Below, piece after piece: positions 1 to 64,000 of a DNA stretch of 64,000 bases. The stretch spans positions 372,001 to 436,000 of the forward strand of contig WBVU01000003.1 in the NCBI GenBank assembly GCA_009192285.1, in the 5' to 3' direction. Origin of the DNA: Morchella semilibera. Taxonomy: Eukaryota > Ascomycota > Pezizomycetes > Pezizales > Morchellaceae. The translations under genes were made by a program, and so were the position numbers. Within the stretch, counting starts at the first letter, position 1. Each line of letters opens with the position of its first letter. The notes beneath the pieces were generated by a model. That model was not told the DNA's origin and did not search any database. It was given only the letters and a program-made list of their open reading frames with translations.

Positions 1-549
1 CAAAATTTCAAAAAACTCCGCCATGGAATCGAGAGCGATTCCTTCATCTGTAATATAAACTAAAAATTGATCCGCCGCCGGTCCTTCCAATCGAGAAATA
101 GAATACGCAAGTTGTTGAGCCGTGGTAGGGAAGCGATCCAAATTAGCCGTGAGCTTAATCTGAAGTTGTCTCTGGAAAGTCCTGAGAGTCTTGCGATCGC
201 CCCGGTATTTCTCCGGGTCGGGTAGCTTCTCGGATTTGGATGGCTTGGTTAAGTCATCGTGGAGCTCCTCTAAACCTCCTTTGACTCCTTCTTGCAGCTT
301 CTTGATCTTAGCCCGTAGTCCCTGGATTTCTTTGTGGAACTCGGCCCGGCCTTGTTCGGTTTCGGAGTGATGGGTGGTAATGTCGACCGCATATTGCTGG
401 ACCCCTCCGTGCGCTCTTTGGAGGAGGGCATACGCTTGCTTTGCTTCTTCCGTTGCGGCGGGGTCCACTTCAGGGTGAGCGACAAAGAACCCTTCGAGAT
501 CCGTATGGAGCTTTTGATAATCAAATGCATTGGTAGCAGGGGCGGTCAT
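1..549 (-). mobile_element. Ty3/Gypsy LTR retrotransposon, gag (partial, runs off left edge)
   Basis: An open frame starts at the ATG at 549 and stays open to base 1, about 183 residues. The protein has an acidic, coiled N-terminal part, then a segment around LPDPEKYRGDRKTLRTF and the later pieces YSISRLEGPAADQF, which are typical of the capsid-like gag domain of fungal Ty3/Gypsy elements. The rest of gag and all of pol would lie to the left of the window. A candidate LTR sits just upstream at 611-1018 in the right orientation. The visible part looks whole, which suggests a fairly young copy, but without the second LTR the age cannot be estimated. Family assignment rests on sequence style only. 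Confidence 0.75.
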
Positions 550-610
550 GGTGAACTGTGGTGCGAGGAACTCGGACTGTGCTAGTCGAGTGAGGATGGT
601 CTCGTCTTAG

Positions 611-1018
611 TGTGACGGAGTAACCCGACGCAAAGAAGAAGATGACAATGATGACGCAGAGGGACTCGAGGAGCACAGTGTACTCGACGAGGGGGCCGAG
701 GAAGACAGAGACAACGCCAGGCAGGCACAAGCACAGGCACCGGCGAGGACAAAGGCAAGAACAAGGGCACAAGAGCACAGGGCAGGGAGAGTGAGGACCG
801 AAGGGACCTCAACGAGAACGATGAGGGACACTATGAGTTTCCTCTTGTCAGAGGACCGAGTCTTGGGTACAGGAGGCTATGGCTTTAGAAATAGGAGTAG
901 ATTCCTATGTACCGAGATAACAGGAAGACGAGACAGAGAGAAAAGAAAGAAAGAACTAAAGAAAACATCTATCCCCGCTATTTAACACACCTCCTCCACT
1001 AGTCCGCTATGACTCACA
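611..1018 (-). repeat. Candidate LTR of the Ty3/Gypsy element
   Basis: Read on the minus strand this 408-bp segment begins TGTGAGTC and ends CCGTCACA, giving the TG...CA ends and the short terminal inverted repeat TGTGA/TCACA expected of an LTR. A TTAAATAG element, which could serve as a TATA box, lies about 30 nt inside. It ends about 60 nt before the gag start, leaving room for a short leader. No second copy is in the window, so the boundaries and any target-site duplication cannot be confirmed. Confidence 0.5.
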
Positions 1019-1204
1019 CTTTCGCTCATAGAACCCCATCGAAACTCATTACTACCACACCTCATAATCCTCCCCACCATCTCCGTTATTTTACATTACC
1101 AATCCATCACGCCATCGAACCTCCCAGAACCTGATGACGACAACCTCCACCTCGCACTCCCCGCTCTCGCTTAACATTACCCTAACAACCACGACCATGC
1201 CTCG

Positions 1205-1623
1205 CCTACCGAACTGTCGGGACAACTGCCAAGACGCCGGGACATCTATCCATTCATCGATCATATTCAAAAAGAATCAGGCGAGCCAGTTATTTACCTT
1301 GTAGAAGATAATGCCCCTTGCCATAAAACAGCACAATTTATTGTTGCTGATATCCGCCATCAAAAAGGTATAATTACCTTCAACTGGCCCTCTAAATCTC
1401 CAGATTTGAATAAAATTGAGGCTATTTGGGACTATGAAAAGGATGAAATAGCAACGTACCAGTTCCAAGGCGCTACTCAGGAGACAATAGAAAGTGCAAA
1501 GGCGGCTCTCTTAAAGGCTTGGGAGGATCTTCTACAAGAATATATTAACAGAATGTGTATGGATTTTCATAATAAATGCGAGCTGGTTATTGAAAATGGA
1601 GGAGATAACAATTTTAACGGCTA
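1205..1623 (+). pseudogene. Tc1/mariner-type transposase, C-terminal remnant
   Basis: The frame ending at the TAG at 1621-1623 reads through the catalytic part of a DDE transposase: VEDNAPCH carries the second Asp, and WPSKSPDLNKIEAIW carries the conserved proline/Asp block and the catalytic Glu. By my count 36 residues separate Asp and Glu, slightly more than the 34 of classical Tc1. Upstream the frame still reads like transposase (DIYPFIDHIQKES), but the N-terminal DNA-binding region and first Asp are missing, so this is a 5'-truncated copy. It lies about 190 bp beyond the outer end of the LTR at 611-1018. The remnant ends just before an AT-rich stretch that may hold the element's end, but no terminal inverted repeat was recognised. 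Confidence 0.8.
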
Positions 1624-4600
1624 GTTTGGCCCAGAGTGTTGTATATATAGATCACATGATTTAGTTGAAACTCGGCCACGCGAGTAGTTCTTTTCTATTG
1701 GCTCATTTCCTCGTTCACATCATCATCAATATCATCAGTTTCGCAGTTTATTGTGCACAGTTCGAGCAGGAATCGTCTTGTGCATAGTGGATAGTGAATA
1801 ATCAAAACCCCTAACCTCCTTTACAAAACCCTTAATCACACGCTATAAGCCACAACGTCTTCACAATTTGAATATTTCCTTTTAGTCCCCCCAAAATAAC
1901 AAACTAGGTCTCGTTTCGACTCATCTAGGTATTACAATAGTCGCCAAAACGTCAGAACTAACATTATCGGCAGATCCACCTCCCTAGACTAGTCCTGGCG
2001 CCCTAGCTAGACGTTAAAACTAGGGTAACTTTTGCTAGATGAGTACATGTAGTCATGGCAAGCTGCAAGGTTTAGAACGGATATATAAATCGACCTAGGT
2101 GGCAAATAGTACCTCGCACCACGCGACGGAGCCGTCACTTTAGATATCTGGGTTCTTATATAACTGCTCGTCTGGCAAATTTTATCCTTGTTTTGGCTTC
2201 TAAGATGCTAGAATTGACCTTAGTTAGGGTGATACTACACACAAACAAGTCAAAACGAAACAAAGTTTTTCCTAATACATTGTTTCACTCTTCGTATCTG
2301 GTTTATCAATAAACAGAGCTGTATTACTTACCGGGAGACCTGAAGAAAAATTGGGCAATAATGACCCATAAGATTGTTTGTGGGGCCGGGGTTGCCTTCT
2401 TTATCCGGAATCTGGGCTGTATGTTGGAGCAAGCTTGAGTATTTCATCACCACCGGACCGGACTCCAGTATCCAATGCATCAATAGTTCATGAAACCTCC
2501 CCAAACAATTCTCATATTAGCTAGGGGTAATTTGTCTGGTTCGTTGATGGGTAGGTTGCGTCCAGCGTTCGGATCAGGACATATATATACAGCTGGCTCG
2601 TGCAAGTAATTCGGATACATACTCTACTAGCTAGCTTTCAGGGTGAAATAAAAACTGAGAGGATCCAACGACACTAGAAAAGATACTTTGATGGTTTTGG
2701 GTCAGCAGCTCCACCTACCCTCTGCGAGGTGGCGGATACTTGAAGTTGGCGGTATGCGTAGCTAGCTGATTTCCGGGCGGAATGAGTTTGCATGATATAG
2801 CGGGCTATTGAGGTGAAAGGAATTACAGAGGTGAATGCGTGCGCGTTTTTCCCTTCAACGCAGGTTAATTAGCTCAACGTATGTAATGGCTCCTATCTGT
2901 TCTGTGGATCCAAATTAGACCGACTCTCCCACCAGCGAGCACCCCCCCCCCCCAATCAGAGGTGTGTGCTTGTGCGGCGTGGGTTGGAGCCACTAGTGAC
3001 CTACGCCACACCAAGCGATAGGAATAACAATCGCGATAGCAAGATCCATATAGGCAAACATTACCAAGGCCCCAATATATGGGCAGCAATGGCTGGGCGA
3101 GCCGTCACATCCACCACTCATCCATCCCACCAAGCCTTACCCCAGTATAACCCCCCTAGGCTGTGGGAGCCCCTGCCCCAGGTGTTTTCACAATATATAC
3201 GAATCGGCTTGAGTAGATCCTAAAAAGGTCGTGCTTTTATGATAGGTTTTCAAACTGCACAGAAAACCCTAACCCTGGTTATGATAAACCAACCTAGTTT
3301 TGTTTGTTTAGTGTTTTTCTGAAACTAAAACCTTGAAACTAGCTCGAGTCACTCGCGCTCAGTAGCCGGGCCAAGTTGAATAGCTGTGGCCATAGGCCGA
3401 GTCGAATCTTTTCTCCTTCTCGTCTCGAGCGGGCTCGTAGGCCACACCATAATAATAATAGAGGAGAATTACCGCTACGCACCACGCGAGCCGGTAGCGC
3501 CGGTAGCCCTAATTATAACCTGTATCCATATATGTTCGTTGAATTAAGGTCAATGATAGTCTGTCCGGATTATCAACATGAGATCAATGATCATAGATAC
3601 AGCCTACTATTAATATCTTGCCACCAATAAACCTCTGTAAAGGGCTAGAAGCCGATCAATACTCAAACAGGACGGAAACGGGCTGACACAGTACTGGGGT
3701 TAAAACGGCTTCTAGCGCGGCCTGGCCGAGTAAAAATTTCCAGCTCACGAACCCAACATGAGTCAGGGGCTTCCGGCATTTTTAAACCAGTATCTCCCCT
3801 AAACTCAAAATCAAAACTAGACACCCGGTGCTTAATCGGGTCCACGGTCGGGCCTCAGGTTTTCGGAAGTTCTGCGCCTCGGCCCGGGCATTCGGGCCTA
3901 ACCCAGGGTCCGCCCCTAAACGGTCCGATCAACCCTTCATACCCAGTTCCGGATAATCGCACAGACTCTTAATCAAAGCAATAGGGTTCTATACCTGAAA
4001 TTTGTTATATCTTTCAACATATACGTTGCATCCTATCGACCCCGAACCCGCTACAAAACATAGCGGGCCAGAGAGCTACTTTGTAAATGCCGAGAAGTAG
4101 TTATGGCGCTTACTCCCAACCATACGCCCGGCCTCGACTTCTCAGGATTTAGCTCTGAGGCACCTGCAAGCGCAATGATTCCCAAAGCCTCCAACCATCG
4201 GCATTTCACCTCCACAACAGGCTAACCAAACGCCAATTCTCTCCGGGAAACAAAGCTGCGGTATCAAAAATTGAGGTAAAGTAGTGCAGAAGTATATATC
4301 TCACTATTCTGCGCATGCTTTCGGCGCTATAACCCGCAAATGGCGGTTATCGATTATCGAGTGATCGCATATGAACTAATATCAACCCTGTATCTTTTGT
4401 AGCGGAGAGAGTGCAAAGGATAAAATATGTGATTACCCTCCGTCTACCTACTCAGGTACCAATTTCAAGTCCTTCTTGAGGATTCCTGCACCGTGCGTAT
4501 ACGGATTAGTGTGTGCTGCTGCTGCGGCTATCCCTTAAGTTGTTACTTAAGTGCTGCCAACATTGAGACGTGGTAGCACAGCGCAATTCTCGCACGCAAG

Positions 4601-5630
4601 CTACAGAATTGAGACATCAAACTTGGCAAAGTTGGCAGCTTTAACAGCGTAAGGGATAGAGCGGGTGTTCTCATGAGCGCTGATGCATACTTTATATCAG
4701 CTCCGATGTAGCGCTCACCACTGTCCAGTTGAGCCGTGGAATCAGACCCTACTCAATCCTGCGCTGATTCGGTATATATCTCCCATCACGGTTCTTCGCG
4801 CTTCGTGAGCAAATATATCGGTCTCTGGGGGGGGGGGTGTGTGATATTACAACAATACCTCCAAAAGTATGGGTTCCGTGCTCCCGTAAAAGCCCATTAA
4901 GGGATTCGATAGATACCTCCGGAGAAATATATGTAGTAGAGTCAACCTATTCAGTCATTCCCGCCACACCAAGCTGCCCTGCGAACTCGGCATCAATAGG
5001 TTTTTATTCTTTCACGCTCATCCCTTCTCTGGTTCGCATTCCAATCCTATAACCGACTCCCCACCCCTTATAAACCCCTACCACCCACATTCCCGCCCTA
5101 AAATCGTCCTTTACACCATCTAGATTCACTGCGTTAAGACCCCAGATCCACCCCTATAACCCCCGGGGCGGGCCCTAAGCTCCAATTAGGGAAAATCTCA
5201 CTATGTTAAAGCTCACCCCCAACCTTTCCAGCTCCACCCTATCCCCGCAGGGCCCTTACCAGGTAGCACCCACAGGGGATGGGGGAGAGCACTTACAAGC
5301 TCCAACACAAGCTACCCCTCGCACGATACGCGGGGCCGCACACACCCGGGGAAACTCGATCTCGGGCGCAGAATCTCACCACCTTGCGTGCATCTGGCTG
5401 CCGATCCCTCCGCCAACCTAACCACATATGTTCACAAACTCTCACTCGTAACCTCTCCGTTGATAGAATCACGTGCTCTTGGGGCAAGATCAAAGAGAAT
5501 TTTGTCTAAGCAAAGTTCTCAGGTACCCTATTCTTTTTTTTTTCACGGCCACCGCGGCATGAGATACCCAAATTAAAAAAAAAAGAAATAATAGAAGTAC
5601 AAGACAAAAAAAGAAGGAAAATGAAAAAAA
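1624..5630. other. Gene-free interval
   Basis: No open frame here looks coding. The stretch holds a C run near 2942, a G run near 4827, an isolated TACATGTA-type site near 2045 and a short AACCCTAACCCT near 3266. The base composition and scattered short frames suggest decayed repeats, but no element family was recognised. Confidence 0.6.
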
Positions 5631-7412
5631 TTAGACAAGACGAGGTTTTTTAAGTCTAAGCTTATTCTTGAGACTAGCCATCTCTCTTTTGAATTCCCCC
5701 TGGTCCGAAATTCTCTTGGAAAAGGCGAAGTCGATGAACATGATCTTAGGCCCGTGAATAAGAATATTGTCTGCACGGATGTCTCCGTGTAGAAAGCCAT
5801 GGCCATGGATATCCGCAAGCAATCTCACGATCTCTTCACGCTCCTTGTCACTTAAATCCTCTACTTCGACCGGTGAGCTTGCGAACTCTGTCATAAGTGC
5901 GAAAAGACCCCCCGCCGTATAACCGGCACTCTTAAGCTTCGGAAGGGCGTGTCCCTGGAGCTTTTCCAATGCTAGATAAGTCCTGACTTCCGTGAGCATC
6001 TCCTCATGATATTCGGGGTTCTGCCACAGATCGCAGAGTTTGAGCGCAACTCTTTCTCCTCGAAAAGTCGCCTCAAACACCGTTCCACTACGCCCGTACC
6101 CAAGTACACCAGTCGTCTCGAAGCTATCCCAGTCGAACTTCTCTAGCCTGAGTTCTCTTTCCAACTGCTTGTTACCAGCCGCACCACCTCTGCCACTGTC
6201 TCGCCCGCCCCTTCCGGAATACCCTTTGGGGGGTTGGTATGTTGAGTCTTTGTCCTCATCATCTCTTTCTTCCGGAGGCTCATAGTCATCCCCGTGACTC
6301 GGCGGTGGAGGACAGTGGGGATCTTGACGTGCTAACATCATGATGTACGCGAAACACCTTAACAAGGTGGGGCTGGTAGCTTCAACCTTCACGACGTCTG
6401 ATACGAAGAGCGGACTAGGGTCGTCTTTGGGTCCGTCTTTGGGTCTCCAGAGAAACCATGTTTTGTCGTAAGTGGATAGGACACCGTATTGACGCTCGTT
6501 GTGCGCCATGTATCCAAAGATTTGCCTGATTGAATCGATGACGCATTCTGGAGGATTGCTAGCGTTGTATCTCCCCACCATATTGTCATCAGACAAAATC
6601 CACCTCGTCTTCACCTCAATAGGGAGCAAGAGGCTGCCACCAGTTCGAAAGACAAAGTCTGGATTCCCTTTGATGCCCCCAACATCGGACGAGTAGTGAA
6701 ACTTTTCTGTTGACAGTTCCCGATGTCCTATAAGATTTGAAAGGACGTCAAATACATTGATTCGGAGTGCAGTCAGTACGTCTCTCTCTCCTGTGGCCTC
6801 GGAGTCCCTAAAGTTTGGCCTATTATGCCGCGGAGCAGTGTCGTCCACGGCCATTTCGTTTGCATTAAGTATGAAGTCATTCCACTTTTTAACGGAACTG
6901 GGGCTGCGTGGCCATGTTGATTTTGTCGTAGTTTTCGTCTTCTTCTTCGGGGGAACAAGCGCAAGTAGTTGTGTCTCCGTAAGTTTGTCTATGAAGGTAA
7001 AACAATAAGGTCGCCTAAAATGAAATGATGCATACTTAGAAAAGAGAATATGTTTCACTTACTAGCTGGGGGGGGGGGGCTTCGACTACAGTTAGCAAAT
7101 ATGCGTACATGTAGTTAAAACGAAATGAGTGTTACTTACCGGGGGGCAAAATGACTAGAAACCCGGCGTCATTCCCAAATTCCTGGAAAACCGATGCGAG
7201 AGTCGTTCTCGCATCGATCTCCTTCGCGCCGTTATCACCGTCGACTTTCCTCTTCGCCTTAATGATGAGGTTAATAGTGGGAGGGTCAAGTCCTGCTTTA
7301 GCTTTGATTTTTTTTTTAGACTGGCTACATGCGTGACTCCATCCAACTGAACTGTATCCCACTGGCCTGGAGAATCGATGATTTTGTAACAAACTTCCTG
7401 GTTGTTCGACAT
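5631..7412 (-). CDS. CR/Crinkler-type effector: REase-like fold plus protein kinase
   Basis: The large open part (7058-5631) holds two domains. First is a PD-(D/E)XK restriction-endonuclease-like fold: GNPDFVF followed by LPIEVKTRW gives the D...ExK pattern. After a Pro/Glu and Gly/Arg-rich linker comes a kinase fold with a glycine loop (GYGRSG), an ATP-binding Lys (VALKL), the catalytic loop HGDIRADN and the metal-binding FIDF. This pairing is known from the CR (Crinkler/RHS-like) effector class of fungi and oomycetes, which act inside cells against other organisms or selfish DNA. Upstream, a header resembling the ubiquitin-like CR header starts near MSNNQEVCYK (7412) and is followed by a Pro-rich stretch. 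The header and body are separated by probable introns, and the header may carry about one break, so the gene may be a fossil. Role is inferred from family. Confidence 0.7.
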
Positions 7413-9241
7413 GGGGAACGGGGCTGATAGGTAGGTGTGAAGGAGGAATGATCCTCGCTCGGCGGCGCAGCGGCTTACTATATAGAGTAGATGAGTCATG
7501 TTGGACTGTGGCAAGTATTGTGGCAAATTGAGCATTATGGCGCACGATGCGAAGCACAAGATTCGGGACCTATCTCTCTAGTCAGAATAAAAAGCACGTA
7601 GTTGGTGAATTATCAAAAAACCATAGAGAGAATTTTCGGCTCTATTCTTCTAGCTTCCGTTTCTTTCTTGGTTCTTGGAATGATCCCACTTATGGCCGTT
7701 CCTTCCTGGTAAACCTCAAAAATTATTTTTTCTTCATCCAGATACCCCTCAACAGCCTGCTGTCCCAGCATTCCCGGAGCTACAGGATGGAAGAGTAGGA
7801 AGGGGCATATGTCTCGGTAGTCCTCGGATGATCCGGCACCGTAGCAAGAGTGATGTGGGAGGTACCTAATGGTGTTGTTAGAGGATTCTCAAATATCGAT
7901 GATAGGCACCTACGCTGGAGTCAAAAAAGACTCCGGATCCTTCAGCGCAAAGGGTAATACCCACTGCTAAACAGGCCTCGCCTGTTCTTGGCCCACAGAA
8001 CCCCCCACCTCGAGTGCCGCCACGCTGATAAATAGCAACGGTCGGTAGGCCGCACTGTTCTCATATCATGCCTCAGTGCAGGCCCGAGCAAACTCGGATT
8101 CGCCAGAGCTTTCACCTCTCTTTCTAGCGGAGCGGGAGGTTGCCTACAGCTGAAAACTCGTCCCCGGCACTTACCCGCAATGTATGCACCCGCCCGCCCA
8201 AGTACCTACTTCCAGATGTATAGACAGACATTCCCCGTCCCCTACGCACAGAGCATAGTCCAATCCAAAGCCTCTATACAGGCCTTCTGCGGCGGGGAGA
8301 CACAAAGGGTTAGGAAGAGGGGGGGAGGGGGGAATAGTATGGACCACGAGCCCGCTCGATCGAGGCGAATAAGTGGGAGGGAGGAAAAGCTCGACTAGGC
8401 CTGAGTCTCATCTGATCTCGCCAGAAAACCTCTGTAAGTGCTTTACATCGACTCTTAAGTTGCACAGACGAGTCCACCCAGTGCCGTAGATCCGTGGATG
8501 TCATCTGAATCACAAACCATCACTCGAAACGCCCTGACCCTAGCCCTACCCCTACCCCGCCACCCACTGACCAGGACACCACAACAAGAGTTGCAAGAAA
8601 AAGATTAGATCGCGGTAACTGCCAGGGCCCTTGCCCGTGTGATCGCGTGTGGGGGGTCCTTGAGTAAGGGGTAGTATACACGGGCCCGTTTTCGGGGAAG
8701 CTGGGGTCCCCGTAGTGCTGCACCCCGCATTACGCTCTGGCGGGTCCTTTAGTTTGCTGTAGTACTCACACAAATACATCCACCACACACCTTACACTCT
8801 ATAGTCAGTCATGAGAAGTGATTATATAGAAATATCTATTTCTAAGGTTGACGAGATACATAGCTGGTTACATGTATATGTCTTCACTCCCCAATATAGA
8901 ATGTCACTGTTCATTACAACCCTCTCCAGCTCTGTAGTTAAGTGATCTACCCCACCCATCACTTCCCACCCTTTACCCCCTTCCCTTCCCTCCACTGCTC
9001 ATTGTCATCGCGCATCATACACATCATAAACTAGCATAATCATGAACCTAAATATCCCCCCAAGGTGAAATAAGCAAAATAAAAATGACACAACACCGGT
9101 AGAATCCAAAGGAGATCGGTAAGGAAATAATCAAATAAACACCCCACAGGTCAAAAGGGCACCGTTTTTCTTTTTTTTTTCTTCTTTCTTCTCCCCCCCC
9201 CCCCCGCGTCTAGAACCAAACTCAACTCAGCCCAGTCCAGA
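7413..9241. other. Gene-free interval
   Basis: No convincing coding frame. It separates the CR effector gene from the 3' end of btgC, both on the minus strand. It holds a 13-nt C run near 9193, a TACATGTA site near 8870 and pyrimidine-rich DNA just past the btgC stop that may serve as its 3' untranslated region. Confidence 0.6.
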
Positions 9242-11715
9242 TCATGTCACTAAACAGTCTGGGATAACCAATCCAGCTTTTAGGTTCCGGTCTACATCCA
9301 TGAGACCCCACTTGTCTTCCCACTCTTTTCCAGGCTCGTTGTACACTACCTTCCAAGGCTCATCAAACGCCGAGAACCTATATTTTCATGTCAATTTTAT
9401 CCTTACCACCACTACTGAGAGGAGATGGCTTACCAGAAGTACTCAGTCCTTCTCTCATTCTCTGTGCACAAAAAGTCCTCCATGAAGTAATTCATCTCGT
9501 CGATACCCGCCACACTCCCTCGATCCTTCCCGCCACCACTTGGCCAGCCGACCTCGCTGATCATGACCCTCGGCGCGGGCGTGACACCAGCAGTCAATAT
9601 CACATCATTCTGTTGGAAAAACGTATACGTCCAGTTCGCAGCCGTCTCCACAGTCACACCCGCAAAGAACGGATGAACGTTTGCCATTAACACATCAACA
9701 TAGGGAACCATAGTAGATTTCCAATTCGACCCTAGATCAGAGGTACCGACAGGAAGATTGATTGAGAGGGCAGTGAGGTTGGTGCGCACGTCGGCAATAG
9801 TCCCAAACAGCTGTGTTTCTGTCAAATCCTCGCGGAACAGGACTTCATTACCTACAGCGATACCCTCGAAACGGTCTGCTGGATAGTTTGCGAGAAGTGT
9901 ATAGAGGTGATTAAGCTGGCGGGTATTCGTAGTGGTGTTGTAGTCTAGCCAGACGCCGAGCCAAATCTTCATGGAGACACCGAGGACATCGATGGCATGA
10001 AGGACCATCTCAGTTTGGTTGCAGTCAGTCCCGTAGAGGCGGAGCTTGTCTGTAAGAAGTGACATGACAGCGATATCACGTGTGATGTTGTTCTGAGTAG
10101 GTGGATTATCGATACCTGCACGAGTTAGTGTGGTACGAGTGATGGAGCATGACGAATAACCTACAGGCTGGGTATTGCGAGTTGAGGGGGGTATAGTCCA
10201 TTCCATGGAACGCTTTCTTGAGGTTGGGGTTATTCATGAGCGCGATAATCTCTTCCGAATCCTTGTTGAGGTCGCCGTTTTGTCTGACATCTTCGTCTGC
10301 GCTTAACCCACTCCCGCCGCTGGTGCTATCTGAACTACTTGCTGATGCGCCGCTGGAGCCCTTGTTCTTATTTCTGAGTATGACACCAGCTGCAGTGCCA
10401 CCGGCGGCCGCAAGAATGATCAGTAATATCACTAGTCCCCAAATCCATCGTGTCTTCTTCCGCTGGTGCGCCTGCTTCGCCAGCCAATCCGAGGAAGGCG
10501 CCTTTTCTGTAGTCGTTGCAGGTTCCATGATCAGCGACTGAAATAAAATGCGGGGGTGAAAGGGAGAGCGAAGGTGGGGAGGGCTGATCATATTATATAC
10601 ATACCGTTCATCATAGTTGCAGCACCTGTACCACTCAGCAACGCGCCCCCACCTCCACGACTTCTCGGCGGTGTGTTTGCACTTTTCCCAGCGCCCAACC
10701 CTGCAGCGGCTGCGCCCCCTGTTCCTGCAGCTGCAGCTGCAATATAACCACCACTATTATATGCTGCTTGGTCTTCATCATCGCTAAATACGAAAGTTTC
10801 CGCATCCCTCGCAGTGCCATCAATTTGCACCTGGCTTGCTGACAGTTGCGGATCCCACGTGGTGCTATATCGCTTGTACGGGTTATCAGTATAGTGGCCA
10901 CCAACAGGGTCGTTGAGGACCGGACGGTCCGGCACTATTCCAGGCCTATATCCTTGAAGTGGGGTGGGTGGTAATGATCCCCTGATTTTTCCATGATGCA
11001 GGGCAGGCGGGGGTTGATTATACGAGGGCGGGGATGACGGGTCTGCGAAGCGACTCCCGGGGATCAGGGGGGTACTGATTTGCGATATGGAAGACGCGGA
11101 GTATCCCTGTGCATACTGGTTATATGTATCTGCTGGCTGTGACGTATAATACTGGTCTTCAGGCTCCATAAAATTTGCAGAGCCTCCTCTCCTCCACTGG
11201 TCGTCTTCATCCTGATACCCGCCTGCAGAGCAATATTGTTAACAAATTCCCACAGCAGGTACGGGCAGGCTTCGTGTCTGGGGTAATGACACTTGTGCCT
11301 GCGCTCGGTCTCGTGGTCTCGTCTCACCTATGTTTCCACCAGCAGCAGCGGCAGCAGCGATTGGTCGACGTGGGGTGTTATTTCCCGTCGATTCTCGTTG
11401 GCGGTTTGCAACGTCTGCAGTCCTTGGCGCACGGCTAACAGAAGAGGCTGTAAAGCTAGAATCAGACGAGCTGATACTAGAGGTCGAATCGTGTCTTGCA
11501 TGACCACCATGGCCGTACTCGTTATATCTTGACTGCCGTTGCTGTTGTACAGGTGTTGTGTACTGGGGAGTATTCAACGGCTGTCGCTGCTCGTCATGAT
11601 CAACGCTATACCTGGGGGCACTCTTTTGGTTCAATGGAGTGGGAGGAAGAAGTGGGTGAGGGTCACGATATTCGAGGTCATCGTCGTGGGCCTGGAACGA
11701 AAAGCTACGCTGCAT
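9242..11715 (-). CDS. btgC: Glucan endo-1,3-beta-glucosidase, GH17, type II membrane protein
   Basis: Five exons by my reading: 11715-11263, 11211-10605, 10506-10165, 10115-9434 and 9377-9242, together 739 codons plus stop, with phases that agree. The N-terminal 350 residues or so are Ser/Pro/Gln-rich and cytosolic; then a basic patch (QRKKTRW) and one membrane helix ([20 protein letters not shown]) anchor the protein. The lumenal/wall side is a GH17 barrel: [14 protein letters not shown] starts it, VGNEVLF carries the acid/base Glu and ISEVGWPS the nucleophile Glu, with VHPFFAG between. The last exon ([13 protein letters not shown]) finishes the fold. Members of this family hydrolyse beta-1,3-glucan and help remodel the fungal cell wall. 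The layout of a disordered N-tail plus a single anchor matches Aspergillus btgC. The third exon start is the least certain splice site. Confidence 0.93.
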
Positions 11716-12147
11716 GGTTGCGGTGGCTTCAAAGGTTTTCTTTTATTTTTGTTTTATCCAACGTAGCCCCGCCACGCAATTTCTTGCGGCGTGGACCGTG
11801 CAGGTAGTGGGGGGGGGGAGGGGGGATAAGTGTTTAAGTGATTTGAGACTCCTTGCTTTGTTGTTCTTACTCCTGCTTGCCTACACACTGGGGTAGTGGT
11901 AGTGGTGGTGGGGGGGGGGGGGGGGTCAGTGGCTATGGATGTAGATTGTAGAAGTAGCTGGCACGAATAGAGTCAGCAGTCAAGAAGATAATAGATGAAA
12001 GAGGCTGGGAAGTAACGTAATAACAGTCGCATAAATGTGTTACCTAGGCAGGGGTGTGTGCACTTACTCGAAGAATAGACACAACAGAGACACTAGGCAG
12101 CAAATTATAGAATTCGTATCGGGGGTCGAAAAAGTTGGTCGGGGGTG

Positions 12148-12192
<45 letters not shown>

Positions 12193-13330
12193 ATAACAAT
12201 ATACGTCGTAGTAAAGAAAAATAGGTAAATACACGGGAGGTTGCCTGCAGGGACAACCAGAGACCCGCCAACTCTTGGGCGAAGCTCATGCTGTCATCCG
12301 TCCAGCCTCCTGCCAAAGAGCTACTGTTGTGTTGATACCATCACCAAATCTGGGGTGCGCCCGTTGCTCGGGACAACCAGCGAGCAAGTTCCTTATGGGG
12401 AAATAGATATGCAATTGGCTATCATCCTGGGACCTCAACTACACTTCATTGAGTAATTCGACAAGAGCTTTTAATTGGGTCTGTCAGCGTTCCTGAATCA
12501 AGAGAAAAGAGAATTCCACTGACATTGGAATCTAATTTACAGACAGTCAGACAAGACAAAGGATATGCGGCTTAGTTTACACCTGATGGAGCACATGGTA
12601 GTCACACTTGAAAACAACTTCGGAGAGATACATGTACTTTAGGGATATCAGGATGCTGGATACATGCATACATGTACTCCATGACGTCGCCAGGTGTAAC
12701 GAGTTCCACGAACTTATGTAATTTTGGGACCTCAGTCTAAGCTACATGTATGTATTTTGTTTTGCACGCAAAGGAGGTCGATCGAGCTGTGTGTACCTGC
12801 ATCTGTATCCGGCAAGAACAAAGAGCATCTACCCACCTCCTTCTCCGTTCTATTCCTGGCTCTTTACTTAGGTAGGACATACCAATACAGCCGCGATTAG
12901 CTTAATATCCGTATGAGTTCGTTTATATTATGAGCATGCGATACCTACATATATACTTTCTCATTCCATCCCACTAAAGTAAGCACCGCCATTGTGCAAC
13001 CATCCTTTTATTATTCGGATCGCAACTCGGCCACTCGATATCCGGTGTATTGTGTGTTGCCTACCGAATCTGGGGAAATTGCGCTAATGCATCGTCACGT
13101 GTGCACACTAACTTACCCTTACATAAGGTTAAAAATACAGTTCTACCTGATCGTCGACATGGGCATGGGCAGGGGAACTTTGGTCGGGTGCTCGGGTAAA
13201 GTGAATCTCAACACCCTGTATCCGAAAACAACCGTACAAGCTGTGCAAAAGAGATTTTTCCTGGACTTTTAACAGTTTTCATATAAACCTATGTTTGCAA
13301 TAAATATGTCTAATTGCGACTCGCTAGCAT
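11716..13330. other. Intergenic: btgC upstream region with homopolymers
   Basis: Likely promoter and 5' untranslated region of btgC close to 11716, then non-coding DNA. It holds a G run at 11809, a 16-nt G run at 11910-11925, a GA microsatellite at 12151-12191 and a cluster of TACATGTA sites at 12630-12745. No coding frame was supported. Confidence 0.6.
12151..12191. repeat. GA dinucleotide microsatellite
   Basis: An almost perfect run of GA repeats of about 40 nt, broken once by extra A residues. Confidence 0.9.
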
Positions 13331-13413
13331 CCCTCTGTGGTGTAGTTGGTATCACACCCGGCTGTAATTGCTTGCTTACCGGTTGGTCACCAGTTCGACT
13401 CTGGTCGGAGGGA
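13331..13413 (+). tRNA. tRNA-Tyr (GTA) with a 10-nt intron
   Basis: The acceptor stem CCCTCTG (13331-13337) pairs with CGGAGGG (13406-13412), with discriminator A at 13413. The D arm is GTG/CAC around TAGTTGGTAT and the T arm is ACCAG/CTGGT around TTCGACT. The anticodon stem CCCGG closes on CCGGT. Loop bases CTGTAA place the anticodon GTA at 13364-13366. Ten bases (TTGCTTGCTT, 13368-13377) after A37 must be an intron, in the canonical position for nuclear tRNA introns. From memory, the mature molecule closely resembles the Schizosaccharomyces pombe tRNA-Tyr. A run of T residues a few bases downstream can end RNA polymerase III transcription. Confidence 0.9.
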
Positions 13414-14252
13414 GTTATCTTTTTCCATCACTGACACCTGTTACTGTTCGTTTCTCTTTGTTTGTTGTTGTTGTTATTGTTGTTGTTGACAATATTCTTT
13501 TTTGATGATCGGCAGTGGTTGGCGGAATATTAAGGCGGCTGGTTGAGCGAGTGATTGGACGTGATTGGCAAGGCTTGTTGTTAACTAAACTCGGCCAGTA
13601 AATCAAAGGATCGACAGATCAGTGGTTGGCTAAGCAGTGCATTTGGCCTAATGATCTGCGCAACATAGGAATTTCTTGACCGCCCAATAGCCATTGGCTC
13701 AATCGATCAATTGGCTGTTCAATTAACCGGAGCTTTGCGACTTACTACCCGCCTTAAAGAGCAACTCGGTTCTAGACGAACAATTAGAGAGTAGCTGATA
13801 CATATATGCCTACATACATGATGTATTCTGGGAATGATAAATTACATGGACAGTCCCATACCTCTAGGTACAGAGAGTGTATAAGCCTAGGCAGTATTAT
13901 ATAAATGGGGCTGTAGCAGCATATCATTTTGGACCTGTTGGCAGGAGAATGGGGGCAAGAGTGCAATTATCTGGCTGGCAGTCTGCAAACTATTAATTTG
14001 ATTGCAGAGATTTCTCCTTAAACGGTTTCCATAGTTTTTATTGTAGCGCTTCCGATCAACGATAATGCCTCGAAAGTGAGAAATATGCTGAGACTACAAT
14101 TAACTACAAGTATTCAATATCCATTGAACGCCCCAACAAGCTCTCCGCGAGACCCCATTAAACATCCATAAAAACCTATAATAAGCTGATAATAATAATA
14201 AAAAATCAGAACAACCGTCTCGCAAATTTCACTTCGCACACAAACCCATCAC
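13414..14252. other. Gene-free interval
   Basis: Holds the tRNA terminator T-run, an imperfect TTG repeat near 13460 and AT-rich DNA. The last 100 bases probably contain the 3' untranslated region of the 14253-16787 gene. No coding frame was seen. Confidence 0.6.
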
Positions 14253-16787
14253 TCAAATAAAAGCCGCATAGCTTTCCATCCGCCTTTCCACAAAGCCCCT
14301 TTCATCCTCAATTCTTTCCTTTGACTTTCCCTTCCAACCCATTCGCTCATCATCATTGACCGGCCCGAATTGTGTATTGACCGCATTCTCAATGTCTATA
14401 GCAGATATCTGTGATAATACACTACGCGACCTGTACACCGCAGGTGGTATTCCATGTCCCTGACTACCAGGTCTGAGAAGAGCTTTAGCTTTCCCCTTTC
14501 TTGTCTCATTTTCTCTATTAAGCTTGCCGCTAGTGTAGTTCTCATTCATCCCGATGCTACTAACTGTACTTCTGGGAGTGCCCCTCGGGGTATTTTTGTA
14601 ATTCTCATTGGTGGTGAGAGCATTGCTACGATTCCAATTTGGGTTATAGTCTTTGACCTTAAGACCGCTCCTAATCTTCATTTTTGGCGCAATTGGAGTG
14701 ATGTTCACCCCGCGGTATGTATATTCATCGGGCTCTTGTGTTAATGCCGCCATCTGGGGTGGTTGTGCGCTCTCAGTCAATGCTTTAGGTGTGATAGTAA
14801 TGTTTGTGTAGACACTTGATTTTGACCCAGTATCCATAATACCCGTCGCTTTTCGGTAAGGACTTGGAGTCGACTCCCTCACAAGTTCATCAAGCGAACT
14901 CGAGTATGGAAAAAACGTTGATGCAGACCTACTTACAGGTAGTCTTCTCCTGGATATATTCTGAGGGGTAATAGGAGTATCGACCCGCTGCCTAGAGTCT
15001 ACATCAGGCTTGATAGCCAGCTCGGAAACCTGGTTAGCCAGCCCTGCAAGCTGCGAATCCGTGCTCATATGTTGTAATTCTTCTTGAGCAAGAGTGCTAA
15101 TAACCCACTCCTTCGTATTATTCGCGCAGCTCTCTCCTTGTTGAGAGGGTAATGACCGCGCAGGTAGAGGCGGTGGAACTTCGTTCCCAACCTTTAAGTC
15201 ACGCTTCCACTTCCCACTATTCTTCCTAATAGCTGTCACTACAGTGTTAGTGGATGCGGCTGTATAGGGTCTCTCAAACATATTCTCTTCTTCTGGCCTC
15301 AAAGCTAACCCAGGTGCCATGTAATACCCTGGCCCAACATATCCAGGGCCATGAACATACTCGCTCTCTTCCCTTCTTGCGCTGGGTGAACCCCGATCGA
15401 GGCGTCTCATCAACGCAGAATAAACCCTTTTTGCTTCGTAGCTCTTTTGCACCTGCTGCTCTCCAACAGAAGGCGGAGAGTAAATATTATCTTTGACCTT
15501 ATTTGGCATGTTTTCGTCAATTATAGAGAGTCGCTTCTTCTTCAATGAAGCGCCTAGGGTAGCATTCCATGTGGACTTGCCATCTGTAGTCGTAGATGAA
15601 ATCCTATGTGGTGGCTGCAACTTTATTGGAGGAGTTGCCTCTCCCACAGACCCGGCGACAGAGTGCAACATTTCGCATGATGGAACATGTCTAAATGTCG
15701 GGGCTCTTGATATAACCGCTGGACGGATTTTTATATTATTTGGCTCGGGGATATCCATAATGTTCTCATGGAGCTCCGAAGGACTGACATAATCTCGAAA
15801 GTGTTGCCGGGTGGATGTGACATGTTGCTCCGGGAATGCTGGTTCAGGCTTGACTTTTCTTCCCAATGCCCTCCGCATGGTTCCAAAAAAGGAGGCCGAT
15901 AGTTTCCTTGCTTTTTCGCCGACTACCTTCCGCATTGAAAGAGATACCTGCTCCTCTGTATCCTTTTTCCTGCGTACCGTTTCTAGAAACACCCCATGCC
16001 TCGCAGGCGCAGGCAAATAAAAGGATTTTCGTTCCTTTTGTGTATTTTTCTCCTCTTCCAATCTTCTTCTCACTGAATCTGACATGAAATCTGTTCCCCC
16101 TCGCAAAAAAGATGTAGATTTTCTTCTGTTTTTGCTCGACATACTATCAGGGGAGCGTTCAGATGAGTATATAACAGATGATGAATACTCATCCTGTGAC
16201 AAATCTTTGGAGAACATTTGGCCAACACTAAACATGCTTCGTGTTTTCTGGAGCCTTTTATATGAGGATGAACTTGAAGACTGGTAACTGCCAGGGTAAT
16301 CTTCGGCGTCTGTAGTTGTGAAATTCATGGAACGGCGTCCACGGGGCGTGAACCGTTTCTGCATATTTTCATGCCAATCAGATCTTCTCTTCATCTTAGT
16401 ATTCTCCATTTCAGAAGGCCCGGGAAGATCATAATCAGGGGCGGAGTTGCTGCTTTCACCCCCACCAACAACCCTGATAGTCCTGCTTCTTGCATCCAAA
16501 CCTTCAACGGTGGCTTGAGGATGGTTGATATCCTCAAGGTCTTCGCTACTGCTCATTGGAGTCTCAAATCTGACAATCTGAGACCGACGACGCTGTATGT
16601 CATCGCCATAGGCACGTTTTGCAGCAGCAACAGCCTGTTGGTTCCTTTCTTCAGGTGCCATAATTTCCGATTTTGTCAACGCCGTAGCTGCATGAGATAC
16701 GGTCTTTGACCGACGGATTCGGCCATTACGGCGGATAGTTGCAGTAGCGGGGTTAGGTGATGAGACGGTGTTGCGGCGTTTTAGCAT
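14253..16787 (-). CDS. Uncharacterised 844-residue basic, Ser-rich protein
   Basis: One uninterrupted exon from ATG (MLKRRNTVSSPNP) to stop. I do not recognise a named domain. The N-terminus is strongly basic (RRNGRIRRSKTVSH). Much of the chain is low-complexity Ser/Arg with many RRxS-like sites that kinases could use, and no membrane helix or signal peptide is evident. Better conserved-looking islands are KLSASFFGTMRRALGRK in the first half, FRHVPSCEMLHSVAGSVGEA near the middle, and KRLSIIDEN followed by RVYSALMRRLDRG. I have a weak recollection of similar islands in conserved hypothetical proteins of other Pezizomycotina, which would make it a conserved fungal family, but this is not checked. 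The final part contains ISAIDIENAVNTQFGP. The gene stands alone between non-coding stretches. Real gene: likely; function: unknown. Confidence 0.85.
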   Translation of the reverse strand: MLKRRNTVSSPNPATATIRRNGRIRRSKTVSHAATALTKSEIMAPEERNQQAVAAAKRAYGDDIQRRRSQIVRFETPMSSSEDLEDINHPQATVEGLDARSRTIRVVGGGESSNSAPDYDLPGPSEMENTKMKRRSDWHENMQKRFTPRGRRSMNFTTTDAEDYPGSYQSSSSSSYKRLQKTRSMFSVGQMFSKDLSQDEYSSSVIYSSERSPDSMSSKNRRKSTSFLRGGTDFMSDSVRRRLEEEKNTQKERKSFYLPAPARHGVFLETVRRKKDTEEQVSLSMRKVVGEKARKLSASFFGTMRRALGRKVKPEPAFPEQHVTSTRQHFRDYVSPSELHENIMDIPEPNNIKIRPAVISRAPTFRHVPSCEMLHSVAGSVGEATPPIKLQPPHRISSTTTDGKSTWNATLGASLKKKRLSIIDENMPNKVKDNIYSPPSVGEQQVQKSYEAKRVYSALMRRLDRGSPSARREESEYVHGPGYVGPGYYMAPGLALRPEEENMFERPYTAASTNTVVTAIRKNSGKWKRDLKVGNEVPPPLPARSLPSQQGESCANNTKEWVISTLAQEELQHMSTDSQLAGLANQVSELAIKPDVDSRQRVDTPITPQNISRRRLPVSRSASTFFPYSSSLDELVRESTPSPYRKATGIMDTGSKSSVYTNITITPKALTESAQPPQMAALTQEPDEYTYRGVNITPIAPKMKIRSGLKVKDYNPNWNRSNALTTNENYKNTPRGTPRSTVSSIGMNENYTSGKLNRENETRKGKAKALLRPGSQGHGIPPAVYRSRSVLSQISAIDIENAVNTQFGPVNDDERMGWKGKSKERIEDERGFVERRMESYAAFI

Positions 16788-17326
16788 CTTAAGATGATCG
16801 GGGAACTCCCCAGTTTGTTTGGTTTCTGAGTATTTGAGAAGGTGGATGAAGGTAGAGAGTAAGTGACGTGTATAAAAAAAAGGTGCTAAACCGCTCTAAT
16901 CGACACCTACATGTAATAAATGAATTAAGCTAAAATAAAAAATAAAAAGGGGGGGGGGACACCTACATGTATTGGGAGTACTGGCATGTGCCATTATTCG
17001 CGTCATGAAAAATCACTCACTTGAAACATTACACAGAATCATATTTTTTACGTATCCCGCACACAGCATCGCAGGCTATGTACCTAAAAGCTTCACAGAC
17101 GCGACGTTACCACCCGAGAACGATCGTAGAAAGGATATATGTTCGCTGAAATCAATGATTAACTCATTTACAAGACCTCATCATTATTTTCCCTCTAAAA
17201 AAAGTATTTAAAATGATAACGAAAAAGAAACCCGAACCCACATCCAACTTTTAACATACATCATTAAGAGTAAAAATAAAGTAATGGAATGACCCCTTCT
17301 TTGATTTGCGAACCAATCATCTCATA
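16788..17326. other. Intergenic between two minus-strand genes
   Basis: Contains the promoter side of the 14253-16787 gene and the 3' flank of the bleomycin hydrolase gene. It has two TACATGTA sites (near 16911 and 16962) and a 10-nt G run at 16949-16958. No coding frame was supported. Confidence 0.6.
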
Positions 17327-19030
17327 CTAAGCAAGACTTCCCATTGGATCCCAAATCGGTAACACGATTGGTTCCTGCTTGAGTACGTCCAGAATCTCTT
17401 TGCTAACAAATGCAGGATCTACAACTACCTGGTAACAATACTCAGTCATCCAATCATCACTCATAACCAAGTAGCCCTTCTCGCCAGAGTCGGCGCCCCA
17501 AGAATTCTCAATACGCCACTTCACGGGCTTTCCGTCGACGATATGCACACCAGTGAGAGTCATGGCATGGGTCATAGAAGACTCGTGAGTGAGGAGGCGT
17601 TGGGCTTTGTTCATACCCAACGTGACGTTGAATCCAAGCTCATAATCGAAAAGGTCTGTGTCTAGTATGCCTTTTTGAATATCTGAGAATTTTCCGACGT
17701 CGCATCCAAAGAAGACGGGACGTTGGGACTTGATCATTGCGATACAGGCCGCCTTCATAACATCCATATCAACATTGACATATGTCACACCTCGAGCCCC
17801 AACAATATTCCCAAGGCGCTCGACGGTCATGAGTCTATTGTAGGGGTTTCTGGGATCATTGACAAGGGAGAAACGCTCGCCAATACCCTTGTCACTGCTG
17901 AGAACGCCGCTAACGGTATCCAGCATCCCAGAAGCTCCCATAGAGCAGGCACCCATATTATCTTTGTAGAAAGCAACCGGAGTGGTCGTAATGGTATTGC
18001 ACTTCCCGTCTTTTTCGTAGTAGGTCCATGTAAATGTGTCTTCTGGCTTCGGCGGTGCGCCAAGCGCGAGCACAAGGATCCCGTAGACTTGTTGGACAAC
18101 CTTAGCTTTATAAACTTGGAGCTCATCAGACTTTTTAGTACCAGAGGCCGAGGAGCCAGCGATATCACGTCTGTATGGGTATTAGTCTTGTACAACAATA
18201 AGGGATAAACAGCTTAGACTTACAGAACTAAGGTTGCCTCGCGCAGCTTTGCGGTGATGAGCCAGTTGATACGGCCCGATGCCTTTGCGTTGAAGGAATC
18301 AGGGTACAAAGCCTGAGGAACCAAGCCATATTTCTCGACCAAGTTGACCGCCATGTCCCACTGGCCACCGTCGCTAACTGGCCCCGTCAACAAGTACTGC
18401 ATCAGTCTTCCGTCAAGCGGTTCATCGAGAGTATCGATAACCTCTACATGGACATTTTTGTTAGCAACATAGCCAACAGGGCTTCAACGATTATGAACTC
18501 ACGCTCGAGGAAGAAATTGGCCTTTTCGAGTTTGTCCCAGAAGGCCAGATAGCTCTGCGAAAGCTCAAAATTTGAAAGTTTATATTTCTTAATCAATCCG
18601 ACTCGGAAAACATTTGTGGAAGCAAACAGCCAGCATCTTCCAGTTGAACGTTGGTTTGTAACCGGCGTCCCCTCTAGCTCAATTTTATCGCTGAATATAT
18701 GTGTATCACTCAGCAACACAGATGGGTTTTGGAGAATCGATGTGGCTGCATGTGTACTAAGAGCCGCAAGAGCAAGCCGATTCTAGAAAGAATAGGTTAT
18801 ATAAGCGATTGATTTCTTCATAGGGATAGTATTAATAGATGCCCGCTTACCTTAGGATCTGAAAGAAGTTTCTGTTCCCATTTAATTGCGTTTTCTATCC
18901 GTATAGAAAGGGAGGGCTGCACATCAACATCCTTATCATGTAATGTGACTTCGCTAAGCCTTGAATGTAGCTTGGGTTTTTCTTGCTTGGGGTAGGTGGC
19001 AGAACGCGACTTGGAGCTTGAGTTACCCAT
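17327..19030 (-). CDS. LAP3: Bleomycin hydrolase, cysteine aminopeptidase (C1B family)
   Basis: Four exons: 19030-18851, 18782-18503, 18443-18224 and 18170-17327, giving 507 residues with consistent phases. The catalytic Cys is in QRSTGRCWLFA, the His in MTHAMTLTG and the Asn in IENSWG, in the order usual for papain-fold C1B enzymes. The family forms a cytosolic hexameric barrel that trims peptides and detoxifies homocysteine thiolactone and bleomycin. The start MGNSSSKS was chosen because it opens a typical N-terminus and also fits an N-myristoylation signal. An upstream in-frame ATG at 19132 would add a long Ser/Pro extension and looks less likely. The C-terminus is WDPMGSLA with no residue after the Ala; the yeast enzyme has a terminal Lys that it removes itself, so this copy would not need that step. 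Confidence 0.95.
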
Positions 19031-20207
19031 TTTTGCTTCTATGATGGGGAGGATGGAAGAGGAGTGGGGGAAGAGAGAGGAAGGGTTATTGTGGGTGAAC
19101 AGGAGGGAGGAGGGAAGAGCACTGCTTATCAACCTCCCAAGGTACCTAGGATGACCTCCTATGCATACATGTAACCATCTGTAGGTACGAAAAATAGAGA
19201 AGAGCAGGTTGCGGTCCGCTCTAACTATCTCATATACCCGAGAGTACTCTATGCGGCTGTAGATTGCGGGGATTCTCAGTCATTTTGCGCCTTCCAGGTC
19301 CTTTCTACCCCTGCGGCGCGCGCGACACTTTTGGTGCGTAGCCAACAAGGTGTTATAGGCCCTGCAGAGATATCGGTGAAATCGTCCGATAAGGGAAGAG
19401 CTAGGACGGAACGCAGTGTGTCACAAGGCTACAGCAACACATCACCTCAATAATATTACGCTACGCCTTGATCTAAGAGCTCATGTATGTCGTGAAAAAG
19501 GGTTTTTAAAGGGGATCAAGTCTGCCTATATTATATACTTGTGGTGGTTGAGGTATTATATTAACCTACGATTTCACGCGCAATGCTTGGAATGTTAACC
19601 CTTACCATCAATGTCGTGATAGTCGCGGAATCTTGCATCAAACACATCTCGAAGCACCCCGAAACCTGAGGCCGATCTGATCAAGTGTTCTATTTTCCAG
19701 ACGCTAGAAGACGGAAAAGGAACGATTATCACTCAATCGGCCAAGCCATCTAGGCTATATGTTACGGGTGTTTCCTAGCTCCCGTGCTTAGACCCAGTAT
19801 CAGAGATCTGTTGACATTGTGGGCCATGAAGAGAACTGCTCAGCAGCCTTGGGGAGTTTTGGGCACACGTGCTTAAAGTTTGATCTTTCTGCGCGACCAT
19901 GAGTAGTAGCATGAAAGATCTAGGGTTTTTGTTAATGGCATGACCTAAGGTATAAAGTTATCTGTTACATGATGGGACTATTGCAGTGCTGCATGCACCT
20001 ACATGTATGCACCTGGGTTCCGTCCCAATAGTGATATGATGCAACGGCTTGGGATTACATTATTAGGTGAGGCCTTAGTAAATTCACAACCACCTCGATT
20101 TCTTTTGTCTAAATATGATCAATGAATTCTTTATACTCTGTTTACCATATATTGTTGCTTCATTAGGGTCGCATGTGGTTGAAACCGTGAGTGGTAAATC
20201 GAGTCGC

Positions 20208-20268
20208 TGCATCACTTTCCGGTACCCCTGGACCGTACATGTACCCCGCGGGTCCTCAAAGTGATGCA
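20208..20268. repeat. Short inverted-repeat (hairpin) element
   Basis: Arms TGCATCACTTT (20208-20218) and AAAGTGATGCA (20258-20268) are exact complements, separated by about 39 bases containing GGACC, TACATGTA and GGGTCC. A related single arm occurs at 20453 and a more diverged one at 52793. It could be a small MITE-like element; no coding potential. Confidence 0.6.
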
Positions 20269-20452
20269 ACAACAAAAACCACTAATTTCGCAGCTACTGG
20301 CCACCATGCCCAAAAGTTGGGAAGTAATTTATATATGTTGAACCGCATTAGGCAGAGCTATATAATAATAGTAAATGGAAATACTAATGGAAAAAATTGA
20401 CTGAGCCTAGTTTTGATGGTGGTCGCGTCGCGACACCAGGATGTTGGGCTCG

Positions 20453-20510
20453 TTGCATCACTTTAAGGGCCCCTGGGGTACATGTACTTGTTAACGGTAC
20501 ATGTATCTTG
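20453..20510. repeat. Second, one-armed copy of the hairpin repeat
   Basis: Starts with the same TTGCATCACTTT arm as the 20208 element, continues AAGGGCCCCTGGGGTACAT and holds two TACATGT sites. The closing arm is not seen nearby, so this looks like a decayed or partial copy. Confidence 0.45.
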
Positions 20511-22897
20511 GGTTCGATGGTAAGATTGTTAGATCGGTGATGCTTAAGCATTTTAGTCGTCATACACATCTGCAATCGATTGGTGCATCGGGATGACCAC
20601 CAAATAAGATTATGTGTTTTAAACCTTCAGGCTTATAAATCAGCTAGGATTCATCTCAGCCGTACTGAAAGCAACTAATGAAATGGTGAATGGTATCAGC
20701 CCTTAGTGCTACATGAGATCACAAAAGGTTAGTTGATAAAGGGAAAGAAAGGGGGGAAAAGAAAATAAAGGGTGTTTGGGGAGCATTCGTAGTTAACCTT
20801 ATCAGATCATTGACCCAACTGGACTTACGTCATGTATCATGACTCATCACTCGCCAGCGAACTAACAATGAAATAGAGTGAGAAAACGTGATTCTATCTA
20901 TTATCTATCTATTATCTTCAACCGGAATAGGAATATCTTAACCTAGCCCTATCCCTTAAGCTGTCAATGCTGACCCCCTCCGTAATAGAGGGTTGGGTTC
21001 TGTATGGGGATAAATTATTTGATAAGGGTGATAGCAAGATGTGTTACCAACTTTTGCTTTTTCCTAGGGGGTCAGCATTTTACTGCAGCTTTTATAAGGG
21101 ATATCCCGTTCTCAACTATAACTTGTCCACATCACTAAGTTACATGGCAAGAAACCTTAGTGTAGGAATTACCGTTGGTTGTTGGTTGACGGCTTAGCAA
21201 AGTTTAGAACTTATCATGGTAAATTGATCTTTTTGGCGTGAGCCGCTATGTACCAACTGACCGGCTCAAGGATCAAATTGACATAAAACCGAAATATAGC
21301 TAGGCTCACCAGGTATCAAGCTAAGCAGGTTCACCACATGTACTTACATGTACGTACTTAGCCCAAGATAACATGCGTAATCATTGGACCTACAATTACC
21401 AGTACATGTATCTACGTGCATATCGAGAGTTCCAAGATCACTACTAGTCTTGGCAAAATACATGTGCATGTAGGTTGTACTTACCGAGGATGCGCGCGGC
21501 CATCAACACGAAGACTAAGAAAATTTTCTAGGCAGCATTTAAGCTTAATATTAATACGTATTAGACTCAAAAATTGTCAGTTGGGAACCTTCGGATAGCG
21601 GCGTGGTTTCTACTTTGCATCATCGGTTTCTGTCTGGGTTGTTGAAACGGGGCTCGGACACCAGGTGAAACGCCGCGCGCATGCAATCCAGCTGGCCGTC
21701 ATCGGCGCTTCACTCCTCGGCTCGAGATGAATCTTCAAGAGTTGAGGCGCTACAAAAATCTGCACTTTTACCTTGTGAAAAATTTGTTTCACGCATAGAC
21801 CTTACATATTCCTTTGGCGTTATGATATCCTAGCTATGCTCACGAGCAAATAATCTTTTCGGCAAACTCTAGCTAGATCCGCCTCCTGATGTTGAGGAAT
21901 GGCGGCTACCCCTCTAGCTCTTATATGGTTCACGAACTTCAACACCATAGAAATTTGTCTCACATACGGAACCACTCCTGATCTACTCCCACATACCAAG
22001 TTCTCCAGTTTCGCAAGGTACACCGATGTCGTACAGTTATACTTTGACGTTTCCGCTTACCTTTTTTCCTTCTCCAAAGATGAATTCAAATGGCAGATGG
22101 CAAATGGCCATACCACACGTCTTCGTCTCTCTCCTTTCCCTTTCTCTCCCCGCTCACGCGTCCTAGAGGCGACAGGCAACCGACACTGCGATCTCCCTCT
22201 TTATCTTGCGCAGGCTAGTTCTCTGCTGCACTCATACATTCTACATTTTAATTTGTGGCTGCAGGCTTTTTTTTAGTCTTGTAGGTACATAGTTTTTTGT
22301 TTTTCATCTTTCTCCTTTCTTTGGTGGAAGGCCCTACTACGAATAGACACTACACAATACGGCCTGCAACGCGCCGTATATAAGTGGATTGAGCGCATCA
22401 GTTGGATCAAGGGACCGCCCTGCAGTTAAGTTTGTTATCTGTTACCGCTTTCGTCAAGTTGGCCAATTGTTTTACTTACTTGGGGTAGGAAAAAAAGCCC
22501 TGGGCGCTTAGTGTTGTCGTGAGCTTACCGTTCTAGGTTGTTACTAGTAAGAACTGTAAGTGAATAGAAGCTTCTTAACCTTCAATAATTATCAACGCCC
22601 CGTTCTTATCTCATTCTTTTTTTACTTGCCTTCTATTCTTTCTTTCGACTTCCGCTGATCTTTTTCTGGTTTTTATTTTGACGTTGTTGCTAGGTAAACT
22701 TATACGAGGCAAGTCCTCAAATAATTACGACTGGTTCGATTAATCCACAGTACATATTCCTCCCAGACCTAAAAGGTTTTAATAATTTTGAATATTTATC
22801 GATAAAGAGGGGCCCTTTACTTAATACTTTTTAAGCTGGCTGTAAGAAACTAAGCTTTAATAGCCTGGGGGAAACACGATAGCATCAAGTAGGCATT

Positions 22898-25800
22898 ATG
22901 GAGGCTGCGGGGGTACTGGCCACCACTTTTGGACTGTAACTAATCCACTTCAAACTCGCCAATGGTTAATTAGCTTGGTATACTGACAAAACATTTATAG
23001 AGGGATTTTGTTACATGCTTCTCAAGCAGCCTTCTTTACAGCTATCAACGGCCATATAAAGACATTATTCCTCCATCGTCGAAGGCTGGTCCTTCTCTCA
23101 TTCCTTTCATGTGTTTCAATATACTCTATTTTTCAGTTTGCTACCCTGCTACTCCTGGAAGATGCATCATGCAGTGTTATAGTCCGATTTACACTTTTTT
23201 TTGATCAAGCGGCTCGGATATCCATACTTGCACTTGTTGTTTGGAAGGTGTGTGACGAAACGGACAACACAAGCGAAAAAGTATGTTGGGTGGTAGTTCT
23301 TGGGCTGCGGATACTATTGGGCGGGATAACTGTTGGTTTTACGACATGGACATTTATGCCAGTTTGCTTTCCGCAACCAATACATTTCGCGACAGGAATT
23401 GTAAACATGACCTTTGATGGGCTATGCTGGGGTTTCTTACTTTTCAGAATTGTTACAACCTGGGGTCTTTTCGTAGATCAGGGAATGGGCGGGAAGGTGG
23501 ACGGGAAGAGTCAGGGTTATGGGCTATTCTTGGTCGTATTGAGTTTTATTGGGTGGATAGTTGTAAGTGCAGGATTGATGAAGGAGAATATAGGGAAAGA
23601 AGTCAGGCTAATCGAACCCAATGAAATTAGGGAAGTTTTCCATATCTGACGAATGTAGGGTCGAGTATTTTCGTTAAGATGGCCCCCTACATCATAACCC
23701 TGGTTTTAGCTCTCGGTAAGAATATAGTTTATATCTTAGAGATAAAAAAGAGGGTTAAACTAACCTCGATCATGTATTATAGGAGTCCTCGGTTGTTTTC
23801 CATATATTGTATTCTCTGTCCCTATCCCTAGATCAGATGAGTTGTACGATCGCGGAATTAGTCGATTCGGCTCTTCGCAGCCTAGCTCCACAAGAGTAGG
23901 ACAATCTATGGCCTCTCAAAACTCCAACCATAGGGATATTGAGTCAAACAGAATCAATCGATACCCATCCTATGGCATGGGCATCGACAAGAACTCCAAC
24001 GGTGCGCGAACAAACATGATGTTTCGGTCTATTATTGGGGCACCGATTGTTCACCCTGGTACAGCCACGCCATGGTCACTAGAAGCCAACAATGTGGAGA
24101 GCATTACAAGACCTAAGCCTACAAAAGCCATGCCAGAGAGCAGAAGACCCAGTGTTGTGGCGTCTCGTGGTGCGAGTCATAGTGTATCAGTACCAACGGG
24201 TTCAAAAGTGATAAATAGCTCTTTGGGCGCCGTAGAGCGGGCTCTGGAGATTCCAGCGGGCAATTCGTTTGGAGAGGTCAGGGCAGGAAATCTGAAGGCA
24301 GCAGCAGGACAACGTATCGATGCCAAGTTTGAGGGAGAACAGGAACGTAAAAGCTCCCGTGCCGAGACCACCAGCACGTTGAAATCTTCGGCAGACCGCC
24401 TAAAAATGGATAATTCAAGGAGCGTCAAGAGAACGCCCCCACGAACGCAACTTCCGTCGGGACCTGCCGCACTTAGGGTTTCTGCTGTTAAGAGAGAGGG
24501 GAATGGGTCGGAAAGCTCATCTAGTATGCAACAGTCTGGGTTTGTAGCAGCGGAAGGGGGGTCGGATTGGGGGACGGCATATAGTGTGGGTAGCCTTGGG
24601 AGTGATGATACGACGCGATTTACAGCAAATTCACATGCGCCATACACTTTAGCTGCACCTCCAAGAATTCCAAAAATCGATTTATTGGGTGACGGCCCAA
24701 AGGTCATGCTTCTCAAAGAAATTGTATATGATGATCCAGCGTTGGTAAAGTCAATAATGGGAAAGTCGGATGTTTCTTCAACAACCTCCAGGTACTCAGA
24801 ATCCAAAACAGGAGCCATCAGAAGGAGCCCCTCATCTATTCCCAAGCGGTCCCCAAGTCTCCCACCAACTAAGGGATTGAATGATTGGGACGTCTCCTCG
24901 CCTCCATTTACGGATGCATCATCAGTTATGGATAGACCAAGGAGTGTGAAGAATATTGCAGAGAGAGGAATCTTCCCTCCAAATAGGGACTCTGAGTTGG
25001 CAGCACAAATGCAATACAAGAAACAGTCAATCATACGGAGGGAATCTAAGGTTCCACAAGTTGATTCAAAGCCATTACCTGAAGTTCCGACTCAAAGGGT
25101 GAGCATGGAAAATAAGCTGACGAGAGAAATCGTGTTTCCTATTCCTCCTCCGAGATCTTCCACCAGAAAAGGTGTCCCACCAATTACTATCACCATCCCA
25201 ATTTCTTTACCTTCTGGAATAATCCAAGAAGTCACAGCTTCTGGTAAAACTGAAGATGCTCAGTCAAATCCCAGCCCTAAACCGGCAATTCCCGAAAAGT
25301 CAGAAAAGCGCCTAATGACCCCGGCAGTCAATGATCAGAGAGCTGGTTTTTCTGCTTACGAGACTGCAAGAACATGGGCTGAAAGCGTATCTGCTGCAAA
25401 TGACAAGCCCAGATATGTAGAGAGTGTAATAGAACCACTCCTACCAGTCGCGTACGACATGTCAGACGACATGACCCCGAGAATTGCTGCAGCAATCTCG
25501 GACGGTAACCATAAGCGTCAGAGTTTAATGGCCTTGACCGTATCCCCTCTCTTTCATGTGGAGGACGATGTCTTCACAGACATTGAAATGGACTCCGCCT
25601 CCGAAGATGGAGGCGGCCAAGACTTGGAAGTGGCTAATGTGGGATCCGTGTCCGACGAACAGACCCAAAGTGAGGCAGATGAAATGATTATGAGCGGAGG
25701 AGATGGCTACTCCACAGAAGACGAATCCTATGAAGATGTATTCACTGAGAGCGAAGAAGGGTCTTATCTCGATGATGGAATCGTAATCTCGGACATGGAG

Positions 25801-28800
25801 GAAGGAACGAGTTATGATAGGATCGCAATCACAGAACGAAAGCCTGATGACAAGGTACAGGAAACCACCGAAGCCTTAAAAAACGCTACTCCTGTTACCA
25901 TTCATTTCCGGCTTGGAGATAGCATCCCTACTTTCTCAGAGAGCAGGCGGAAATATGGAACTAAGAGGAAGCCACCACCATCCCCGATAGGGTTCTTAGT
26001 CCAACAAAAAGGCAACTCCAAACAAAAGATGGAGGCACGACTGACAATATTCGCTGGGACCCGAAATCCCACCCCTCTTGAAGACCTCTTGAGTAAACTT
26101 CCTGTCAACAAGAAAGGCGACTCACGCGTGAGTTATTTATCTGACGGTAGAAACTCTTTGTTAGCCAAGTTGGAGATGGAAATGGGACAGCAGGAGGATG
26201 AATGGATGGGGTTGCATAAGACATTAGAAAGAAGTTCAATAGGATCGCTCGAGGAAGCCCTTGAGCATAGGGCCTTACGCACATCCCAGGATCTCACAGA
26301 ACGACGCTACTCTCTCGAAGAGATCAACGAGGGTGCTGTGGTTGACAGACGATTGAGTATTCCTGACGAAGAGCCGATTAGTTCAGGTACCAACCAGAGC
26401 GCGTGGCATGCTCAAATGAAGTACGTTGCTCAGGAACCGTTGGGGAGTTCGGGCGATATTCTCGATAGACCAACCTCTATCCTCGGAAGTCAAAACACAC
26501 CAATATTGATCGTGTCGGATGCTGAGATGTATGATTCCGGGGATGAGTCACCATATGGCGCAAACTACCACGAGGTTCAGGGGGAATCCTTATACGGAAG
26601 TGATAATTCAGACTTCACCACAGAGGAGGACGAAGGGGTCGAGCAATACACAGAATATGAGGAGATGTCCGAAGACAGCAGTGAGATTCAAGTTCTTGAA
26701 CCTACGGTCTACTGTCCTAGCTCTACTAGCATAATTCCTCATCCTCAATTTATCTACTCCGTCACTTCAGAATCATTCTCTTTAGGCGCAAGTCCGTCCC
26801 CAATTTCATTCCTCTGGAACGCCCGCCTCATCCAGAAAAGTCCCCCTCCTCTGAGTAACCAGCTATGGACACACCATGTATGCCTTCCAAGAACCCCCTT
26901 AGGTCTTCCTGCTGCACTAGATCTCCGACCAAAACGTCGTGTCTCAAATGCGCCTATCTCAAAAGCTACTACAAGCTTATGGGTGAACTCATGCAACCCT
27001 CATACCCAATCTAACACAGGCCTGTGGAGAAATCCTCAAGAACAAAAGCTGAAAAGTATTATCACCTCTTCATCCGGACATAGTAGGACTCGCTCGCTGA
27101 AGCTTAAGAGAGTTACGTTTGTGGAGGACGTGATGACAGGTACTAATTCCATTCTCTCTTAAGACAATCACCTAACAAACATATATAGTCGAGACAACCA
27201 GTTTTTTCGGAAAACTCAAAAAACTCTGGGGAGGCCAGTACACGAAATCTCCTTCTGCCGACAGTCCCGCTGTTCCGGGGTACCTGAGGGATATCGAAGC
27301 CCCCATGAATACAACCTTGGACTCTGTTACCGTGAGATACGCAAACAAGACGTTTCCGCCTCCTCCTCCCAAGGAAGATACCATAAAGAATAAAGAACCC
27401 GGCAATGCGACCTGCAATCACCTCTGGTCACAACCTAGTCTCCCAGCTGTTCCTCAATCTTCGCTGCTGTGGAACCCAACACCTGTGCAAAAATCCCACG
27501 ATACAAAATTGTTCACCAAAGACATATCTTTGCTCCGCAGAAAGACCCCTCAACCAGCATTCTTGCCAAATCTTACTTCGAACAAGTTGTGGAGACCTTG
27601 TTCAGAACAGCCGATGATGCCATCACTTTGGTCAACTAGCTCTACCAGGACTGGATATCTCTGGCCCCACGGCGAAGGGACAGCACTTGTTCGTAGTTTC
27701 CTCTGGCCCTCTGCCCCACCCGCCAAAGAAATTGAGGTTACTAAATCCAGGTCTCGATCACGAGCGATCACTCGTATCACGTGCCTACAGTCATCTTCGC
27801 TCTGGGCCCCTGCTCCAGCCTGCGAGAACGGGGGAAACAAAGGCACTACACTTTGGAAGCCTGTAGACTCTGGAATAAAGGTTTCAGTGTTCCGGCCAGG
27901 GCTTTGGATTAAGAAGCAGCATATTACGCCCGTTGCCTCTGGACATTTATGGCCCTGTGCACCCGAGCTACCTATATTACCAACATATTCGCCAATTACT
28001 CGAGTTCGCGCTGCCTCAACTACATCCCAGATTCTCAAATCTAATCAATTATGGTCATCTACCAAAGAAGTAATTGGGCTCTGGTCACCCCCGGCAACAT
28101 CGAATGGGCTCTGGCCCCATGGAGAGCCTGTAAAAGCGGTTTCTTCCCTTTGGCCTTCTGCACTGCCGCTGACTCTTATTCCCGTAAAAACCGCACCAAA
28201 ACGTTCAAAAGTTATGACAACTGGTCTTGATGAGCTTGAATCGAACAAATTATGGGCTCGCCCTGACGTTCAACCCGAACTCGAGGCAGAGGGGACGTGG
28301 GAAGCCGCAACCGTTGTCGCCAAGCGGAATGCGGAAACACTCCCAAATCTGCTCTGGGCTGCACCCGAAAAAGCTCCACACGTGTTGATACCTAGCTATC
28401 TTTGGCCATTAGCTCCTCCCCTTCCACTCCCACGTATTTCGCTTTCGATAAGGTCTCGAAATCCATCGGCGAAGAACCCAGTCGTATCTGTCTCTGGAGG
28501 CCTTTGGAGTTTGACACCAGAATTGACTCCACGCCTCTGGTCTGCTCCAGAATCTGAATCTGGACTTTGGCCTCACGGAAAACCTCAACATGCACAAACG
28601 GCAGCACTATGGCCATCTGCGCGCCCACTTGCAGGCGCAGAGACTCAGACTCTCCGCACCGTCCGTACAATCATTGGCGGTTTGCAAATACGATCATCAC
28701 AACTCTGGAGCGCAGATTCAGCTTTAAAAGCAGGATTATGGGTACCACCTCCTAAGAAAACAGGATTATGGCCCGATGGAGTGGTGGTTAAGAGAGAATC

Positions 28801-31800
28801 TGTTGGATTGTGGCCCTCTGCCGCTGGTTTAAAGCACGCAGCAACCACGTCGATTCGCCCCAAACAACGCAGCCCCGTCAATCTAGCACCCTTAGAATCT
28901 CGTGAGCTTTGGGGCAATTTCAAAGTTAGTCAGTCACTCTGGAAAAAATCAATTGGTCAGAGGGGTTTGTGGCCTCAGGGCGCTTATAATTCTGGGAAGG
29001 AACGGCTTTGGAGCGCCGATAGCAACATGCAAATTGACATAAGGGGAAACATCACATTGAAATTAGAAATCGTTGAGGGAAGGAAGAGATATGAGAGAAA
29101 AGCAATAACGGCCATATTAGAATCGCACTCGCTGTGGAGTCGATCGGTAGATATCCGACCAAAGTCTGCTGGCCATCTTTGGGTAAAAGAGATTGAATTT
29201 ATCAGCGAGCTGCCCAAAATCAAGAGTGAGCTGCAGGAGAGAGACGATGTTGCTTCAGTATCACCCGGTTTATGGGCTTACCCATCTCCTGTTTCCTCAC
29301 CATCTCCTGCAAATCTAATAGCTCCCGTTGCCGTACTTTGGACGGCATCTCCCCTCGAAGCACCCAGGATACAACCCGCTATCTGCCGGGAAACCATCTC
29401 AGTCGCAGCAGTTCAACTTCAACAAAAGAAATCGGCTAGAACTGCCAACTTGACGCTGACACCTATGCAAGGCAATCTCTGGGTCGCAGGGAGCCCGTCG
29501 TTTTTATCCGGAAGATCAACACCTCGTGCTGGGATAAAGCAAGCTCCTCAGTACGGTCTGTGGAACTCGGCCAGAACACATGCCAAGCAGGAGAAAAAAG
29601 TTCCTTTGTGGCATAGACACACTGTCATTGGCAAGGATCGAGGTGCGGTGAGGCAGGAAACAACAACGAACACCACTGATAGATCGTTCATCGCCGTGAA
29701 TTCCGATCAACTCGAGGCCTTTATCTCTGCCGAAACAGAAGAGGGTAGTGTCAATCATGTCCATCATAACGGGCTATGGCATACAACCATGATAAAGCCG
29801 GCAAAAGAAAATCCGCTCGTTGGAGGTGCAGACACGGTTCCTCGGGAAAGGACATTTGTTACTCCGAGGACTTGCACCCTTTGGCAAAAGAATAAAAGTG
29901 ACAAACCCATAGCACCGATATTTCCGGCATCAGTAATGATAATCCCTGTAGTCCCATCGAGATCGAATAAGCGAGCAGCATCGAATATTCTTCCCCCGCT
30001 TTTCTTGGCAAGTGTGAGTGGCCCAATGTGGACGGCTGATAAAACGAGAGAATCCCGTCCGCGTGTACCATGGCGTCAAACGGAAAACGAGGCTCACACA
30101 GGAACGAAAGGTATTTGGGAATCCAAAGTTAATAAGTATAGTGCTCTAACTGAAATCAACCAAGTTACCTTGCCGGAGAAAAAATTGAATCTTTGGAGTT
30201 TTTCCGGAACAAAACCAAACCGACAATCAATTTCTCATAACCTGTCAGTTGAGTCAATTCGCAGGTCTAATACTACCATCACCAGGAACCACAATTCCAT
30301 CACAAATCCCATGGAGGGATCACTTTGGGTGAAATTAAGCAATACTACTCCAGAGAAACCGAAGCTATGGCGCAAAGCAGAAATCCCACAGAGACTGTGG
30401 TCAGCCGATAATGTCAATAGCAGCAGTGATATGACTATCACCGCTGGGGTGGCTCCTGCTGTCGCAACTACTTGTTTGTGGGGAAAAGAAAGTGTCACCA
30501 CAACACCCATTTTCGCCGACCTTTCGCTCGAATCCTCTCGATCTCGCAGAGAGTTTACCCCCAAAACATTCTCGGCCCCGCCTGAGGGATTGTGGAAGAA
30601 GGCTTTCACTAGCGAACCATTAGCGATGATTGTCGAAGTGCCAAAGCTTGGCCTTTGGGGAGCCACTGAGACTACACCAGCTGCTAAGAATGTCCCTACT
30701 AAGACACTTTGGCAGAAGGGCAATACAGAGACACCAATCTTCGCTGATCTACCCGTTGAATCTTTCCGCTCGAAGAAGGATCACTCTACTGCAACACTTC
30801 CAGTCTTCTCAGAGGGTATGTGGAAGAAAAAGGTTGCACTCCCGGAGCGCCCTCAGTTGTGGAAACCAACTCCAAAAGCAACAGGTTTATGGGATGCAAA
30901 TGCGAAGACCAAAACGCTTGCCCAGATATCCTTGGAGAGGAAAGCAAAGGCGACAAAGAAGCCACTGTGGTCAAAGGAAAAGGCTTCAAGGACAACTGCA
31001 AAGGTTCCTCAGCGATCACCGCTTGCCATCGTCCGTACCCCAGATGACTTGGCTCTCCCCAAAGCCACGGGTGATCTTTGGAAGCCAAAATCTTCAGCAC
31101 GTCAAGCACCAGAGCTTTGGGCAGCCCCGAAACAAGTTGCAACGCCTACAGAACCTACAAAGCCAGTTGCGAAATTTCTCTGGGGTCAAGGATCTAGGTC
31201 TAGAGCAGCCGCTGAAGTTCTAGAGCGAACAAAGGTTCCCTTCGTCCCATCCGATGACCCACTTCCTACAGTGTCTGGTTCGCTGTGGAGACCAAAGCCG
31301 GCAGCCAAACCGATCAGTCTCTGGAAGCGCCCAATCAAGAAGGCGGCCACAACCGGAGTGACTCCATCCGTACCTCTATGGGCAGCAGGAACAGCATCCA
31401 GGACCACCAACACAGTACCTGAGCGCCTCCCTATTCCGAAAAAGAAAGATACGAGGAGTACCGTCCTTCCTCCAGTAACAGGTTCACTCTGGCAGCCGCC
31501 TAAGCGCGCCCCTAAGAAGGGTCTCTGGAAAGCCCCAGCTCCACCAGCCCGCCGACCCCGCAGTGCAAGCCTCCTCTGGGCATCCCACTCGGCAGCACGC
31601 ACAACTGCCGCGGCTCCGGTTCGGACCACAGTGCCGAAACGTCTCATTGAAGTGCCCCTACAAACTGTCAGCGGTAATTTGTGGAAGGCCCCATCTAATG
31701 AACCTAAAAAGGGTCTCTGGAAACGTCCCATCCCAACTGTCGCAACATACCGTAGGACCAGCACAACGGCCCTATGGTCAAAGGAGTCTGCTTCTCGAAC

Positions 31801-33121
31801 AACATCCGCAAAACCAGAGCGTGCTCCTTTCGTTCCAAAGGTTGTCGACGAAAAGTCTTTTGTCCTCGCACCTGCGACCGGAGACCTCTGGATGCCCCCC
31901 TCATCAGCAACACCGCAAACAGTCAGCCTCTGGTCTCGCCCTGCCACTCCTACCCCCGGTAGCGGTGTCTGGGATGCTAAAGGCCGTACGCCGACCCTGG
32001 CAGAAATCAATCTTGCTCTTGCAACTCGACGAGACAAGACGGAGCTGTGGCAGCGTCGCAGCGTGTTGACTGCAAAGCCCACTATAGTTGACATCAGCAA
32101 AATAACTTCCTCCCCAACAGCCCCACAGAAAAAGGTCAAAACCACCGAACCAGCCCCTGTACCACAAGTCGATGGCAGTCTATGGAGGCCCTGTGTGGAT
32201 GGGAAAAATGAACAGGGTATCATGTGGATTACTCGTTCCTCTCGCTCCTCTTCTCTGGAATCAGAATTTATCTCTCCCGGTGTGAGCCGCGCTTCAACAA
32301 TCAGTGACGCGAGCGACGAAACCGAGTCTCCCTTGACGACAAGCAATGCGGATACATTCGAACCGGGGGTTATGAGGATCCACAGCACAAAGGTTAGCGT
32401 CTCTTCCGCGGCCGGGGAGAACCTGTGGAGGCCTATTGGGGCGGCGGAGGGAGTGGGAAAGGGAAAGGAGACCGCCGGGCTAGATCAGAAAGAGCAAGCA
32501 CTTCCTACATGGGGTGCTTCGCACTCGCTTTGGAGTAAACCGTCTACTGATGAAGAGAAGGTATAATATTTCCCTTTAAAAGGCCGACTAAAAACTGGAT
32601 GACTCACTTAACTATTAGGCGGCGATCTGGGAAAATCCCGACTCATATGCCTGCTCCTCAGTCTCTGACGAGGACTTTGCATCAGCTGCCTCCGAGATCA
32701 GCGAGGAATCCCACTACCACGATTTCGACACAAGCCACGAGCCTGAAAATCATTCAAGCAACATGTGCACCCCCTCCTCCTCTAACACCCAAGTGTTTGT
32801 TGGCCAATTCCGTCGTGACAACTACCTCCTCCGTAAGAAGCCCCTCTCCCATTCTGAGTCACACACCTGGCAGCACACTAACGATGATTTTTTCCCCAAA
32901 TAGACCAGCGACCCAACACACAACTCCCAGAAAACTCTCCATTTGCTTCTAACCTCCGCATCAAGAGTCTCCGCAAAAAGCTAAGACCCACGCACGGCGC
33001 CCCCGGTACAGCCGAAAGGAAACGCCGCAACACCGAGGGCGAGGAGGAGAGGGAGTGGCTCAAGGTCGATAGCATCCCCATGGAAAGAGCTGTCTCCATG
33101 GGCGATGATCATCATCTATAG
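22898..33121 (+). CDS. Giant multi-pass membrane protein with LW-repeat tail (about 3,263 aa)
   Basis: Seven exons: 22898-22935, 23001-23562, 23631-23715, 23837-27139, 27189-32560, 32619-32832 and 32904-33121. Their sum is 9,792 nt, exactly 3,264 codons, and every junction has a GT donor, an AG acceptor and matching phase. The first 240 residues hold about seven hydrophobic helices (from MEAAGVLATTFGL to MAPYIITLVLAL), so the head is probably a polytopic membrane domain. Residues 240-1200 are disordered, Ser/Pro-rich, with one island LLKEIVYDDPALVKSIMG near residue 519 and two very acidic stretches near 25560-25830 and 26510-26690. From about residue 1220 to 3115 the chain is built of repeats centred on Leu-Trp. 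The C-terminus is basic then acidic (RKKLRP, EGEEEREW). I do not recognise a named family; I vaguely recall polytopic fungal proteins with similar tails. Function unknown. Confidence 0.88.
26812..32560 (+). repeat. LW-repeat region of the giant protein
   Basis: I count about 67 Leu-Trp pairs in exon 5 alone, plus four at the end of exon 4 and several MW, VW or IW variants. In the first half the recurring phrase is GLWPHG...SLWPSAxPL, seen at least four times. In the second half a unit of about 55-60 residues recurs: LWSKESASRTT, then PERAP, a basic/Pro stretch, then LPxVSGSLWKP and KKGLWKRP. The spacing between Trp residues is usually 8-35. The units differ at many positions at the DNA level, so they are old or under selection for the protein rather than fresh copies. 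Confidence 0.9.
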
Positions 33122-33858
33122 GGGGAGAGGGGTGAAGAGTTAATTTTACGCTACCTCTTTCTTGAGATAAACATTATGTATCAGTGTATTTTTCTTATCT
33201 TTCTATTAGCTAGCAATGGGATTTGCGGGAATGGCGGGCTTTCTTTTATTACTACGGGGGAAAGGGAGCTGGAACGGAAACGGTCTATCATTTTTTTTTT
33301 CTTTCTTATTCCTTTCAAAAACGGCGCTGGGATGATATCATTTTTGTGCATTTTTTTTTGTAATGTTTCCTTCTTTTTCTTTTCGTCTGGTCGTTTTTGT
33401 TTCTTTCGGGGGGTTATGGAGCAAGAGAGCAAATGATATGAATTGATGAGTGTATATACATACCTACCTTTGTGGATTTCTGCGGATACCTATGATTGCA
33501 TGATCGCTCATTTATGGGTTTTTCTTTTTCTTTCGTGGTCTGTATCTTTGCAAATACTGTTTGAACGCTGTGGAGTGATCTAGCTGTTGATATTAATATC
33601 CATTTATAATTGGCATCCCCGGGTTCGTAACGAGTATGTAGCTAATTCTTGACCGTACGTCCCTGTGTCTTACCAAGTGTTAAAACACAAGTTCTGTCTC
33701 CGTTTTGTGCACGCGGAAAATCATCTGTAGTAAATAGAACATCACAGTCACGAATAATCACTCCTTGGTACTCCGCCATGGCCGCTTTACTCAGTCTAAC
33801 GAGCGATACTATCTAGCTCCTCGACGACAGCATCAACAGCTGCCTCCTCTACTTCTAC
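33122..33858. other. Intergenic between convergent genes
   Basis: Lies between the 3' ends of the giant gene (plus strand) and the SRR1-domain gene (minus strand). It is T-rich with several T runs (33290-33400) and presumably holds both 3' untranslated regions. No coding frame was supported. Confidence 0.6.
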
Positions 33859-34797
33859 CTATACATCTATATCTACATCTACGGTACCCACCTTCCTCCT
33901 CCCGCCTCTCCTCCCCCTCCTCTTCTTTTTTCCAACCACCTCCTCTCCTCCCTGCACCCCCGGCGGCGGCAGCGGCAGCGGCGCGCGCCGTATATACAGC
34001 GCAGTATGGTTGAACGCCCTCCCGCCGCCGATATCCTCGCTCCCGTCGACGCCCGCCAGCACGGTACCATCGTACTCCTGCAGGCACCCCAGAAACTCCG
34101 GGAACTCCTTCTCCGCGTCCCGTTTCCTATCCCCCTCCCCACACCTTCGTCAGTACCACCACACATCACACACCACCTCAAGAAAAAGAAAAAAAAAACT
34201 CACATATCGACAAACGCCCCCAGATCGTTCGCCAGCATCACCCTCGGCCTCGCACCCCGCAACGCACCCTGCAACACCTCATACTCCAAATGCGGCGCAA
34301 ACAGCAACACCCCTGTGTCGATCCTGTCTAGCGCCCCCGGGTGTACCAGGACCTCCGCCTTGAGCTCCTCTACCAGGAAGCGGTCGTCCGCGGTACTGAA
34401 CGCGGGGTCCTGCATGACCAGTGTTGCGGTCAGCAGCTCTGCGAGTGCGACGGCAAGGGCAAGCTGCAGGAAGCTACTCGTGTGTGTGGGGCCGTGGAGA
34501 CTGCCGAGGCCAAGGACGACGATGGTTGTGATTCCAGCTGTAGTGGTGGTGGGGGCAAGGAGGGCGCTGAGGGTCTGCCAGAGCGGGGAGGCGGTAAGGG
34601 CGCTCGTTGCGGTGTGGAGTTGCTTCAGTGCCGTGGGGTGCCAGAGTGTGTAGTCAGGGGCGGCGGGGGAGGAGGTGGTGAGGATGTGCTGGGGTTTGGT
34701 GAGCTCTGAGGGCTTTCGGAGGGGGGCACGCCCTTTGCCAACGACGTGGGACCAACCATCGGTGCTTGGGGGGTGATCCTGTTGTGGCGCCGGGACA
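33859..34797 (-). CDS. SRR1-domain protein (5' exon not resolved)
   Basis: Two exons are clear: 34797-34204 and 34126-33859, joined through an intron starting gtgagt and ending gatag. The first reads DGWSHVVGKGR, then TTIVVLGLGSLHG, QLALAVALAELL, VMQDPAFSTADD, DTGVLLFAPH and VMLANDLGAFVDM, which follow the order of the SRR1 (sensitivity to red light reduced) domain. The second exon supplies a C-terminus beginning KRDAEKEFPEFL that ends in a basic Gly/Arg tail. SRR1 proteins are linked to clock and light responses in plants and to haem or transcription control in yeast and animals; the fungal role is not defined. The exon at 34797 begins after a good branch site and acag acceptor, so at least one short upstream exon must give the start codon. 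I could not identify it. Confidence 0.82.
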
Positions 34798-35341
34798 CTG
34801 TGATAGTGTTAGTCTTTGGGAGGTGAGTTAGGGGGGGATATATATGACGTACTAATGGTGTTTGGCCCAGTAGAGCTTTTTCAAAACCCGAGGGGACATG
34901 CATATTTTTTTGGAAGAGGGCCCTTGCTGATTGGTTACCCGGCAATTTTAAAAACCACCAGGGTCCATTCGGGCCCAGGCAGAAGAAGAAGCTTAACTCG
35001 ACTTCTTTGTTTCCCAATGACGACATTGTGCATGGACCATCCGTTTTCAGTACTTGTGACCCAAATAGTAAGGTGTCAATGATCGGTTAGCAGGTATTTG
35101 TCGTTATCGCTGGACTGATAAGAGACAAAATGAATAAACACCAATCGGCAACAAAACAGAATCTTTTTCATCTGTAATATTGTCTATCATAAACATTGAA
35201 GGAACAACAGAGGTCTTTTTGTGTTGTAGTTTTGTAATGACCATCCCAAACTCCTTTAAAGTCACACCACTTGCCCCTCCCCCCCAACCCAAAAATAAAG
35301 ATACACCGAGGCCTAGTCTCGAGACTTTTAGTCTTTATATA
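34798..35341. other. Interval holding the missing 5' exon of the SRR1 gene
   Basis: The start codon of the SRR1-domain gene should lie here. A candidate ATG near 34902 on the minus strand is followed by a gtacgt donor, but its phase does not match the next exon, so it was not used. The rest has no supported frame. Confidence 0.45.
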
Positions 35342-37660
35342 CTAGCTACGGCGGAAATTGAGCTCCCCATATGTGCTCTGAAAAGCACGTATTCTATCGC
35401 CTCCAACCAGTAAAACCTTCTGCCCAGTATACCACGCCGTATCCTGGATCATTTTCAAATTTTGTTTCACAGCCCTGTAATTGAATATTTCTCCAATCGA
35501 TATTTGCCCATTCGGCTTTATATTTATTCGATAGAAGTTCAGGTCAGGTCGCACATTTGGATCCTTGCCTAGAAGATGATGGCCACTCTTCATATAGTAG
35601 TCATCAAAAAGACTAGCGAGCGTCATTTCCCCATAAGCTGCAATGGTGAGTCTTTCCCAGTCCCCTGCTATCAAAGGTGGATCGAGAGGGTCACCAAGCC
35701 AGAATTCAAACGTGGTCAGAACGTGGCTACTGAGCACTTCTAGTGCCGGAGGAAGATTTTCCTGTCGAAAGTTGTTCTGGACAACATCATCTAGCTGTGG
35801 CGGCGATGGTTGTAAATGTGGAGGTAGAGGTGGTACATGTGTCTTGAAAGTTACATACTGCCCATGACCAAGCTGGTTATGTACCTTCCGTGGAGGTTGC
35901 AAGGGTTGATGATTCTGAGGATGCTGAGGATGCTGAGGATGCTGGGGGTGCTGAGGGTGCTGAGGATGCTGAGGATGCTGAGGATGCTGAGGATGCTGAG
36001 GATGCTGAGGATGCTGAGGATGCTGAGAATCCTGATGGTGCTGATACTGAGAGTTCTGAGGGTTCTGATACTGAGAATTCTGAGGGTGCTGAGGATGGTG
36101 AGGGTGCTGGGGTTGCTGATGGTGAGGATGATGGAGATATTGGTGTTGTTGGACCTGCTGGGGTTGATGCGGCTGGACCTGATGCTGCGGGATGTGTGGG
36201 ATATGCTGGATGTGCTGGGGTTGCTGGGGCTGTCGGGGGTATCGGGAGTTCTGGGGATATTGAGGGAGTTGGGGGAGTTGGGGATGTTGGGGATACTGGG
36301 GATGTTGGGGATGCTGGGGATGTTGAGGATGTTGAGAGCGTTGGAGATTCTGCGGATGCTGTGGGTTTTGCTGGTGCTGGTGTTGGTGGTGCAGAGGTCG
36401 TGTGGGTCGCGGGTACTGTGAAAAGTTCCCATAAGGCATATACTGGGTAGGTAGAGGAGGCGTATAGTGCACGGGTGGTGAAGAGTGCTGTAGGACTGGA
36501 GGGGCTGGGGGACGTGGAAGATGCATATACTGTGAGGGCTGCAGAGATTGTGGAGGATGCAAAGGTTGTGGAGAATGTAGAAATTGCTGAGGTTTTGAGG
36601 GTATTTCAAACCGCTGCCCGAGCGGCGGGAGCGGAGGCGGGGGCGGGGGCGAAGAGGGTGGGGAGGAGTGTGGAGGCTCTGGAAAGGTGGCGAGGAGTTG
36701 TTGGTTATAATCTAAAAGATCGATATCATGACGATTGATATATAGCTCTTCTAATTCCGCTTGTGCTTGAGCTGACGGTTTAAATTCGACAGGCTCCTTG
36801 TATATCACCAGTTTCGTGCCCATGGGCTCTTTCTTCTCTGGTAATCTAAACTTGTTTGCGTACTCAATTTGAGCCCGAGTAGCCCCAGAAACCTGTGCAA
36901 GCTCCTCCTCAATCTCATCAAAGTCGTAATACGACCAGAACATCTCGGGATCCATAACCACTGCTTCCACGGGATCGCCTATTTTTAAGCCACCTATTCC
37001 ATCCGTGAGTCTCTTTGTAGGAGTTACATCTGGAATTTCTTGAAATGGTAACATGACGGGGGAGGTCTCTGTTAATTCCGGATACTCTTTCTCTATGGTT
37101 GCTGATTCTGGGGGGGCCGCCACCTCCGGGATAGGGGGCTCTTCCTTAGTGATCTCTACCCCGGGGGCATCTAATTTCAAGATCTCTACCTCTGGAGCAG
37201 GGGGTTCTGCCATTGTGGGCACCGCTCCTAGAGTCTCTGGTTTTGAGGTCCCCAGCTCTGGAGTATCTTCTGCCTCTAATGCCTCTGGTTGTAGAGTGGC
37301 CGGTTCTGGAATAATTTCCTCTGTATGAGTTGCCACCGGAGCCACTATATTTAGAGTCGTTACACTTTTAGTCGGGCTCATAGGAGTGGCCGAGCCTGTG
37401 GCCATTGCTACTACTCCTGGATATGTACGTCTTGTCCTTGCCCTTGCCCTCCGCCTGTTAAGCCCTCTTGCACCGAGGTTTATATAAGCAAATCTACCCT
37501 TAAACTGGAATCGTCCCCTGGACGGTATTAATGGATCGTGTGCCGGCGGGGCAGATGATCCTCGGTGCAGCTTACGTTCCCCGCGGGGCATAAATCGGAA
37601 TAGAGTATTGCGCTTTGTATTGTGGTTGTGATTTAGAGAAGGAGCTGGGACACGTTCCAT
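35342..37660 (-). CDS. Uncharacterised 772-residue protein with HPQ repeat
   Basis: Single open frame from MERVPAPSLN to stop. The N-terminal 90 residues are very basic (RRRARARTRRTYPG). A Pro/Glu-rich acidic stretch follows. Then comes a folded-looking segment with EMFWSYYDFDEIEEELAQ and KLVIYKEPVEF. Residues of about 350-610 are Pro/His/Gln-rich and end in many HPQ triplets. The last 160 residues look globular: LSSHVLTTFEFWLGDP, DWERLTIAAYGEMTLASLF, LNFYRINIKPNGQISIGEIFNY and WYTGQKVLLVGGDRI. I do not recognise this domain. No signal peptide or membrane helix is visible. Long open frames on the opposite strand and in other frames here are by-products of the 9-bp repeat. A real gene is likely because both flanks of the repeat stay open and look protein-like; its role is unknown. 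Confidence 0.78.
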   Translation of the reverse strand: MERVPAPSLNHNHNTKRNTLFRFMPRGERKLHRGSSAPPAHDPLIPSRGRFQFKGRFAYINLGARGLNRRRARARTRRTYPGVVAMATGSATPMSPTKSVTTLNIVAPVATHTEEIIPEPATLQPEALEAEDTPELGTSKPETLGAVPTMAEPPAPEVEILKLDAPGVEITKEEPPIPEVAAPPESATIEKEYPELTETSPVMLPFQEIPDVTPTKRLTDGIGGLKIGDPVEAVVMDPEMFWSYYDFDEIEEELAQVSGATRAQIEYANKFRLPEKKEPMGTKLVIYKEPVEFKPSAQAQAELEELYINRHDIDLLDYNQQLLATFPEPPHSSPPSSPPPPPPLPPLGQRFEIPSKPQQFLHSPQPLHPPQSLQPSQYMHLPRPPAPPVLQHSSPPVHYTPPLPTQYMPYGNFSQYPRPTRPLHHQHQHQQNPQHPQNLQRSQHPQHPQHPQHPQYPQHPQLPQLPQYPQNSRYPRQPQQPQHIQHIPHIPQHQVQPHQPQQVQQHQYLHHPHHQQPQHPHHPQHPQNSQYQNPQNSQYQHHQDSQHPQHPQHPQHPQHPQHPQHPQHPQHPQHPQHPQHPQNHQPLQPPRKVHNQLGHGQYVTFKTHVPPLPPHLQPSPPQLDDVVQNNFRQENLPPALEVLSSHVLTTFEFWLGDPLDPPLIAGDWERLTIAAYGEMTLASLFDDYYMKSGHHLLGKDPNVRPDLNFYRINIKPNGQISIGEIFNYRAVKQNLKMIQDTAWYTGQKVLLVGGDRIRAFQSTYGELNFRRS
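35913..36115. repeat. 9-bp coding minisatellite (HPQ array)
   Basis: Tandem copies of a 9-bp unit close to CTGAGGATG on the plus strand, coding His-Pro-Gln on the minus strand. The core between about 35925 and 36025 is nearly perfect and the flanks are degenerate, ending in related GTTGGGGATG-like repeats further right. Length variation between strains is likely. Confidence 0.85.
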
Positions 37661-37898
37661 TTGTCCATATATATGTTGGTGCGTGACATACGTGGCTAGG
37701 ATAGATGTGGGTAGATGATGTGGTCTATACTGTGGGGGATTGTGAATATGTGGTTTTTTTCTTTCTTCTTTTCGCGTATAACGAATACGTGGGGTGGGGC
37801 GAGGGAGGGAAGTCGAGGCACCTTGGTCATGGCAGATTGATCGTTTGGTTTAAAGGGACGTGTTCTTAAATATACCGTGATTCAAGTACTTTACACTA

Positions 37899-37955
37899 GG
37901 GGTTACCACCTCGCGACCGCGAGGTGTGTAAGTTTGAATCCTCTAGCTCCCTCTA
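37899..37955 (+). repeat. tRNA-like repeat, copy 1
   Basis: GGTTACCACCTCGCGACCG continues CGAGGTGTGTAAGTTTGAATCC. ACCTCG and CGAGGT form a stem like an anticodon arm and AGTTTGAATCC resembles a polymerase III B box. Two related pieces follow at 38338 and 38401. Likely a decayed tRNA-derived repeat. Confidence 0.5.
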
Positions 37956-38132
37956 TGGTAGGTACATATATGTATACATGTACTCTAGCTATGGAGGCCT
38001 TCGGCCCCCCCCCCTAACTCCTATTTCTGTAAGTTAGATATTTCATTGCCCTGTGATGTAAATCAGTTCACAGGCTTTGATGCGTTGCCAAGAAATGGAG
38101 GGCTCATAAACTACAACGACACAAGCAAAAGC

Positions 38133-38210
38133 ATCGTGGCGTGGCCTAGTGGTAATACACTGGGCTTCGTCATATGACCACATACAGGTTCAATCCCTGG
38201 TGGGAGCAGT
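38133..38210 (+). pseudogene. tRNA-like sequence with A and B boxes
   Basis: TGGCCTAGTGG (38142-38152) matches the internal A box exactly and GGTTCAATCCC (38188-38198) is close to the B box. A T arm CAGG/CCTG surrounds the latter. The 3' part TGGGAGC has no 5' partner to make an acceptor stem, and the anticodon arm does not close normally. This is best read as a tRNA pseudogene or a SINE-like head rather than a working tRNA. Confidence 0.5.
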
Positions 38211-38337
38211 GATGAGAATGCCCAACATGGTAGCGACGCTCTTGAGGGATGATACTCATTCACGTAAGTCTTTTGTTGCCGGCTTTTTTTATCATTTAAT
38301 TATTTTTTAGCCTTGGGTGCTCTGTATGGTTCGGGTT

Positions 38338-38424
38338 ATCACCTCGTGACCGCGAGTTGTGTAAAGTTTTAATCCTCTCTCCACGGTACGTACTACTACT
38401 ACCTCGCGACCGCCAGTTGTAGGT
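38338..38424 (+). repeat. tRNA-like repeat, copies 2 and 3
   Basis: ATCACCTCGTGACCGCGAG followed by TTGTGTAAAGTTTTAATCC is a diverged form of the 37899 repeat; a shorter piece ACCTCGCGACCGCCAGTTGT starts at 38401. Both keep the CTCGYGACCG core. No complete tRNA fold is possible. Confidence 0.5.
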
Positions 38425-38688
38425 GCTTCTCTACTTTGAAGTATGGATATCAAGTTCTCCTGGGCTTCTAGTACAGCTGTTATTGGGTGCTTAGTCTAAT
38501 AATCGTAGTAGAGTGCCAAGGCACGAGTGATACCTTGTGACTGCAATGCATAAATACATGCAATGATATGGATGGATTGTATTATTTAATCTATTAAGAT
38601 ACCAGACGCTAAATAATAATAAAAACCACTAATTACTATGCTAAAAGTACACTTACTCGCCCTCCCTCCCCCTCATCCCCCTTCCTCT

Positions 38689-40731
38689 CTACTGCCTGCT
38701 CTTAATGATATCCGCCGCCTTCTCCGCCACCGCATACACTGTGCTCTGAATATGCGTTGCGGGCGTCATAGGAATTATTGACGCATCTACGATACTCAGG
38801 TTCTTAACACCATACACCCTCAACGAGCTATCCACAACACCACCGTACTCCCTCCTCATCATCGAGCATGTCGAACTCGGGTGCGCAAACGTCGGTGTCA
38901 GCGACGCCCTGATGGCGGCCTTGATTGCCTCGTCGCTATTGTTCGCTGGGTCCGGGCTCACCGCTTTCGCGCCTAGTCGTTGCAGGGCTGGGGTGTCGTA
39001 GAGCTTCCATACGAAGCGGATTAGCTGTACCATCATGTCCATATCAACGGGGTTGCTCATCACGCCGTAGTCGACCACGGGCGCCGCCCACGGATCCGTG
39101 GAGTTGATGTTGATGCTACCGCGGGAGAAGGGCTTCTCAAGACCGTTGCCGCCGCCGGCTCCACCGCCGAAGGCAATTTCTTGGATTGCTACGCGCCCAC
39201 TGGAGATGTAGTTTGCCAGGAGCTCGGTTTGGCGGCGGTGGCCCTCGAGAATGGTGCTGTCTGTTCCGGGGGGGTAGAAGTCGGCGGGGTTCTGAGAGAG
39301 CGCCTTTTGCATGAGTGTGTTGGCAATGGATTCAGAGCTGAGCTGTGGGAGGGTGTTGAAGGCGACGCTGTTGCCACGAGAAATGGTATATGGCCCTTCG
39401 CGCTTGGTGCGGTAGAGGTTGAGTTGCTCGGCAGCGTAGGTGGCGTTTGTGGTGAGGTTGGCGGGGTTAATGGGGTAGTCGTTTGAGACTGAGCAAAGGT
39501 TAGAATTGATACTCGGCGATAGTACTCAAAGAATGATATGGAGGGTACTTACATGTCCCCGCGAAGTAGAGCACAGGGTGGTCCTGGAAGTTGCTCCCCA
39601 CACCAGGAAGATCAACCACTGTTTTGATACCCAAGCCCTCCAACAGCTTCTTCGGCCCAATTCCCGACAGTTGCAGTAACTGCGGTGTATGTCCCGTTCC
39701 CGCCGCCAACACGACCTCCTTCTTCGCCGAGACCTTCGTAGTGGTCTCGCCCGCGCTGCTGGCGAATTCAACTCCCGTCACTGTGGTGCCGGACAAGACC
39801 AATCCGGTAACGGTCTTCCCGGTGATGAGGTGGTAGTTCGACCTCTTCTTGGCCTCCTCGTAGTAGCGTCTTGCGTAAGACCGTGTCTGGTTGTCGTTGT
39901 CCAGAGAGTTGGTTACCCAGAATGCGCCAATGGCGTCACCGCTGGCACCATCTTTGGGCAGCGGAATGCCGAGCTGCTTGAAAGCTTTGAACCAGTCCTT
40001 CACGGCCTGGTACTGGAACTTGGGGAAGCTGGACTTGATTACGCCGCTGAAGCCGTGGGCGTTGGCGTCGTATGTGATACCGAACTCGTCCGCTAGAGCC
40101 TTATCCGGGGGTGAGAACGTCTCGCTCTGCGAAGATGTCAGTTGGAGCTCTGATAAAATCAATCATACTGGTGTATGGAAAAAACAAACAAACCTTCTTG
40201 AAATACGGGAAAATGCCGCTCCAGCCCCACCCTGGGTTCCCGAGCGCCTCCCACAGATCATAATCCCCCCTTGACCCACGGTCAAAGAACATACCATTAA
40301 CGACAGTGCCGCCACCAACAACATGTGCGGCAAGAAGACTGTACGTGCGGTTGTTGATGTTTTTCTGCGGGATGCACGTCATGTTGTACATGTACTTCTT
40401 CCCCGTCCCACCAGCCATGCCTGGGACGAGAATCCCGTCTTCTTGATCATCCAGGTTTCCGGACTCGATCACAAGCACCGTTTCTAATATTATCGCAAAA
40501 TCAGTATAAATCAGAGGGATGAATTGGAGTGTAAAAGTACTGACTGCTAGAGTTCTCTGTGAGACGGTCAGCGACGATGAGGCCGCTGGTGCCACCCCCG
40601 ACTATCACATAGTCGTAGGACGCGAGTAGAGAGGTATCACGGCCGACAAGCTGCGCCTTTGCAATTGGAGATGCGAGGGCGACTGATGCGATTGAGAGCG
40701 CGGACACTAGGTAAGTGGATAGACCAGGCAT
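38689..40731 (-). CDS. Secreted GMC-family FAD oxidoreductase
   Basis: Four exons: 40731-40545, 40483-40194, 40147-39553 and 39488-38689, 623 residues with consistent phases. A signal peptide (MPGLSTYLVSALSIASVALA) is followed by the FAD-binding DYVIVGGGTSGL and the second glucose-methanol-choline signature region around HVVGGGTVVNGM. The substrate half carries the two active-site positions: His in TFAHPSSTC and His in MTPATHIQST. Several N-glycosylation sites are present. The family oxidises alcohols, sugars or choline-like substrates, passing electrons to oxygen or other acceptors; the exact substrate cannot be read from sequence. It resembles the secreted aryl-alcohol/glucose-oxidase type. 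A possible role is peroxide supply during plant-matter decay, which is inference. The acceptor of the third exon (cagag) is the weakest junction. Confidence 0.93.
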
Positions 40732-43700
40732 TTTAAAAGAGAGTGGGGAAAAAAAACGAGTGTAGAAGAAAGGAGTATATTAGATATACTGAGAGTTAAT
40801 GGACCTGGAAATTGATGAGGAAGGAAGAAAAGGGAAGATCATAGAGAACTTATATACAGACTGGCTAGACATCCACAGCACCATATTCGTACTCACGATG
40901 CCATGCCATACCATACCATACCATATCGCGATATCGTACTGTACTAGAGAGCTACTGATTGAGGTACGCCACGTTTTTTCTTTGACTACCGGGTAACGCG
41001 GTTCCCTCGTGGGCAGTGTACCACAAGGAGTCTCATCTTATTAATCTATAGCTAGCTAGGGCATCTTCGGTCTGAAGCGAGTAGAAGGCCTTCACAGACT
41101 CCATGTGTAGATTAGATTAGTAGAGTGAGCAGGTATATATTCAGGGGTGACAAATTATCAAGTAGATTCGTATTAAGATGAATTGCTGTAGTACCTACCT
41201 CTATGCTTCCTAAACGCATGTCTCTCTACCGCAACAAGGCGCACCCCCAGATTACTACAGTGTCACATTAAGCGACAAAGGATCAGATATTCAACAACCC
41301 ATGTCATATCATAGTACTATGTTACTGATGGTGTGGGTAGAAATCAAACACAGGCCTGGCGACTACCCCACTGGATTTCACGAGGGACTTGTTCTTAGAA
41401 TATAAACTGCGTTTGAGCTAGAGAGTACTACTGTTGAAGAATGGGCGAGGTTCTTTACAATTGACGAGCCCTGTTTAAAGATACAGTATAAAGAAAACGG
41501 GGTGAAGTCACTATCCTAACTATCCTACCTAGGAGGAATACTACATGTATATTACCAATACCATGTTCTTACCACACTACGTATACTAGCGTATTGACGG
41601 GAATACCGTAGTGACCCCACCTCCCCCCCCCCCACCCCCACGGTGCCCCACCCCCCATTTTTTGTACTGTAGTGTTGATTTTTACACTTGTACAAGCTAG
41701 CCATTCAATGCTCAAAATTAAACTTAGAGGATTACTAGGACATCTCGACCCCTGGCTACGCAGCTCGCATGTGTAAACCCCACCGCAGCAAAATGTCCTT
41801 CTCGACTCAGCACACTAGCGAAATGAGAGGAGGAGTGGAGTATTATAAAAAAAGGAGAACGCCGGCTGCAGGTACGACATATATGCTCTAGATAATTGGC
41901 TGGCTGAGTGGCTGGCTGACTGGTCGGAAAAGGCGCACTCAATATCAATTATCCATGCACTTTTCTAGGTACTGGTACCTACATGTACATGTACTCCAGA
42001 TATTACTGTCGAACAAAAATATATTGGGGGGCTAAAGAGTAGCAAGTCACATCGAGGTTTGTGCGCCATGAGTATACCGTGAATACTTGCCACAAGCTAG
42101 AGTAGCTCTATTTGAAGATTGGTGGTCTAGTAAATTATGAGCAGGGTATATGTTCAAACGGAGGGAGAACTACAGCCACTCATCAAAAGTGCCCGTGATC
42201 CGGGTCTAATATGGGCTCAAGTCAGTTATCAAACTGTGCATCGAAATGTTTAAAGCCTCAAGCCACCAGTACTTGGTGGAGGCTAAAATCAATATTAGAT
42301 GTTCATGGTGTTTTTATTCTCTATTATCAAGTTTCTATAATTCTATAGATACATTTGAGTTCTTTGATTTAACTCTGTAAGCCACATTGAGCACTAACCA
42401 TCTCATATATAAATCACGAGCACTTTTGAAGAATGGCTGTATGTACATAGTACATGTAGGCAGAGGTTGATTGACAAACACCTAAGAGGGACACGATCAA
42501 CGCTCGTTAAAATATAAAACAAAGCTTTCATATCAAAACTTAAACAATCTAAACCCACCGGTTTCCCCGAGTCACGCCGAGCGATTTTGTGCTGATTGAC
42601 GTCAACACGCTATATATCCACAACAGTTCCCCCTTCTATCTCGATATCATATTATGGCGGTGTGCCCCTAATTATAGAGATGCCACCTATGGGCCGTATG
42701 TAACCCCACATGTGTGTCTCTTCACGCTCGGAGGTGCAGCCGACGCCTCGTGCTCAATGTCAACGACGGAACCGGGTGTGGCCCAGCCCGGTCGGTCGAG
42801 AAACCTCCGGGATACTAAAAGCCGGCGCGGTGTAATCTAGCTAGACAGTGCAGGAACGAAATGAAATCCAGGTTGCATGTATTTAATTTCTTAGCCCAGT
42901 CAAGGGGCCCTTCTGGTTCCTGCGCCGGCTTGAGATCTCGGATGCTCAAGGGAGGACTTCGTACTGGGCCGAGTTTCAATTGGGCCACAGTGGATGAGAT
43001 GCAGGTTTCGTGTGCCGTCTGCGCCTAGGTGTGGCTAGAACCCATAATGATTTCTAGTCTTAATTCTCAAAATCTCGTCGAACAGGATCGGACCCCCAAT
43101 CCTACGGCCCGTTTTTCCTGTGGAAAGGTCCATTTAGACTACCCCGGTCCTGCGGGGGAGTTTAACGTAACGTAAATGTAGAGCAAGGTAGGTAAAGTAC
43201 TTAGAGTAGTAGATACATAAGTACTGTCTCATTAAACGGATAGGAATCTTTGGCTACATGTAGGTGCATGTTATTCTAAATACCTCATCCCTGACCCTAG
43301 TAGGTTTTATATTACCGGCCGGCCGACGTGGGTTGAGGCTGTCAGGCGCACTCAAGCATTAGTGCCCAGCCTGTTCCGCCTCCTTTTTAAGCTTGGCTCG
43401 GCGGGGAGGCGCCACACTTTATTTAAACGTCTGGATGGGGTTTTTGGGACAATACAAGGTATTGTATATATGGAATACATGCAATCAATATTCAATCATG
43501 AGATCTGTGGTTGGAGACAGCATGGTGAGGATGGTTGTTTGATGGAGGGGAAGAAGGGTGGCTTGACTACGCTTACCTACGTACATTTATTTTGTGTATG
43601 CTGTGGCTAGATTATATATTAGCCTGAAGTGCGCTTGTGATACGTATAGGACGGGTTGATATTTCAGTACTGGGAAGATCCGTCCAGAGATGGGGGAGGG

Positions 43701-46109
43701 AGGGAGTTTGAAGCTGCTCTGAAATATCCGTGCGTATTGCTACAAGTTAGCATTCCACCAACGTGCACTGTGCGTAGAGAGTATTGCACACTGTCATCTG
43801 TTGATCTATGTATGGACAAACCTAGAAGCTTAGAGATCTGAGGATTTACATACATACCGTATTATCTGAATAAATTCGTTGCGAGACAACAGGGGTATAG
43901 GCCAACTAGAGCCCACCTTTAGGTGTCAATCTGCAAGTTTTGGTGTAAATAATCCTGTACCTCCCGAATTACGCAACTCGGAGTTTTTGTTATGATCTCC
44001 GTATTGTTCAGTACGTGCTGCGTGTAGTTCTCGTGGAAGACGTTTGTTTGTCTGACGGATGTGTCCTAATCGCCCCTTTCAGTGATTACGTATACATGTA
44101 TTCCCGCCCTTTGCACCGACTGCAAGTTCCTACATGTACGTGCTCTAGAGCACATTTATGTACATGTAGTAATCAAATATTGATTACATGTACATACATG
44201 TACCTACTATACGGCGATTCTGGAGTGTCTCATTTCCACGACTAACGTACGATACCGCAAAATATGAGCTGAAGAGCCTACATCCATCTACTGGGCGGTC
44301 CGGGCCCAATCTCACCACCTAGCTACATAGTACATGTATCTACATGTATCCAGGACATCGGTTTCCCTCTAGCTCTATTCACATATACTTACATGTGTGG
44401 TTATATTATCCTAGCATGCTTCAAAGACATAACTTTTCCTCCTCCGCTCCTCCGCCCCCAGATCTCATCCAGTAACCTTCATTTTTTCTGGTATTCTAGA
44501 ATTGGACGCCTTGCATTTCCAGTGTGATAAGCTTTCCCGGGACGCTGTTCTTGGGTATTGCACCTACTTTAGGTGTACCTGATTACTTCACACACCTACA
44601 CTTTGCCTATTATACTCATTGAGCTAGGACATCCCGTAGAGAATGGTTAACACTAAGACATGAATCAGATCTCTACATATAAGCGTTAGCGACGTTACAT
44701 GTCTTCGCTAAATAGTGCCGCGAGACTGGCCCGACTTAATGCCACAGACCGCTTACAGCAGAGCAGAAGAATAAGAACCCGAGCCATCGTACCCCCTGCT
44801 GGTGGCTATCTATCTGGGATCCTAGGCTGTTGAGCAGTGGCATGAGAGTCATTGCGTCGGGTCGTGAGTGGTGTGAACGCCCGCACCTACCACCACAAGA
44901 AACAGGCTTCTCTAACACTGCAATCATGTGGGGCAATTATTTGCATGAACAGCTTATAAGTCTGAAGATTATACCACTCTGTACGTAAAGTAGAGTCGGA
45001 ATATTCGCGCGGGTAACTCATTTACATGACAATTCTTTTTGGTAATAGGAGTGTCGACCTTACTGACTGGGCACTAGGTAGCTTCTGTGGAATGGTTTGC
45101 TGTCCCGCGGCCGCGAGACATTTTTTCTTTTTTCCCACAGTCGGTTAAGTTAGGGACAGTCCATTTGGTCTGCTTACCTACAGCACTCTGGATAGAGAAG
45201 TACTGCAGAATAGGTGCTCTCTGCCTAGTAAGTGTAGCGGTTTTCAAGTGAAACATCCACTGAAGCGGACATAATCGCGCAAGTCGCTCCAGATCTACCG
45301 ACCAATCGATATCCCCTTCTGTCTTGACCTTAGAAGCAGTGGACTATGAAGATTATTTCCTACAATAGTATTTGTCTTCTCGTAGATCGGTTTGCGCCAG
45401 AATGCCCGTCTGTTGGGTTTGCAATTCGCAATTCCCACGAGGTGCACGCACGAGCGGAATGGTCTCAAAATTTTGACCCTCGGGATGTGATTGGAGGGTG
45501 TTTGCCTCGGATTACATACATGCACAGCAGAGAGAGTAAGTCTTCAAGGGTGGAAAGGTCCGAGAACTAAGCAACTAGATAGCAAATCTTACCTACTCTA
45601 CGTCCCTTACATGGCTGGGATCGGGGCAACTATGCTCAAACAGTGGATGCTTTACACTTTGCCAGGGATGTAGATAAAACAATATACCAAGGCTAAAGAC
45701 GTATAGACAGAGGATGGCAGAGTAGGGTAGGGATAGTTGTACCTGGGTACATGTACAGTACCATATGTACTCAATTCACCCTAATGGTGGGGGGCAAAAT
45801 CAGAGGATTCTTGTGTGTGGTAATTCATTTGCACCTATCATCTTTTTTATTTCGTTTACTTTGTTTTTTCCCCTTCTTTCTCTCTGTCCTTCTCTTTCTC
45901 TTTTTTCTTTCTAATTCCTCTGCACTACACTACAAGTAAGTGGATGCTAGCTAGTACATATTCGATATCCAAGATCTATGAATTCGATCCCACCCATATT
46001 TCCCGACTGTCCCGCTCATTTTCACTTCTCATCGACCAGAAGTTGGAACCTAATCCTACTTCACTGAGTAAGGCCTGCAAGCTAGTCAGCTCCAGTCACT
46101 TCTCTAGCC
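40732..46109. other. Long gene-free, TACATGTA-rich interval
   Basis: About 5.4 kb without a supported gene. TACATGTA-type palindromes are dense, above all at 41540-41990 and 44090-44350. A C run lies at 41623. Short open frames at 43362 and 45346 have no recognisable features. The stretch could hold regulatory DNA for the divergent GMC and Pth11-like genes, non-coding RNA, or decayed repeats; the sequence alone does not decide. Confidence 0.55.
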
Positions 46110-47499
46110 ATGGCGACAACCCCTACACCGAACTACATTGACCCGCCTACGCGTGCTCCGATGGTCGTGGCCACAAATGCGGGAATGATATGTGTATCTT
46201 TTTTCTTCGTGAGCTTGCGAGTATTTACGAGGTATAACCTTAGGAATTTCGGCCTCGATGACATTTTGATATGTATAGCTTGGGTATGTATGTCCTTCCC
46301 GTGGAAATGCGGAGTCGTTTATAATGTATATACGGATCTCCACTGACACGCAAGTTTAACAGGTGTTCTGCTTTGGCATGTGCCTCTCCATTGCACTCTG
46401 TTGGTCTCTCCCGATATCTCCTTCGCTCATACATCAATTACTGACAAGTCTCAGCGACGAAATATGGAACTGGCCGACATGTATGGGATATACCAGCTGA
46501 ATGGAGGAAACCGGCGTGGAAGCTGTCGTACACGTTCACGGCGCTGTATAACCCGACGCTCTTGATGACAAAGACGTCCATCCTCGCCTTTTACATTAAC
46601 AAGTTGGGCAGCGAGAAGACGTTCCGGAGGGTGTGCTGGGTCACGATGGCGTATGTCGTCTGCAGCAGCACGAGTATCTTTTTCTCAAACATATTTCAGT
46701 GTTCGCCGATACGTGGAGGGTGGGATTATACGGTTCCAGGGAGGAAATGTATTAATGTATGTTGTTCCCACTCGCCCAGAAATCCCCCAACTCAACATAT
46801 GTTCCCCCTCTAAGCAACAAGCTAAAATAACTCGAAAAGACCACCCCTCTATACTTTTTCTCTGGCGCCAACAACCTAGTGACCGACCTGATACTGCTCT
46901 TCCTCCCCATGCCCGTCATCTGGAAGCTTCGTCTGCCGCTCCGCCAGAAGATCGGTCTCGTCATGGTCTTCTCCATGGGCATCTTCGTCACCTGCATCAG
47001 CATTGTCCGCATCCACATGGTCAGAATCGCCATGGTGAGCAAGGACCTCAGCTGGACCGGCGCCGTGTCCAGCACCTGGTCGGCCGTCGAGCTCAATGTC
47101 GCCATCATCTGCGCGTGCACGCCGGCTTTCAAGCAGTTCCTCACGTGGGTCGCGCCAGGAATCATGGGCTCGAGCGTCAAGAAGAGCGGCTATTACGGGA
47201 GCAACGGATTAAGGTACCACACGAACGACGGCAAGGGCGGGGCCAACACCGGCGGCGCCGGCGCCGGCTCAAGGAAGAGTCATTTGGGGGGCTTGGGGAG
47301 GTCGGCGGGCGGGGGAGCAACGTGCACAATCACCGCAACGCACAACAATGATAGCGAGGAGTACATCATGCATGATCTACAGGGAGGGGAGGCGCACCAG
47401 GGGATGGGCATCAGCGTCAACAAGACGGTGGAGGTTGTGGTGCAGAGTGAGTCTGTGAAGGATGATTCCACGAGCACAGACAGAGGGGCGAGTTGGTAG
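46110..47499 (+). CDS. Pth11-like fungal rhodopsin-domain membrane protein
   Basis: Four exons: 46110-46283, 46363-46399, 46455-46756 and 46840-47499, 390 residues with matching phases. Hydrophobic segments start at MVVATNAGMICVSFFFVSLRV, then LDDILICIAW, FCFGMCLSIALS, the long exon with LMTKTSILAFYI and AYVVCSSTSIFF, then LVTDLILLFLPMPVIW, GLVMVFSMGIFVTCISIV and VELNVAIICACTPAF: seven in all. Family hallmarks are YGTGRHVWDIP, YNPTLLMTKTSILAFY, CINTTPLYFFSGANNLVTD and the conserved ACTPAF near the end. The C-tail is Gly/Ser-rich and cytosolic. Members act as surface sensors in filamentous fungi, for example Pth11 in appressorium induction; no CFEM domain is present here. Ligand unknown. The last intron ends in a weak aag acceptor, chosen because it restores the family motif. 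Confidence 0.92.
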
Positions 47500-49148
47500 A
47501 GTATATCACTTTTTTTTTTTGTTTAATTTTTATTTTTTTGATATCTTTTTTTTTTGGTGCGGGCGTGGTGTTGGAAGAAAAAAAAAAAGGTAACGTGGAT
47601 ACGTGGACGTCTGGTACTATGTAGGCTAACGTAGGGTCTGGAGTTGGTCTTTTTTTTTTCGAATGTGCTTTATTTGACGGCAATATTGGCATCGAGCGAG
47701 GATTCTCGATCGATCGCTGTCTGGCTATATATACATACATTACTTACTTAGTCGGGGGAGCTACCTCTCCCTCCCTCCCTCCCTTTTTCGTTTGTGTTTC
47801 CCGGCCCCCTTTTCTTTTTCATTTGTATTTCAATTTCCCTTATAGCATGTACACGACATTTTTACGTAGCTCTTAATCCCCAAAGGCAGGAAATGTATAT
47901 ATTATCAATTAACGCCCAAATTCTTAACAAGAGAGAAGGGAAAAGGTTTCAGAAGTATGAATATATCTACTCTAGCAGAGCCCCACCTAGCTACGGTTCT
48001 GGGATATCAAAGTGAGGTTTTACCATACATACATAGCTAGACGGTCTCCCAGGCCACCCAGACACCCCCCTCACTAACGTAAAAAGGGAGGATCAACAAC
48101 TCAAGTGGCCTCTCTACCAACCATCACTGACTGTCCGAGTGAGGGGGTTGCAGTTCAGAATAACCCTAACCCTGCACACCCGAGTGACGCGCTATGACGG
48201 GGCGGATCTATTTATCTACATGTATTTATTTATCTACTAATAACTCCATACATTACATTACACGTGACACAACGGACGGATCCCCCCTATGGCACCCGTC
48301 CGTTCGTTCGTTAGGGCTATGTGAATACATGTAATGTACAGTACCAAAAAAGGAGACACAGTACCAAGAATACAGTACTATTCTTCCTCTACATCAAATT
48401 TCACCCCATTGTTTTCATACATGTAGTTACCGTAGCGGTACAGATAAGGTACATGGGGTGGACAACTTCAGTGTCTGGTGTCTTTTCCCCGGCCCAGGGA
48501 GAGGTTTGGTTTTTTTTTTTTGCGGTTGGCGGACAGGTTGAAGCACGGGTGTCTGTCTATTCCTGAAACGTGTTTCCGTGATTGACTTTCGACGTTGGTT
48601 TAGTCTGGGCGCGGCACGGCGCGGGTTGTGGCTCTTTACGCTGCTCTGGTGTGGTGGGGTACTTACGGCCGATACAATTAATACAATACGATATCATACC
48701 TACATGTACCTACGCAATATCACACTCCCCCCCCACCCACCGACCCACTGACCCACCCACTGACCCACCCACCGACCCACGCGCCACACCACCCCTGCGT
48801 CAAACTTTAATCTTAATCTTAACCTTACTTGCACTCCGTGTTCAAAAGAGGATTCGAAAAGAATATTATTTTTTTATTTATTGCCCCCCCCCCCACCGCC
48901 TCTGCTAGCTAGCTAACTAAAATATGACCCCAAAGAAAGAAGATAAAAAAAAGGTAGTGAGAAAAAAAAAAAAACTCCAGACGCCCTCGAAATTGATAAA
49001 ATAAAGAGCAAGGGGGGGGGGGGTAATCGTATAATAATAAAAAAAGGATGATGATTATAAGAGATAGAAAGAGAGAAAGGGTACATGTAGTTCATTCGCC
49101 GCATAGCGTCCATTCCACTCACAGTCAAGGGAAAAAGGAGAAACCCAG
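47500..49148. other. Intergenic with homopolymers and simple repeats
   Basis: Lies between the convergent 3' ends of the Pth11-like and FtsJ-like genes. It has T runs at 47510-47560, a CCCT tract near 47764, an imperfect ACCCACCGACCC repeat at 48728-48780, C and G runs near 48884 and 49012, and several TACATGTA sites. A short TAACCCTAACCCT near 48161 is too small to be telomeric. No coding frame was supported. Confidence 0.6.
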
Positions 49149-50441
49149 CTAGACCGTCGCCGCCTCTCTCCCAACCACCAAGTCCGCCATGCCCGCCCCC
49201 GCCCGACTCTTCTCCACAAACCCTCCCGCCGCCGCCGCCGGGGCCGCCGCCGGGTTCGGCGTCCACGTGAGATTCCCGCTCCAATCCCACGACTCCAGCG
49301 CCTCCTTCTGGATACGCCACATCTCGCTCCCCATCTCGATGAGCCGTGGGCCAAACTCCTTCAAGACCAGGTCGACGTCCAGGTCCTCCTCAATGTCCAC
49401 ATGGCCGCCCAGGCCGTCCTCGCCGCCAAACGTGGTGCGGTACCAGCACTCCTTCAGGTGCTCGACCCACGGCGCCGCCAGCTCGGGCTTGATGTTGTTT
49501 GCGACGAGATAGAAGCTGGAGCGGTTCCTGTGCCCCGCCAACGGCTTGAACAGGCGGATATCGGCGAACTTGTCAAAGCGGTAGATCAGCGCCACCGTGT
49601 CCCAGTGATCCGCGCCGTGCATCAGCACAATCATCGACCCGCCGGCCCGCACGTGCGTGAGCCCCAGGATCAGCTGCGCGAGCATCAGCCGCAGCGGCTC
49701 CCACTTCCTGAGCATGCCGTGCTCGTGGTTGCGCAGCCGGTTGCCGTCGCAGATGACGAGGCCGTAGCTCCACAGCTTCGGCAGCGGGCGGTTCTTGCGG
49801 AACTCTTCCTTGTCCGGGGAGTCCTCGGGGATGGAGGCGCCTGCGGGGAGGAACTCGGAGTGCATCGTGATGTCTGTGTATGTGACTGCCACGCTGCTTC
49901 TTCCCTGCGTGCGCAGGAGCACGCGGTGGCCGCCCTGGGCGATGGGGAGCGTCGTGCCGTCGACGACGCACCGGAAGTTCTGGCGCAGCGCGTAGTCGGC
50001 GAAGCCGCCGGGGGCGATACAGAGGTCCAGGACGGACTGGCAGTTGGTATGGCTGAAGGCTTGCGTAGCGTCGTTGATCTGGGAGGCGATCTTGATCATC
50101 ATGCTGTAGAAGCCCCTTTGCTTTTGCAGGTTTGCGGTGTCGGCGGCCAGTTGCTGATTCTTGAAGAAGGTGCCAACCTCTTCGGATCCCCAGCCCTGGA
50201 TATCACATCATGGCTTAGTTATATATGTTCAGCGTTCGAAATATGAGTGTAAATGTACCTCTGTGCGGATGGCTTGCAGCTCTCTATATATCTCTACGTT
50301 CTCCTCGAGATACGCCTTTACAGCGGACCACTTGGGCATCGATGGGCGATTTCTCGCCGCCGGCCATGGTCTCTCCGAATTCTTGAACTTTGTTGGGTCG
50401 CCGCTCCTGTTCTCAAGGATGGCAAATCGGTTGGAAGACAT
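49149..50441 (-). CDS. FtsJ/RrmJ-like methyltransferase-fold protein
   Basis: Two exons: 50441-50259 and 50195-49149, 409 residues. The start MSSNRFAILEN was preferred over an ATG 24 bases upstream because it opens a more ordinary N-terminus. The Rossmann core shows the SAM-binding LDLCIAPGGFADYAL, the LVICDGN strand that carries the central acidic residue, HVRAGGSMIVLMHG and SSFYLVANN. FtsJ enzymes methylate the ribose 2'-OH of rRNA, tRNA or mRNA caps. The usual K-D-K-E tetrad looks incomplete: the second Lys after the glycine pair and the final Glu are not in their expected places, although a Lys in MMIKIAS and the Asp in ICDG remain. It may act on a different substrate or be a binding protein. 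The C-tail is Ala/Gly-rich. Confidence 0.85.
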
Positions 50442-50858
50442 TTTTTTTCTATATATCTTATTCATGTCAGTATTTTAGATAGCTAGTGGACTGGGGCGGG
50501 ATTACCTGTTTGTTGCAACCAAAAAATAATAGTAGTGGTAATAATGATAATAGCAGCTGAAGTCCAGTACTGGTATACCAACAACCTTTTTCGCTTGGGG
50601 GTTTAGAAAACGAGGGTCCCGCGAGCAGGTTTAAGTAGCGAGATATTGGCCTAGACAGATTGATAGACAGCGAGAGAGGCCCCTCAACCCGCACAGTCCG
50701 TCTTCAATATATACAGAGACAGGCGCCACTGTTTAAGGCCCCCAATTAAACCCACTCACTCACTCACTGTCTGTCATAGACAGAGACAGAGAGAGAGATC
50801 CGCACGAAACCAAGCAGACACAACCAACATGAATCACCACCATCATCACGCAAGCACA

Positions 50859-50861
<3 letters not shown>

Positions 50862-50908
<47 letters not shown>
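50862..50908. repeat. CCTG tetranucleotide microsatellite
   Basis: About eleven perfect copies of CCTG in tandem. Confidence 0.95.
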
Positions 50909-50911
<3 letters not shown>

Positions 50912-52170
50912 GAGTGATCTCACGTGATGATTGGCCGCCTTACTTCTCCGGGATTGTGATTGGTCGCATTAATACCACTACCATTATTAGCCCTGGAAGC
51001 GTCTAGATCAATTAGAACCGTTTTCTATACATGCTGCTCGATCGGGGCTGCCGTCTAGAGCCTCAGGGTCCTTTTTTTCTTCATCACATCATCAGGCGGA
51101 CATAGTTGGTAGCTAGTTAACGATGTCAGTTCAGTTGTCGCGAAGAGGAGGGGGGAGGTGAAATGAGGTGAGGTGACGACAACCGACTGACCGACCCCAC
51201 AATCATTTTGGGTTGGTGCTGATCACTCCCCAACGGGACATCCGCGATAGCTTCTCGACACAAGAAACGGAAGCCTTGGTGCCTAAGTCAACCACCACCA
51301 CCAGGATTGGGACCGGGGTAGCTAAAGCAGGGCAAGGCAGGCCTCATTCTCGGCCGGTCGGTATCGGTTCTGCTGTACGGGGGAGGTACGACGGACCACC
51401 CACGATCAACCAGTCTCCGCCAGATCAGTGGTGGAGCATCGGGCGAGGAGAAGGTTCGGGGGCGGTTTATATATGTATGTATGTATGGCACTACACATTG
51501 CCCTGCTTCCCGAGAGGTACAGAAGTAGAGTAGACATGTATGGGCCCAAGCTTCCGCCTTGCGTTGCGGACAAGGCTGCGACTCACTGAGTATGAAATGT
51601 ACAGGCCGAATGGTTGGTTGCACAGCAACATGTAATTATAAGGGCATCACAATCAACCAGCTACGAGGTCGAGGCAAGATTATCACTAGAAGAAAGAGGT
51701 TTTACCTCTCCTTTACTGAAAAGTTGGGACCGACCGGCAAGAATCCTTATACCCGGGGGTGGTAATAAGAACCAGAACATGGCCTCACTGCATGCCCTGG
51801 CCCGAGTATTACAAGGCGAATACTATTAGTGCGTGGTATCCCGAGCGAGGGAAGAGGAGTAGAGAGATGAACTGTGTATACTTGAATTGATGATCGAACA
51901 GGAAGTGGGGAAAGCCCTCTTTACATGACATAAACTCTGGAGAGTGTTAAAACACGTTCCCCACAAGTATCTGAAGTGGCAACTACACATTCAGTACGGA
52001 CAAAACACTTCATCAAAGACAGCAAGGCAAACATTGTAAAAAAAAACAAATATCACTGCATATTATACCGAGTATCACTAGCTAGTAATAACTACATGTA
52101 TACAGGTAGCACATATAAGTAGCACATCTCTGCAATATAGCAAAGACAGCAAAAGAGCACACACTCTACG

Positions 52171-52232
52171 GCGTACCATCTACATCTACATCTACATCTA
52201 CATCTACTCTACATCTACATCTACAAGTACAT
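52171..52232. repeat. CTACAT hexanucleotide microsatellite
   Basis: About nine copies of CTACAT (ATCTAC) with one interruption (CTACTCTACAT). The unit overlaps in composition with the TACATGTA motif that is common in this window. Confidence 0.9.
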
Positions 52233-53437
52233 CTACATACATCCATACATCCCACCACTAGAACCCCCATCGACCCTTCAAGAGATACCTGTATTACATC
52301 TTCCCTAGGACATGAGTACATAGATGTAGATACACCCCAACTGAAGAACAAGAACAAAAACACACAAACCCATTACCCGCAGCAGCCACCCATACAGCCA
52401 CGGTCACGTGTAAACGCAAATATACCCAACGGCCAGTCCTTCCCTAATATAAACCCCCCCAGCCAACCTCTCAACAAGTGTATAGCTATCCGCCAGGACC
52501 AATTGCAAGAGTAGCCCCATACAACAACAACCCCCCCCCACAGACCCAACCCCAACCGTAACAAGTCCGGGCGTGAGAAGCCCACGGAATCTCTCCCATG
52601 TTACCACCCCGCTGAATGCTGCCGCAACTAATCCAACCACCCTACAAAGGCAACTAACAGAGAGATTTCGTCTCAAGACTGGCGTCGCTAGACCCAGTCA
52701 ATTCTTTCCTAATTCGACATACAAACCACCCCCCAACGCCTGGCATGCATGGCGGCCAGCGTAGCTGCGAATTAGTGTCGCCGTTGTACACTATCACTTT
52801 AAGGACCCCCGCCCGGGGTACACACCGCGCAGCAAAAAAAAAAAAAACGCCGTCACAGGCCATCACTCGACCCCCCCCCCACCACCACCACCACCACCCC
52901 CGGCACACAGGCACAACCCACAAGCTACGTGTATATATACAACCCCCCCACACGCCAAGAACATGGCGGATGCAGAAAAACGACGTATACCCATTTATAA
53001 CTTACCGTAGGCCATTTACCGTAGCCTACAGACAGACAGACGGTGTTTAGCTAGTATAGTAGCAGTAGAAGAGACGTGACCGACTGACACACCCCCGCAA
53101 CCCCCAACCCCAGCCCAAACCCTGTCCCAAACCCAACCCACTCACAGTCTTGGCTCACAGCCCCTCACTCGCTCTACCCAGCTAGCCCCAGATTAGAACC
53201 GTGACCCTCCCCCCCCCCCCGGTTTATTACGTCCCCACACTCTCACTCTGCACCGATCACTTACTCACTGATTCACTCACTCTTAATGCGCGCACGAGGG
53301 CGGGTGTCTAATAGATGTATGTATATATTCTCCAGCTCAGCCCTGCAGCGACCACCACACCCCCAAAACTAAATACACCACACCACCCATTACAGAAAGA
53401 AACCAAGAAAGCAAGAAACCCCCCCAAAGAACGCACC

Positions 53438-55338
53438 CTAAAACAGCCACGCCACAAACGTCCTATAAAACCACCCTCCGCCACCCCCGCCGCCGCCGCC
53501 ACCCGCCGCCCTCTTCTCCGCCATCGCCGCCAGGAACGCCTCCTCCTCGCGGTCGATCCTATCCTTCCCCGTAAAGAGGTCCGCCCGCTCGGGCGCCAGC
53601 CCCGAGCCCTTGTACAGGAACTTGTACCCAAAGATCATGCCCAGGTACAGCGGGATGCCCAGGTATCCCGTGATGAAGGACTTGTAGTCCCACGCGCCGT
53701 ACGAGCCGCGCACAAACACGTTCCAGTTCTTGAACAGCGCAATGAGGATGCACATGACGAGGGCGGCGTACGAGCCCGCGGGCCCGAGCGGCGCCGTGTA
53801 GGCTAGCTGGTCGTCCGTGACGCCCTGCGCGCGCCGCGCGCGCACAAAGTAGATGTGCGTCACGAGGATCGAGATCCACGTCAGGATGCCGAAGATGGTG
53901 ACGAGGTTGACAAAGTACGTGAAGACGGTCTTTGAGTCCTCGGCCACGTTCAGGAAGGCCAGCAGGCCGAACGCGGCGGACAGGCCGAGCGCGTTGTAGG
54001 GGACGCCGCGCGAGTCGGTCCTTGCCAGCCATGCGGGGGCCTTGCCCTCCTTTGCTAGCCCGTAGATGGTGCGCGAGGCGATGTAGAGGTCCGAGTTGGA
54101 GGCGGAGAAGACGAAGATGAGGATGCACGCGTTGAGGATGCCGGGGAGCGCTGGGATGCCGCTGAGCTGGATGGCGACGACGAAGGGGCTGGCGGCGGCG
54201 CCGGTGCTCTGGCTGGTGGCGAAGATGAGGTCGGGCGAGTTGTAGGGAACGAGCATTCCCAGGAGGAAGACGGAGAAGACGTAGAAGAAGACGATGCGGT
54301 AGAAGGTCAGCTTGATGGCGCGGGGGATCGTCTTGCGTGGGTTCTGCGCCTCGCCGACAGTCACGCCGACAAGCTCCGTGCCGAGGTAGGCGAAGGTTGC
54401 GCTGACGAAGGTGGACCAGAGCCCGAGGAAGCGGCCGGTGCCGCCGGTGTCGACGTAGGGCTTGAAGGCGCCGGGGTTCCTCCAGTAGCGGAATCCTTTG
54501 CGGTCATGGTCGGGGCCACCTCCGAGGACGAGGACGGCGGAGAGAATGATGAGGGCGACAATGGTTACGACTTTGATACCTGTGGGGGGGAGGGAGGATT
54601 AAAAAACATTCAAAGAGTGCATAGGGGTTTTTTCTTACTAGATAGCCAGAATTCAAACTCTCCAAAGAATCGAATGCCAAAGTAATTGATACAGACAATA
54701 ACGACCAGAAATATAGCGATCCAGACACCGGGATTGACTCTATCTCGATCCACCCAATACTGTATCACCAGCGCCGCAGCCGTCAATTGATTTGGCGTGA
54801 CAATGATATATCTGCCATCATTAGTACTAGCACATTAAAAGAACTCCAGAAAAGGAGCAACATACTTGAACCAATAAGTATACCCCAACGCAAACCCCAA
54901 AGCCGGATCACAAAACCTAGCCGCATACCCCGTGAACCCCGACGACATTGGCAACCACGCCGCCATCTCCCCCAGCGCACACATCACCAGATAGACCAAG
55001 AACCCCACAATCGTATACGAGATCAATATGGACGCAGGACCCGCACGGGCCAGCGCCGCACCACTAACACACACCATCGAGTTAGCACTCCGCGCACACA
55101 CACACAAAAAAAAAGCACCCCAGAAAATATGTACTCACGTCCCAATAATCAGGCCCGTGCCGATGGCGCCACCGATGGCAATCATGGTGATGTGTCTCGC
55201 CTTGAGCCCACGATGCAGGTCCATCTCGCCCTCATTCAGCAGCTCCGTGACGGGCTCGCCAATCTTCTCGTTGCTGCCGCGCTGCTGCCGCTCCTCCGAC
55301 GAGGAGGAGATGCTGCCGTTTCCTGGTCTGCGGTTCAT
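53438..55338 (-). CDS. Amino acid permease (YAT/AAT family, APC superfamily)
   Basis: Four exons: 55338-55139, 55063-54866, 54811-54639 and 54579-53438, 570 residues, phases consistent. The cytosolic N-tail is followed by LHRGLKARHITMIAIGGAIGTGLIIGTG, the first helix with the conserved GTG bend of fungal amino acid permeases. Further hallmarks are EMAAWLP, ALGYTYWFKY, NYFGIRFFGEFEFWLS, ATFAYLGTELVGVTVGEAQNPRKTIPRAI and SASNSDLYIASRTIYGLAKEGKAP. Twelve helices are expected and can be followed. Such proteins import amino acids with protons across the plasma membrane and are commonly under nitrogen control; the substrate range is not predictable. The C-tail has a run of ten glycines from a GCC-rich repeat, then WFYRTFVAWLF. 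Confidence 0.96.
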
Positions 55339-55808
55339 GGTGGTTGGTATCTTCCCTAGCTATCTAGCCGTAGGTGGGTGGGTGGGTGAATATATAGACA
55401 AGTACTGGGTAGGGGCCTTTTTTTAATTTGTCAGTCAGTGCTGTAACCGTGGTATTGGTAGTAATGATGACGGAGGCAAGCGCACCAACCAGGTGAGAGC
55501 TGTTCTAGATCTATTGACTGGATGGAAAGACACACTGCGGGGGAGCTGGGAAGGGTGGTGAGGGGGGCGGGAAAGGGCAAGATATATGTATTATATTTGA
55601 TTTGATTTGTACTCGCCCCGTAACGTGATACAAAGCACATGTACAAGGCAGGCAGGGAAGAAAAAGATTTTATTAATTTGCCTCACAGCTGGTGGTGATG
55701 ATGATGATGCTGATGATGATTGCTGCGAGGCGCTCTCTCTCTTACTATCTCCCTCTCACACTCTCTCCTTCCCAAAGTGTACATGGACCTACATACGGAG
55801 AGAGTTAG

Positions 55809-55838
55809 ACCAACCAACCAACCAACCAACCAACCACC
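55809..55838. repeat. CCAA tetranucleotide microsatellite
   Basis: Seven tandem CCAA copies. A shorter run of the same unit is at 59420-59440. Confidence 0.9.
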
Positions 55839-57373
55839 AACTGCGCAAAAGGTATCTATCTACATACATCACATTACAGCAATTAACTCTAATAAGGCAC
55901 ATCAACCTATCAGATACAGCTCTCGCTATTGCTACCAGATTAGCATTCTCTTAACTCTCGAGAGCCTTGGGAAGCTGCCTTTTTGCCTGCAACCATCCAT
56001 CACACACCCACACACCCACACAGAGGAGAAAAGCAAACCAGCGGCGCGTCCCCGGAGCTCTGTCTCGATCCAGTAACACTCCCCCCAACCCTAATTCCAC
56101 GAACAAGCAAATAAGCTCTCCCCCCGACGAAAAGCGAACGTTTCCCCTTCTCCCAATCCAATTGTTATTATTAACCCGCATTTCCAAAACAACACTTTCT
56201 CTCCCACCTGAGCATGTAATAAGTAAAATAGTAACACCACCACAAGCAGCATAGCACTGCCGCTGGTCGCGTCGCACAACCGACCGGAACGCAGCGAGCG
56301 AGATCGGCGCCAAGGAAAGCCGTTGCCACGGTCAACTGAGCGAGGAAGATACTTTACCCGGCGGTAAACGATTCCACAGCTAGAGTACCTAGACAATATT
56401 GTACATCGGTCGGGAAGGCCGTGTGGGGGGAGGGCATCCGTTTTCTATCTATCTACATTGCATTATATATGCTATATGTAATTAACCTGTAGCAATTACT
56501 ACAACATACATACCATGATCAGACCAGAGCTGGGCTGTGAGGGGTGTAGTTACTAATCCATCGCGTGCCATCATCCTTGGAGACGGTACCGATGCTTTCG
56601 GGCAACCAGAGTAGATAGGAGCTGTGTCGCGGGGAGATAAGTCAAGTGCATCATGTAAGATGTGCATAATCGACCCCGAAACCCTAGATTAAACATGTAC
56701 GTACATGTACGTACATACAAGTATCCACACCACCCCTGCCGCGAGATAGAGACAAACCACAATTACCACTACCAGAACGCCTTGGGGGTTGATGCCTCAA
56801 CACCAAGTACCTACATATACATGTATCTGGGTTCATGTAGATACTACACAATGTCGCACACACCGGCACTGCCCGTCCGTGCGACCTGTACCACCACGTC
56901 TGTGCTACAACCCTGGCTAGGCAGTAGTACATGTACACTCTAGTCTAAGCCACACACCCGCACGTGAGCGATACCGCCTTGTCCGAGTGAGGCCCCGTGA
57001 GGATAGCTAAACACCGAGACCGAGTGCCTTGGGGAGGAAAGGAAAGAGAGCCTTGCGGCCCCAATTCCTACCCAGTTCTCGCTCGATACGGGGGACAGAA
57101 TTAGAACCCCTCGACCCCGCTCGATAGTAGTGACGATACGATACGGGACAGAACAGCCTAGATTGTGTACGGTACGATACGGGCCCACTACTTGTGCGTC
57201 TGGCTTGTTGGCGGGCCTTGTTCCCCCCGTCGTCGGCGAGTAGCAGCGTGCCACGAGGAAGGGGGGGTAATTCCAGGCTTTTGTTTTGTTTTGTTTTGTG
57301 GTGGATGGATGGATGGGGTCAACTCGACTCGACTACATACAGCACTGGCCTGGCCCGCATCTGGGGCAGTCTC

Positions 57374-57401
57374 TACACTACACTACACTACACTACACTA
57401 C
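57374..57401. repeat. CACTA pentanucleotide microsatellite
   Basis: Five to six tandem CACTA copies. Confidence 0.9.
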
Positions 57402-58629
57402 AATGCAAGAAAGGCCTACACACACCGATACAAAACCAAGCCCACACCCACCCACAGAACCAGAGAAGACGACGCCCCCACCCGCTCGCTGCCCACGCAC
57501 CAATTGATGTTAAGAACCCGCACGTCCACAGCTTAACCACAATCCACAGCAGAACAAGCTGGCACAGAGAGAGAGACACCACCTTTTGACCGCCAAGTCT
57601 GGGGTGCGTTACGGCTATGGTGACGGGCACGTACGCTACATTACCGCATTCGCAGTGTATAGTAGACCCCCTCCCATGAGCTGCGGTGGGTACGGATTCA
57701 GCGGATCGAGTGATAGCGTGTGACGTGGTCCATCACGCAGCGTCACTCGGGTACGTCGGTGTGTGTGCTGCGTTGCATGTGGGGCGCACTTGTGCCTGCC
57801 TGCGTTATTTACGTGTAGTTAGCTCTTGCTCTTAGCTATGTATGTATGTATGTATGTAGCCACCAACACTTACACGCCAGCTTGGCAACAGTGCAGCGCA
57901 GACACCCCCATTCCCGCGCGCTTGTTTGGCATTCTGACACCTCTCTCTAGCCCTGTAGTGAAAAGACAGCTAGACGCGGCGCCGCGGCACTGTACCACCC
58001 CCTTTCATGCCTTCCCCTTCTTCTTTTTCTCCCTCCAGAGCTCTCTCTGTTTGTTTTCTACTATAGCGGGGGAAGGGGTCCTGTACGCGACGTTAGCAGG
58101 GTTTCAGCCGTATCGTGCGCGCGGCCTTCCGTGTTTCCTGCTAGTCGCGCGGCAACAGGTGGCAGTGCCCCAGTCTTGCATGTAAGTTGTCAGGCAAGAA
58201 ACCGAAGGATCCAGGGTTGCTATTTTTTTTTATTCAGTCAAGTTTGAGATGCTTCTATTTCGCCTGGAGGGAGAGGGGAGAGAGGTGGTGGCTTGTTGGG
58301 TCGCTGGGGCGGTAGCTGGGTATGTACATGTAGATAGTCTTTAGGAATTGACAGCAGGCGGATGGCGCGGCCGGAAAGCTTGGGTGTGGTGGCGGAGCAG
58401 GTCCACCAATTGCAATTAAGTAGATTATAGGGAGAGCTAACTTTAATGCAAACGCATCACGACCCATCACTCGCACCCCCACCACCACCACACAAGTTAC
58501 CCTCCCTCCCTCCCTCCCACTCCACCGCCCAGACCACCACACTCACCCGCCCAGACCACTCCACCACACCACTCCACCGCCCGACCACCCACGCACCACC
58601 ACGCACCACCACCACCAACCAACACAAAA

Positions 58630-58923
58630 ATGACAACCCCCTACTTCTGGCACCAGCCCCTCCGCTACATGCGCTACGCATCACACACAAGCCCCGCGCT
58701 GTTCTGGTCCGTGGTTCTCGGCGCCGCCGGCCCCGCCGTCTTCCTCGCCTCCGTCCCGCTCAAGCGCGTCCTCGGCGTTGCCGACCGCCCGCCGATCCCG
58801 CAGACGTATCCCAGTATGCCTTGCCCCCCCCCCCCGCATAGCAAGGTAGGGTAGGGTGCTGACTGGCTGACTGTAGTACCGAGTCGCCCGAGGTCTGTTC
58901 CGGTTGGGTTTGATGATGAGTAG
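58630..58923 (+). CDS. NADH:ubiquinone oxidoreductase (complex I) 9.5 kDa subunit
   Basis: Two exons, 58630-58813 and 58877-58923, encode 76 residues. The start MTTPYFWHQPLRYMRYASHT matches the fungal 9.5 kDa subunit of respiratory complex I almost exactly as I remember it. One membrane helix follows (ALFWSVVLGAAGPAVFLASV), then RPPIPQTYPIP, and the second exon supplies RPRSVPVGFDDE, in place of the usual GPR...GYED ending. The intron begins gtatgc and ends ctgtag, and the unspliced frame ends soon in a C run. The protein sits in the mitochondrial inner membrane as an accessory subunit of the membrane arm. A TAGGG array lies 30 bases past the stop. Confidence 0.95.
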
Positions 58924-59800
58924 GAAGGGGGGGGGGAGGATGTATATTGCCGATAGGGTAGGGTAGGGTAGGGTAGGGTAGGGATAATAGAAACCTACCA
59001 GCTACCCTTCATTTCGCGATTGCTCTGCATGTGCGCCCACGTATGGAGAGCTATGATGGGTGGTCCCGGGCACCGGGGATCACTCGGTGATGTTTCGTCT
59101 TGTTGTTTTGTTTGCTTATGTGAGTGAAATGTCCGCCCACCAGGTACTCTAGACTCCGGGAGGAGCTGTAGCTGCTGTTACACCTTTAACCCCCCCGCGG
59201 GGCGTCCAGAACATGAAACAAAAAGCCATCAAATGATATTTTCAGTGGTCGCATAACTACATAACATGTACCAATACATACAATGCCCATCACTCATAAT
59301 ATCTCCCCCAACCCAGAGTCCTGTCCATAAAAGATAGAATTACACGATACGATATGATATATATATTCACAACAGGCAAAAAAAAGAAAAAAAGAAATGG
59401 GAATAATGATATCATCTTGCAACCAACCAACCAACCAAACCGGATATAAGAAAAGAAATGATTATACTCAAGAATAATGTGTGATAAATGGTGCCTATTT
59501 GCCTTTAGTCCCTGGAGATTACCTTACTCGCCATCCCTTTGAAACATGGGCGAACACACGTAGAGATTAGGTGCCGATGGAGGGTGGTGCCCCGAGAAAT
59601 ACAGCCCGTAGAAAAGCAAAAAAAAAAAAAAAAGTAGAATGGGTACCGATATAATACTGTGGATATTGTACTAAAAGATGAACGATATGGCACCTTAAGG
59701 AAAGGAGAAGAAAAAAAAAGAAAGAAAAAAAACAACCCTTCCCAACAACACCTGTGAAACAAATAAAGGAGAAAGAAACGTGCGCCGGGTAGGAGTTCTC
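58924..59800. other. Intergenic between convergent genes
   Basis: Lies between the 3' ends of the complex I gene and the EF-hand gene. It holds an 11-nt G run at 58928, the TAGGG array, CCAA repeats near 59425 and A-rich tracts at 59620 and 59710. No coding frame was supported. Confidence 0.6.
58954..58985 (+). repeat. TAGGG pentanucleotide array
   Basis: Six tandem copies of TAGGG, one base shorter than the TTAGGG telomere unit of most filamentous fungi. A smaller set (TAGGGTAGGG) sits in the intron of the neighbouring complex I gene near 58850. Confidence 0.9.
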
Positions 59801-62800
59801 CTAAGTTGGAGGAAGAGCCATACAATCGTCATCGAATCCCAACAGCGGACCTACATAATCTATGAATCTCTCGTAGACATGCAGCAGTCCCTGCGGCGGC
59901 GAGTACTGGTACTGATTGCCTCTACAGCTCATATAGCACGAATCATACCAATTCGGGCGATTCGTGTAAACACCCAACGTGTCTTCCCACCCGCGCTGTC
60001 TCATCTTCAACTGAGTGTACATGTAGACGTTGAACATTGTTAGAGTGATCAGCCCGCAAATAAGGATGAAGCTCAGGATACTCCAAGCAGCAGCAGGCCG
60101 AGGACCAGCGTGAATAAGCTCTACTGCTTGTCCGAGCGGAATCCGGCGTGCATAGGGTCTTAAGCTGCCACGTATACCAGTCATTGGGTCTACCAGGGGC
60201 GTTCGTGCAGGCGCCGCCCCCCTGGAGCCGGAGGAGGGTCGGCTGCCCCCGTTCCCCCCCCTGGAGGCGGTGGAGGGTCGGCCCCCCCGGTTCCCCTCAG
60301 CGGAGTCCTAGGGTTAGCCGCCCCCCTCATCATCGGAGGCCCCCCCCTCGGAGGAGGAGGGTCGGCAGCGCCGCCGGCCGGGGGTGGTGGTACCGGGGGT
60401 GGTACGGAAGGGAAAATATCCAACCCGATCATCCCGTTATTCTTAAGTACAAGCGCAATGTTCTCGTTTCCAGCCAATGCCTGATAATCCCCCCAATCCA
60501 TCGATCTTAGAATATGCCATAGCATTCTCCATGGCCATCCAAAAACACCGAATGGGTTGTTGTATGGAATCAGGGTCTCCAGCCTTTGCTCTCTGGGCCA
60601 CTCTGCTTCACGAACTGCACGGCGAGAAGCTCTTTCCACACGGCCGGCTAGGAGCCAGATTGTTTTTAGGATGACATTCTCAGGCGGATTAAATTGACTG
60701 TCAACAAACTCGGCAACTTCCTGGGCTTCGTCGATGGTGAGGCGAGGCCTTTCATTGAGTTCTTGTAATCGCACTCGAGTTTCAAGCGTGGTGGATATGC
60801 GCTCTACATATTCACCATCCGGGGCTGGGATGCGGAAGTTTCCAATGTAGGCCCCATCACCTATGGCCGTAGCCCTGTCACGCCCGGGCATGAAGATTCG
60901 CCTTGGGTCACGCGCTCCCCCCAGATCACGGCCACTACCTCTTGGTGGTCTCATATAGGCTCCAAAGTAATACTGTCTATACGCCTCGTAGTGTTGACCA
61001 GCAGCGCCAGGCTGCACACGCTGCTCCTCGCTCAAGTAATTGCCCAAGTAGTACTGCATATAATCTTCATAAGGTTCATTCACACCTCTGTCCGAAGGAG
61101 GGAATGTTTGAGGGTCCCTTGGCGGTGCTCCTGGGACAACCGGCAGTCTTCCCACTGGGATTCCCATGCCGAAGTCATGCGGGTGCGGCCATGCGGGTTC
61201 CCCGTCAGTACCGCCAGAAGCCGGTTGCTGTGGCGGTACCCCACTCGAGGTACCGCTATCTGCGCTACCTCCGGTGGAACTGCCAGTAGCACCCGGAAGG
61301 GGACTCCCGGCGCCGCCAGTACCAATGTCGCCTGTACCGCGTCCTGCCCATCCACCCCTAAGATTACCGCCGGAAAAACTAGGGGCAGGGTCTGTTTGTG
61401 AAGCGCTATCAACACAGGTGGGAAATCCGCTTGATGAGCGCGACTTATTCTTTGGGGTTGACGTCCTTGGGTGTAGTAGGGCTGTTTCTGAAAGCGTCTT
61501 GATAATTGTTTGGTCTCCCGCCTCCCCTTGTTCCTCCTGTTGGTTCTGGTATTCCACATCCACAAGTTCCTCCTCCTCTTCCTGCTGCTCATCTTCTTCT
61601 AGTTCATCTTCAGAAAATGATAGGTCTTCTGCCTCGCTCAATTCGCCCAAATCCTCTGGCTCTGATAGCTTTTCGTCGTCTTTGCTAATAGGGGGCAGTG
61701 GTGTAAGAAGCCCTGGGTATTCGTCTGCCAGATCTGCAATCAACTGTCCAAAAGGATAGTCACGTGCCATATCTAAAACGAGCTCGCGATATGGATATTC
61801 TTTTGCCATTTCCTTAATTTCCTGAAACTTTAAGAGTTTTTTCTGTGCCGTGACGCCTCGATCAGAGAGCTCATTGGGTATTGGGGTTATTGTATCCCTT
61901 GATTGCAAAAGTATGTTTTCACCTCCGGGAGCTTCTTGCGTTGGGGTGTCTGCATCTCTCAGCATTGGTGATTTTGAGCCACTCTGCTCCTCTTCCTCCT
62001 CTTCTACGACTTGAGTTTGAGTTTTAGCTTCATCTTCATCCCGATCCTCGGTTGTAGGTTTTGATGCATGACCTTCCAAATCCTTGTCTCTATATCCATG
62101 TGGGTACTCACCGATCGTAGTATCATAACCTACACTCCCCATACTTCCGAAGCTACCACTCCCCTCACTCGCCGACGGCTCTGAGTTGTATCCCCATCTG
62201 TTCTCATCATCACTGGGCCCATCAAGCTTCACACCGCCAAGCATAGCGCCCAGCGATGTCCTTGTCCTTCTAAATGTGCCCTTACTTGGCGTGACTCCTG
62301 AGGTAAGGTGTTCGACATCGGCTCTGCAAGCGGCCAGCTCCTCATTTAGCACATTTACCTTTTCGTTAGACTCCTCTAGGTCATTCTTGGTCTCCTTGAT
62401 GATTTCATCCCGCTCCTTGACCGCCTCCTGAAGGCTATTAATCTTGGACACATATTTTGCTACTTCTTCCTTATTCTTATCAAGTGATCTGAGTGAGTCG
62501 AGGCCATCTTCTTCTACACGTGCTAGGTGCTTTTGGTTGCGGCCGAGCTTTTCACTGATTTTGAGACGCTCCGCCTTCTCCCTTTCAGCCATGCGGGTGG
62601 TTTCCTCTAGCTCCTTGGTCAGTTTTTCCATGTCCTTTTCAAGCTCCACATACAGAGCCTCGGCCCTATTAAGGTCCCGTATGAGGGCTGCATTATTCTC
62701 GTAAACGGCGCTAACAGCTGCATCCGCCTCTTCGTACTTCTTCTGAATCTCAGTGATACGGCCTTCGTCGTAATCGGCGTTTTCTACAGTTTTGCTTTCT

Positions 62801-63875
62801 ACTTCGTCAATGCGGGTATGCAGATCCCTGAGTTCACGCTCACGCTGCTCGGCGACGGCCCATGCATAGCGAAAGTCAGTAATAATAGTCATTACCTCCG
62901 TTGCTGTGAGAGTTTGTAAATTCTCGATGGTTGTGGGTGTTTCCAGCGATAGAAGATTTGGGCGGAAAAGCGCAAGCTCCATGTCAATCTCAAAGGGCGC
63001 AAGTCCGGTGAGACTACGTCTACGACGGCTTCTAGAGCTACTAGAACCTCCGCGGGAACGTCCACGAGAGCTAGGACGAGATATGACCTGATCGTCCCCG
63101 GCGGGGCGGAGTGGCGCCATTCTTGGCGGGCCGGCACGAAAGCTTCTATCAGTTGGTCCTCCGCCGCGACTGAGGGGGCGTGGAGAACCAGAGCGTAGAG
63201 TGGGGTTAGAGCCAGGCCGAGCAGGGCTGGACATACGGCGATCAGGAGTCGCCGCGCCCGGAAAGACCCTACGGCTAGGAGTGGCCGAACCCAAGGGGGT
63301 GGACGTGCTCAAGGGAGTTTCTAGGGTCCCTGTCGCATCGCCCTCGCTATACGCGAAACTGTGTCCGTCTCTGGGTGATGATGGGAAGGGCCCGACAAGA
63401 GCGTGCCAAAGAGAGTTTCCTTCCCCGTCTTCATGAAAGCAAGGGGAGAGGGGAGGTGAGCCAGCGCTGAAAGGCGGACCGTCCCGGGATACCATTTCGG
63501 GGTCACCTACATCCTCGTATACGTCCTCTTGGGTGAACTTTCCAGCATTCTTGAAGATTTCCATGAGCTGCAGGATGCCATCCTGCTCTTTATTGATGTC
63601 ATCAAAAACCCGTATGAATTCCTCCTCGGTGAGAGTGAGGTCAGGTGCCTTTTCAATGGTATTGTAGATAGTCCCCTCAGAGTCTTTTTCTAGAATACCA
63701 TATTTTTCGCATCCTGGGAGTTCTTCTTCAATCTGACGAATAAGGGGAATGAAATCACGGATTGAAATCTATACACAGATTAGCACTCGTTCCGGGCTTG
63801 GGGTGAAAAGGATCGCCATACACTCCCGGTGTTGTTAGGGTCAAAGCGCTTGAATGTCGCTGAAAACAAAGCCAT
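59801..63875 (-). CDS. EF-hand, coiled-coil protein with C-terminal membrane anchor
   Basis: Three exons, 63875-63822, 63768-60406 and 60307-59801, sum to 1,308 codons including stop. Residues 8-30 hold a canonical EF-hand loop (DPNNTGSISIRD). A second, degenerate one follows in VFDDINKEQDGILQL. A Ser/Pro/Arg-rich stretch leads into FEIDMELALFRPNLLSLE and then a coiled coil of about 200 residues (from FRYAWAVAEQRERELRD to ELAACRADVEHL). After that come acidic and Gly/Pro-rich parts, a folded-looking segment (YEDYMQYYLGNYLSEEQ, then a similar YEAYRQYYFGAYM), and near the end a membrane helix (WSILSFILICGLITLTMF). A Cys-containing tail ends in FDDDCMALPPT. The last intron lies in a G/C-run-rich stretch; without splicing the frame ends in HERPW. 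I do not recognise the family. The layout suggests a calcium-responsive tether on an internal membrane, which is inference. Confidence 0.85.
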
Positions 63876-64000
63876 GGCGCTCCAGTTGCCTGTGAATTGT
63901 CCTCCTATAAAGAGTTTCCTTCTAACTTCCTTGCTGCTACCACTGCTGTCACTACTGCCAATTCGATCTTCTTCCCCTTCTCTCCTTTTCTTTCCCGTCC

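Follow-up and report, generated by a model that had tools for sequence, protein, structure and literature searches.

A giant Morchella protein with a predicted receptor-like seven-helix head and a tryptophan-periodic LW tail

A single Pezizales gene, carried on the forward (+) strand of a 64,000 nt stretch of Morchella semilibera DNA (the window, to whose positions all coordinates refer), probably encodes a receptor-like membrane scaffold, in which the head would anchor or sense, the LW tail would dock a partner, and an RVTF site would recruit protein phosphatase 1 (PP1). By sequence, the product is a 3,281-residue frame with seven hydrophobic helices, N-out/C-in charges, the cysteines Cys70 and Cys135, and a conserved LW array. 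The layout of membrane head and LW tail proposed in the earlier note holds; missing from it were the receptor-like seven-helix fold predicted for the head, a 68-residue super-repeat in the tail, and the RVTF site.

Relatives confirm the reading frame. A search with the whole protein gave three matches among 2,732 scored candidates; P0001 from Morchella snyderi has 3,128 aa and 71% identity, P0002 from Choiromyces venosus has 3,292 aa and 39% identity across 40% of the query, and P0003 from Geopyxis carbonaria has 1,814 aa and 30% identity across 33% of the query. A search with a four-row alignment gave nine matches among 8,000 candidates, seven of them new and including P0007 from Tuber borchii, and a head-only alignment gave seven matches among 8,000 candidates, every one an exon-sized ORF. 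P0001, P0002, P0003 and P0007, whose sequences support the frame, all come from Pezizales; the searches were confined to word-sharing candidates of 0.55 to 1.75 times the query length, and so relatives in other classes may exist. Within the organism's own genome (56.8 Mb in 23 contigs), exon 2 matched nothing but itself and two exon 5 pieces matched only themselves; a second match of one exon 5 piece, at an E-value of 0.63, was taken as chance.

The gene, as modelled, is real, with one reading frame across seven exons. Exon 1 (22898..22935) holds the start codon and the beginning of helix 1, and its MEAAGV start is common to P0002, P0003 and P0013; exon 2 (23001..23562) encodes the remainder of helix 1 through helix 6, including Cys70 and Cys135; exon 3 (23631..23715), with P0017 in support, encodes the helix 6-7 loop and the first part of helix 7. 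Exon 4 (23783..27139) contains the end of helix 7 (to 23832), a tryptophan-poor, partly acidic middle, and the first LW sites; exon 5 (27189..32560) contains most of the LW tail, exon 6 (32619..32832) the C-terminal region, and exon 7 with the stop codon (32904..33121) an ending that resembles that of P0001. Three open frames (22987-23649, 23764-27162 and 27176-32566) are joined by introns, as had been claimed, without internal stops and with a length divisible by three, in both the first and the corrected version of the model. The six introns of the corrected model measure 65, 68, 67, 49, 58 and 71 nt and all have GT..AG ends, in agreement with the good sites described earlier.

The seven exons and the open frame of the earlier note therefore stand, but its length of 3,263 residues does not. 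In particular, intron 3 runs from 23716 to 23782 (67 nt, GTAAGA..ACTAAC..TATAG) rather than to 23836, and moving its acceptor to 23782 adds 18 residues (GVLGCFPYIVFSVPIPRS) that complete the seventh hydrophobic stretch, helix 7. The residues that had been dropped align with ALGVLGCFPSIVFSVP in M. snyderi (P0001) and ALGVLVLFPSIVFSVP in Choiromyces (P0002), and have counterparts in P0003 and P0009 as well. The predicted splice sites are further supported because short ORFs of relatives diverge from the protein at the same donors: P0011, P0012, P0014 and P0016 do so at the intron-2 donor, while P0017 continues through intron 2 and diverges, as do P0013 and P0015, at the intron-3 donor.

The head comprises about 250 residues in seven hydrophobic helices, and its charges (10 inside versus 0 outside) predict an N-out/C-in orientation. 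A structural model, built with moderate confidence on ten sequences of which several are fragments, predicts a GPCR-type seven-helix fold, with the order and arrangement of the helices corresponding to that type. Only seven of 853 Foldseek matches reach an E-value of 0.001, and the absence of other folds from the match lists is no ground for excluding them. The structural matches include the GPCRs 9kpd, 7xp6 and 6nbf, which the head resembles in modelled helix arrangement and in having one cysteine at the tip of helix 3 and another in the loop joining helices 4 and 5; it differs from them in its low identity (4-19% in the rows shown), in the absence of DRY and NPxxY motifs, and in a tail about twelve times as long as the head. 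Cys70 is kept in 7/7 rows and Cys135 in 10/10, making them a candidate disulfide pair of the GPCR type, and D81, Q82, R85, R116, D152 and W198 are invariant in all rows that cover them.

In class A GPCRs, helix 3 ends in DRY and helix 7 contains NPxxY. Neither was present in the head alignment, where helix 3 ends in WKVxDE or VR-type sequences and helix 7 in FP/YP-type ones. Retinal-binding microbial rhodopsins carry a lysine halfway along helix 7; no such lysine is shared within helix 7 of the head, and a shared K/R occurs only at its start. For the head, neither Pfam, above its cut-off, nor NCBIfam gave a family, no profile match to PF20684 (Pth11-like/Fung_rhodopsin) was obtained, and PDB sequences gave no match with either one head sequence or the head profile, so that no GPCR family was recognized by sequence in Pfam or the PDB. 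Pfam hits to Strabismus (E-values of 0.25 and 0.16) were dropped, as were weak single-member matches to HTH_5 (0.022), DUF1833 (0.029) and DUF5134 (5.2).

The LW array, which spans 26803..32630 (approximately residues 1236-3142) with introns 4 and 5 lying inside it, gives the tail some eighty tryptophans, whose regular arrangement is conserved. Across residues 1237-3150, leucine precedes tryptophan in 72 of 81 cases, ten times the expectation (mean of 7.1 and maximum of 16 in 500 shuffles); tryptophan pairs at a lag of 68 (±3) number 40 versus 21.6, a count reached in none of 2,000 gap shuffles of 77 tryptophans. The tryptophan periodicity that had been noticed by eye is thus borne out. Grouped by eye, the early array (27590..29026, residues 1482-1960) has seven groups of four tryptophans, and the late array (30824..32062, residues 2560-2972) has basic modules with mostly three per period. 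Of 82 tryptophan positions in this protein, 80 are identical in M. snyderi, 60 in Choiromyces and 53 in P0004; in Choiromyces the next-best kept residue is leucine (82/176), and within residues 2560-2975 all 19 tryptophans are invariant in six sequences. A profile made from five late units and searched against six sequences recovered, at E-values below 1e-5, six units from each of P0001, P0002 and P0004; it matched the early units only weakly, and P0003 and P0009 yielded no good unit. The LW counts of the latter two are 12 and 14; either the array varies among relatives or these two gene models are incomplete. Pfam families were matched neither by pieces of the tail (exon 5) nor by pieces of the middle (exon 4).

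The late LW region carries a net charge of +55 across 630 residues, and residues 2560-2975 are predicted to be disordered (AlphaFold2 pLDDT of 42.7 and pTM of 0.15), while a charge-hydropathy plot of residues 246-3281 classes 7 of 16 segments as ordered, five of which fall within the LW region. Because the short motifs are conserved against a weakly conserved background, they may be docking sites or stickers.

Such a tail could also belong to a structural tether or gel-former, acting for example at the pores of septa or at hyphal tips, for which the head would be a mere anchor. This is the main rival reading, although we consider it rather doubtful. Pezizomycotina do use a giant repetitive protein, Leashin (LAH), to tether Woronin bodies (PMC2690989), disordered septal proteins are described for the same group (PMC10023807), and the abundant, regularly spaced tryptophans with a late part predicted to be disordered would suit that role. 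However, the Neurospora Leashin repeats described in the cited text (LPVDEDLDLLPALPES and PEEVELPASP) are acidic and lack tryptophan, and Leashin binds the Woronin body via the membrane protein WSC (PMC2690989); the text of that paper does not contain the word "transmembrane". The LW region, in contrast to the acidic, PELS-rich central repeats of Leashin, has a net positive charge and a different repeat consensus. Moreover, the six invariant non-cysteine residues of the head are not obviously needed by an anchor.

The modelled fold match and the cysteine pair would also suit a genuine GPCR, one coupled to a fungal G-alpha and equipped with a regulatory tail. This is unlikely, as neither DRY nor NPxxY occurs, PF20684 and other Pfam families are not matched above cut-off, and function is not shown by a shared fold. 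The head is like the Pth11-like (PF20684) proteins in being a fungal seven-helix membrane protein, but it matches no Pfam family and shows no similarity, at the profile level, to the one partial Pth11-like sequence in the window, a weak control. That partial gene lies at 46831-47496 (+) and contains the fungal rhodopsin domain PF20684 (E-value of 9.2e-32).

For a receptor-like scaffold, the nearest plan is that of the class C orphan receptor GPR158, an analogy and not a kinship, with no sequence relation found. GPR179, the paralogue of GPR158, has repeats, and no paper on them was among those listed in the open-access literature. GPR158 is a receptor of seven helices whose cytosolic tail is extended; in this tail, two conserved, tryptophan-containing VCPWE motifs regulate the interaction with Go, and the receptor controls RGS7-G-beta-5 (PMC9027133). 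GPR158 differs in having a large extracellular domain, which is absent from this protein with its 72 LW sites.

Between head and array, residues 246-1235 contain few tryptophans and are partly acidic (net charge of -51 across residues 651-1235), with blocks such as IIGAPIVHPGT, EIVYDDPALV and SDGRNSL conserved across genera with small changes. The PP1-docking-like RVTF site (27109..27120, residues 1338-1341) lies within RVTFVEDVMTVETTSFFGKLKKLWG, as part of a conserved block that extends past intron 4, and RV[TA]FVE is kept in all nine sequences that cover the site (P0005 and P0006 are without this region). At least 85% of PP1 regulators contain the RVxF docking motif (PMC10743859). By sequence, the protein thus has the docking motif of a PP1 regulatory protein, and PP1 may bind at RVTF; because RVxF-like strings are common by chance, and four occur in the whole protein, the case for PP1 rests on conservation. 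PP1 regulators such as GADD34 share the motif (KVRF in GADD34; PMC10743859), but at the spacing of the second hydrophobic pair in GADD34 this protein has only T-V. In several relatives, the string [KR]VLF.N.I.YD.PALV in exon 4 resembles a second RVxF-type site. Its counterpart here is KVMLLKEIVYDDPALV, with KVML in place of the KVLF that precedes EIVYDDPALV in relatives, and the candidate was dropped.

GW proteins carry spaced tryptophans in a disordered tail. The LW tail resembles them in this respect, yet a role as an Argonaute hook or as Atg8-binding motifs is very improbable for the array, with tryptophan preceded by leucine in most cases, GW/WG occurring 6 times versus 8.0 expected, and WxxL/I/V 3 times versus 15.3 expected; none of GW/WG, WxxL/I/V, PWxxW, W followed by D/E, FG, NPF and SxIP exceeded the shuffles.

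The earlier claim that head and tail form one protein is supported by the relatives: among the 17 matches, most of them partial, none showed the two parts to be separate genes. Both are joined in one predicted protein in 3 of the 17 matches (P0002, P0003 and P0009), and P0001, whose annotation starts at helix 5, has helices 5-7 together with the tail; the remaining 13 are partial, six with middle or tail only (P0004-P0008 and P0010) and seven with the head only (P0011-P0017). All seven head ORFs finish either at a predicted splice donor or within an intron, as exon fragments would. A mistaken joining of two or three adjacent genes, which the single-part models and the truncated P0001 annotation might suggest, is hardly credible given the three joined relatives, the head ORFs that stop at donors or within introns, and the conserved blocks that cross introns 3 and 4.

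A receptor-like scaffold would operate as follows. The head would fix the protein in a membrane or sense something, and the cytosolic tail of about 3,000 residues would present dozens of LW sites with a period of about 68 residues. These sites would repeatedly bind one partner, or the tail itself, and so concentrate many copies locally; RVTF, which precedes most of the array, would recruit PP1 to the same place. The plan would be comparable to the GPR158 tail with its VCPWE docking motifs, at a far larger scale. More tentatively, the protein could represent a receptor class, so far found only in Pezizales, that builds its own signalling condensate from a GPCR-type head, some 20 LW periods whose grouped motifs would dock a single dedicated partner in many copies, and PP1 at the entrance of the tail.

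The window contains other frames. An 880-residue frame without a Pfam match (14253-16895, -) adjoins a peptidase C1-like gene (PF03051, 17327-18181); a frame of 835 residues (35342-37849, -) that contains a long His-Pro-Gln tract has no Pfam match at an E-value of 0.01; and a 1,192-residue, partly proline-rich frame (60190-63768, -) has no Pfam match in the 500 residues scanned. A kinase-like protein (5631-7058, -), presumably FunK1-like, has a Pkinase match at residues 314-460 (E-value of 4e-9) and a long N-terminal part.

No paper on such a protein was among those listed in the open-access literature, and the head-plus-LW-tail layout matches no described family that we found, in keeping with the earlier statement that no function had been described for it. 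A 2025 classification places 28,294 fungal GPCRs in 17 classes and leaves 141,666 seven-helix proteins unclassified; its seed search required more than 75% coverage of both query and entry (PMC12842992), and a head of 250 residues attached to 3,000 residues of tail could therefore escape it. Receptors of such a build may thus have been overlooked in fungi, and the LW array offers a conserved, testable motif. A receptor-like protein common to morels and truffles, both valued fungi, would be useful for understanding their biology.
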